NCBI GenBank assembly: GCA_025765595.1
Contig: JAIVFH010000128.1
Span: 1-64,000 of the forward strand
From: Obelidium mucronatum
Taxonomy: Eukaryota; Chytridiomycota; Chytridiomycetes; Chytridiales; Chytriomycetaceae
Length of the DNA stretch: 64,000 bases
Reading direction: 5' to 3'
The notes under the pieces are model-generated. The model ran no database searches, was not told the DNA's origin, and saw only the letters and a program-made list of their open reading frames with translations. How positions within the stretch are numbered: the first letter of the stretch is position 1; every line of letters begins with the position of its first letter. Position numbers and translations under genes: made by a program. Positions 1 through 64,000 of the stretch are shown in pieces.

Positions 1-1348
1 GTTTAGAGTCACTCAACTCTCGTACGCCCCCGACGCGAGCACGGGATGCGGCACGTCGCGCGGTCGCGGGCCCGCCGCTCATGAGTTGGTTCCCAAAGGA
101 AAAAGGAAAACTGTCAAGGGAGCCAAGACCGCAAAAGTACATAATAGCCGTAAGCACACCTTTAATATCCTCGCCGCAAAGTAAGGACCGGTGGCGGTCG
201 AAGGGGACGAAGTTGGTTGGCTCGGCCAATCAGATTGCAAGGAAATGCCCAGGAATCGTTGCCAGAGACTCACGATTCGAAACGTGAGTGATAAATGGAG
301 GTCGGGGCCCCATCGGGCCGCCGCCTCAAGCCCTCATCGAGATCTACATGATGACCCACTTGGGCGACGCGCACAGCGTTGCATTCACCGTGGCCTTCGA
401 GCTGGTGACGCAGGGCGAGCTCCTCGCCGTGCTGAGCGACCCTGAACGAAGGCTACGAAGGCCGCCGCATCTTCAACTTCAACTTCCCGCCGACGACTTG
501 GCGCTTTCGCGGAAGGAATGCAATGCGTGGCGCAATCGTTTTGAGACCGTCCATGCTGTGGACTCTTCTTCTGGAATACAGGACCACTTAAATACAAGAG
601 TGGCGCCTGAGAAGTGCAAACAAACATGTAAAGGTCGATCTGGAATACCGTGATTGCCATCGATTTTTTTAAGAGTGAATAAAGAATCGTTTATGGGTAT
701 TTTATTGAAACCGAGCAGTTGCTCGGTTTGGTTGCGACTTCAATCGGCCCGTAACGTAACTCCGCGTGCCACAAACGCCTTCCATTTCAAGATAATTAAA
801 ATTCGGGACTTTTTTTACAAGTACTGAGCATTGCATGGCTGTTGTTTGTTTTATTGTTGGTTTCTACTGTGGACATGCAAGATTCATAAAACGAAAAACC
901 GAAAAGTACATATATGTTCTTGACACCTTTTATACATCTTCTAATACATTGCCTTTACTAACTTGACTGTTGCTATCACTGCAAACAGCTTCAAAATTTC
1001 AAAAACCATGCAAAACATGCACCGCCCCTGTAAACGCCCCATGCAGACGACTTTCTGGGTTAGTTTCTGATACCTGCATCTGGCGAAGTCCGATGTACCC
1101 TCTTCTTCGAAGGTTGAGCAAGCAGTCCTATGCCATCCTGTCATCCACATGGACTCAAGCGAACAACTTTCATGTTAGCACATCGCAAAGGCGGTTGCTA
1201 TCGACGTACACCCCTGTGTACCGTAGTCAGGACCTCGTCGGAACAATACAAAAAAGGTGGTCGGGAAAATAATTTTTCCTTTTCTTTGAAATTTAAAAAC
1301 AAGCCCAGCCTCAACAAGAAAAGCATGATTATAGAAAGATTTTACATT
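1..1348. other. No confident gene; possible gene remnant
   Basis: I find no gene that I can name here. A short plus-strand ORF at 288-653 includes the stretch IEIYMMTHLGDAHSVAF. After about 440 the neighbouring frame looks more protein-like (contains GRRIFNFNFPPTTWRFRG), which suggests a frameshifted remnant rather than a working gene. The rest is AT-rich, with no recognisable RNA gene or repeat structure. It could equally be the 3' flank of a gene outside the window. Confidence 0.3.
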
Positions 1349-2411
1349 TCATCTAAGATCTATTTCTTGATCATTCTTTGCTTTTTCTTCTTTCTTCCGT
1401 TTATCTTCTTCCTTTTGTTTCTCCTTTTCTGCTGCATCCTTTTTCCAGGCAGAATGTTTCTCTTCATTGCGACGATCTTCTTTTTCTGCTCGATCGTTGC
1501 GCTCTTCTGCAAGTATTTTGTTATCCATGTCATCTACTGCTTTGGTACCATGGTTCAAGCCCAATGAACCAGTGCCTCCCAAGGGTGCCATCGTATTGCG
1601 GTGATGGGAATCTGCTATAAAAGAGCTGCCTTGAGATGGGACTGTATTTTGTCTGGTGCGGGTTTCGGTTGGCTGATTTCGAACAAGTCGTTCGGCAGTA
1701 GCCCTGGTTGAGAAAGCCGTTCGGGTTGACTCTGTGGCAACACCAAGATACATGTCCCGCAGATTGGACTTTGATGAGAATGGGACCATGGGGGACGAAG
1801 GCGTGAAAAAAGACTGGGGAGCATCAGCAACATATGTGGGGGAACTGCGTCGTCGCTCAACAGAGTTCACAGTTGGCACCTGGCCGTGACCAAAGCAAAG
1901 ACTGTCTTCATCATTGAACACGCCCTTTTTAAAAGCAATGAATAGTTTAATTAATTGCAATAATATACCGTCAATATTTTGTGTAATATTGTGTTGCTCA
2001 CATAATTGACAGTTGTCGTTGATAGGACTCTTGGATTTGGTGACTGTCTACCGCTAGGCCGGAGCTCCCATAAATCCTCTTCCGCACTTTGGTCAGTCGT
2101 CTCCTTTCCCTTAGAAGTGTCTGGTGGCGTACTTTTCACACTGATCTTGTTAACACCGACAGCAACCAAACTTTCGAGTTCCGGTACGTCGAATGTGATA
2201 TTATCGCCTTCATTGTCAATATATGATAGTCTCAGCAGGGACTCCTCTGGTATGCAGAATTGGCTGCGAATCTGTAACAAAGTCACCATCATGAGTGAAG
2301 CCTAAGCGAAACGCCTACCTGCTGGCCTGCTTTGGTATAGTCATCAATGGTAATTCTTCGTGTCTCTTGGCGCCCATTGCCCTCAACAATAGTGAATTTC
2401 AAGGGCGGCAT
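1349..2411 (-). CDS. PB1-domain protein with charged C-terminal coiled coil (3 exons)
   Basis: The model is complement(1349..1924, 2002..2271, 2319..2411), 312 aa. The start is the ATG at 2411 (MPPLKFTIVEG). Intron 1 (GTAGGC..TTACAG) and intron 2 (GTGAGC..AAAAAG) both keep the frame. Residues 1-80 look like a PB1 domain: a basic first strand (TIVEGNGRQETRRITI) and an OPCA-like acidic turn (SYIDNEGDNITFDV). PB1 domains mediate head-to-tail scaffolding of signalling proteins. The middle is Ser/Thr-rich and low in complexity. The last 55 residues are a highly charged E/K helix, probably a coiled coil. No catalytic domain is visible, so a scaffold or adaptor role is inference. Intron 2 is the less certain junction. 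Confidence 0.7.
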
Positions 2412-2756
2412 TACTTGTGTTGTATTTAAATGGTGTTTCCAACTGTTGCTGTTTGGGACAAGGCCATGCTCCCTCATAGCTCCCCCCAATCAATCATCGT
2501 GAGTCATAGAAATATGGACAGAAATTCTTGAACATGAGGTGAGCATGGCCTCCCAAGCCCATGTCCCAACTGCAATATGAATTCCAACTAGCCTGAGCTC
2601 GCTATCCAATCACAACTTTGAAGGGCGACCGGATATCCCCAATCGACCGTGTGTCTTCGCTTTTCGGTGGTTGTTGCCACGTGCAAATTCAGCCTCCAAA
2701 GAAAAATCGTCCTTTTGCAGAAATTAGCAAATCAACATTTTCCTAGCATTTCAAAT
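2412..2756. promoter_or_regulatory. Divergent intergenic region of PB1 and GTPase genes
   Basis: These 345 bp separate two divergent start codons (2411 on minus, 2757 on plus) and must hold both upstream regions if the gene starts are right. I see no clear TATA box or conserved operator. Confidence 0.4.
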
Positions 2757-3532
2757 ATGGGGAACACTCCTAGCCAACCCAGCCAACCCACTACTGCCCT
2801 TGTCTTCGGGAATACGGGAAATGGAAAGAGCAGAGTGATCAACTTGTGCCGCTACGGTGACGAAATCAACAGCGATTTAGCCAACGAATTCCCTGAGCTC
2901 GCCGCCTATGTGGTCGGCCCGGGTTCTGCGGCGGAAGATACTGCAAATGAAAGCGATGGAGTACAAGGAGCCGCTGTCTCACAACAGGTAATACGCCACC
3001 CAACCCCTCTCCCGGATTGCTGTGTGTTTTCCCTTTTTATCTCCGCAGCATTCTGACGCATTTTGACTCAACAATCAGGCCTTTCATAGAAAACTTCTCA
3101 ATGCTGTTCTTCTGGACTCTCCTGGGTTCCAGGAAGGGGGTTTGGCGGCTACCTACCGTCCGAAGGACGCTGTAATTGCGGTTTTCAACACGATTAGACA
3201 AGCAGAGAAAGGCCTAAACGTTTTGGTGTACCCGATTATGGCATGCAGGAATCAAAGAATCGACACGGCTCCAGTGACACTCTTCTACGAAATCATGTGC
3301 GAAAAGAAGGTCCCTCTCATCATTGTGGTCACAATGATGGATTTAAAAATGCTAGATGCCACACCCCAACAGCTCCAGCAACCAGCACTTCTATATAAAT
3401 GGTTAACTGAACCGGCAGTCAAAGGCCACACCCGCACAAACGAGGAATCCATTAAATTCAGCCTTTTCGGTGACGATATTCCAGAGAATGTTTATGTCAT
3501 TCCATTTTGTGGAAAGCCTGGACCCTCTCGTG

Positions 3533-3655
3533 TTTGGTGTGTAAAGGAGGCGGGATGCCGAATTGACAAGGAAATGAAGAGAAGAAATGAGACTCAGTTT
3601 ATTCTTTCAGTCAAACAAATGAGTGCGCCGGTTCTTCAGCCAGAAAATCAACAAC
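3533..3655 (+). repeat. Split direct repeat A1
   Basis: This 123-bp copy at the left end is identical to A2 at 8824-8946. It begins with the TTT core followed by GGTGTGTAAAGG, and homology stops abruptly after AAATCAACAAC. It is translated as the N-terminus of the Gag frame, so the repeat is both a terminal sequence and coding. Confidence 0.93.
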
Positions 3656-5298
3656 GACCTGTGCAGCATCCGCCTGCGGGCACTTTGGGCATGCTAGCTC
3701 AAACTGCTGTACACATCCAAAATCCTTCTGTAGTTGGAACAGGTGGTGCCAGTACTCCTCAACGCCATGCACCACATGCATGGGGACCTTTGCCCAGGTC
3801 TCCTGGTATATCTGCTTCACACTTGCCTGCGCGTCCAATGGAAGACGAGCTTGATCTTGAAGATGACGTGTCTTCAGAAGTGGATTGGCAGCATGTGATG
3901 GCTGGCGATTCTCGGGCGGGAGTTGCGTCACAACAAACGTCGCAGTCGCAAAATTTTCGACCCATTTTGACGCCGCGCCACTCCACCCGCATGCCATCAC
4001 AACAAACTCCAATGACACACATTGGTCGTGTTCCTCCACCTGTACATCGTCTCCCTTCAGGTCGTGTGCTAGGAGGCGTTCCTTCTCCTGTGATCCGTCC
4101 TGCTGTTCGTTTACCTTCTGGCAGTATACTTGGTGGTCCTCCTGCCACGTCTATTCGCCCTGAAGCTGAAGTTGAACTTGATGGAACAACACTAATTGTC
4201 AAGAAGAAAGAGTCAGACTTAGATATTTTGCGGGGATTTGTGCCTTACGTGAATCAACGAGCATGGTCGTCTCCTGTTCTGGGTGTTGTCCCTCCTTCAT
4301 ATTCGTTTCGCCGCAATGCTGTTTTTGCTCGTCTGCAAGAATACCGTGATTGGTCAAAACTATATCCTGCTCTCTTGCCTCACTTACATCGAGCTACGCC
4401 TTATGGCGCTCCAGTTTTATCTCAACTCCGTCCTCTTACTCGAGCTCTTGAGTTTCCGTTGCAGTTGGATTTAATTCTAAAAAAGTCTGTGGCTCCCTGT
4501 GAGCTTTTTGTGGAGACGCGTTACTTGGATGACGTTGATGGATTGTATGCACGTGTAAAGGATTTCCCTGTCAATGCTGATGCTGCTTTACGAAAATACG
4601 CGGTCCGCCATGGGAAACCTGTTGTACTCTCTTCTGGTCAAGCTTGGACCACTGCAATGACCCGCATTACCGACATCGAAGATGCTATTTTCTTTGATGA
4701 GTATGGTTCTATTACTACCGAAGACAACAAGGAGTATATTCACCAAGGGATAACCCTTATTGAAGCAAATTCGGATCGGCCTTTTGCTGAGTTCTGTATG
4801 TGGGATTTGAGCTGGCGCAATTTTGCATCGGCGAATAACTTACCTTTGGCTCCGTTTCATCGTGAAAAAGAGCATTTTTCTCACATGTTCATTCCCAATT
4901 GGATGCAAGAGAATGATGCTCCAGTTTTGAATTTGTCGCGATACATGATGCCTGTTCCGCCAGATCGAGTTGTCAACAGAAAGCGATCGGCTGATGAAGT
5001 GGTTCAGTATCCTCAGAAACGAAGAATTTCTGCTGATTCCCTCACGTATGGTAATCGCGATCAGTCCTTTACCTCCCGCAAGGAACGGGAGATGGCTTTT
5101 CTGGCTATGCCGCAAGTATTGATGAATGGGCGAACGGCAGCAATATGCTATAATTTCAATTATCGCCATCTTTCCTGTGCGGATGCGAAATGTCCTCGTC
5201 AACATTGCTGTCATTATTGTTATACGAAATCCAACAAGTGTGTCCAACATACCTCTTCTGTCGCGCATTCAAATGAGCCCTTTTTGGTTAGCGCCTGA
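3574..5298 (+). CDS. Retrotransposon Gag-like protein with cysteine/histidine knuckle
   Basis: The open frame runs in from the host gene; the element's own start is either the ATG at 3574 or the one at 3619 (MSAPVLQP). The N-terminal third is Pro/Gln/Ser-rich and the middle is a folded domain without a recognisable enzyme motif. Near the C-terminus there is C-x3-FN-x5-C-x4-C-x3-H-x1-C-x2-C (around CYNF, ADAKC and CHYC), followed by another Cys and His. This matches the CxxFNxxxC..C..H.CxxC type found in DIRS/Ngaro Gag proteins and likely binds element RNA. The frame is intact. The stop at 5296-5298 overlaps the next ORF start at 5273. Confidence 0.82.
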   Translation: MKRRNETQFILSVKQMSAPVLQPENQQRPVQHPPAGTLGMLAQTAVHIQNPSVVGTGGASTPQRHAPHAWGPLPRSPGISASHLPARPMEDELDLEDDVSSEVDWQHVMAGDSRAGVASQQTSQSQNFRPILTPRHSTRMPSQQTPMTHIGRVPPPVHRLPSGRVLGGVPSPVIRPAVRLPSGSILGGPPATSIRPEAEVELDGTTLIVKKKESDLDILRGFVPYVNQRAWSSPVLGVVPPSYSFRRNAVFARLQEYRDWSKLYPALLPHLHRATPYGAPVLSQLRPLTRALEFPLQLDLILKKSVAPCELFVETRYLDDVDGLYARVKDFPVNADAALRKYAVRHGKPVVLSSGQAWTTAMTRITDIEDAIFFDEYGSITTEDNKEYIHQGITLIEANSDRPFAEFCMWDLSWRNFASANNLPLAPFHREKEHFSHMFIPNWMQENDAPVLNLSRYMMPVPPDRVVNRKRSADEVVQYPQKRRISADSLTYGNRDQSFTSRKEREMAFLAMPQVLMNGRTAAICYNFNYRHLSCADAKCPRQHCCHYCYTKSNKCVQHTSSVAHSNEPFLVSA

Positions 5299-7333
5299 AA
5301 AAGACGCTCAAAAATATCTTTTTCACCCAAGTCGTCCACCTCTATCTCCAGTCATCCTTTGTCCTGTTCTTCCTTCAATTGTTCCGGTGTCTTTAGTACA
5401 ACCTCCAGTTCTTGCTTCTTTGTCATCGGTTGCTTGTACATATATTCCTGCAGTTCCTTCCTGCAACCATCTGTATCTTTTACACAATCCTGGTGTGATT
5501 ATTTCTCCAAAATGGAGTCGGAATTTATTCCAGAATCCGCAAATACTCATCACGTATCCATCAGTTCTCAGTACTGAGAAGCACCCACCGCTTCCACAAC
5601 CACCCGTTGATGATCTGCGATATAAACGCATTATGGCTTCCTTATCGCGGTGCAAGGAATTCTCAGTCTTCACTCCCATTCGTGTTGATCGAATTCGCCA
5701 TATATTTCAAATTCACCCCAATCAGCTGTTTGTTCATTCACTATGTGCTGCTTTGTTAAATGGCATGTTTGCTGGCGATGGAGATTTAGATCGACCCCGT
5801 ACTCCGCGTATCCGTCAAAAGATGCCTCCTTCAGCGGCAGATCTTACTTTCATCAAAGAAAAGATTGCAGAAGATATACCATTGTCCCGAGTTGTTCCCA
5901 TTGCGACTGGTACAATTCCTGATTACTGCTCCTCAGTTGCTTTGTTCGTTGACCGTCCTACTGGAAAAAAGCCTCGGTTGATTCATGACTTCTCCCATCC
6001 TGCAAATGATAGCTTTAATGATCATATTCCTGACGCCCATGCCACAATTCATTACGATACCATTCAAAATACAATTCCTCTTCTACGTGACGCTCATCGC
6101 TATTGCCCCCCTGGTTTTCGAGTTATCCTTTGGAAAACAGATGTGCGTGGAGCATTCCGTTTGCTTCCGCAACATATTTTGCTTCAATCGCTTCAAATCA
6201 TTTCGGTCACTCCAGAATTCTTTGTTGACAAATGTGTCTCGTTTGGTAGTCGTAGTGGTCCTTATTGGTGGTGCGCGTTATCCCACCTGATCAATTGGTA
6301 TTTGGTGAAGATTCTGTGTCTCCATTCGTTAGTTATGATGGATGATTTTTGGGGGGTGACATACCAACACATTTCCGCTCCTCTGACGTCGAAACCGGAA
6401 GATATGTTACTCGCTCAGGAATTCATTACTTCACTTGGAATTCCCCTTTCAACAGAAAAGGATGTATGGGGTCCTTGTATACCGGTTGTGGGTTATCAGG
6501 TTGACGCGACTTCAATGGAACTGTCTCTTACCCACAAACAACTTCATGAGTTGTTGGCCTTCCTTGAATCTTGGCTTATATGTCCAGTGGTGTGCTTTCG
6601 ATTGAACGTATGGAGTAAACTTACGGGATACTTGAATTGGGCAGCCAATATTTTCTTGCGTCTTAAGCCACATTTCTGTCCCATCTATCATCAAATGCGA
6701 TCGAAGGTTAAAACTGATGTTTTTCCCGTCAATACTTCTACGTTTACCTCTCTACGTTGGATTCAGCAACATCTTCTGACTGCTTCACCTGTGCGGTACC
6801 TTGATCTTGAAACTTGGACTATTGGTCAAGCGCATCTTCATGTTTTTGCTGATGCTACACTCTCCGGGTTTGCCTTTTGGATCCCTCAGCGAGATGCTTT
6901 GTATTACTACTTGCACCCTGAACCGTTCTGTTTCCCTGATCGGCAACCTGTTATTATTCATTCGGTTGAATTATACGCTCATCTTGTCGCAGTCTCATTC
7001 CTGGCTCGAACTGAGTCCCACCTTCGTTTCATTCAATACACGGATAATACCGGAGTCTTTGCCAATATGGATTCTTTGCATTCGTCAGTTCCTTTGAATT
7101 GGAGCATCTTGCAAGCTTTAAATGACTTGGAAATCCAACACCATTTCTCTACTCGTCCTCAATGGCTTTCTACTCATGATAATATCATGGCTGATTTGGG
7201 GTCCCGCGGAGAGATTGAAAAATTGCACCTACGCTCTCCCTCTACTTCTGTTTCTCTCCTCACTATCTCTGATTTGCCGACCCTATCAGATCACCCATTA
7301 GTGTTTCGCTTGCTGCCGTCTTCACTTCCATGA
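5273..7333 (+). CDS. Ngaro-type reverse transcriptase-RNase H polyprotein
   Basis: I chose the ATG at 5273 (MSPFWLAPEKD), which overlaps the gag stop by 26 bp in another frame; the open frame extends further upstream to 5126. RT motifs in order are KPRLIHDFSHP (fingers), WKTDVRGAFRLLP (motif A Asp) and LVMMDDFWG (motif C, with MMDD in place of the usual YxDD). RNase H follows with FADATLSG, HSVELYA and QYTDNTG, then ADLGSRG, giving the expected D-E-D-D set. The protein copies the element RNA and degrades the template. No stops or frameshifts are seen, so this enzyme appears intact. Translation by re-initiation after Gag is inferred from the overlap. Confidence 0.9.
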   Translation: MSPFWLAPEKDAQKYLFHPSRPPLSPVILCPVLPSIVPVSLVQPPVLASLSSVACTYIPAVPSCNHLYLLHNPGVIISPKWSRNLFQNPQILITYPSVLSTEKHPPLPQPPVDDLRYKRIMASLSRCKEFSVFTPIRVDRIRHIFQIHPNQLFVHSLCAALLNGMFAGDGDLDRPRTPRIRQKMPPSAADLTFIKEKIAEDIPLSRVVPIATGTIPDYCSSVALFVDRPTGKKPRLIHDFSHPANDSFNDHIPDAHATIHYDTIQNTIPLLRDAHRYCPPGFRVILWKTDVRGAFRLLPQHILLQSLQIISVTPEFFVDKCVSFGSRSGPYWWCALSHLINWYLVKILCLHSLVMMDDFWGVTYQHISAPLTSKPEDMLLAQEFITSLGIPLSTEKDVWGPCIPVVGYQVDATSMELSLTHKQLHELLAFLESWLICPVVCFRLNVWSKLTGYLNWAANIFLRLKPHFCPIYHQMRSKVKTDVFPVNTSTFTSLRWIQQHLLTASPVRYLDLETWTIGQAHLHVFADATLSGFAFWIPQRDALYYYLHPEPFCFPDRQPVIIHSVELYAHLVAVSFLARTESHLRFIQYTDNTGVFANMDSLHSSVPLNWSILQALNDLEIQHHFSTRPQWLSTHDNIMADLGSRGEIEKLHLRSPSTSVSLLTISDLPTLSDHPLVFRLLPSSLP

Positions 7334-7471
7334 AAAGTCTCGACTCACTTGTTGTTCTCACTTTGTTCAGTTTGTCATTACAAATTTCATTTTCAATCAA
7401 TTTCATTCAATGAAGCATTTCAAATTTGTTTCATTTCATCACTTTTCATTCATTCATTCTCTGCAAATCTC

Positions 7472-8533
7472 ATGTCTGCTCCCTGGTTTACCTCTCGCAT
7501 TGAACGACCCCTCAGTGTTCCTCGAAAACAACTTCAGCCTGTTGACTATGTTGTCCTCCAACAGTCCACGCATGCATACCTTCGTCAAGCTGTTGAGTTT
7601 TCTACTTGTCGATCCCATGAGCAAGCATGGAGTCTCTGGCGAATTTTTCAGTCTCACTCAGATACGTCTACTCGCCCCCTACATGCCACACAGTCCTGAA
7701 CGGGTTGCTTTATATGCCTCTTGGCTTGCGAATTCGGGCTATAAATATTCCACTGTTCAACAATATGTTGCAGGCATTGGTGCTGTTTATACTGAGTATG
7801 GATACAGCAACTGGGATTCTATCCGCGCTCATCCTGCTCTAAAACGAGTTCTTGGTGGAATTGAAAAATCGTGGCATCTTCAGCATGTGCAGACGTTCCC
7901 AGTGCAGGATTTATTTACTTGGTCGGAATTTTGTGCTGTTCTCATCGCTGCCTCGAGGATTCTTTCTGTTCATGACCGATGTCTTTTCGAGCTCTCCTGG
8001 TTTTTGGCTTTACGGCATTGCACAGACTAGCTGAGCTAACGGCTCCCACGAATACTCATCATGCTGCTGCTATTACTTCCCGGCGTATTTCTTTGGCCAG
8101 TGTGTCTTATGCCATCATCCCTCCCCTTACCCGTCCCAGCTACATTGAATATTCTTTACCTTATCATAAAGGGGATCCTCATTCCCGTGGGACTCAATGT
8201 CGTATTTTTGATGACTCTATCTGGAAAACCAGTCACCACATTCGCCATGTCCTGGAATACATTACATTGCGTCGTTCTTTACCCACAACTTCTCCAGATC
8301 TTTTCTTGACTACAACCTTGGAGTATCCTTCCCGTCGCTGGTTCCTTGACCACTTGAATTCTTTCACAACTCACCCCCATGGTAGCAAATCGTTACGCGC
8401 TGGTGGGGCTACTTACGCTGCTCTCACTGGAAAATCTCCTGCTTTTATCAAGCTCCTTGGTCGCTGGAAATCAGACGCATGGCTCGCGTATGTCCAACAG
8501 TGGACTGCCCTCCGACATTCACTCCAACAGTAA
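7472..8533 (+). pseudogene. Tyrosine recombinase (YR) of the Ngaro element, frame broken twice
   Basis: The protein can be followed from MSAPWFTSRIERP (frame of 7472) to about 7650, then in the next frame (LLAPYMPHSPERV..) to about 8010, then back in the first frame (TALHRLAELTAP..) to the stop at 8533. Catalytic residues are recognisable: Arg in HRLAELT, the HxxR-like HGSKSLRAGG, and the LGRWKSDAWLAYV segment with the nucleophile Tyr. The two opposite frame changes compensate, as two single-base indels would. Sequencing error in T-rich runs is possible, because the element repeats are otherwise identical. If the breaks are real, this copy needs a recombinase supplied in trans. Confidence 0.8.
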
Positions 8534-8649
8534 TACCTGCACAGCCTTCAGATTTTTTTTCTTCTAGTATTTCTTTTCTTCTTCGTCACGCTTCAACCTT
8601 ATTCTACTTCTACACCAACCCTCCCACCACAACCACAATTAGGCAGGTA

Positions 8650-8946
8650 GGGCATTTCAATGAACATTTGCGATGGATGTGTGTTCCCATAACTGCACTC
8701 CTCTTTGCATTTGTTTCAGTGCCTTACTTCGCTACGTTGTTGAATTGTGTTTCTTGTAATAAAAAACTGTCAGTATCTTATTACCAAGTGCATGCGTGGA
8801 GTCGGGAAGTCCTGAGCAAATCATTTGGTGTGTAAAGGAGGCGGGATGCCGAATTGACAAGGAAATGAAGAGAAGAAATGAGACTCAGTTTATTCTTTCA
8901 GTCAAACAAATGAGTGCGCCGGTTCTTCAGCCAGAAAATCAACAAC
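8650..8946 (+). repeat. Split direct repeats B1 and A2 (joined at TTT core)
   Basis: B1 (8650-8826) and A2 (8824-8946) abut and share TTT at 8824-8826. The junction has the sequence expected when the two element ends are joined in the circular intermediate. B1 matches 9085-9261 and A2 matches 3533-3655, with no mismatch seen by eye. Confidence 0.93.
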
Positions 8947-9084
8947 CCGCCCACCATCCCCTTTCTTCCACCGCCTTCTGACCTGTCGATGACCTCAGTT
9001 TGTTCTCCTGTCAATCATGCACGCTGTTCATTACTGCATTCTGTTTCTCCTTCTTTCTATCATTCTATTCTTTCTATCATTCCT

Positions 9085-9261
9085 GGGCATTTCAATGAAC
9101 ATTTGCGATGGATGTGTGTTCCCATAACTGCACTCCTCTTTGCATTTGTTTCAGTGCCTTACTTCGCTACGTTGTTGAATTGTGTTTCTTGTAATAAAAA
9201 ACTGTCAGTATCTTATTACCAAGTGCATGCGTGGAGTCGGGAAGTCCTGAGCAAATCATTT
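9085..9261 (+). repeat. Split direct repeat B2 (right terminus)
   Basis: This 177-bp copy is identical to B1. It ends GCAAATCATTT and the host GTPase frame resumes immediately (ATAAACAAC..). A 138-bp spacer (8947-9084) of C/T-rich sequence separates A2 from B2. Confidence 0.93.
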
Positions 9262-10282
9262 ATAAACAACAATACGCTGAAACTGTCAAACGATTCCAAT
9301 TAGCAATACGCGAGTACTCTCTTCCGGAGCCTCACCAGTATGATACTCCTTCCACATTAACAAAAGTGTTCAAGTGGATATACAAACAGTTCAACCCAGA
9401 GAATCAAGCGAAGTTGGGAGACATTAAGGAGCTTTTAAAAACGAACGGATTTTCGGAAGAAGACGCAAGGAAATACGCAACTGATTTTTTGAAAAAATAA
9501 TAAATGCAGAGTTTCCCTAGGGTTCACTCACTCTTTATACAGAAAATAAAAAAAAATGAGATTTATGACATGATTTCAATTCCATCTTGTTCTTTTTATT
9601 TGTAGTGGGTACTGTTTGGTCACGTTAAGTTTTTTGGGCACAACATAAGCAACTCTTGTACTTTTCCATAAGATATCGTCTCAGATACAACCCGAGTAAT
9701 GGAAAGTATTTCTGTGGAATATGTCGCAAGTGAATTCCTTTATTCACGGTCTTCGTCCATCGCTTCTGGGTAGTCGTCGACAGCCTGGCTGATTGAAGAG
9801 TCCGTACCGCTTCCCGTTGGCGTCGATTTGATTGCAGCCCGTTGGTCGGTTGATTCGCACTTGTCCTTTCTTTATGTTGTTCGGTAATCTTTCGCGTCTC
9901 CATGCGGAAGTCCTCATGGCGGTCATGATGAGGGCTTCGAAACAATGGACGCATCGACCCAAGCTTCAAGGTACTGTCTTTATTCATCGCGCTCTATTCC
10001 CTCCCTGGCAGGTTGTCATTATTAATATTCACTGACATTTATACTGCCTCTTCTTCGTCTTCGTCTTCTGCCTCTTCTTCTTCAATACCTGAAGAGTCTG
10101 ACGACGCCGAATCAACCCCAAACCGCTCAAACACTGATTGAAGGTGAGTTCAATATTCTCTTCCATTCCCAACAAACCTGACGCTAACGTGGATCTCTGA
10201 TTCTGAAGTATCTCATTGACTGGGTCTCACTCATGCCACTCAACCACGCGCCGCTTACTGTCGTTGTTGGAGCGCCAGAAAA

Positions 10283-10487
10283 ACGTTCTGGCTGGATACT
10301 CACCCAGCCGTAGAGGCGTTGGTGCTTGATGTGCTGCTGCTAGCGCTGGACATCCTGTCAGACCTGCGGGGCTTTGTTGTGACCCGACCCGAAATCTGAG
10401 CAACAGCTGTTCTATGAAATGGAAGTGGAATGGTTTTTGAAAGAACACAATAGAACATGACAAACTTCCAAAGGACGGCACATACAG
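10283..10487 (+). repeat. Direct repeat, copy 1
   Basis: About 200 bp beginning CGTTCTGGCTGGATACTC and ending near AACTTCCAAAGGACGGCACA. It recurs with a few substitutions and a 2-3 bp indel at 11042-11248. It is non-coding. Confidence 0.75.
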
Positions 10488-10599
10488 CAAGTTGAAGACT
10501 TGACGTACAGCTTGGTAGTGGCAGCACCCAAGACGCCTGTGCAATGGTGAAAAGACGTTTTACTCCCAGCGTACTAGTTCGGGTTCGAGCCTAACCTTC

Positions 10600-10705
10600 C
10601 ACTGGACCCCCGACTGGACCCCCGACTGGACCCCCGACTGGACCTCGAGTGGATCTCAACTGGATCTCGACTGGATCTTGACTGGAACTCGACTGGACCT
10701 TGACT
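10600..10705 (+). repeat. Minisatellite of about 12-13 bp units
   Basis: Units of the form GACTGGACCCCC are tandemly repeated and decay into GACTGGATCTC/GACTGGAACTC variants. The array sits between AGCCTAACCTTC on the left and GAAGTTAGGCT on the right, which are near-perfect inverted copies. Confidence 0.75.
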
Positions 10706-11041
10706 GAAGTTAGGCTGCCAAATGGTGACTGGGAGTCAAAAATAAACAATTACAATAAAAATAAATATTAACAAGTGCAAGGATCACACCACTGCTTCAC
10801 ATCCAATTAATCCCCGACAATCCCCGCACAAGCATTCCCGTTCTTTGAATCCGTGCACTGCTGATACAACCCGTTATCCTTGTTTGATTACACAGACCAG
10901 GAACGGCCGTAGAACCCAAGCCCGTTGGTAAGATGTTTAGGGCTTGCACCCGCCGCGATCCAAGCGTCCACCGACTCTTCCTGCGACAGCGGTTGAACGT
11001 ATCCAGCGCTATTCACAGCCGGTTGTTTGACTCCATCCCCC

Positions 11042-11248
11042 ACGTTCTGGCTGGATACTCACCCAGCCGTAGAGGCGTGGTTGGTGCTTGATGTGCTGCT
11101 GCTGGCGCTGGACATCCTGTCAGACCCGTGGGGCTTTGTTGCGACCCGACCCGAGATCTGAGCAACAGCTGTTCTATGAAGTGGAAGTGGAATGGTTTTT
11201 GAAAGAACACAACAGAACATGACAAACTTCCAAAGGGCGGCACAGAGT
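11042..11248 (+). repeat. Direct repeat, copy 2
   Basis: Second copy of the 10283-10487 repeat. It diverges after the GCGGCACA block, where the flanking sequences differ. Confidence 0.75.
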
Positions 11249-11439
11249 GAACCTGCGATTTTAGCTTGCCTGAGTGAATCAGCACTGAAAATTTTTTTTC
11301 TGCTCTTTGCGATATCAATCTGGATTCACTCAGACAAGATTTTAGCCAAAAATCTAGGCTCAGTGTCAGCCTTGCTCTCGGAACTCTCAAAAAGAAAAAA
11401 ATAAAAAAAATTTCCATTTTCGAGCCCCAGCGAGAAGGC

Positions 11440-12590
11440 TCACCCGGTCTTTTCCTGTGTGTCAATAAAAGATTGGGAAATTTTTTCCGTCTCCCCAATC
11501 TTTCATTGGCAGGAAAAAGAGACGCTTTTTGAGACCGGAGAAAAAACAGAAAAAAGCAAAGTCCCGTCCAAGTCTATGAAGAAACTTCAAGTGCGAATCA
11601 ACTCACCAACGGGCCGCAATCGAATCGACGTCAACCGAAAGCGGTACTGACTCTTCAATCGGCCAGCAGCTGTCGACGACGACCCGGAGGCGACGGCAGA
11701 GGCCTTTACGGCTGTCAGCGAGATGCAGCGCCAACAGCAACGGCAGCGGCAGCGGTAGCAATCCGTTCCGTCTGCGGCCAGAAGTTCTCACGGCGGATAC
11801 AATGAGGACTTCGAAACAATGGAAGCATCGATCAATGGTAGTGTCTTTATTCTTCATGCTCTATTCCATCCCTTGCAGGTCCTCATTAATATTCACTAAT
11901 ATTTACAGTTCCTCTTCTACGTCTTCTTCTTTTTCTTCTTCTTCTTCACAGGTATTGAAGAGTCTGACGACGCCGAAACCGAGATGACGATGAGTTCAAT
12001 GTTCGCTTGCAGTCCCAACAAACGCGTCGCTAACATGGACCTCTGATTCTGAAGTTTGGGTCTCGCTCATGCACGACTCAACCACGTGCCACTTCCTGCC
12101 ACTGTTAGAGCGCCAGAAAACGTTCCGGTTGGACACTCATTGCGTGAATCAAGGCGTTGCTAGACGCGCTGCTGGGAATATGTGAAGAATAAAAACACTA
12201 CCTTGAAGTGGGTTGATGCTTCCATTGTTTCGAAGTCCTCATTGTATCCGCTGTGAGAGCTTCTGGCCGCAGACGGAACGGATTGCTACCGCTGCCGCTG
12301 CCGTTGCTGTTGGCGCTGTATCTCGCTGACAGGCAGTGACAGCCGTAAAGGCCTCTGCCGTCGCTTCGGGGTTGCCATCGACTGCAGCTGGTGGTTGGTT
12401 AATACTGTCGATTCGATTGCGGCCCGTTGGTCAGTTGATTCGCACTTGCTGTTTCTTCATGGACTTGGACTTCTGTTTTTTGTCCGGTCTCAAAAAGCGT
12501 CTCTTTTTCCTGCCAATGAAAGATTATTGGGGAGACGGAAAAAATTTCCCAATCTTTTATTGACACACAGGAAAAGACCGGGTGAGAAGG
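11440..12590. repeat. Foldback element: two ~0.4-kb inverted arms
   Basis: The left arm (about 11440-11856) starts CTCACCCGGTCTTTTCCTG. It recurs in reverse complement at about 12184-12590, with a single-copy centre of about 330 bp. The arms share the GATTGGGAAATTTTTTCCG and GAACGGATTGCTACCGC blocks with only scattered differences. Such long inverted arms without a coding centre fit a foldback or non-autonomous DNA element. Ends are approximate and I could not define a target duplication. Confidence 0.65.
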
Positions 12591-12909
12591 CTGATAGACA
12601 ATCTTCAAAACCCGCCAACTCCATTTTTTGTAGCGGAAGAACCAGCGGATGGATCTTCCTCAAATTCGGCACAGGTGTAGTTCAACGTATTTTATTAGTT
12701 TTGGCGGCCTTTTGGCCACGTGTTTCTGACAGTTTCCGTTTGAATAGTGGGGCCGCGTTTCAGACGTCTCCAGTGGACTCAAAACACGCTATATGCTCCT
12801 ATCTCTTGTTTTTTTTTGCAGTATATCCAATATATCAACATATTCTATTACCGTTTGACACGTTGATTTGACCTGGAAATCATTTTTTGTTCTGTCCGGA
12901 AACACATCA

Positions 12910-14574
12910 ATGTCACTAGAACATGATCCCATCTTGGAAGCATGCATCCTGCTAACTGCCAAGTACTACGAGAGTGCTCCTCGTGACTATCAAATTGCTT
13001 GCGTCAAGGCTGTGTTGAATGGGAAAGACTGCGTATTGATTCAAAGGACCGGCGGAGGCAAGACATACACTTTTTACCTGTCTCTGCTGGCTCACATGCA
13101 AAGAATGGCGGATTCTTGTAATCGAAAATCGGTTTTGTTCATTATATCTCCACTCTTGGCAATCATGATTGACCAAATGGCAAATTTGGAGAAATCAGAC
13201 ATACCCCTTCGACCGGCAGCTTTGGATCATTGGATATGAACAAGATTGGGAATTCTTCAACACTGGAATTGCTTGAGAGTGGAAATGTTGATGTTGTGTG
13301 GATGACTCCGGAATTTTTAACAAGTATTCTTGGAGGAAAGGATATGAAGATACTCAAAGTCATTCAAAAATTTGCGTTCGCGATTGCAGTAGACAAATGG
13401 CACGAAATGACCAACGCGGGAGATGTTTGGAGACAAGACTATTTGAATCTGGAGAACATTCGTGTTCATTTCAAGGATATTCCTTTCATTGCAGCTTCAG
13501 CAACGGTTCCAAAGTCAATGTACAACAAGATGTGCAATTGACTGAGATTGAGACCAGGATTTGCCGAAATTATGGGGTGTGTGGATCGGCCAAACTTGTT
13601 TTACGATGTCCGGGAGCGGAAGGAAATGCAAAAGGATCTTGGATTCATCAAAATAGCTCTTGAAACAAAAACTTTTGATCCAAGTGTTTTTGTTCTGGTC
13701 CTCTTCTGTGATTCAAAGACCACACTGAACAAGATTTACACGTACCTTTCAGCTGGCATCTCCAATTACCCCCCCATGCTCACTCACTTAACTGCCTTGT
13801 CTTCGGAATCCCACAAAAACGCAGTACTAGACCTGATTCAAGAAAACCCTAATCAATTGAAGGTTATTTGCACCACTCAAATGCTGGGCCAGGGCTTGGA
13901 CCATCCTTCATTAGAACTGTTGTTCATTACAAGACTCCAGTATCATTTTGCAATGCTGCCCAGGAATTTGGGAGGACTAAAAGGGATGGATTGCCCAGTC
14001 GTTGTCTCTTCTTCCACTCCCTCCAGGATTTATCAGACAAGAAAAGCGATTCTGTGGCGTTGAAGGAGAGTAAGGCCACCAACAGAGAGATGTACTCTCT
14101 CTTTGTATCAACACCTTCAACTTCAAATCCAGTTTGCCGAAGGAAGGTTCTTTTGGGGTACTTTAAGGGGCTTGATCCGGTACCAAATGACCGATGCTGT
14201 GATGCTTGTGAGTCTCGTAAACCAACTATACCCCAGTCTGGCTTGATTCCATATGTGTCCAACACTCCATTGCTCAAACAAAAAAGGCACATTCGCTCGC
14301 AATGTGGATTGACAGTTGAAGAATCCATTAAACTGTTTTCGGAGCTGTCAGAATGGTGGGAAAGCTGTTTGATTGGAGTACCATGGGAGTTGGGACTTTG
14401 CAGATTCCCACAGGAAGTCATTGACGATATTTGCAGAGATCTGAAGGGTGTGGTTCTCGACTCATTTGTTGATTGGATGGATAGTTTCGAAGACAAATGG
14501 AAAATTGAAGCAAAAACACTTGTTGTTGCATATTTGAAGGAGTTAAAGAAAATGCCTAAGGTGAGAACGGGGCG
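12910..14574 (+). pseudogene. RecQ-family helicase, decayed
   Basis: The sequence begins MSLEHDPILEAC at 12910. It contains Walker A (QRTGGGKT), LLFIISPLL-type motif Ia, a degenerate DExH box (AVDKWHEM) and motif III AASATV. Later come CTTQMLGQGLD and a degenerate motif VI QEFGRTKRDG. The RecQ zinc-binding subdomain follows (CRRKVLLGYF ... CCDAC). The frame changes near 13220, meets an in-frame TGA at 13539-13541 and shifts again near 13925, so no single protein is made. RecQ helicases unwind DNA 3'-5'. Free-standing, mutated RecQ copies in fungal repeat regions are often telomere-linked or transposon-borne, and that interpretation here is inference. A MITE now covers the original stop. Confidence 0.82.
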
Positions 14575-15003
14575 GGGGTCACCCCGCGGGGCACCCCTGC
14601 CCCGATACTCCGGGGTCCGGGGTAGGGGTCGACTTGAACCCCGCCCCGCACTCCCTGCACTCCCCCAAGGTAAGATAAAATATCTATAAAAAGCCAATTT
14701 AGCTGGCATTTTAGTGCGTTTTTTGACCACTTACATGCTCTCGGGCAGCAATTTGACTGTAGTTAGCATTTTTTTCTTTTGAATTTTATTTATTTATGAA
14801 AAAAATAAAAACCAAAAAATTTTTTCTTCGAAATTTTATTAAAAAAATTTTACTCTGTTTTTATTTCTAAAATACACACACCGCCAGAGGTAAGCCACAG
14901 CCCTGAGGGTTGCCCCGCAGGGCGCGGGGAAATCCTGACCCCGACCCCCAAAGATGCAGGGAAAGTCCTGCCCCGCCCCCAACCCCGCCCCGTTCTCACC
15001 TTA
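14557..15003. mobile_element. hAT-like MITE with 8-bp target duplication
   Basis: The ends are TAAGGTGAGAACGGGGCGGG and its inverted copy at 14984-15003. The element is flanked on both sides by AAAATGCC (14549-14556 and 15004-15011). The 8-bp duplication and the first bases TAAGG fit the hAT consensus YARNG. Each arm is a GC-rich block of about 110 bp around an AT-rich centre. There is no coding capacity. Removing it brings the RecQ frame to a TGA three bases after the insertion point. Confidence 0.85.
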
Positions 15004-15041
15004 AAAATGCCAAATTGACCAAATAAAAAGTAACACAATTA

Positions 15042-15985
15042 TTATTTCGTTAAATCAAAAATTTCAACACCATCCTCGTCAAACACCCGTTCATCTAACT
15101 CCTCAATATCATCCTCATCCCCAAATCCACAAAAAAAGTTCTTCAGCTGCCGAGCAATATATCCATCCTTGACTGACTCCTTGTAACCAACTTCCAGCAC
15201 AGGTTTAAAGGCATATTCACCCACTTTGAAGTCGCCTTGTACTCGATTCATCTGAGATTTGACATCAAACATCATGGTCTCCTTGTCTTTTTTTGTATCC
15301 ACATTGTGATGATATGCTCGTCTTCTTGGAATGTCCAAGTGGTCAAAAAGAGAGCTAGTCAAGCTACAGACATGAGATGCAGTCATAGAAACTGTTTGGG
15401 TATGATTCCAGTTGCGGTTACTTCCTGCTTTGGATTGAAGTGACTTCATGGCAAGGACTTCATGCATATTCCTCGTTCCTGAGGAGTCATCATTGATAAA
15501 TCCCACAACTGACGCACACTTCCCTGTGCGTATTTTTTGGAGTGTCTCTTGAGCAATGGCAAGAACAGCTTATGCATGATATTCACGCCTTCTCCGTCAC
15601 CATAGCGAATGCAATCGTAGAAGACCAATGATTGAAGTCGCAAGCGTATAAATTGCAGCATGTAGTTGCGGAAAGGGTGGGTTTCCAAAGGAGAATACTC
15701 CGTAGCACGCTTTCCTTTGTTTACAATTGGCTTCAATTGATAGACTGCTCTGTTAACATGAAGCAGGAGAGTATTCACAATGTAGTCCAGCTTTTCTTGA
15801 CTACCTGACTGCAGTCCTGACAGGTCATTGGCACAATCCACCGTAATAGAGTCAGCAAGTGCAACAACATAGGTGCTAAGGGAGCCGTTTAGCACATCTT
15901 GCATCTTGTAGAATGTCGCTTTCTTGGCATTGATATTCTGCCAGAAACCGCTTAGGAGTTGTTTATTGTTTAACAGTAGTGGCAC
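15042..15985 (-). pseudogene. DUF6589-like transposon-associated protein, frameshifted
   Basis: Two overlapping minus-strand ORFs (15446-15985 and 15042-15506) read as one protein with a frame change near 15480. Recognisable pieces are YGDGEGVNIMHKLFLPLLKR, KYAQG..RQLWDL, GTRNMHEVLAMKSLQSK and a C-terminal acidic tail. The GDG..LLP.LK..YA order, followed by a glycine-containing N-x-H-E block, recalls the DUF6589 proteins common in fungal repeat regions. The assignment rests on pattern memory only and is uncertain. No start upstream of 15985 is certain. Confidence 0.4.
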
Positions 15986-16481
15986 AGTCCTTTGCCACTA
16001 GAGAAAACTAATTAACTAAATTAAAATAAACACTCAGCGTATTCCTGGGGATTAGTAAGTTGTGAAATTCCAACGGTCCCTGATATTGGAATTGCTTATC
16101 AAAGCTGCCCGCACTGTCTCAAGGCTCAAGGGATTAGTAAAACAATAAATAAATAAACGAATAATAACAGAATAAACACGTAAATAAATAAATAAATAAC
16201 TAATTCCCCTCGCATGCTCTTTCCGCTACTTATGGTAACTGGAGGAGTCTTCGCGTCAGATCGCGTTCAACAACGCCTCACATCCGCGTCAGATCCTCTC
16301 CATCTCTGGTTCAATGACATCACCCAGTCTGTGCTTCCTGGACTTTCTCGGTTCCCTCGCGCGTGGCCCGTTTCACCCGACTCCATGTGAGCTACGGCTT
16401 CCACCCAGTTTCCCGCTATGAGAGGTCCAGTTAATCCCTGCGTTAGATCATTACTCGCTGCCGCAGATCCCCGGATTGGCG
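15986..16481. other. Probable 3' end/LTR remnant of the gypsy element
   Basis: Non-coding. On the minus strand it follows the integrase stop directly, as a 3' untranslated region and LTR would, but no second LTR copy is in the window to define its ends. An AT-rich AATAAATA stretch lies at 16145-16200. Confidence 0.35.
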
Positions 16482-18575
16482 CTAAAGGTATGACTTGGAT
16501 CTAGCCCCGCCGCTCTCTTCGTCTTCTGAGATGGGGACTATATCCCTAATGGCCTGGGCCGGTTTAGGATACAAGGGGTCATCAGGACTGATGCCAAAGA
16601 AGGCATCAGAGGGTAGACGTGCATCACGGCCATGATACATGAAGAAAGGTGTTTCGCCTGTTGACGAGTGAACATGTGTGCAATATGCAAACAGAATGAA
16701 GGGTAGAATATCATCCCAATCATTAAAATCATACTGATTAATGTAAGCTCGTAATTCCTGGGATAAGGTCTTGATTAACCTCTCCACAGGTCCGTTAGCC
16801 CGGGGCCAGTATGGTGCTGTGAAGGTTTTATAGAACCCCATCACCTTACTCACTTGTTTCATTAAGTCATCGTCCAATGGAGGGCCGTTATCTGAATGAA
16901 CAAATACAGGTAACCCCGTTCTTGTAAACACTTCTTTTACCAAGGCTTCGCAAACAGTCTTGACAGACAAATTAGGCAAAGGAACTGCTTCAGCCCATTT
17001 TGTGAAACTGTCTACAATTACCATGACATACCGATTGTGCGAGGCTGACTCAGTCAGGGGTCCCATGAAGTCAACAAAGACTCTTTCCCAGGGATACTCA
17101 CCAAGTGGAATAGGATGCACAAAGCCAGTCCTAGCTGCATAATCCTTAGACTTTTGGCAATCCTCGCAAGACTGGATATGGTTTTTCAAATCACTTATAA
17201 TGGAGGGCCACCAAAACCTGTCAAGTAATGAGGGTAGGATTTTGGAAGTACCCAAGTGGCCACTGAACAAGTCATCATGATGCTTTTCTAAGATCTCCCT
17301 TCGAAGACCATCTGGTACACACAATGCTATTCGGCCAGGCATACGACGCATAGTAGCAGAAGCTATGTCTGAGACACGGTATAAGAGCCCTTGATTATCC
17401 AACACTAAATACTTTGATCCTAAGGCCATCATCTCAGGCTCCTTGTTTTCAGGAACAATACCTTCTTCCCAATATCTAATAATGGGTCCAAAAATAGGAT
17501 CTGCAAGCTGAAGTTCACGAATGCGCTTAGTGTCAAAACCAAAGAGAGGTAATGTAGTGAAACCCAAGTTGCACTCCAGGAATTCAGATTGATATGTTGC
17601 ATAATCCCCCCTTGTCATTTCAGGAGAGACCCAATCGGTTTTGTCTACAGCACCAAAGTCGAGTTTTAAGTGATCTAACTTAATATCAGCTCGCAGGCGT
17701 AAGTGGTCCCTCATGTTAGTGCTAGTGTCCACTCGAACATCAAAATAACAAGGCTCAATACGTTTATCAATGAGTATATGGTCAATTCTCCAGAAAGGAT
17801 ACTCCTTTTGGTCCACGGTCTTTAAGGTCCAGGTTCCCCTCATATCCAAAGGGTGCTTAACTCTAAAGCTATCATGGAAATTGTTAAGCATGGACGCAAA
17901 CCATTCTTGCTCAACTTTGGTTATAGTTGAACGAAATCGTTCAGTGAGACGTTCCTCCATCACAAACAGAAGTACATCCTTATCGGAGGGGGCTATATTG
18001 AAGTCGCCAGTGGCTATAACAAGGTGTGTTTCCTGTAGTTTGCTACAATGCTCCTTGAAACTGTTTAGGAATTGCAGTTTATACTCCTGCCTTTCATCTG
18101 TACGCATACCACTAGGAATGTAAGCAGTTGTCACTGCTACTTCTCCAATTGTTAAAGTAATAATTCGACCCTCGTCCTCAGCTCTGGAGTTGTACATTCC
18201 ACTTCGAATGGAACTCTCCTCAACTTGATGTGCAAGTTCGCGTCGCCAAATGATGGCAACACCTGCATACCCCAGGGTTTTGTCGTTAAAGTGACAATTC
18301 CACTCTTCAAGTTTGCTCATAGCTTCAAATAATTTCTTACTTTTGTTATCAGTGCCCATCCGCGTCTCTTGGAGGCAGATGATACTGCTTCCCATTGAGT
18401 TGAAGAAGAGCGACAATTGTTTGTCAACAGCTTCTTTATCCAGCTTGTTTTCTTTAATGTACTTTTTTAGTAACTGTCTTAATCCATTGATATTCCAAGT
18501 CACTACATTGAGGCTATGTCCCTCAGCCTTAAAAGGCTTTACAGGTTGTTTTGGCACCTTTTGTAGATCTGTCAT
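16482..18575 (-). CDS. Ty3/gypsy Pol segment: AP-endonuclease-like (EEP) domain fused to integrase
   Basis: One uninterrupted 697-aa ORF. Residues 22-302 form an ExoIII/APE1-type endonuclease with all expected active-site motifs: WNINGLR (N28), LQETR (E70), AYIPSG (Y152), GDFNIAPSD (D191, N193), WRIDHILID (D265) and RDHLRL (H291). Residues 425-650 are a Ty3/gypsy integrase: H433, H440, C470 and C473 zinc site, then VDFMG (D502), HSDNGP (D562) and GPVERL (E598). Integrases insert LTR-element cDNA; ExoIII-type enzymes nick abasic or target DNA. An ExoIII-type domain is typical of non-LTR elements, so its place here is odd. The ORF lies +1 relative to the upstream RNase H ORF and follows its stop by 13 bp. 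Its start could be earlier than the ATG at 18575, since the frame stays open upstream. Confidence 0.9.
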   Translation of the reverse strand: MTDLQKVPKQPVKPFKAEGHSLNVVTWNINGLRQLLKKYIKENKLDKEAVDKQLSLFFNSMGSSIICLQETRMGTDNKSKKLFEAMSKLEEWNCHFNDKTLGYAGVAIIWRRELAHQVEESSIRSGMYNSRAEDEGRIITLTIGEVAVTTAYIPSGMRTDERQEYKLQFLNSFKEHCSKLQETHLVIATGDFNIAPSDKDVLLFVMEERLTERFRSTITKVEQEWFASMLNNFHDSFRVKHPLDMRGTWTLKTVDQKEYPFWRIDHILIDKRIEPCYFDVRVDTSTNMRDHLRLRADIKLDHLKLDFGAVDKTDWVSPEMTRGDYATYQSEFLECNLGFTTLPLFGFDTKRIRELQLADPIFGPIIRYWEEGIVPENKEPEMMALGSKYLVLDNQGLLYRVSDIASATMRRMPGRIALCVPDGLRREILEKHHDDLFSGHLGTSKILPSLLDRFWWPSIISDLKNHIQSCEDCQKSKDYAARTGFVHPIPLGEYPWERVFVDFMGPLTESASHNRYVMVIVDSFTKWAEAVPLPNLSVKTVCEALVKEVFTRTGLPVFVHSDNGPPLDDDLMKQVSKVMGFYKTFTAPYWPRANGPVERLIKTLSQELRAYINQYDFNDWDDILPFILFAYCTHVHSSTGETPFFMYHGRDARLPSDAFFGISPDDPLYPKPAQAIRDIVPISEDEESGGARSKSYL

Positions 18576-18588
18576 AGATTTGATTCGA

Positions 18589-19389
18589 CTATCTTTTGAG
18601 CGGTTTTTTAGAATGCGTTTTGGAAAGATCGCTAATTAGCTTCTGAGTTTCATCAACCGCTTCTCCCACCAGTGTTTCATAGTGGTGCAAATATTCTTTC
18701 TTTGCATATTCCAACTCATAGTGTGAGCGGTTTCCCTTTAAGCCATAAATTAATGCTTGAGTCATCGAAATTAATGGGGGTAACTCAACCCCTTGGTCAT
18801 TCTCTGACCATTTACCCTCTTTTTCAAGAATGAAGTAATCTTTGAAACAAAATGATGTTTCTGCGTCGGTAGTTTCAACTTCTTCTGGCAGTTTAACATT
18901 GGAGTGAATGTTCACCCTGGATAGGGTGTCAGCCACAATTTGGTTTTTTCCTGCAACATGGGTGAGAGTAATGTTGTAATTGCTTAGGGCATAAGCCCAT
19001 CTAGCAAATCTACCGGTTAGTTCACCTTTCTTAAACAAAGGTATCAGGGCTGAATGATCTGTCTCAATTGTTATTTTGCAACCAAATACCCATCTGTCAA
19101 AGGTATTTACAGCCCATACACATGCAAGACCTTCACGATCTGTGTTGGAATATCTCTGCTCCACTTCAGACAATGTCCGTGAAATGAAAGCAACAGGTTT
19201 TCTGGATGACTTAAGGCCATCTTTGCCCTTAAGATAAATTGCAGCTCCCAGCGCATGCTTAGAAGCGTCACATTCGATAATAAATTCATTTACATCACCA
19301 GGTTCCTGTGATGGATCAACAAGGACTATGTCTTGCTGTAACTTTGATATAAGCCCTTTAAAAGCTTCATTGCACTCAAATGTCCAACT
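18589..19389 (-). CDS. Ty3/gypsy RNase H domain (5'-truncated Pol)
   Basis: The frame contains FIIECDASKHALGAAIY, KPVAFISRTLSEVEQRYSNTDREGLACVWA, ETDHSALIPL and VADTLSRV, giving the D-E-D-D active site of gypsy RNase H. The genuine gypsy part begins near SWTFECNEAFKGL. The N-terminal residues of the open frame (to 19473) are encoded by the copia LTR that has replaced the RT domain. After RNase H there is a linker of about 80 residues, then a stop at 18589-18591 and a frame change to the endonuclease-integrase ORF. Confidence 0.85.
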   Translation of the reverse strand, partial: SWTFECNEAFKGLISKLQQDIVLVDPSQEPGDVNEFIIECDASKHALGAAIYLKGKDGLKSSRKPVAFISRTLSEVEQRYSNTDREGLACVWAVNTFDRWVFGCKITIETDHSALIPLFKKGELTGRFARWAYALSNYNITLTHVAGKNQIVADTLSRVNIHSNVKLPEEVETTDAETSFCFKDYFILEKEGKWSENDQGVELPPLISMTQALIYGLKGNRSHYELEYAKKEYLHHYETLVGEAVDETQKLISDLSKTHSKKPLKR

Positions 19390-20007
19390 TGTTGATTTGC
19401 GGCGAGCTAATGTAAGCTTTATGTGGTTATAATTGTTTGTCAGGAGACAAGTTGTTGTCTTTTTCCCTGCCACAGACTCCGCTTTTATAGCGTTTTACTG
19501 TTGCTTTAGTCTTTTACATGGTCCCATTGAGACCTGTTGAGGTTGAAAACCTCGTATCCCATTTCCCCATTGAGGCGGTGCATCAACTTGGTATGGCGAT
19601 TTCCAATTGGGGGAAATTAGTGAAGGGGAAATTTATCACTTATTAATAAAGGTTACATTTACAAAATGTCTTCATCTTTCTACATGTGAGCAGCTGATAA
19701 AACCACATGCCGCCAAGGTCCAAAAGCATAACCCATCTCTGGTTAAGGCGTCCCTTAATCTCGGCAGCGCACGGCCGATGTATTATGGTGTTTTGGTTTG
19801 GAAAGCATGCAGGAAAGATGGACTTGGTGCAGCGGTCAAGGCGCTGGCTTTGAGAGCGTTATGCCCCGGGTTCGAATCACGGAAACTCCTTTTATTCAAA
19901 CAATAAAGATTCGGGTTGAATTATTCAATCCGTACAACTTATAGTTTATTTCTAATCTCTGTTAAGTAGTGCAAGTGATATTGTATCTTTATGCGTAATA
20001 CTCAACA
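19390..20007 (-). repeat. Copia-2 LTR (618 bp), inserted in the gypsy element
   Basis: On the plus strand it begins TGTTGATTTGCGGCG and ends ATACTCAACA, so it has the terminal TGTTGA/TCAACA inverted repeat of an LTR. On the coding (minus) strand it follows the RNase H end and a purine tract at 20008-20016, as a 3' LTR should. It contains a tRNA-like segment around 19829-19895. Confidence 0.8.
19826..19895 (+). other. tRNA-like segment within the LTR
   Basis: It holds an A-box-like GGTGCAGCGGTCAAGG and a near-canonical B box GGTTCGAATC with the usual spacing. Acceptor and anticodon stems have mismatches and the anticodon position is unclear. It is a tRNA relic or Pol III promoter rather than a working tRNA. 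A copy occurs inverted near 21925-21995. Confidence 0.45.
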
Positions 20008-20020
20008 TTCCCCCGCAATA

Positions 20021-20553
20021 TTACTTGGCTGCGTTTCGGGGTGTGGTGGAAGATTTGACTTCTTGCAACATAGCCAAACTTCGTAACCCAAGATTGAATG
20101 TCGCCTCTCGATGTTCAGTAGGCCCAACTGCTTTCGTTAAGAAATCAGCCCACATTTGTTCGGTCGGAGTGTCCTCAAGGACCACTGTGCCGTTGTTAAT
20201 GTGGTAGTTTAAGTTCTTATCTTTCACGTCCATATGTTTAATACGTTGATGTTGACCTTCCTCATTAGCGATGAGAATACTTGACGTGTTATCTTGTTTA
20301 ATAACAATATGATCTTGACCAGAGATACCCGAAGATTTCATAAGCTGCAATAGCCAGATAATCTCGCGTATGGCTTCAGAGAGCGCAATGAGTTCTGCTT
20401 CAGTGGATGACAAAGCAACAGTAGTCTGTTTCCTTGACTGCCACATGATTGCAGCGCCAGCGAAGAGAATAACAATGCCTGTTCTAGAAGCGCGTCCTTT
20501 AGCTTCAGCAAAGCTTGCATCTGCGTAGCAGATTGGTTGTAGTGTAGGATCAT
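20021..20553 (-). pseudogene. Copia-2 RNase H, frameshifted from RT
   Basis: The ORF 20021-20446 contains WQSRKQTTVALSSTEAELIALSEA, IKQDNTSSILIA, HMDVKDKNLNYHI and WADFLTKAVG, the classical copia RNase H motifs. It is preceded by a short out-of-frame piece that still encodes GYADASFAEAK-like sequence in another frame. The Pol polyprotein is therefore broken between RT (stop at 20561) and RNase H. Confidence 0.8.
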
Positions 20554-20560
20554 TTAGGAA

Positions 20561-21807
20561 TTACTTTTCCCCGTCAACGCGTAAGATTTCATTACCTGGT
20601 TTCTGGTAACAAATTCCCAAATCGCGCGTACCGTTGAGATATAGAAGAACGCGTTTCAGCACTTTCATGTCCTCGTTGGTAGGTTGAGTCTGGTATTGTG
20701 AAAGAATGCCAATACTACAAGAAAGATCGGGACGAGTCTTCCCTGCTAAGTATAGTAAGCACATGACCACAGATTGATATGCTGCGGACTCAGCAACATT
20801 AAGAAAGCCTAACGTATCTTCATGTTTCCAGTTCCTGGTCATCGGATTTGGTGCCGTGTCAGTAGAATTTTCTAGTCCCGCAAACGTTAAAATTTGCTTT
20901 GTGTAAATTGGCTGACCAATCCACGTAGAATCTTCAAATTGAACAATCTCCACTTTGAGAAACCATTCAGCGGGTCCCTGCTTACCTTTACCAAAGCGTT
21001 GGTTCAACTTCATTAATTGAAATTCAGCTTCAACTTTATCTTCAGTAATGTAAAGCTGGTCGTCAACATGACTAGCCATTTGTAAAGTGTTCTCTGGGCC
21101 GTTCGGCTCCTTAGGAGGTAGAGTTTTGATTAGATGACAAATGTCAGCAGGATCAGACTCAACCCCAAGATATTTGTGAAAATTGATGAGAGTTTCAAAC
21201 CAAATACGCGAGGCTTGGTGAATCCCGTAAAGAGACTTGTCAAGCCTACAGACAATTACTTGCCCATGTATATTGACTTTTCTAAACCCATGTGGCATTT
21301 CTAGATACAGTTGCGTATCTGTTTCACCATGTACAAATGCGTTTGGGACATCCATTTCGAAAACAAATTTACCTGTGAGCGCTGCAAAAGCAATAAGAAA
21401 CCGAATAGTCTCTGTTCGCGCAACAGGTGAGTAAGTTTTGAAATAATCAAGATTCTTGACTTGGGAAAATCTGCGTGCAACCCAGCGGGCTTTAAAACGT
21501 TCCAAAATTCCCTTGGCAGAAATTTTGAAAGCAAAAACCCACTTGCCTGACATAAGGCGAGCGCCTTCCGGTAAGACAGTTTCTGTCCAAGTCTCATTAT
21601 TCATGAGTTCGTTGTATTCACGTATCATGGCAGCTAACCAATAGGCAGCGAAGACTGGGTCTGCCATGGCCTCCTCGACAGTGTTTGGGATCTGAGGCAA
21701 GTTCTCTTTTCTCCAAATCTGTGTAGGCACCGGGCTTGGGGCCGGAGTTACCCAAGTAAACTTGGCAAGGTGATCACGTAAGAAAAACGATAGGGGTGAA
21801 CTAGAAT
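20561..21807 (-). pseudogene. Copia-2 reverse transcriptase, 5'-truncated
   Basis: Motifs include LMSGKWVFAFKISAKGILERFKARWVARRFSQ, FVFEMDVPNAFVHGE (motif A), LDKSLYGIHQASRIWFE and ASHVDDQLYI (motif C, with His in place of Tyr). Gag, protease and integrase are absent: the frame is cut at 21808 by an LTR copy in the opposite orientation. This copy cannot be autonomous. Confidence 0.85.
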
Positions 21808-22442
21808 TGTTGAGTATTACGCATAAAAGATACAATATCACTTGCACTACTTAACAGAGATTAAAAATAAACTATAAGTTGTACGGATTGAATAATTCAA
21901 CCCGAATCTTTATTGTTAGAATAAAAGGAGTTTCCGTGATTTGAGCCTGGGGCATAACGCTCTCAAAGCCAGCGCCTTGACCGCTGCACCAAGCACATCT
22001 TTCCTGCATGCTTTCCAAACCAAAACACCATAATACATCGGCCGTGCGCTGCCGAGATTAAGGGACACCTTAACCAGAGATGGGTTATGCTTTTGGACCT
22101 TGGCGGCATGTGGTTTATCAGCTGCTCACATGTAGAAAGATGAAGACATTTTGTAAATGTAACCTTTATTATTGAGTATTAACGCCGTCAGACGGCGATA
22201 AATTTCCCCTTCACTAATTTCCCCCAATTGGAAATCGCCATCTCAAGTTGATGCACCGCCTCAATGGGCAAATGGGATACGAGGTTCTAAACCTCAACAG
22301 GTCTCAATGGGACCATGTAAAAGACTAAAGCAACAGTAAAACGCTATAAAAATGGAGTCTGTGGCAGGGAAAAAGACAACAACTTGTCTCCTGACAAACA
22401 ATTAACCACATAAAGCTTACATTAGCTCGCCGCAAATCAACA
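21808..22442 (+). repeat. Inverted second copy of the copia-2 LTR (635 bp)
   Basis: It is the reverse complement of 19390-20007, at roughly 95% identity by eye. It differs by a small insertion (CGCCGTCTGACGGCG) near 22180-22200. Normal LTRs are direct repeats, so this copy is either an independent solo LTR inserted in the opposite direction or the product of an inversion. Confidence 0.8.
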
Positions 22443-22467
22443 CAAAAGCAAGGCCCAGAAAACAACC

Positions 22468-25282
22468 ATGCCAAACAACCCAACTCCAACTGTTGACAAA
22501 CCACAAACCTGTACCATGGAAGCATCAACAGCACCAGACACTGGAGCAGATGTTGCCTCATCCATGACAGTAGGCAGTACGTTTGGTCCAGGCATCCGTG
22601 GGGTTTGGACGGAAAGGTGATACTTAAAAGGTGTAAATTAACAAACTCACCCATCACCAACAACACAGCAAGCGGAAACGGGGAGCTGAAGAAGATGAAT
22701 CCGATGATGATGAGGCGCTGGGTTCTCCAACTGATGGAGGACATGATGAACCAGCAGTGAGGGGGCCTCCTGAAAAAAAGGCAAAGCTGGTGGAGCTCAC
22801 CAACAATAAGGAGCTTCCTCCTGTAGAACAATTGGTAGCAGGCCTGCAAGTCAGGAATCGGATGGAGCTGGATCGACAGGAAATCATCCAAAACCCCAAT
22901 CGAGCAGCTTCGATTGTAATGGAAACCTGCTCAGCAACCCGCCCACCCTCCAGATTGATGAGAGACAGGGCATGGCGGCTGCGTTTAAGACCATCTTACT
23001 CAATGCTCTTTTGGATGCGCAGCAATTTGGTGAAGCTCTTTCACAGGTGGCGGCTGCTCAAGGGCAGGCTTGTTTCTATGTTTGCCAGGCCTTCAACAGG
23101 TTTAGTTCTTTATTTTGTCCAATAATTTGGTTTTATTGGAACTCTAACTTTCACTTTCCAATATTCTGGTATTATTGGAAATACAAAAGAATGTTTCTGA
23201 TGAGTTCCACTTCCGCAGAGAAATGGAATGAGTACTTGGTGGGACAATACCACGAAGCATTCCCACCGCTTCCACTTTTGGAGATGTCAAAGCAATTGTC
23301 AGATTCACGGAAAATGGGATCAGCAAAGAAGCAAGGCAGTCAGAAAGTACAAAGTGGCACAGCACCCAAGCAAATTATCAAGAATTTTGACTTTCTGTTC
23401 AACAAACTTGACAAAATTCTGGAACTTCGGATTTTTGGAGGCCTTCAAGCTGTTGTGGAAGAACTTGATAAAGAGGAGAGCGTGGCTATGAAGTACAGCA
23501 TTATCTTGAACAAGTTGGTTAGGTGAGTGCCATAGTAATCCAAAAACCTTCTGTGAAAAATTTTAACGTTCTGTCAAACATTTCCAAGGCAATTCACGGG
23601 GATTTGCTCCACTCTGTACCAAGAAAGATGTGACGGAAAGTTGGGACGATCTGAAAAAATGGGTTCTTTTGGGGTATCATTGTTGCTGGAAGTCATCAAG
23701 TGGCTGAAGCTGTTCACCAAGTCTGCCAAAAAAAAGAAGGGGACCAGTGAACAAATCAAAACCTTTCTTCTTGATCTCCATCCTCAAGGAACGTCTGTTG
23801 GACCTCTGCTGACAACTCAAGAACAAGCCAAAGTGAACTGGGAGCTGCAACAAGCTGCTGGAAGCAAGTCTGGAACCAACTCCAAGAATGAGAGTAGTGA
23901 GGATTCTGAGTCAAGTGAAACTGACGGTGAAGGTGGTGACAGAAAGCGTAAGCCCAGACGTAGTAGAAGGAAGGATGTCAAGGAAGAGGAACAACGCGTT
24001 ATCAAGACCAATGATGATGACTATGTTGTCTACTTGCCAGATGCTGTGATGAAGCTTCTCAACTTATCAAGCCGTGAAGTTAATGGAGTTATTGACTTGA
24101 CTAAGTGAGTGTCGAGGTTGGTGGAGTTGACGGGATTGCATTGCTGTATCTGTTCCCTTAAGCTGTTCCCTTATTATGATTTTTCTATGTTTGCTTGTAT
24201 CTATTTTAATGGTGTCTCATATTTTTTAATCACTTGGTGTCTCATTTTACATAAAAGATAGCTGCGATCCTTCCTTTTACACGTCATGTCACTTGTTCAC
24301 AGGTTCCTTCCCATCCTGCGACCACTGCACTGGCAGTTTAAGGCTGTTCCTGTTAATCGTAAGAACCGATACTCTGCTGACATTTAATGATATTGATATA
24401 ACTGTAGATCATCTTGTGAAGGTTATCTTCCGCACCTGTGAGTAATTCCAATATCGTTTCTTTCCAAGGAATTCCAAAATCGTGTTTCTATTGGAATTAC
24501 TGTGTAATTGAAATTAATGAATTCAAATATCTTGTTCTTATTGGAATTCCCGTTTAATTGAAATTTATGAATTCCAATATCTTGTTCTTATTGGATTTTG
24601 TGTTCCCTAGGTTACCTTCCCATGCCCATTGGCAAGTCTTTGTTGCATAATGCCTCCTCAGTGTCTCGACTTAACAAACGTCGGCCATTCGATAATATTG
24701 TTCCGGTCTCCTTTCACCCTCCCACCCATGCACCGCCCCTTACTATTTCATTAGTTTCACCCCCAATGGTGACTCCTTCCGCCACCAGTTCTGACGGGCC
24801 TCCAACCCCCATTGTGGCCCCTGGTACCCCCTTAGCCCCTTCTCGTGTTCTTAGAATTTGTAAAACAGAAAATCAGTACTCTGCTCACCGAAAGGCTGTT
24901 AGTAAACGGAAGATTCGCGCTCAACGCTCACCAGCAGCTCATGAGCGAGAACTTGAATCACAGCGTATCCAAATGCAACAGCTGCGCGCAGCAGCAACAG
25001 AATCAAAAAGAGAAGCAACAAGGCTTCAGAACTCAAAACAACATAGGGTAGCATATGACCAAAAGTTGCTGGAAGAACGGCTAAAGCGAGTGTATGGTCC
25101 TGATGAGCTATCAACAATTGATTCACTGTTGGGGTTTGGGTTGCAATCCTCGCAAGAAGCCATCTACATTAAGTGTGCTGAGCGATTGTCATTCAACTGT
25201 ATGACCAAACACTGCTGTGTTGTCTGTGATTGCGACTATGTAAAATCCGAAATGAAATATCACAGTATAGGATCAGAGTACC
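22468..25282 (+). pseudogene. Helitron RepHel N-terminal region, multi-exon
   Basis: Open segments run from MPNNPTPTVDKPQ at 22468, through an acidic NLS-like stretch (about 22660-22800), 23174-23526, 23589-24108 and about 24610-25282. They are joined by introns such as 23525-23588, 24106-24300, 24437-24608 and 25283-25337. The last part has a Cys cluster (CCVVCDCDYV), as zinc-finger-like N-termini of Helitron proteins often do. Several exon joins are uncertain and the coding status is probably decayed. Its identity comes mainly from continuity with the Rep domain downstream. Confidence 0.55.
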
Positions 25283-25337
25283 GAGTGAGTAAAATTTTAA
25301 TACTTTTAACATCAAAGTAACTAAATTTGTGCAATAG

Positions 25338-27428
25338 AATTTGCGTCGCGTCTTGCAGGTTGATGCCGCGCGAGTTGCCATGTTAGATCCACTTCTTGTG
25401 GCTCAATATGACGTCCAAGGCTTTGATGTCCGCCTTTCTCGCCTATTCCTCAGTCCATCTGGATTTTACTTCTATGCCAATAAGTTGCACAACCTGGTTA
25501 TTCTGAAAGAGGGGGCGTTGATGTATCAGCCCTTGCCTGGCCATTTTGTTTCTGTACCACAGGATAATCTGCTTCTCGCTCTTTGTCCAGACTGCTTCAC
25601 AGCCACACGCCCTGGAAAGATGGATGGTGATGCAGGTGAAGAACTGGAAATTGAAGAGGAAGAAGAAGAAAACAAAGAACTAAGGAAGAATCGGATGCCA
25701 GTGGAAGCCATTTCCAACGAAAATTGGATTGGGTGACTCCCGACAACCTTTGGAGATATTACCCGAACAACCAAAAACGTAGTTTCATTGATGCAGCCGT
25801 GCATTTATCTTACAACCATTTTTGGGTCCGGTACTGAGAACCAACGGAAAAATATCAAGTCCCACCATTATGTTCCGAAAAACAGTGAACCGGTTCTTCG
25901 TCAAGTTCCTGCAGATATTAGTTCAACTTTCCGCTTTTCTTTTGTTGGGGCCTGGACCGCACAAGAAATAGCTGAACAAAACCAGATATGCTGCACAAGA
26001 CTGCATGTTTGACTTACTCAAATTCTTTGAGTTGCACCACCAAGGGTACAAGGAAAACAAAGAGTACATTTTAAGTGATGCGGCTGTACCTGAAGAGAAC
26101 AGTAAGTTTTGATGTCCTTCTGCTTATATTTGTTTTTGAAATTCCAATATTTTGTTCTTATTGGATTTTTGTATCAGTTTTCTCTGATCGATCGCTCTCT
26201 GGTGACTTTCCAGTAAATGAAAAACTGTGCCGACTGATGCAACATTCTGCTTACACGCAGAAACCGCTGTTGAGGATTCCACTGTCCATTATGTGTTTTC
26301 TCCTACGAGCGACCACGTAATAGCATCTCTACTCCCTAACCCAAATGAACCACCTGCCACCACTTCAATCCAGGATTATGCTGTGTTTTGATCTACAAAC
26401 CTGTCCAAAGCAAGAAAGCTTCAGCATATTGGTTTATTCTTTCCAACACTTTTGCCATTTGGTGAAGGAGGTCCGGCGTGTCATCGGGTCCGCCATCTTT
26501 CAGTTAACAGATGGATCAAGCGTTGCCTCAAACTTCATGGCGGAATTTTTGGCAGGCATTGGGGTTTCACTGCTATTGCTTATGATTACACTGCATTAGA
26601 GCAATCCTTCTCTCAGCAATATTTGACAATGCGTGTTCGTGCATCTGCGATTTCAGATGGAAAATGGACCAAAGAAGACATTCAGAAATGTTATAATCAT
26701 TCTCGTCAGATGGACGAGTGTCTAAAGCGCGGTGTTACTCTTCCAGAGGCACCACCAGAAGTGAAGCAATTGATGGATATCAAGAAGGCCATTCTGCCAG
26801 AATTGAGGGCATTTGTTGGCTCTGACAAGTCTCGCCAAGCTGGGCTTCACACAGCTTTTGGGTTACAACGTAGACTTGGAGTTGCCAATATTTTTGCCAC
26901 AATCTCTCCTGCCACGTCACGAAGCTGGGCTGTCGCCATTAATTGTGACCTTGTTAATGGTGAACATTGTCAACTTAAGTTTCTTGTTGGGGATGGCAAG
27001 CTTGCCTTGCCTGGCACTGATGGGATTATTCTTCCAAACAATAATGCGAGGACGTCAGCTGCCTCCTCAAACTCGTATGAATGTGCGGACTATGCCCGCC
27101 GTGTACTTAACGTATTTTTGGAAGACTTCATTGGCTGGGACTTCAAGTTCCGGGCTCCTGTGAGAGGAGGGGGGTGTTTAGGAATCCCTCGATTTGTTAC
27201 TACCTCTGCCGAGACGCAGAAACAGGGAGACATACACTTTCATATGGTTATCTCCTTACATGGTTTCCCAAGAACGTCAGCTGAATTCTGAATACGTCTT
27301 GAGGATCCTAAATTTGCCGAAAGGTTTATACTCTCTTTATTTTGTAAAATTCCCTTTTCCAATAATGCTCAAATATTGGAATTCTAGGTTGGTAAAATTC
27401 AGAGACACAGTGTTAAGCACAACTCCTC
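25338..27428 (+). pseudogene. Helitron Rep (rolling-circle initiator) region
   Basis: It begins LRRVLQVDAARVAMLDP and includes LCPDCFTATRPGK and RMPVEAISNENWIG, recalling the Helitron ..C..C..K.P..A..N..WIG block. Then comes FPTLLPFGEGGPACHR.RHLS (the Helitron_like_N FP.LFP.GEGG motif), IFATISPATSRSW (Rep motif 1 area) and QKQGDIHFHMVI, whose HFH is the HxH metal-binding motif of the nickase. Frame breaks occur around 25735-25990 and 26390. Introns at about 26101-26177 and 27333-27388 can be spliced in frame. Rep would nick and ligate DNA during rolling-circle transposition. Confidence 0.75.
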
Positions 27429-27521
27429 TGTTGATTTGCGGCGAGCTAATGTAAGCTTTATGTGGTTAATTGTGTTAAGTAGTGCAAGTGATATTGTATC
27501 TTTTATGCGTAATACTCAACA
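27429..27521 (+). mobile_element. 93-bp internally deleted solo LTR of copia-2 family
   Basis: It begins TGTTGATTTGCGGCG and ends ATACTCAACA, like the 618-bp LTR, but lacks everything between GTGGTTAATTG and TTAAGTAGTG. It is flanked by the 5-bp duplication TCCTC (27424-27428 and 27522-27526). It sits inside the Helitron coding region, whose frame continues across it (TTP|PFTCTENSCPF) when one duplication copy is removed. Confidence 0.85.
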
Positions 27522-27790
27522 TCCTCCATTTACTTGCACCGAGAATTCCTGTCCCTTTCCTGCTTGTGACGGATTATTGGAAGCCTTTCCCATTCCTGGG
27601 GAAGCTTTCCAAAAACTTCATGTTGGAAAGAAAATCTGTGCAACATCGTCTTGTTCGAAATGCCTAAAGGAGTTTTGTCACAAAGATGTCATGCTGGAGC
27701 GTGTTCGCCAATATGGGAGAGAATTCTTAAACTTTTATTCCCAAACATGGAGCTTGCAACATGAGTTTCATGTGCCTCCAACACTTCCCC
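27522..27790 (+). pseudogene. Helitron RepHel, segment after Rep
   Basis: It continues the Helitron reading frame with PFTCTENSCPFPACDG, KKICATSSCSKCLKEFCHKD and EFLNFYSQTWSLQHEFHVPP, a cysteine-rich linker typical between the Rep and helicase domains. It is cut near 27782 where homology passes to 35275, after the copia-1 insertion. Confidence 0.6.
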
Positions 27791-28132
27791 TCAAGCGAAC
27801 ATGATTGAATAAAGAATGAATTGAACAACGATCAGACTTGGATCATGTGACATGAATGTGACTTGATTAATTGCCAATGATTAATTAAGGCTTGGTGATT
27901 AATTCAGGTTCGGCGAAGGTCATGTGATTGTCACGTGATGGTGCCTTCCCCTTGATCGTGTGAATCGCTTGAGAGTTGTGTCTTTCTGTGCAGTCTTGCG
28001 TTATTACACCCTGTGTCAGATTCTTACTGACCAAAACACTAGTCCCTCGCTCAACCATTAAAATGGCGAAGCAAGGATAAAGTGAAACCTTCATAGGCGG
28101 ATATGTAATATTCGAACAAGTGCGCAGAGCAG

Positions 28133-28203
28133 GTCTTGAACCTGGGTTGTTTTGGTAGCAGACTTGTACTCTGACCATTGAGCTAAGTGGTTGGTTTTCT
28201 TGT
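28133..28203 (-). other. tRNA-like segment in copia-1 3' flank
   Basis: On the minus strand it has an A box TAGCTCAATGG and a B box GGTTCAAGACC about 35 bp apart. No complementary acceptor arms were found, so it is tRNA-derived rather than a functional tRNA. Confidence 0.4.
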
Positions 28204-28387
28204 ATACTTTTGAACTTGAATAAATAGTTGGGTTTTTCTATATGAATTGTATGTTTAAAATATGAAGTATTCTAGCTTCTAGAATCGAAATCGAATTGAA
28301 TTGAATAGAATTGACTTAGCATTATGAGGGGCAAATCACGACTAGCCCCAATGCGTATCGCGGAAGTCAATCTTGAATCGTGAATTG

Positions 28388-29128
28388 TTAAATTGTAATC
28401 GCGGTAAGAGACATCATGCCAAATCGGGCACGAAGTTTCTTGAATTGATCGCGTCCAAGACACTTGGTGAGTAAATCGGCTGGCTGGTCAGCGGTCTTGA
28501 TCCAAGTGACCTTGACTTGTTTTAAATTGACCAGTTCGCGGATATAGTGGTATCGAATATTGATGTGCTTGGATTGATGGGAGAATGCATTGTTATTGCA
28601 TTGATGAATAGTAGACTGGTTGTCTTTGAATACTTGAATTGGTTTCTTGAGTGGTATGTTGAGTGTATCGTATAGCTGAATAAAAGACTGTAGTTCGCGT
28701 CCTAATTCGCTGATGGACATGTATTCGGCTTCTGTAGAAGAGAGTGGAGTAACTGGAGTCTTGGTGGATTTCCAGCTGATGACGCCATCCGCGAGAACAA
28801 CCATGTAGCCAAGCTGCGACTTAGCTTCGTGGTGGATGTTGTACGCGGCGTCGCTGTAGCCGATAGGACTTGAATTGCCTTGTTTAGAGTAGAAGATACC
28901 GTGGTCTTGTGTGTCATGGATGTAGCGGAAGACACGCATGAGGTCTTCCCAGTGTTGCTGAGATGGTTTGCTGGAGAAGATAGATAGAAAGGAGATAGCT
29001 GTAGAAATGTCTGGGCGAGTGTTGATAGCTGCGTAGTTGAGGCATCCGATGGCTTCAAGGTATAGGGATGGGTTGTTGAAGAGGGGGGTGGTGTCTGATG
29101 CTGGAGTTGGTGAAAATGAGCTTGGCAA
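28388..29128 (-). pseudogene. Copia-1 RNase H
   Basis: It contains YSDAAYNIHHEAKSQLGYMV, TPLSSTEAEYMSISELGREL, VFKDNQSTIHQ, HINIRYHYIRELV and PADLLTKCLGRDQF, the standard copia RNase H and C-terminal motifs. It is separated from the RT ORF by a frame change near 29150. Confidence 0.85.
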
Positions 29129-29167
29129 GGGAGTGGAAATTGGATAATGCGAAAAATGCCCCGTAAA

Positions 29168-30211
29168 TCACTCCAAGATTTCTTTGATGTATTTTGATTG
29201 GTGGATGAAGATTCCGGAGGGCACGTGTTCAACTTGTATTCCGATTGTGTAGGTAATTTTTCCTAAGTCTCGCATTTTGAATTCCTTTCTAAGAGAAATC
29301 ACGCCCTCATCGATAAGTGCTTGGTCACCAAAGAAACACAAGTCGTCGACGTAGATAGCCAAGTATACCGTCTTGCCATCCACAGTCTTAAAGAAGACGC
29401 ACGGGTCCGCTTTCGACTGAGTATATCCTGTTTCTTTGAGGTGAGTTGTCAACTTCTTATACCATATACGACCCGCTTGTTTTAATCCATAAAGGCCTTT
29501 AAGGAGTTCATAAACCCTGCCGGTTCCATCGTCGTATCCGGGAGGCTGCTTCATGTAGACGGGTTCGTCGATATTGCCATACAAGTACGCGGTGCTCACG
29601 TCGCACATGCGGGTATCCCACCCGTTAATTGCTGTGAGCGATAAAAGCCATCTGAAAGTTGCTGCGCGCATAACCGGTGAGTGTGTCTCCGTATAATCCA
29701 ATCCGAATTGTTGTGTATATCCCTGACCAACTAAACGCGCCTTAAATCTTTCAACAGATCCATCGCTATTCAACTTGACCTTGTAAACCCATTTGCTGCC
29801 GACAATGTTGATGCCGTCAGGAGCTTTGACAAGTCTATAGGTCTTGGTGTCCACGAGCGCGTCAAGTTCGGCTTTCTCGGCTGCAAGCCATTCCTCTTGG
29901 AATTTGCTCTTCATGGCTGCGTTCCGTGTCTTTGGTGATTCAGGAGTCTTCAATATTGGCGTCGAGGTGAGTGGTACGTCGTGTAATTTGTCTTCGATTG
30001 TAGCTGATGACCATTCTTCACCAAAAACATGTGTCTCTTCTTCGTCGAGTGTCGGTGAGCACAGCAGCGTCGTCGCGAGCAGTGTCCGTGATTTGCTGAG
30101 TCTCTGAGACATGCGTCGTGGTGCCGTTGCTGGTTTTGGTACTGTTGGTGGTGGCTGCGGCGGCGGTTGTACCGAAGTGCCAAGACCTTGGCTTGTTAAG
30201 GTACGTCTCAT
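29168..30211 (-). CDS. Copia-1 reverse transcriptase
   Basis: Motifs: VGSKWVYKVKLNSDGSVERF, KARLVGQGYTQQFGLDYTETHSPV, DTRMCDVSTAYLYGNIDE (motif A), LLKGLYGLKQAGRIWYKKL and LAIYVDDLCFFG (YVDD, motif C). All catalytic aspartates are present and the ORF itself is intact over 347 aa. It is no longer continuous with the integrase because of the intervening insert. Confidence 0.9.
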   Translation of the reverse strand: MRRTLTSQGLGTSVQPPPQPPPTVPKPATAPRRMSQRLSKSRTLLATTLLCSPTLDEEETHVFGEEWSSATIEDKLHDVPLTSTPILKTPESPKTRNAAMKSKFQEEWLAAEKAELDALVDTKTYRLVKAPDGINIVGSKWVYKVKLNSDGSVERFKARLVGQGYTQQFGLDYTETHSPVMRAATFRWLLSLTAINGWDTRMCDVSTAYLYGNIDEPVYMKQPPGYDDGTGRVYELLKGLYGLKQAGRIWYKKLTTHLKETGYTQSKADPCVFFKTVDGKTVYLAIYVDDLCFFGDQALIDEGVISLRKEFKMRDLGKITYTIGIQVEHVPSGIFIHQSKYIKEILE

Positions 30212-30239
30212 CGCACTTTTGAGTGGTTTTGTGGTTTTA

Positions 30240-30612
30240 CTAAGTGTTATTTGTATTGTGATTTGTGTATCGTCGTTGATTCGAGCAATTGAGGTAAGAG
30301 TATATGTGTTTTTGTAATGATGTGTGTTAAAAGTTGTTTTGATTTTTGTAGTGATTTGTATGTGGAGAGTTTCCTCTCTTCGAGAGTACTTCCAATTGTA
30401 TGTGGCTACAGTTGATAGAGGTGATCAAGGTATGTAATTATTTATGTGTTGGGGATCCCGGGATCAGGGCTTGGCCCTTATTAATTTAATTTTGTTTTGT
30501 GTATTGTAGCTTCCCCTCTATCCGTTCCCGTTAAGTCTTACAAGGCGTCCCCCGCAAGTTCCAAACAAGATGAATGGTAAGGAAGGATTGGGGTTATTGT
30601 TGTTGTATCTTA
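30240..30612 (-). other. Intron-like insert between copia-1 integrase and RT
   Basis: On the coding strand it starts GTAAGA and ends AACACTTAG. Splicing it would join NTNQHLTK in frame to TTKPLKSAMRRTL, linking integrase to RT. On the opposite strand the same stretch shows three GT..TTTTGTAG-like intron pairs. Which strand is spliced, if any, cannot be decided here. Confidence 0.4.
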
Positions 30613-31605
30613 CGTTTTTGTTAAGTGTTGATTTGTGTTTTGTAGTTCAAGTCTTGCGGCGTTTGCCTTGAGGACTGTGTGATGTAGTTTTGGTTGCTTG
30701 CGGTTGGTTCGCAGAGCTTGGAGTGTCTCGGCATCAAGAGGTTTGTGTTTGACTTTTTCCAATGTTGAGGTAGTTTTTAACATTGGTATCCACAGCAACG
30801 TTGTCTTGATTGGTAACTCTGGTAAATTCGAGACCAAGTTGTGTGGAGGTAGCAAATGTCGGTTGCAGCCACAACGGATATATGGTGGGCTTGAAGATAC
30901 AATCTTTGAATCGAACAAGGTGAACCCGAGCAGTTTCCAAGTCGAAGACGATGACTTGGGATGGAGTCTTGGATCCAAGGTAAATTCCCTCTTTCCGTGT
31001 TGGTTGTGTTGAAACAGGAAGGTATTTGACAGCACAACTGAAGGGTTGGAAGTGAGACATTCGAGGACGAATTCTGGAGCTGGCATATTCAGGACTATCG
31101 ATATCGTGCGAGATAACAGGTAAGACATTGTTGATTTCTGATGCATGTTCAAACGCGTATCCCCAGTATTCTAATGGTGATTTGCATTGATATAGGAAAG
31201 TCCTGGCCATCTTGCTCAAGGTTTGAATTGTCCGTTCGGGTCCTCCATCGATTTGGTGCTGTTCGGGTTTTCCTGGCTCGAATGAGATGTTGTTGAGTTT
31301 GCAATATTTCATGAATGCTGGAGATCTTCCCAGTTCTCCAGGATCCATTCGCATCCGTTTTGTGGTAAGTTGGTATTTTGTTATCGTCTTTTGATGAAGT
31401 CGAATAGCCCAAACTAAAGCTTCATCTTTGTGCTCAAGTAGTGCGACGTCAGATCTTTTCAAACCATAATCATTCATCACGAGCGCGTATGGGTATTTTC
31501 CAAGATGTGGCGGTTTGATTTCGACGACGTCAAATCCAAGTTGTTCACCAGGTAAATGTTTCTTTGGATCAGACTTGAACGGTTTGTAACACGGGATGCC
31601 TCCAA
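30613..31605 (-). pseudogene. Copia-1 integrase (C-terminal part of core)
   Basis: Readable from CYKPFKSDPKKHLPGEQLGFDVVE, through YPYALVMNDYGLKRSDVALL, to FMKYCKLNNISFEPGKPEQHQIDGGPERTIQTLSKMARTFL. This corresponds to the D, D and E region of copia integrases, with DGGPERT in place of the usual NGxxER. The N-terminal zinc domain is missing because of the insertion at about 31606-32495. There is a frame change near 31000. Confidence 0.78.
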
Positions 31606-32495
31606 TTTCCCAGGAACTGCGGTCCAGGTGAGCTCCCAGAAAGTCCCATAGGCTGAGCGTGGCTGTGTGCTACAGATCCAGCCACACTCTCTGCAAGCCT
31701 GAGCTCCAAGCCCACGCTCTAAGCCCAGATCCCTTCCGCAGATATAACCTATGGGTTTTTCATTGTTTGGTTAGTAATCTCTCCACACTTTTAATTCCCG
31801 TGCGAAGTTAGACTGATCACAATTAGTGGTCCCTGGCCCTGATACCAACTGCGGAAATAGCTGCCGCTACAACTTTGACTCTATCAAAGGGTTAAAAGCA
31901 AACAAATAAAGAAAGAAGAAGAAGATAGAAGAATAAAGAACGAAATTAAATAAAACACCACTTACTAACCCCGCTCCTTACGTCACGTGCCTCAAGCCCA
32001 TCATCCACCCTCATCTCCCCACGCGCCACTGTTTGATTTTGACCAGACCTCACCTCTGCCGCACCGTGGGTCATCAAACACGTGATAATAATTATTACTA
32101 GCTAGACGGAATTGTAATCGCAGTCCCGGGTCCCTGCCTTGGGGTCCGCAATCCGCAACACAGTTAAGTCCCGCCGCCAGAATTCTAATAGCGCCTTTCT
32201 TGATCCTCCGCTACCAGTTTGGGCCACTCTGTGTCCGCCGCCTCCAGGCCTACGTAATAATTACCGCAAGGTCCCGTGGATCTCTTCAATCCACTCATGT
32301 GACTTGCGTTACACACGCGTCATCCGACATCAAACCCCTTGTCCTGCGAACGCATCGCAGGAGAACGATAGAATGCGTTAAGTTGCGCATCTAGAGAACC
32401 TACACCCTCCCCAGGATAATCATGTAAGTAACCGACACGTTGTTACTCTGAAACTGGGACTTGTGGTAAGCCCTGTAGAGCTGGATAGTGGCCTA
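31606..32495 (-). mobile_element. LTR-retroelement remnant inserted in copia-1
   Basis: It interrupts copia-1 Pol between the protease and the integrase. On the minus strand TGGTATCAGGGCC at about 31832-31844 resembles an initiator-Met-tRNA primer binding site placed just after an LTR-like ..CCGCA end. This suggests an LTR to its right (to about 32490) and a short internal remnant to its left. The outer ends and any target duplication were not resolved. Confidence 0.45.
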
Positions 32496-33299
32496 CTATT
32501 TCATTCTCAGCAACTTATATTTTATTTCTTCACCGCATCCCCTTTTTGTAGTTTCCCCCACAAAAGGGAGCCCTCTTGAAGATTGGAAATGGAGTCCAGC
32601 GTCTTCAAGATCATTGGTCCCTATTAGGTGAGTTACAATCTTTGGAGTGAGGCACGCGTCTTTGATTAATAACGCGTATCCATTTTCTAGAATAATGACT
32701 GCGTCTCCAGTTCCAGTAATCTGAAGCGGAGTTCCATCTTCGTCAGCGGTACCGGAGGTTCGGCTACACGGAGTAAAAGAGACGAAATAATCCGTGGTCT
32801 TCAGGCAAGTCTTTCGGCAACCTCCATCAATGACGAAGACAAATTTGGTGTTTGTTGGCTGAAACTGGTACAAGAGTTTTGGTGTTTCCTTGATACTGGT
32901 AAGTGTTTCAGTGTTGTTGTATAATGTAATGAATTCTTCTAATGACTTATCATTCGCAGGGGGGACTGCGTCTGGCTGTGACAAGACCTCATTCTCATCA
33001 CAGGCCCCCCCGGTGCGGAACGCCCTTTTGATTTCGTCATAGAGTTGATTGTAATTATTTGAATCCAGAATATCTTCGGGAGCTGGGTCTATCCTCGAAG
33101 GTAAACTGAATTTGGTTTTTGATGTTGTTGTATTTGTTGGTTTTGCTGATTGTTTCCATTGTAGGGTACGTTCAGCTTTGCGGAGTTGCGGTTGAAGGTT
33201 TTGATGAATGATAGAATCAGGAACGGCTTTGTCTTTCCGTCGCTTCTTCTTAGTGGTAGTAGTTGTAGTTAAAGGTATTTGATTTTCTTCTTCTTCCAT
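32496..33299 (-). pseudogene. Copia-1 Pol N-terminus with aspartic protease-like region
   Basis: It contains FVFVIDGGCRKTCLKTTDYF, where IDGG stands in for the usual D(S/T)G, followed by DGTPLQITGTGDAVI and HLIGTNDLEDAG. This matches the copia protease layout but the active-site triplet is altered. The frame is continuous upstream of 33299 back to the gag overlap, and ends prematurely in the inserted element. Confidence 0.7.
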
Positions 33300-33373
33300 T
33301 TGTTGTGACGCTGATGTATTGATGACTTGAGTTATAGATGGCGCGTCAACTTCAAGTCCATCTTTCGGCCAAC

Positions 33374-34852
33374 TTAGTGCTGGCCCCAGTAAAAACCCGC
33401 AGGGACCATAGTACCAGACCCAGAAGCTAAGTTATTTGCCTGGGTATTTATAGTATTTATGGTTTGCTGATCATTGATAACTGTAGGTTGCTGCTGAAAT
33501 GAAACTGTAGGTTGTTGTTGAGCAGCAGGTGGTGGTGGAAGTTGTTGTTGCGGAACCATCAGTGATTGTTGTTGGTAGTAGACGGGTTGCTGCCATTGGT
33601 AGTTGTCAAAAGGGGCATTGAACAATGCATTTTGCGGTTTCGAAAGTAGTTGTTGGATCAGTGGATGTTTGGCAATGTCATTGCGGATCCTGTTTGGTGG
33701 CAGCAGCGGCTTCCCCTGAGGGAATGGAAGTAGCGCGTTGAATGCATAGTCCTGGGACTTGAAGCATTGAACGTGAAAGAGATTGCCCCCGCAAGTTTTG
33801 CAAGGACTTGGAGGTTGTTGAGTTGTAAACTCTAAGGCGTGTAAGCGGTGAGTGGGTTGGTTACTATTAACAGGAAATTGTCTTCCCTGATTAACGTATC
33901 CTCCCCTATTAGAGTTCCCGCCTCCACAATTCCACTGGGTGTTCTGAGTTGGATAAGGTCCAGGGCGACCGCTTGCGTTGTTGTAACTTCCGCGACCACG
34001 GCCTCTACCACGCCCACGGAAACCTCCTCGCCCAGTCCCATTGGAGTTGAAGTTGCTGCTTCCGTTGGGTTGTCCACTTCCAAGGAGCAATGCAAAGTCA
34101 TTTGCGGTCTTCTTTGGTTTGAAGCCGATCATCTTCTCAGTCTCCAAGAGTTCCTTCAAGAGATCACTGAGGTTTGTAATTTCCATTCTTTTGATTCTTT
34201 GGATTTGGTGACCAAAAGATTGTTTGTAGAGTGCATCAATGACATGATTAATAACTTCAGTGAGATTGACAAATGGACGGAATGCGGCATTGGTTGGATC
34301 AGCGCGCATCTTGGTAAGGATATTTGAGAATCGATTGTAGTATTCACTAATCGACTCATGTGACAGATGTTGAAGTGCGATCCATTCTTTGATAGTCTCC
34401 TTTGTATCAGTCCTAGTTTGTGCATTGTAGTAGGTCTGGAGGTTTCGAATCCAGGTTCGTGCACATTTGGTGTTTTGTTGACAAATATTCAATAGGGCAG
34501 CGGAGATGTTCCACTTGATGATGCGTTGCATCATCTTGTTGTTCGCGTATGACCCTGGACAAGTATTTGGGACATCAGTCAGTTGAAGAACCCATGGATT
34601 GTTCGAGTCTTCAGGGTTATCCCAGACTGCAAGTTCAAGAAGCTGCGGATCAGCCGTGATTGCACCATTTGGACCATAAGGAACCAAGTAGTTGTTGATG
34701 TTCTCGTCGTGGGACTCTTGGTCAAGACGAATAGTGTGGAGAACATTGTGTTGGGCTGCAACACCTTCAATATCGTCAACCCACTGGTGGAAGTCGCTGA
34801 TGTTATCATGATCAAGCGTAAAAGTTGTTTTCAAGTTGTTGTTGGTTGTCAT
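33374..34852 (-). CDS. Copia-1 Gag
   Basis: This intact ORF of 492 aa starts MTTNNNLKTTFTLDHDNISDF. It has the helical UBN2-like Gag core (WNISAALLNICQQN, ARTWIRNLQTYY, YYNRFSNILTKM). An RG-rich basic stretch (FRGRGRGRGRG) follows in place of a canonical zinc knuckle, then a C-rich CKTCGGNLFHVQC motif and a Gln-rich tail. It packages element RNA into particles. The stop at 33374-33376 overlaps the pol frame, see the slippery site. Confidence 0.85.
   Translation of the reverse strand: MTTNNNLKTTFTLDHDNISDFHQWVDDIEGVAAQHNVLHTIRLDQESHDENINNYLVPYGPNGAITADPQLLELAVWDNPEDSNNPWVLQLTDVPNTCPGSYANNKMMQRIIKWNISAALLNICQQNTKCARTWIRNLQTYYNAQTRTDTKETIKEWIALQHLSHESISEYYNRFSNILTKMRADPTNAAFRPFVNLTEVINHVIDALYKQSFGHQIQRIKRMEITNLSDLLKELLETEKMIGFKPKKTANDFALLLGSGQPNGSSNFNSNGTGRGGFRGRGRGRGRGSYNNASGRPGPYPTQNTQWNCGGGNSNRGGYVNQGRQFPVNSNQPTHRLHALEFTTQQPPSPCKTCGGNLFHVQCFKSQDYAFNALLPFPQGKPLLPPNRIRNDIAKHPLIQQLLSKPQNALFNAPFDNYQWQQPVYYQQQSLMVPQQQLPPPPAAQQQPTVSFQQQPTVINDQQTINTINTQANNLASGSGTMVPAGFYWGQH
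33392..33398 (-). promoter_or_regulatory. Putative -1 ribosomal frameshift site, G GGT TTT
   Basis: In the gag frame the codons are GCG GGT TTT TAC TGG GGC CAG CAC TAA. Slipping -1 on GGGTTTT yields ..GFLLGPALSWPKDG.., which stays open into the protease region. The heptamer fits X XXY YYZ and lies 15 nt before the gag stop. Confidence 0.6.
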
Positions 34853-35222
34853 TTTTAGTTGAAGTCAAGAAAAATTTTGAGGCATAGTAGTTGGGGGTTG
34901 GTTGAGTTTCAAGTGTTTCAAGTAGTAGAAAGTAGAAGTTGTTGTAGTTGAATAAACTGGTTTTAAAACGTAATTTTAGCTGTTTGTAGTAGTGATAGAA
35001 GCTGTAGCGGCTGTGGTAGTAGCGGCTGAGGTGCTTGTGTAACAGTAAATGCTTGAACGTTCCGGCTTTTTAAGGGTTCCCTGACTAATTGGTACAGGAA
35101 AATTTAACAATTGTTGAGTAATAAGACTTCTTAATCTGTTGTAGAGGGACTGGAAGCGGTGCTGGTTCTGTAGACAGGTGAGCTGATCGTTGTGGACACT
35201 AGAGAGATTTTGGAGAGAATTC
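34853..35222 (-). other. Copia-1 5' leader region
   Basis: Non-coding and rich in GTAGTAGAAGTTG-like repeats. It would hold the 5' LTR end and the primer binding site, but neither is recognisable. Confidence 0.35.
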
Positions 35223-36106
35223 TTAAACTTTATTCCCAATCATGGAGCTTGCAACATGAGTTTCATGTGCCTCCAACAGTATCAAGAAGCATACCACAGC
35301 TTCCTTCAAACAGGCTCTAGCCATGATGTTGCTGCTGCTACTCTTCACGAGTGTTAGGAATCACCCGTCTTAAAGGGATATTTCACTTTAGTTTGAAGCT
35401 AAATGGTCATCACGCGCGACTCTCACGATGGAAACCCGGGCTCGATCCCCGCTAGTAACATTTTACTTTAAATTTCTATTTTTGTATTTGTCATTTTCGA
35501 TTTGTCATTTTATCAAGTTTTTCAGTTTCATCTTGTGATATCATTCTTGATTTCACATATTATTGTGCTATCACTCTTGCGATCACAATTTCTGTTTGAT
35601 TTTCAGTTTGTTTTCAGTTTTGAACTTTTGTTATTTGAAATACCAGATCTTGCATAAATAGCAAGCTTTCTGCTCTGAGTTTTAGTTCAGTTTCAATACA
35701 TTCTGTGTTAGTCTTCAGTTTTGTAACTCTTCAATCCCGTCTCTCGTGACCTCAAGCCGTTATTGGACAAGCCCTCGTGCCCCCTAAGCCCTCGTGCCTT
35801 CAAGAACCCTTAAGTCTTTTATTGACTATCTGGTTCTAACAACGAGGCTCTCAATCGAAACCATTATGAGAGTAATGAGAAAGACTTTTTAGCTTCCGAA
35901 GAGACTCATGAGGAGAGGATTTTGCAAAAACATCCTCTGAAGGACCCTGATGGCCAATCCATTCCGTACATTGAATGTGATGATGAACAGTTTATGGATG
36001 ATCCGGATGCTTTATATGATTTTGAGATGGAGCTTGCTGCTTCAATTGCACGCTCAGCTACTTTGGACGATGAACTGTCAACCCATTGCTCTCATCAGCT
36101 CTGACA
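35223..36106 (+). pseudogene. Helitron RepHel, segment between Rep and helicase
   Basis: After a second copy of GGAGAGAATTCTTAAAC.. (35223-35275, lacking one T) the frame gives EAYHSFLQTGSSHDVAAATLHE. When the solo LTR is removed it continues in frame with ALNRNHYESNEKDFLASEETHEER, then DPDGQSIPYIECDDEQFMDD. Near 36085 a one-base loss shifts the frame into the helicase ORF. Confidence 0.65.
35352..35841 (+). mobile_element. Solo LTR (490 bp) with ACGAG target duplication
   Basis: It begins TGTTAGGAATC and ends GGTTCTAACA (terminal TGTTAG/CTAACA). ACGAG occurs on both sides (35347-35351 and 35842-35846). The LTR contains a tRNA-like stretch near 35389-35461 (B box GGCTCGATCCC) and a TATA-like GCATAAATAG at about 35652. 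Excision leaves the Helitron frame intact, so it arose by LTR-LTR recombination after insertion. Confidence 0.9.
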
Positions 36107-38131
36107 CATTCTGTTGATGCGACTCCCAGACCTCTCACTGCTCCTGTGCTCCCCACTTTTAAGACTATACAGGATTATTTGAAAGAGTTGGACAAGCCTG
36201 AAGCTGCTGCTATTTCTGACATGGACGGAGCGGAACGATACTACAGAACTGTTAATCGCGATCAAACTGTTCGACACTTGCACCAGCTATTTGCTCCTAT
36301 TCCGTGGTCTGATCCTACCTCTTTGGGAAAACCAGATGTGTCGTCTCTACAACCTTTCTCCAACATTGCAGACATTTCCACAGCTTTCCGCCTGGACTTC
36401 TGGCAACACTACACATTTGAGACTTATGCGCGTCACTTTTTGTACTTGTACTTGAATGATGCTGGCCAAATTGATGTTGAAACTGCCAGGCAATTTGATC
36501 TGAAGCCGAAACTTATTGGGTATCTTGGGGGTGAAGCTGGAACTGGAAAATCCGCAGTTATTGCTGCATTGCTGACTTTTGCAAAGTTATGGGGGCAAAG
36601 GAACACAATTGAAACAATGTCCTTCATGGGTTTAGCAGGCCTTATGATTGATGGGGATACCATCCACTCTCATTGGGGTTTGGGCATAGTATTGGAGAAT
36701 TCTAAAGCTTTGAGCCACACCCTGAAGCACAAAATTGCTTGTGTCTACCTGTCTATAGTTGATGAAGTGTCAATGACAAAAATTGATGTTATGGGTGCAG
36801 CTGAAGAGAGGACCCGCGAAGCTTGCGGAAGTCAGAGTGGTGTCTGGGGTGGAAAACATTTGCTACTTTGTGGTGATTTCCTTCAACTTCCCCCTGTGGG
36901 CGGCAGACCTGTATTTGACACTATGGGAGCTGATACATGAGACAATCACTTTGTTGTTTCTGGGAGGCCTCTGTGGGGGTCTTTGAATTGGGTTGCTTTC
37001 CTTACCAAGGTTTGTAGTGTTCTTTCCCAATTATTGGGAAAAGAGTTTTTCTTGTCTTTGGTTTTCCAATAATCTTAACTTATTGGAATTTTATTTTCTA
37101 ACTTGCAGGTTTGGCGTCAGAAAGATGACCCATTTTTTCTCAACATTTTATCCCGCATGCGCTGGGGTGCCCTTAACCAAGACGATATTGACAGAATTAA
37201 TGCGTTTACTGTCCCAGCCATAGAAAAGGGACCTTCTATTACGTCTTCAGCTCCTGCACGTGATTTCTTTGCTCCTGTTGCTACTGCTTTGAATGTTGAG
37301 CGATGTTCTGTCATCCGAAGGCTCATAACTGAAACCTGTCGATCAAAGGAAATGCCTATGTATCGTATTGCGGCCAAACCTACCAACAAGGCAAACTTTG
37401 ATGCTTTGTCAAGAATCTCTTACTTGAATGACGATGCAACAAGCAAAATCCCTTTACTGTTAGACTTTTATGTGGGTATGCCGTTGATGGTCACAAAGAG
37501 AATTCCCCCCCTTGAGCACTTGAAGATTTTTGCCAACGGAACTCTTTGTTTTCTGTTGGGGTGGACTGGTACCACACATCCTTCTGGTGAGGCTTTCACT
37601 ACCACAGTTGTTGATGGTGTTGTGGTCAAACAGTTCAAGCGCATCCCCGGCCTACTGTGGGTAAAAGTCAGGGGATGTGAACGGGTTTTGGTTCCTGGCT
37701 GTGCTCCGGGGGTTGTTGCAATCCCTCCTCTGACTTCCCCTGTACAAATCAAAATGCCTAATTCAGCTAAGCTGTGGAGTTCTTCATTGAAGCAGTTCCC
37801 TGTTATTTCAGGTTTGGCTTGCACCCCAGAGAAATTGCAGGGTGTTACACTAGAGCACTGGATTACCATTTCTGACCTGGACCGCCCCAATTTTAACCCA
37901 CAAACCTTCTATGTTGCATTTTCAAGAGTTCGTAAATTGTCAGGTATTAGGCTTCCTGCCAAAATTACTCCACAATATGCCCAAAAGTTCAAGCCTCCAA
38001 AAAAATTTGTGGCAGAGATGGTGCGTTTGATAAATATGGTTACAATCCCTGAATATGCCTGCCAGGCCATTATTGATGCCTTCAACAGTTGGAAAGAGGA
38101 GCAGCATCTTTTTTCTACCCCTTTTCTTTGA
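36086..38131 (+). pseudogene. Helitron PIF1-type helicase domain
   Basis: Walker A GGEAGTGKSAV, SFMGLAGLMIDGDTIHS, Walker B-like SIVDEVSM and LLCGDFLQLPPV are the signatures of Helitron PIF1 helicases. An in-frame TGA lies at 36938-36940, and the same frame continues to FLTK at about 37008. An intron at 37009-37102 (GTTTGT..TTGCAG) leads to VWRQKDDPFFLNIL. The C-terminal motifs LACTPEKLQGVTLEHW and FYVAFSRVRKLSGI follow. The helicase unwinds DNA 5'-3' during rolling-circle transfer. The nonsense codon and upstream frameshift make this copy inactive. Confidence 0.85.
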
Positions 38132-38189
38132 TACCACAATAAATACATTTATTGGCATTTGCCCTTTGTCACCCACCCCCAGCAAGATA

Positions 38190-39020
38190 AAAAAGTCCTA
38201 GCGGAGGCCAACGGCACAAACACACCTCAGTTCTTTGGTTATTCCACTGGTTCCTGGGGCTTTTTTGGTTCCAAGCTGTTCCAGCGCTGTGGCAACTTCG
38301 TCTTCTGTTACCGTTGCTGGGGGGATCAATGGCTCAGGTGGTTAAGACCCGGGGTCGATGTGCTGCAGGTTCCTGGTTCAAATCTGTGATGGAACCAAGA
38401 TTGGTGGTAGTTTAGGAGCCCTAGTGGAGACCTGCACTTCTGAACTATGGATGAAAGTGGAGGGAGTTGAAAAATTAAATTGCCGCCTATACAGGGCTGG
38501 AGGGTTTCGTTCCGTGGCGAGGTTGGATACAACAGCGACATACTTTACTCTAAATAATAAAGTGAGGAATAAACCACTAAAAAAAAAAAAAAAAAAAGTC
38601 TTCTGTTACCGTTGCTTTCATAGGCTCGTAGATGCTCTCATTTACACTTTGCAACAATTTGTACGCGTCAAGGAATATTGAGTTCTCTTGGAACTCTTTA
38701 TCTGGTCTTCTGTGAAACCATTCCTTCATTTGCTTTGCAACTTCTATTTTGACTTCCTCACTGTCGAATTCAATATAGCTTTTACCTTCTTGGTCAGTGA
38801 CTTTAATTCTATCAAGGTCTATTTTGTGGAATCTGTCGAGGACACTGTTAAGGAATCTCTTTGTGTTTTTGTTCATTCTATTGTTCCTAGCTGCCATGTT
38901 TCCTTCAATCATTTGGGTGATGGCTTGCGCCGTTGCACTTTCCATTTTCTTTCTAACCTCGTATAGCTGTTCTGTGAAGTTTACACCTTCACGGGAGGGG
39001 GTTTTTGACTTTCCCGCCTA
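38190..39020 (-). pseudogene. LINE (non-LTR) ORF2 fragment upstream of the RT
   Basis: On the minus strand the frame reads SREGVNFTEQLYEVRKKMESATA.., then MNKNTKRFLNSVLDRFHK, IYEPMKATVTED. Across a SINE it continues EVATALEQLGTKKAPGTSGITKEL, the ..KAPG.DGI..E. block that precedes the RT of LINEs. Both ends are truncated: neither the endonuclease nor the RT core is present. Confidence 0.65.
38319..38597 (+). mobile_element. tRNA-derived SINE with 19-bp target duplication
   Basis: The head has A box TGGCTCAGGTGG (about 38331) and B box GGTTCAAATC. The body is about 170 bp and the tail is a run of about 19 A (38579-38597). GTCTTCTGTTACCGTTGCT flanks it exactly (38300-38318 and 38598-38616). Perfect duplications and an intact A tail indicate a recent insertion, into the LINE fragment. 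Confidence 0.93.
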
Positions 39021-41261
39021 GAATACTAACTTTGACAGCATTTTTATTTATTAGTTGTTATTTATTATTCTTTATTGATTTATTTGTGATTCTCTGTTTT
39101 GGGATTGTCGCGTCGATCAATAAAGATTTGGAGTTGTTGAGAATTGAAATGACCGGCATGGCGTGATGGCGACCATGTCCTTCCCAGGTCGCGTCAGTGA
39201 TCGCATCTCTCACGAGCGAACTTTATAAGAGAGGGCTACGTCCCTCCAAGGGGATCCTATTGTGAGTTGATCAGATTCAGTGAGTGAACGTGAGCGAAAT
39301 CAGTTGTGCCAAAGGGTATTCCGGAAGATACCTGGGCTTTAGTAGCTAGCGAGTATAGCGGTCTTGAGTTGGGCAAAGTAGCGCATGGGAATGATCCCAG
39401 GAAGTCGACTAGGGAGCTTTAAAGAGTCGTAGTAGGTGTGCACCCAGTCGCTGTTGGAGAGCCTGCTATTGGGATGATGACCCAGGGTAAAGGCGACGGG
39501 TCCCACAGATCGTGCAGCCGAGCAATCAAACTAGGAGTGAGATTTAGTTTAAGGGTTGTAGGTGCGTAGGGACTTAGAGGAGTAGGGCCACCGCAGATCT
39601 CAATCTGATTGACATGGATCCGGAAGGGGTTGTGCTGGACCGCAAACCCAATGGAACCAAAAACACTTGCGAGTGGGGTAACGCGAGTAAAGATAGGAAG
39701 ATTTCATTTATTTGGGATTCGGTTAAGTTCTGTTATTTCTTTTATTTTATTTCTTTTATTCGGTTCTTTCACTTGTTCTTCTTTTAGGATCATTATTATA
39801 ATTATTCCTCGTGAGTACGCCATTGCCACAAATTTTACTGATGAGTATCTGGGCCACTGGACCGCTCATCAGGCTCAACCAACGACCCATGCATTCTGGA
39901 CTATCTTTATTTAAACGATAAGGAAAGACTAGGAATGTGTGACAGGGGGGCCCAACCTTTAAAAGAGAGTCTTTTTATGACTGAAACTAATGTTTTGCGC
40001 GTTTATTCCGTTTTTTTGACGTGGTCTTTGTGCCCGTTGCCCTTCGTCGGCCCCACAACAGTTGACTTTATGTCCTGTTGCCCTTCGCGGCTTAATACAG
40101 ATTATTAAAAACGGAAATAGGGAGAGAACCTATGCCCAAATTTTGGGAATTTTCAATGATTTTTGTTGAGTTGGGTTAGTTTAAATATTATAACTAAAAT
40201 ACCCAACGCGTTTTTACGCGTTTCAAAGTTGAAATACAATAAGTGGACGTTAATTAAGCTATGCTTTAAGTTTGGGAGCGATTGGAGCGTGTTTGACACG
40301 CGTTTCTGAGATTTGAAGTGTTGGTGATTAGAAGAAATCTCACTTACTACTGAACCGCTGAATCAAAAACTCTGAAACTTGGAAGACATATTGTAGAAAT
40401 ATTATTAATTCTTTTAGTAATGTTGAAAAGCGCGTTTTTCAGTTTGGTGGAAGTGCGTGATGCTAGAAAACCACAACAAAAATCCAGAAAGAGGAGCGAT
40501 TGTGGATGAATTACCAAATTATCTTATTTTAAAATAAGTCTGCAGAATGGAGTACAGACAATAAGTTAGTTTACTGCTGCGCCCAGGGATGGTTTTAAAT
40601 CACCTGCGACGTGTCAGAACTGGTGCTCTGTGCAGACGCGCCTTTGTGTTGGCTGGACACTCGGGCAGGAAAAATGCTCCTAAACCCTGCAGCGGCGCAG
40701 TCTCCGCTATTTTCGCTTGCGTTTCCAATCTGTTATGCGCCTGATCTTTATTGATTGTTGTTGTTTGGTTTGTCAACAACGGGTACATCAAAACTAAATA
40801 AACAGAATAGATTCAAAATATTGAATTATTTATTCAAGCTCTCTTGAATCTGGGAGAACGGGGGTATTGGTGATTTAGTTGATAGTGCGATGTTAGACTT
40901 GTTCACCCAAGTCACACCCACCTAAAGTAGTCTTCGATGACACGATAAAGACTATGAACAAAAAAGTTAATAAAAGGCTCTTGTTAAAACACTCTGCTCA
41001 ATAAAATTTGTTGTTTGTCTGATTCATTTGAGGGATGCGAACTGCAGCCTAAGCTGCTTGAACATTGGTGAGTTGAATAACGTCCGCGCAGTTTGATCCG
41101 ACATCGGCTAGAGCATAGGTGGGTTCAATAATTACAACCCCCGTCTCGTCACAGCCAGAATGACAGGCGATTCCAACCACATCTGCTCGGGCATAGGTGG
41201 GGTTATTTCTTTTATTATTATTATTTATTACTCGAATAAATATTTTTTTCTTATTAACAAA
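39021..41261. other. No recognisable gene; spacer between repeat nest and host block
   Basis: I see no conserved protein. Scattered features are a TATA-like TTTATAAGAG at about 39221, two nearby GTTGCCCTTCG blocks (40035-40090), and a plus-strand ORF of 101 aa at 39609 without recognisable content. The last 200 bp precede the SWIRM gene and carry short triplicated motifs. Confidence 0.4.
41052..41208 (+). repeat. Three copies of a ~28-bp motif upstream of the SWIRM gene
   Basis: Copies near 41052, 41103 and 41180 share the pattern (A/G)(G/T)C.GCT.G..CAT.GGTG.GTT. They lie 80-210 bp before the start codon, so they could be regulatory, but this is only positional inference. Confidence 0.4.
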
Positions 41262-43714
41262 ATGGACCCAAGCGAGTTGTTTGGGAACAGCCAGAATGGC
41301 AGCAGCGTCATCGCGCCCACGCCAACGGCTGTGCCCGTGCCTGCGCCTGCGCCTGTAGCCGGCGATGCGGCGATGGTCGAAGTCAAGAGCGAAGCGAAAG
41401 CCGCGCCGGCCGCCGTAGCGGGTAACTCAACTGACAGACAGACAACCAACAAACAAACAAACACAAACAAAACACAAAATCAAATAATAAAAAAACAACA
41501 GGGCTCTCTGACGCGCCCGTCATCGACCACACGCCGACGGGCCACGCCGTGCGGCTGCTCGCGCCGCACGTCGACTACACGACGCCGTCGGCCGCAAAGT
41601 TCCTCGCGGCGCAGACCGGCGACGTGTTTGTGCCGTCGTACGCAACGTGGTTCGACGCCGCCGCAGTCAACGACATTGAGCGCAAGGCGCTGCCCGAGTT
41701 TTTTGCCGCGAAAAACAAGAGCAAGACTGAGGCAATCTACAGGGACTACCGCGCCTTCATGCTCAACACGTACCGTCTGAATCCGCAGGAGTACCTGACC
41801 GTCACTGCGTGTCGCCGCAACCTGGCTGGGGACGTGTGTGCGATCATGCGCGTGCATTCGTTTTTGGAGCAGTGGGGGCTTATTAACTTTCAGGTCTCTT
41901 TTCTTATTTATTCTTTCTTTCTCTTCTCGCTCTCTATCTCTCTCTCTCCCTCTCCCACTCTCTCTCTCTCTCTTTTCTCTCTTTATTTTCCTAATCAAAA
42001 TTTTTCTACATAAAAAAACTCTCATACAAAATAGGTGGATGCTGACTCGCGTCCCAGTCTGATGGGTCCATCCTTCACAGGCCATTTCGGAATCACCGCA
42101 GACACACCGCGCGGGTTAATCCCATTCGGTCCAGGCGTGCCCGTCAACAAGGATACCAGTCGTCATCCCAAAACAGAAGGTTTCGGATCAGGCGCCCCCA
42201 TTATTGCCACGAACCTGCCTCTCCCTAATATTTACGACAAGAAGCGGTCTGCGAGTAGTATCAGCAACAATGGCAATGATGAGGGAACCGGTGGTGGTGG
42301 TGGTGGTGCCGGCGGCGGTGGCGCTGCTTCCAAGAAACTAAAGTACTCGTGTAGAACGTGTGGTGTGGATTGTTCGAAACTGCGGTACCATATCCCGTTT
42401 GAAAAGACGGCGACAACAGCATCTGAACAACAGCAACAACAGCAACAACTACAACAGCAACAACAACAACAACAGCATCAACAACAACATCAACAACAAG
42501 AACAACAACAACATTCACAGGATCCTCAATTTGTTTCAGCGTCTGGTCTCAGCGAGCCACAAGACGCTGGCCTCAACATTTGCAAAGAATGCTATCTGGA
42601 AGGCCGTTTTGCATCCAACTTGTATTCCGGAGACTTTCAACGCATCTCTGCAGCTGATTCTTTTAGTGGCAGTGGCGGTGGTGGTGCTACAACAAGTAGT
42701 TTACCATGGACAGACCAAGAGACACTCCTTCTCCTCGAAGGAATCGAGCTATTTGACCAAGACTGGACGAAAATCGCCGCCCACGTAGGAACACGATCCA
42801 AAGAAGCCTGTGTGCTACAGTTTCTTGAAATCCCAGTGGAGAATGAAGACGCGCTGTTTGGGAAACCGATGCAAGAGTTGGGGCCCTTGGCGTTTGGGAA
42901 AGGGGGTGAGATTTTGCCGTTTAGTGGGAGTGATAATCCAGTCTTGAGTGTTGTGGGGTTGCTTGTTGGGTTGGTGAAGCCGAGTGTGGCCAAGGCGTCG
43001 GCGAAGGCGGCGGTGGTGGCTATGCAGGCGTTGCAGGATGGAGGAGACAAGAAGAAAAAGACGCGGACGACGACGACGACGACGACGACGACAAAAAGTG
43101 ATCAAGATGATGGTGATGGTGATGCGATGGTTGTGGATTCTCCAGTCAAGGCTGAAGGAGATGTTGTTGCTGGGAAAAAGGCGCAGGAAGCGATTGCTGG
43201 TGCGTTGGCGCAAGCGGGGACAGAACCCAATTCTATTGAGCATGCTGCGGCCACAGCGCTTGGAGCGGCGGCCGTAAAGGCGACTACAATTGCGGCAGCA
43301 GAAGCAACGGAGGCGCGTCGTTTGACACTCAAGATTATCAGTCTGCACATTAAAAAGATGAACATCAAATTGAAGCATTTTGAAGATGTGGAGGCGATTG
43401 TTGAATCTGAATTGAGGGAGGTTGAGAAGGGGCGGAAACAAGTTGTTTTGGAGATGGCACAGTTGAAAAAGGAGCGGGCAGAGCTCCAAGCATTGAAGGA
43501 TAAGTTGATGGCGGAGGGTGGTAGCGGTTTCGGTCTTGGTGGTGGTGGTGGTGCTGGTGGTGGTAGTGATGGCAGTAGCAGCAAGATGGCAATGGATTTG
43601 AGCGGGAGTGGGGGAATAGGTGGAGGAGCAGGAACCGCAGAACCCATTGTCCGAACCGTGACAGCGACACCGCCTAGTTTATCCGAAGGAGTTGTGATGG
43701 TAACATTGGGATAG
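41262..43714 (+). CDS. SWI3/RSC8/SMARCC-type chromatin remodelling subunit (3 exons)
   Basis: The model is join(41262..41421, 41502..41893, 42035..43714), 743 aa; phases fit exactly. The SWIRM domain (about residues 97-186) includes [77 protein letters not shown]-like zinc pair follows (CRTCGVDC near 291, ICKECY near 368), separated by a Gln-rich run. The SANT domain (about 412-456) is [39 protein letters not shown]-terminal coiled coil near 615-680 would mediate dimerisation. This order is that of the core SWI/SNF or RSC subunit that scaffolds the nuclear remodelling complex. Gly- and Gln-rich linkers are long. The intron 2 donor (GTCTCT) is unusual. Confidence 0.93.
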
Positions 43715-43784
43715 TGTTAGTGTCAGTGATGTGATGTAGTGTAGTGCAGTGAAGTGCAGTGAAGCTGAGTGGTATAAAAACTGT

Positions 43785-44336
43785 TTATTTTCGTATATTA
43801 TTTATTCCTTCTTCTTCGCGTTCTGCTTCTTTGGCGCCGAAGCGGCTTCGTCCTCGTCGGCCGTCATGTTCGACAGCAGCGCAAAGAAAAACAGAAAGCC
43901 GGCGACGGCCACGGCCAGACTCACGTCGTACAGCGCCTGCAGCTCCTCGTCGGGCTTGAGGCGTAGCTTGCCTGTCGCCAGCAGGCGCGCGGCGGGGCCG
44001 ACGGCGGCGCGCGCGGCGGGCACAGCGGCGAGCAGCGCGGCGGCGAACGTGGCGGCGTGCGTGGCGCGCTTCGCGGCGGCGTCCGTGGCGGCGTTGAACA
44101 GCGCCGCGGCGAGCACGAGCAGCCACGCGCCGCCGACGGCCGCCGCCGCAAACAGCGGCGCGCCGGCGGCCGAGCAGCGCCGCCCGCTGCGACGTGACGA
44201 TCTTTGCCTTGAGCAGCGTCGCGTTGCCGAACCCGGCGTACAGGAACGGGACCACGGCGTGCACCCCGAGTGCGTACTCGACAAAGAAGACCCCAACGAG
44301 GAATCCAAGGAGCGCGGTCTGGAGGGGCGGCGTCAT
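43785..44336 (-). CDS. Small multi-pass membrane protein, frame discontinuity
   Basis: The N-terminus (44336, MTPPLQTALLGFLVGVFFVEY..) continues to TSQRAALLG. The hydrophobic continuation is in the +1 frame: AAGAPLFAAAAVGGAWLLVLAAALF..., ending YDVSLAVAVAGFLFFFALLSNM and a Lys-rich tail with stop at 43802. Together these give about 180 aa with about four membrane segments. I do not recognise the family. The frame step falls in a GC-rich tract near 44165, where a single-base sequencing or assembly error is plausible; a true frameshift is the alternative. Confidence 0.5.
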   Translation of the reverse strand: MTPPLQTALLGFLVGVFFVEYALGVHAVVPFLYAGFGNATLLKAKIVTSQRAALLGRRRAAVCGGGRRRRVAARARRGAVQRRHGRRREARHARRHVRRRAARRCARRARRRRPRRAPAGDRQATPQARRGAAGAVRRESGRGRRRLSVFLCAAVEHDGRRGRSRFGAKEAEREEEGINNIRK

Positions 44337-44477
44337 TTCTTTTTGTTTTTTTTATTAATATCTATTCAATTTTATTGTATTATCAATTCCTTTTATTATT
44401 TATTCTTGGACAAATAAAAGGTGTTTCTCTTTTGATTCTCCTTTCATTCTCTTTTCATTCTCTTTTTCGTTTTATTT

Positions 44478-45638
44478 TCAAATCCGACGCCAGCAAAAAC
44501 AACAACAGCACCATGCAACACACTCGCGCCAAAACCAACTCGTGAAAAACACGCTCACGTTCCACAGCGACGATGACGCCATTCCGGCAGTCGACCACAG
44601 TGTCAGCCAGTGGGGAACGTGTTTGCTGTGCATGGCAAGAATGCGTGCAACAGACGCGGGCCCAAACGAAACAAGGAATCCAACGGCAATCAGTCCCGCG
44701 CGAACCAATAGCTTCTGATTGACTTCGCTGACTTGTTTCGATCCGTGTTGTTGCTGTTGTTCTTCAAGTTGATCATCAGAACCATCAGAATCATGATGAC
44801 GATGATGCCGCTGCAATCCCCCTTTGCAAGAAGACTCTTGATGTTGCTCGTAAAAAATAGTTGCGTCAGACGATCGCATGAGGGCTCCTTCAACTACAAC
44901 GTCAGCCGCTGGCGGACCCACAGTTTGGTGAACCATTGCTGCTGATTCTTGTACATGAACCCCGCCCGGCAAACTGCGTCGACCCAAAACAGCATCAACT
45001 TTCCACAAAATATGTCCATATATAAACAGCGTATACCCAAAATGTATCCATATCGGCACATAGAACAAATAAACGCGTAGATCCAAGTAATTGGAATTGA
45101 TCCAGCACGCTGTCGGTCCAACTCCAAGCACAGGCCCGCGTTGAAGTACTTGCGCCCCAACAAACATGAGAACCGTTAACAATAACGCAAGTCCCCAGGA
45201 ATACGTGTGATACCAAAGCCATAAGTTGTTTGCATACGCTGGGTTCTTGAAGATTGTCATGTAACAGTATACTGAGATCATTAGATTCCATGAGGTCGAT
45301 GCGACATATGAGAATTGCGCTATCGTCCCCATCACGGTGCAAGCTAATGGGGGGATGTTTGTTCCAATACATGGTCCAATGGCTCTTATAATATCGCTAC
45401 AAGCGAGATATACTATTAAAAGAGATGTTTTGCAATGATTAATTAATAAGGGTTCCATCCGAGGAATCAACCCAAAAAAACCTTGTAATGAACTGAGTGG
45501 TCTTCGACACCGTTTCACAAACAAGACGCAACCAATAAGTGACAAGTTTGCTGATATCACGAACGGGTATATTGCTGCTATAATAGTGCTTTGAGTAGGT
45601 GTTGCCAATGCGGTTGTTGACATTTTTTTTTTCTTCAA
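44478..45638 (-). CDS. cAMP-receptor-like (class E/cAR) seven-transmembrane GPCR
   Basis: 386 aa if read through. Hydrophobic segments match seven TMs, with the cAR signatures VYLACSDIIRAIG (TM2), GTIAQFSYVASTSWNLMISVYCYMTI (TM3) and a conserved Cys in each of two extracellular loops. The loop between TM5 and TM6 is long, hydrophilic and His/Gln-rich, a likely G-protein or kinase contact. A stretch at 45413-45481 is 69 nt, begins GT, ends AG and has no stop. Splicing it gives SSLQ-VYLACSD, closer to the family, so the mature protein is probably 363 aa. The receptor would sit in the plasma membrane; the ligand is unknown. The C-terminal tail is short and Cys-rich. Confidence 0.82.
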   Translation of the reverse strand: MKKKKMSTTALATPTQSTIIAAIYPFVISANLSLIGCVLFVKRCRRPLSSLQGFFGLIPRMEPLLINHCKTSLLIVYLACSDIIRAIGPCIGTNIPPLACTVMGTIAQFSYVASTSWNLMISVYCYMTIFKNPAYANNLWLWYHTYSWGLALLLTVLMFVGAQVLQRGPVLGVGPTACWINSNYLDLRVYLFYVPIWIHFGYTLFIYGHILWKVDAVLGRRSLPGGVHVQESAAMVHQTVGPPAADVVVEGALMRSSDATIFYEQHQESSCKGGLQRHHRHHDSDGSDDQLEEQQQQHGSKQVSEVNQKLLVRAGLIAVGFLVSFGPASVARILAMHSKHVPHWLTLWSTAGMASSSLWNVSVFFTSWFWRECVAWCCCCFCWRRI

Positions 45639-45794
45639 GACAATTTCTTAATTATTCAAAGAATCTTTCGTTTTTTTTTTTTTTATTATTACCATGTATT
45701 TTTTATTATTTAAATTACTTTATTATTTTTTTTTATACGAAACGAAACTATTTCATATTCAAAAGGAAAAAAAAAAGAAAAGAAAAAAAAAATA

Positions 45795-46197
45795 TCACAT
45801 GTCCACCGTAAGATCCAAAACATGAAACTTACTCTCCCCAGTCCCATCATTCCTCAACCCCGCCAAATAATTAACCTTCCTCGGCACACTTGTCGACGAC
45901 TCAGTGCTCGTTTGTGTGTACTGCAGTTTGGGTTCGTAATGCTGTGTTTCGCTTTCACGTCGATAATGGCTAATGTCGGTTTGCGCGCTGTGGGTCTTTT
46001 TTTTTTTGAGGTTCACGAGCATGAGGGCTTGGCGACGTAGTTCCCATTCGTTCCATTGGTATTTTGGATCGATTCGTGCGTCAATAATGTGTGTGTCGAC
46101 TTGGCTGCCGGCTTCGGAGACCATTGCCATTTGGCCCATGAGGCGTTGTCTTGTGAAAGATTTTGCCTGCATGTGGTGAGATGTGAAGCAATGAAAG

Positions 46198-46289
<92 letters not shown>

Positions 46290-46303
46290 GGGGTTAATAC
46301 ACT

Positions 46304-46338
<35 letters not shown>

Positions 46339-47621
46339 ATCCATCACAACCAAAAAAAAAAAAACCATGTAAAAAACAAATTAAAAATAATCTGCTCATA
46401 CATTCTCCAACGCATCCACTGTCGGAAAGTAATTATACAAATGGAGCAACTGAACCAAATTCCCGGACCGTTTGGCCATTTCAAGGACTCCTTCCATATA
46501 TCTGTCGGGAAACTTTGCAAATTCACGGGCTCCTTCGGGTGTTGCGAATGCAAATAAGCGGTCCCTGTATCTCAGGAGGCCAATGTTCTTGTCGCCGGGG
46601 ACTACGAGGCCGTCGCGTCGGATGAGTGAGTATGAGCAGAATCCCTGTTTTTTTTTTAAAAAAACATATAAAAGCAAAAAAAAAATTGCGAAAGAATAAA
46701 CATGTGAGAAGGAAGAAAAAAAGGAAAGACCGAAACCGGGAAGGTATGGAGAAAAAGAATAGAAAAGAGGAGAGAAGAAAAGAAACTCAACTCCATATTC
46801 AACAGGCAACTTAAAGTACTGTGTTGTATTTCCGGGATGAACTACTTCAATAGACTTGTTGATGACGGAAATCGCCGCCATGAGTTCACTGGCTTTCATG
46901 ATGACGTCGTTCTCTTTTTTTTTTTTTGTTGAGAAAAGAGTTTCGTCCTCAGTTAAATAAACAAATTCACCTGGCAGAATTTCCGGTTCGATATCCTTTT
47001 TGAATGCTGCACTTTTGGGAATGATTCCTTCTGGAAGTGGGACTTCGAATGACTGAAAATAAAAGATGTGAGAGAAATTATTAACTGAATTGGAAGAAAA
47101 AATCGCAATTTTAATATACCCTGGCATGGAAATCAATATTATCCAAGATTCCACGTCTGAAGGCTACAAGAAACAATTCGTCCATCCAATTTGACCATAA
47201 GTTCGCCAAGGCGATAAACATTGGCTACAATTTCACGGCAAAAGAGAAAAGCAGAAGGCAGTAATAAGCAGCACGTTGGATGTTTTAAAAGAATTGCTAT
47301 GGATTTGTTTATGTCCTTTTTTTTTTTACTACTTACATACACTTGATCCACAGGAACAGCCGTCTTTGCTTTACAAGTCGCCTTCAAGTCACGAATCGTT
47401 TCATCAAACCGTTCTCCAATTTGTGCCAACGCGTCTTTGGTTCGTCCCAGTTGTTCATGAAGCGCGTCCAGGTACATTAAATATTGTCTGTAAAAAACGA
47501 TTCCAGATTTGGTCATGGCTTGCTCAGTTTCTGTTAGTTCGCCGGTAGTATCTTTTTCAGAGTAGTCCAGAACAGCTGTGTTTTGTTTGTTTTGTTTGGT
47601 GTCTGCCAACTAAAAAAAAAA

Positions 47622-47657
<36 letters not shown>

Positions 47658-48939
47658 TTGGGTCTTTTGAACAGACCCATAAAAGACTGAATAGTTGCTT
47701 CTGTATCTTCCATTTGGACGCCAAGCTCTTTTGAAATTTCCTGAAGCTCAGTCGCACATAATGCAATCACTATTTTTTTTTAGCGTGGATCAATGAAGGC
47801 AGTAGAAGAAAATGAATTAAAATAAAATTTTCAACTCAACGGTCATCCACAGTTTCTCCTCCTTTTCCAAGTTGCTTGTTAAACAGCCTGATGCCTGTGA
47901 CCAGTTGCGTTAATCCATTCAATTGCGCTTCCTTTTCAGCGCGAGATAGAGAAATGAAGGCGGATAGTTCGCTTTGAGGAAATACGGATTCAAGGGCAGC
48001 TGTGGTGTGAGTTTTTTTTGTTTTTTTTTTTTTTTTTTTTTTTTTTTTTCAATTTTGACGTTTTCAATTTTCGTTTTTTCCACCAAATCGTTACCTGTTG
48101 CTTCACGAATGACACGAATATCAGTTGCGTTTCCCACGTGACTTCTTAGGATGACATAGGATACAATTTTTCTGTATAGTCCTGGAAGATATGGGAAGTT
48201 AAGCTTTTTTTTTTCCGTACGTTACAATTTACCTTCATAAATTGAAATATTTTTGCTCTTTACTTCAGTGATTTCACGGAGAATCGTGGAGCAGTTTGCG
48301 ATTCGCGTCATCTTCTCTCTGTGAAGGTAATCGGCTGATTTATGAAAAAAAAAAAAATCGGAGTGTGATAAATATAAATACAAACAAAAAAAAAGCACAC
48401 ACACAGACACAACATATACCTTGTGCAGGAAAAATCGAATCAAAGTATACTTGCATCTTGATAGTCTCACTCACAATGTTATTTGTGCTTGTGATTTTGT
48501 TGACGCATTCCTACAAAGATATGCAAAGGAAAGAAACAAAACAACAGTTAAAAAAGAGGAAAAAAGAAAAGACGACAACAGCTCAGTTTACATTAATCAA
48601 TCGCTCGACATCTTCCTTTGAAAGTTCTCGCTCAATGTGAAACTCATTTCGTTGATCTAAAACCACAGCGCGAACAAAGAACGCAGCCAATGTATCGGAT
48701 ACTGCGTGCACAGGAATATGCGATTTGATTCCACTAGCAAATAAGTGTTTGACTTGAGGAATCGGGGTGAGTGGTGGTTGTGGTCTTCCAGCCTGTTGCT
48801 GGTCGCTTGAACTGGTGGCATCAATGAGACTTGCTTTGCGATTCTTCAAGATTGTTGTAGAGTGGGCAACAATATCGCGGATAATGTGGCGGATGATATC
48901 TTCCGAGGACGACGCGTTGGGGTTGTTGGCGTTTGACAT
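45795..48939 (-). CDS. CFAP206: Cilia- and flagella-associated protein 206 (11 exons)
   Basis: The model is complement(45795..46166, 46402..46644, 46792..47052, 47120..47224, 47337..47602, 47677..47769, 47841..47999, 48095..48181, 48233..48334, 48420..48510, 48598..48939), 706 aa, all phases consistent. Diagnostic segments: IIRDIVAHS and FVRAVVLDQRNEFHIERELSKEDVERLI, ETIKMQVYFD, YRKIVSYVILRSHVG, LVTGIRLFNKQLGKGG, VPVDQVYPMFIALANLW, GFCSYSLIRRDGLVVPGDKNIGLLRYRDR, and YQWNEWELRRQALMLVNLKKKKTHSAQTDISHYRRE. CFAP206 is an axonemal protein at the base of radial spoke 2 needed for regulated beating, so the organism should have motile flagellated cells. Intron 6 holds a poly-G run and intron 10 a TG microsatellite. 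Confidence 0.95.
46201..46288 (+). repeat. (TG)n microsatellite followed by poly-A
   Basis: About 42 uninterrupted TG units lie in CFAP206 intron 10, followed at about 46310-46337 by a run of about 28 A. ORFs predicted through it (CVCVCV) are artefacts. Confidence 0.97.
47622..47655 (+). repeat. Poly-G run of about 34 nt
   Basis: It lies in CFAP206 intron 6, just upstream (on the coding strand) of a poly-T tract and the AG acceptor. The transcript would carry a C34 U10 pyrimidine tract. Confidence 0.95.
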
Positions 48940-49067
48940 TTTTTTCCCCAGAAAAGATTGACAATCGTGTTTTATTATTTATTAATTTTTAGCGATAGAA
49001 AATAAAGTGAGTGAGATGACTATTTTTAGAAATTGTTGAGGGTTCCTTGTTTACTGTTTTCATGGCA

Positions 49068-49526
49068 TTATTGGATAAGGCTTTTGATCATTTTCTCTGA
49101 CCCTTGACCAACTTGAACTTGCCCTGTTTGCTGCAAAATATATCCACCGTGATGGGTGCTTTCAACTTCCATCATTGGTTTCATGCTCTCTCTGTGGAAC
49201 CCGCCCATTGGCAATGTAGTGTACGGAGTTCCTATATCCATTGAGCTGACGCTTGTGGCAGAGGTAGCATCGGAAGCATGACTTGTTGCACTGGTAGCAG
49301 ATGTCGGGGTTGGTTGTTCAAGCTCCATCAATGGCGGTGGAGCATCATGTACTTCAGACATTTGAATGACAGCGTGGTGGGGAACTAAAGTGCTTGTAGA
49401 AGGGAGGGCAGCTCGATTCGATACGGTTTGAGCTTTGGAGCCTCGCTGGCGAACGGCAGCTACTCCGGCAACTACAAGAACACAACCACCAACGGCTCCG
49501 ACAATAGTGGCAGTGTGAGAGTCCAT
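49068..49526 (-). CDS. Small single-pass membrane protein, function unknown
   Basis: 152 aa, single exon. Residues 7-27 (TIVGAVGGCVLVVAGVAAV) form one membrane segment or signal anchor, followed by basic RQRGSK and a soluble Ser/Thr/Ala-rich tail with a repeated TSATSATSHASDATSATS stretch. No known domain. The start is the only upstream Met in the frame. It lies between CFAP206 (129 bp upstream of that start) and the next gene on the same strand. Confidence 0.6.
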   Translation of the reverse strand: MDSHTATIVGAVGGCVLVVAGVAAVRQRGSKAQTVSNRAALPSTSTLVPHHAVIQMSEVHDAPPPLMELEQPTPTSATSATSHASDATSATSVSSMDIGTPYTTLPMGGFHRESMKPMMEVESTHHGGYILQQTGQVQVGQGSEKMIKSLIQ

Positions 49527-49699
49527 GTTGTAAAAATGAAGTTTTTTATGAGAGTTTTTGGATGAGGTATTTTTGGAAAGCTTGTGTGTTTTTATGGAGG
49601 GTGTGGGGGCTTAAACATGAAAATACACAAAGAGCTATATTTACAACATCCAAATGACTCCAAACCAAAAAAAAAAAAATACGAAACAGAGAATGGAGA

Positions 49700-50459
49700 T
49701 CAATTAAATTGAGAAGAGCCAGCGATAAAGCCAGGCAAGAACTGCTTCATGTGTTCTTCCGTGACGGAGGAGAAAGATCTCTGGCACCCATCACCACACG
49801 CGACATGGATAGAGTACACTCCGCTCATTGTTGGATGCCAGCCGCAAATCTTTGCTCCTGGCTCCTGCAAGACTGTAAGTGTGTTTAGTTTGATTGTTAG
49901 TGTTGAACTTAACAACTTTCATCTAACAAACGTGAAAAAACAAGACCAACTCACGCTCAAGAAGCTTCGAAGGGTGGAAGAGATGGAGGTTGTATTCTTC
50001 AAGATAGGCAGCAACTGTTGGGTAGGTTTCCCCAAGAGCCTGCAAATGGTCAAGGGACACGGCGGTGTAGACCATGTTTTCAGGGGCCTCGTGCAGCTCA
50101 GCATTCTTTGGAACGTGCACAGTCACGGAGAAGGAGTTGTTGTTGTCATGCGGGTGCACTGCAGACACGGTCGCGTTGTGCGCCAGGGCTTGCTCGAGCG
50201 AGCCGTGTGCGCGCGTGACCGTGTGGGTGTCCGTGTGGGGGAGGCTTGGGTCGGCCGCGCACAGCGCCGCCGCATGCGCCGCGCCGACGTTCGCAAACAC
50301 CATCTGCGTCGCTGCGTCGATGCGCACAAAGACCGTCGCGAGGCTCTTGTTGTGCGCGTGCGCGTGCACGGCGGCGATGCGGCCGCCGCTGGCGATGGCG
50401 TCTTCGAGCGAGCCGTGCGCGCGGACGCTTCTGGGTGCGTTTCTTTCGGGGGAGAGCAT
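49700..50459 (-). CDS. His-rich protein with internal duplication, function unknown (2 exons)
   Basis: The model is complement(49700..49872, 49955..50459), 225 aa; intron GTGAGT..TTACAG. The start MLSPERNAPRS at 50459 was preferred; an in-frame Met lies 10 codons upstream. Two similar segments of about 45 residues follow each other: RAHGSLEDAIASGGRIAAVH and RAHGSLEQALAHNATVSAVH, each then ..N.S..V.V. The C-terminal exon has ICGWHP and ACGDGCQRSF. There is no signal peptide. I cannot assign a family. The repeat suggests a tandem duplication of a small beta-rich module. Confidence 0.65.
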
Positions 50460-50658
50460 TTTGTGCTTTGTTTGTTTGTTTGTTTTCATAGAATCAAAGT
50501 GGGCGCGTTTTATACACAAGGGGACAAATGTGGAGTCATCAATGTTTATTTTCACACAACCCACCCACCCACCCACCACCAAAAAAAAGTATAAACACAT
50601 ACGAACAAACAGAAAATACATAAACGAAGTAGAAAAGAAAAAGAAAAAAAAAAACTAC

Positions 50659-52388
50659 TCAAAGAATCAAAGCAATGAAGGCAGCAATAAATCCACTGAG
50701 GGAGGCAGTTGCAGAAACAGCACCACTTGTTTTGGCTGGAGTTCCTGTTCCAGACCCTCCTGATGAAGATCCTCCATTCGAACCTCCGTTCGATCCACCA
50801 GTTGATGCGGCTCCATTCACGCTAGATCCACCGCCTGGAATAGCTGGGAAAGACCCCGTAAATGGCGCCAAATCTTCAGCAGTCAAAGGAAGTTTGATTC
50901 CCTTGATAAACTGAACAAGCGCAGAGTTATCGTCCAAGTAGAAGCTAGCGTTCGACATGATCTGGTCACAGTTGCTCACAAAAACTGACTTGTATCCGGA
51001 TTGCGCGGCAAAAGGAATAACCCCTTGTGCCACTTGGATGTCGGCTGCCGCGATATCATGCTCCAACGAGATAAATCCACTATATGTATTCTCCCCAGTA
51101 GCCGCCTTTCCAGTACCAGGGAAGTAACTCCAACGTGGATCAAATTTCTGAGCAAAAGAGTTCTTGAGGTGTGAAATCGCCAGCTCTACAGTAATCTTTT
51201 GACCTCCAATATCGATTCCACCAGGCGCAATGCTTCCAACACCGGCGTCCAGAGATTCAAGGTTCCAGATGGCTGGACGAAGACCAAGCGAGACGAGAAT
51301 GTTACGAACGCGGTCATCGATCGCAGAGTCTACACATGTTGTTTTTTTTTTTTTTTGTTGTTGTTGTTTTTTCAAGAACAAATAAATAGTGTGTTGAACC
51401 AAAACGGTTTGTACTACATACACGGCGGGCGAAAGTATCGAGGAACTTTTCCAATGACATTGTAAATAGCCAAAATGTTGAAGAAGAGTTCCGAAATAAC
51501 CTCATCCGTAGACTGAAGACTCATTTGTCGATGAGTCCTGTTTTTTTTCCATTTTTTATAATTAAGCTGATATCAATACAAAAAAAAAAAAAAAGGCTTG
51601 TACCATGAGTGCAGAGCAATTTGGTGTCCAGCGTCATACAAATCTTGAACAAACTTTGCCTGTGTAGCGTTCTCCGCAATCTTGGATCCAACCAAGAAGA
51701 ACGTACCCACAACGTTATTCGCCTTCAGAATAGCCATGGCCTGATCCGTCAATACTGGACCATCATCAAAACTGGTTGGAAAAAAAAAAAAAAGAATAAT
51801 CAATCAAAAACCAAAAAAACCCACAAACACCACACCACCACACGAAAATAAATTAAACAACTCAACGTTAGAGCCCATTGATTCGGTGGACAAGCATACA
51901 CTTCCGTCGCCTTATTCTCCAACGTCCCCCAAGCAGCCCCCTTTGCATTAGGCCCACCACCTGTAGCTCCACCATCGTTCGTCTTTGGAGCAGGCGAAGT
52001 GGTAGCCCATGGATAAGTCGCCTGGTCTCCGAGACTCTTTGCAAAGGCAGTCCACTTTGGAACTACTGGTGGCGATGGAACTCGGTACGAGGCATAGTTG
52101 TCGGGAGTCTCCATCTTGACTACATTGCAGGGCGGGTAACGGCTACAGTTGTTAGGTTTTTGTTATGTGTGGGGGTGGGAAGGGGGGGTGATGAAGATTT
52201 CAGTATTGAGTGCCTTGTGTAGATGTTGGAAACTCACGCATCCAAGCAACTAAAAGTGGAAGCAAAACAGTTAGAAAAACCTTGAGAAAAGCCAAAAAGG
52301 AATGAGATTCTTACGGTGTAGCGGCTTGGCTGTGCACCAACGGGACGGTGGCAGCAAGAATGGTAGCAAAGGTCGAAATTGGAAGCAT
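50659..52388 (-). CDS. GPI-anchored chitin deacetylase, polysaccharide deacetylase (CE4) (6 exons)
   Basis: The model is complement(50659..51329, 51422..51537, 51604..51771, 51867..52142, 52238..52249, 52315..52388), 438 aa, phases exact. It has a signal peptide (MLPISTFATILAATVPLVHS). The NodB/CE4 motifs are TFDDGP (MT1), HSWTH (MT2 zinc ligands), RPPYS (MT3) and ISLEHD (MT5). The MT4 region reads WNLESLDAG and lacks the usual DW. A Gly/Ser-rich linker and a hydrophobic C-terminus (SLSGFIAAFIALIL) indicate a GPI anchor. The enzyme converts wall chitin to chitosan at the cell surface. Exon 2 is a 12-nt microexon encoding about four residues (CLDA). The intron after exon 3 has a GTTGAG donor. 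Confidence 0.92.

Positions 52389-64000: not shown

Follow-up and report, generated by a model that had tools for sequence, protein, structure and literature searches.

The 697-aa open reading frame (ORF) on the minus strand of the window (the whole 64,000-nt stretch of Obelidium mucronatum DNA analyzed here) is confirmed to be an ExoIII/APE1-type (xth) endonuclease fused to a Ty3/gypsy integrase, lying beside a frame for RNase H. We read it as the remnant of a retrotransposon of a family we call type I (order RT-RH-EEP-IN), whose Pol has captured a cellular-type ExoIII/APE1 (xth) AP endonuclease that services the element's own DNA, a reading to which we give a probability of roughly 55%. APE-type nucleases have so far been a mark of non-LTR elements. 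Here, a repair-type AP endonuclease lies in the Pol of integrase-bearing LTR elements, is conserved down to 40% identity and appears to have been acquired or exchanged more than once. This would imply either a real constraint on such elements from base damage in their cDNA or a novel function for the nuclease next to a DDE integrase, a question made testable by the multi-copy nature of the families and the near identity of some LTR pairs. Overall, our data suggest that several retrotransposon families bring their own tool for cleaning damaged DNA copies of themselves.

The ORF spans 16485..18575 (minus strand; stop codon 16482-16484) and consists of the EEP endonuclease, a linker, the H2C2 zinc finger and the integrase core. 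The xth/ExoIII-APE1-type EEP domain occupies 17694..18509 (minus strand), with Pfam matching Exo_endo_phos to residues 25-280 of the ORF at 56.6 bits (cut-off 24.5). On the same strand are the integrase HHCC zinc finger (17145..17318, PF17921 by Pfam; Integrase_H2C2 at residues 420-477, 70 bits against a cut-off of 25.5) and, by Pfam and alignment, an integrase region of residues 416-660 (16596..17330), in which rve was matched at residues 499-589 (35.2 bits, cut-off 32.6). The EEP residues N28, E70, Y152, D191, N193, D265, D290 and H291 are all in place, as is the integrase triad D502, D562 and E598. The earlier sequence-only reading of this DNA had described one ORF that joins the two enzymes with its named residues present, and the Pfam matches and our residue check bear this out. 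The top PDB match for the ORF was Ty3 Pol (7q5b); a structure model of the full 697 aa was of poor quality over the EEP part. The RNase H portion (18589..19389, minus strand; PF17917/PF17919) is in a different frame from the EEP and is matched by copies at loci C625 and C182 up to 19389, and RT_RNaseH was found by Pfam in the frame upstream of the ORF, at 18589-19473.

The copy in the window is a decayed remnant that is truncated and frameshifted, has a C-terminus made by deletion into an LTR, and has lost Ser289. Based on the extent of similarity to C625 and C182, only 16513-19389 of the window is pol. There, pol is joined to the interior of an LTR at a deletion junction with a 9-bp overlap (16513..16521), which makes the C-terminus of the ORF; the partial LTR (15939..16521, minus strand, TG start at 15939) is 99% identical to the LTR of a C182 copy. 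Because pol runs through the deletion into this partial LTR, the ORF residues from ~688 onward are LTR-derived, and the part that follows the integrase core is missing. A frame check placed a frameshift before the nuclease, and residue 289 of the conserved SDH motif is Arg, the position being Ser in every other type I and type II EEP read. The earlier description of an intact copy is not supported. At the other end, the match to other copies stops at 19389/19390, the edge of a foreign block (19390..22442) in which inverted-repeat arms surround a copia RT fragment. The arms total ~600 bp in pieces that are 94-100% identical, and the Ty1/copia RT fragment lies at 20561-21847. A flank at 12584..15938 is shared with the C182 insertion at 99% identity, the window having 213 bp extra, which indicates that the window and C182 copies descend from one insertion that was duplicated. 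By eye, ORFs in several broken frames at 7410-8533 and 12868-14689 of the window resemble a tyrosine recombinase and a RecQ-like helicase, and those at 12868-14689 sit inside the duplicated flank.

A search of the genome (48.3 Mb, 694 contigs; the best candidates were scored, and all genome counts are lower bounds) revealed at least 15 loci with 45% or more identity to the fusion, 14 of the 15 having EEP sequence, partial in some. The fusion is 97-98% identical to that of the window at C625 and in the two copies at C182, and 55-58% identical at C601, C33, C183, C649, C132 and C191, which represent subfamilies. More broken or partial copies of it were present at C305, C77, C473 and C140, and C3 has an integrase fragment alone, without EEP. 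The remaining genome matches to the window ORF were integrases at 24-33% identity, and gypsy integrases without an EEP are numerous in this genome. RH, EEP, H2C2 and rve occur in a single open frame at C601 (1600 aa) and C33 (1580 aa), so that the claimed position of the nuclease between RNase H and integrase is real as an order and, at these two loci, in one frame, but not as one frame in the window. That the window copy might be unique, an outcome the sequence-only reading had raised against itself, does not hold with the fusion at many other loci. Outside the genome, the ENA protein P0001 (739 aa), the sole EEP bearer among five matches to the window protein, keeps all EEP catalytic residues and the integrase triad at 40% identity. 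Fusion by chance is excluded because the arrangement recurs both genome-wide and in P0001.

The type I copies have the features of LTR elements. At C183, where the element is 14.7 kb long, CCHC, a weak protease match (below cut-off), RT and RH lie upstream; C33 is without a 3.2-kb stretch, RT included, that C183 has. LTR pairs were found at C33 (974 bp, 99.9% identical), C183 (971 bp, 99.8%), C182 (1046 bp, 99.5%) and C132 (96.9%). A search for other RH-EEP-IN elements with two LTRs, which had been proposed as a check, thus found them at C33, C183 and C182 copy 1. At these three loci the LTR ends are TG...CA, and 4-bp target duplications were seen there (ACAG, TAAT and ATTC, respectively), that is, at three of five insertions examined, with none at C132 and C191. 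The latter two are 99.99% identical over 6953 bp and have in common a ~410-bp deletion of the EEP N-terminus, their frames being otherwise open. Given this deletion the EEP may be dispensable in cis; as they have no target duplications, however, the two copies may be recombination products. None of the copies read was a complete, intact type I element. The two type I copies of C182 (18744-54923) are in inverted orientation and 99.87% identical over 7.5 kb, which is either a large palindromic duplication or an assembly feature. The 550-650 aa past the integrase (L011 238-2001, L009 6562-8526) were seen by eye to have a GPF/Y-like RWVGPVRI...SRLRPF and a chromodomain-like stretch; Pfam matched nothing in that region.

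The motif GGGGGGCCCAACCTT was found at nine places in the genome, including C128:39945, C33:138266 and C182:35289, with 0 control matches. This 15-mer lies 0-2 bases 3' of the 5' LTR at eight of the nine places, the ninth (C473) being outside the check, and TGG is absent after the 5' LTR at this conserved primer region. From its placement, GGGGGGCCCAACCTT is possibly an unusual primer-binding site, for a non-tRNA-end primer or a self primer. The window itself has one such place, in a second element of the C33/C183 subfamily (38973..40380, plus strand), which comprises a 5' LTR (38973-39944), then GGGGGGCCCAACCTT, and the first ~436 bp of the element. Also on the plus strand, at 31585..32565, is what is likely an isolated LTR, belonging to the C601/C649 subfamily (~980 bp, 96-97% identical, TGTAACAC...CCCCACA) and identified as an LTR from the place of like sequence beside the C601 and C649 elements.

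The nuclease had been taken to be of the non-LTR kind. Instead, by profile and fold it belongs with the xth enzymes, TIGR00633 scoring 135.2 bits for the window, 118.1 for C33, 122.4 for C601 and 115.5 for P0001 against a curated cut-off of 99.05. The catalytic N, E, Y, D, N, D and H of the EEP are present in all five aligned type I rows, in which the integrase residues are also invariant, and the earlier claim that both active sites are preserved holds across the lineage, over 40-58% identity. The LINE-type profile PF14529 had 25 matches in the genome, among them 0 of the 11 loci with the EEP directly before the integrase; among nine loci of a second type described below, C295 was just at its cut-off and C10 and C151 were below. 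All of 12 EEPs that scored 84.6-91.1 xth bits and had no H2C2 within 6 kb were above the PF14529 cut-off, and these 12 probably represent LINEs, judging from the profiles. A LINE-derived EEP for the gypsy elements is disfavored by the xth and PF14529 profiles; the EEP trees held no LINE EEP, and they did not place the origin of the nuclease among cellular xth enzymes.

TIGR00633 had at least 91 matches in the genome. Twenty were above the cut-off, and all 20 of these xth domains, among the matches found, precede a gypsy H2C2 zinc finger on the same strand. A host gene as the source of the EEP, another outcome that had been raised, was accordingly not found in the genome, although a gene split by introns could escape such a search because of its lower score; C1:588k, considered as a candidate, reads instead as a broken type II-like EEP. 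Of the 71 matches below the cut-off, an H2C2 lay no more than 6 kb away in 19 and was absent from that range in 52. The 20 loci fall into two arrangements. In 11, the H2C2 lies 301-375 bp after the EEP, with RNase H upstream of the EEP in all except C53; nine of these are window-like (type I), their H2C2 starting 351-375 bp after the EEP, and C579 and C53 are not. In the other nine, the distance is 1917-3024 bp and RNase H lies between EEP and H2C2 in every case. We call this second arrangement (EEP-RT-RH-IN) type II. Single frames with the order EEP-RT-RH-H2C2 and xth scores above the cut-off are found at C151 (1432 aa) and C26 (1718 aa), with frames of 1432 aa also in C295, C93 and C10, and of 1375 aa in C493. 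By Pfam, rve was below the cut-off in C26 and not found in C151; D1033, D1092 and E1127 are conserved in the alignment. The sequence 3' of the C151 ORF is repeated 8.2-8.3 kb upstream in C151, C10, C93 and C295, a spacing that would suit LTRs. A mixed group was also observed: C579 and C21 have the order RH, EEP, H2C2, with frame breaks ahead of H2C2. Compared with type II C26, the two show 37-40% identity in the EEP and 34-36% in the integrase, against 23% for the window integrase; the C579 EEP is 29% identical to that of the window. On these identities, type II kin seem to have the EEP in either of the two places.

Trees were constructed for RT-RH (55 of 61 proteins after a match and length filter, with two type I rows) and, with a topology test, for IN (38 rows chosen from 73, with five of each type). 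In both trees types I and II each form a 100/100 clade, in separate gypsy lineages, and a joint clade for their pol was rejected (p 1.6e-45 for RT-RH and 4.5e-5 for IN). In the EEP tree (18 rows) each type is one clade (100/99), and the two join at 78/83, unstarred, where long branches meet; a single EEP origin for both types is neither supported nor ruled out by this value. EEP and IN trees had been proposed as a check; in both, type I is one clade, and its pol is separate from that of type II. The separate pol clades, together with the two loci resembling the second lineage among the 11 with a short gap, indicate that the nuclease joined gypsy pol repeatedly or moved between elements; on tree topology, two captures, or one capture plus a transfer between elements, would both fit. 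We offer more tentatively, at somewhat less than even odds, the broader proposal that chytrid gypsy elements of two or more pol lineages have repeatedly recruited ExoIII/APE1 to one of two positions in Pol (type II kin using both), as an autonomous base-excision step for cDNA, and that EEP modules circulate as interchangeable parts.

To gain data on selection, we calculated NG86 dN/dS for the EEP in close pairs, in which counts are small. The ratios were 0.09 for C33/C183, 0.10 for C33/C132 and 0.33 for C601/C649; the value of 0.09 rests on few changes, and the same pair has no synonymous change in the linker or IN. Pairs with the window copy gave 0.77 (C625) and 1.02 (C182), again from few changes, and C625/C182 has zero synonymous changes in the EEP, leaving its ratio undefined. 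Between subfamilies dS is saturated, and dN is 0.37-0.41 for the EEP and 0.23-0.25 for IN. Judged from these substitutions, the EEP is constrained, though more loosely than the integrase. The proposal that the fusion was under selection is thus upheld by three of five pairs (0.09-0.33) and not by the two that involve the window.

How the nuclease would serve the element can be proposed by analogy to the capture of dUTPase by retroviruses, and we favor a cleaning of AP sites or 3' ends of the cDNA. The EEP would be made and packaged together with RT and IN and would work on the element's own DNA. Once uracil or damaged bases are removed, AP sites would arise; the EEP would incise these abasic sites and trim blocked 3' ends, so that RT could fill in and IN would receive clean 3'-OH ends. 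Insertion itself falls to the DDE integrase and not to the EEP, as the short target duplications indicate. The EEP could also serve another step, such as primer or RNA removal, or targeting. A part in reverse transcription, in which the EEP gives RNase H-like or 3'-phosphatase/exonuclease steps such as primer removal, is to us a doubtful but live alternative: the activities of ExoIII include RNase H and 3'-phosphatase, and the primer region is odd, with GGGGGGCCCAACCTT and no TGG after the 5' LTR, but an RNase H domain that scores well is already there. We consider slightly less likely a part in integration, in which the EEP would cut nicks in chromosomal DNA or target it, in the manner of LINE target-primed reverse transcription, or would steer IN to damaged sites. 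LINE endonucleases have the EEP fold too, and in the nine window-like loci the EEP adjoins the integrase, with the H2C2 351-375 bp on; the 4-bp duplications and TG...CA ends at C33, C183 and C182 are, however, the signature of a DDE integrase, whose residues are invariant in the five rows, the type II EEP is at the opposite end of Pol, and the EEP is of xth and not PF14529 type. The duplications at three of five insertions likewise weaken the earlier suggestion that the EEP might offer an additional means of opening target DNA.

That the EEP is a passenger, a fused fragment of a host gene without a role that was kept by recent amplification, appears improbable. EEP-deleted copies do exist (C132/C191) and the differences of the window copy from C625 and C182 are near neutral, but the catalytic residues are invariant down to 40% identity, dN/dS is 0.09-0.33 in three pairs, and the nuclease turns up in two or more pol lineages; P0001, together with the type II relatives P0126, P0127 and P0128, largely excludes this reading. 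A chimera confined to this locus, from assembly error or nested insertion, is refuted: rearrangements bound the window copy, yet the same order occurs in many contigs, in the 55-58% subfamilies and in an outside record. Genome-wide recurrence rules out an assembly chimera and a single captured host gene alike.

Type I elements share with Ty3/gypsy elements (Metaviridae) the CCHC, weak Asp protease, RT, RNase H, H2C2, DDE integrase, TG...CA LTRs and short duplications, and differ in the ExoIII/APE1-type endonuclease added inside Pol and in the length of 14.7 kb in C183. With APE-type LINEs they share an EEP-fold nuclease within a retroelement; LINEs have no LTRs and no DDE integrase and use their nuclease for target priming, whereas type I has both and an EEP that is not PF14529-type. 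According to the available text of PMC2427051, retroviruses captured dUTPase independently, and its place in Pol varies, the interval between RT and IN being one of several. In FIV and other lentiviruses and in endogenous retroviruses it is likewise a captured enzyme of nucleotide/DNA quality (PMC2427051). dUTPase stops the entry of uracil; the step for an AP endonuclease would come later, once a base has been lost. HIV-1 is said there to use UNG2 and an AP-endonuclease activity of RT, and while one report detected APE1 in particles, two others did not (PMC2427051). LTR elements of bdelloid rotifers have also captured nucleases, DEDDy exonuclease or GDSL, that are exchanged between element classes, but as a separate ORF3 after pol and of another nuclease fold, their dUTPase lying between PR and RT (PMC5408684, as far as accessible). 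An m6A demethylase in orchid gypsy elements is similarly a catalytic domain that a gypsy lineage captured and retained, though another enzyme and in an additional ORF (PMC9289625, accessible part). Kuafuorterviruses are LTR elements with sporadic Exo_endo_phos, at a position not stated in the accessible part of PMC11673190; they come from animals, measure 5-6 kb for the most part and have IADD, VADD or LADD as the RT motif, unlike the YXDD form of type I (YVDD in C183, YIDD in C625). Apart from these, an EEP inside an LTR Pol was undescribed in the accessible literature, most subscription papers and Repbase being outside its scope, and none is mentioned in the available text of PMC9926174, PMC5408684, PMC10799480, PMC3248453, PMC3441728, PMC2427051 or PMC9289625.

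Further searches gave no relatives in the viral contigs scanned and, in a scan of genome contigs, one myxobacterial xth and nothing else. With the 1580-aa polyprotein as query, for which the 7992 candidates sharing the most words were scored, PF03372 was in none of the best 120 of 126 matches. Among 82 proteins listed as outside matches for type II, PF03372 was present in P0126 and P0127 (ENA) and P0128 (Chytriomyces confervae), and P0195 of Obelidium mucronatum holds the start of the EEP. Where relatives of the EEP elements carry a species name, it is C. confervae or O. mucronatum, both Chytridiales. P0129 (C. confervae, 840 aa), a record without an EEP, groups inside the type II RT clade.
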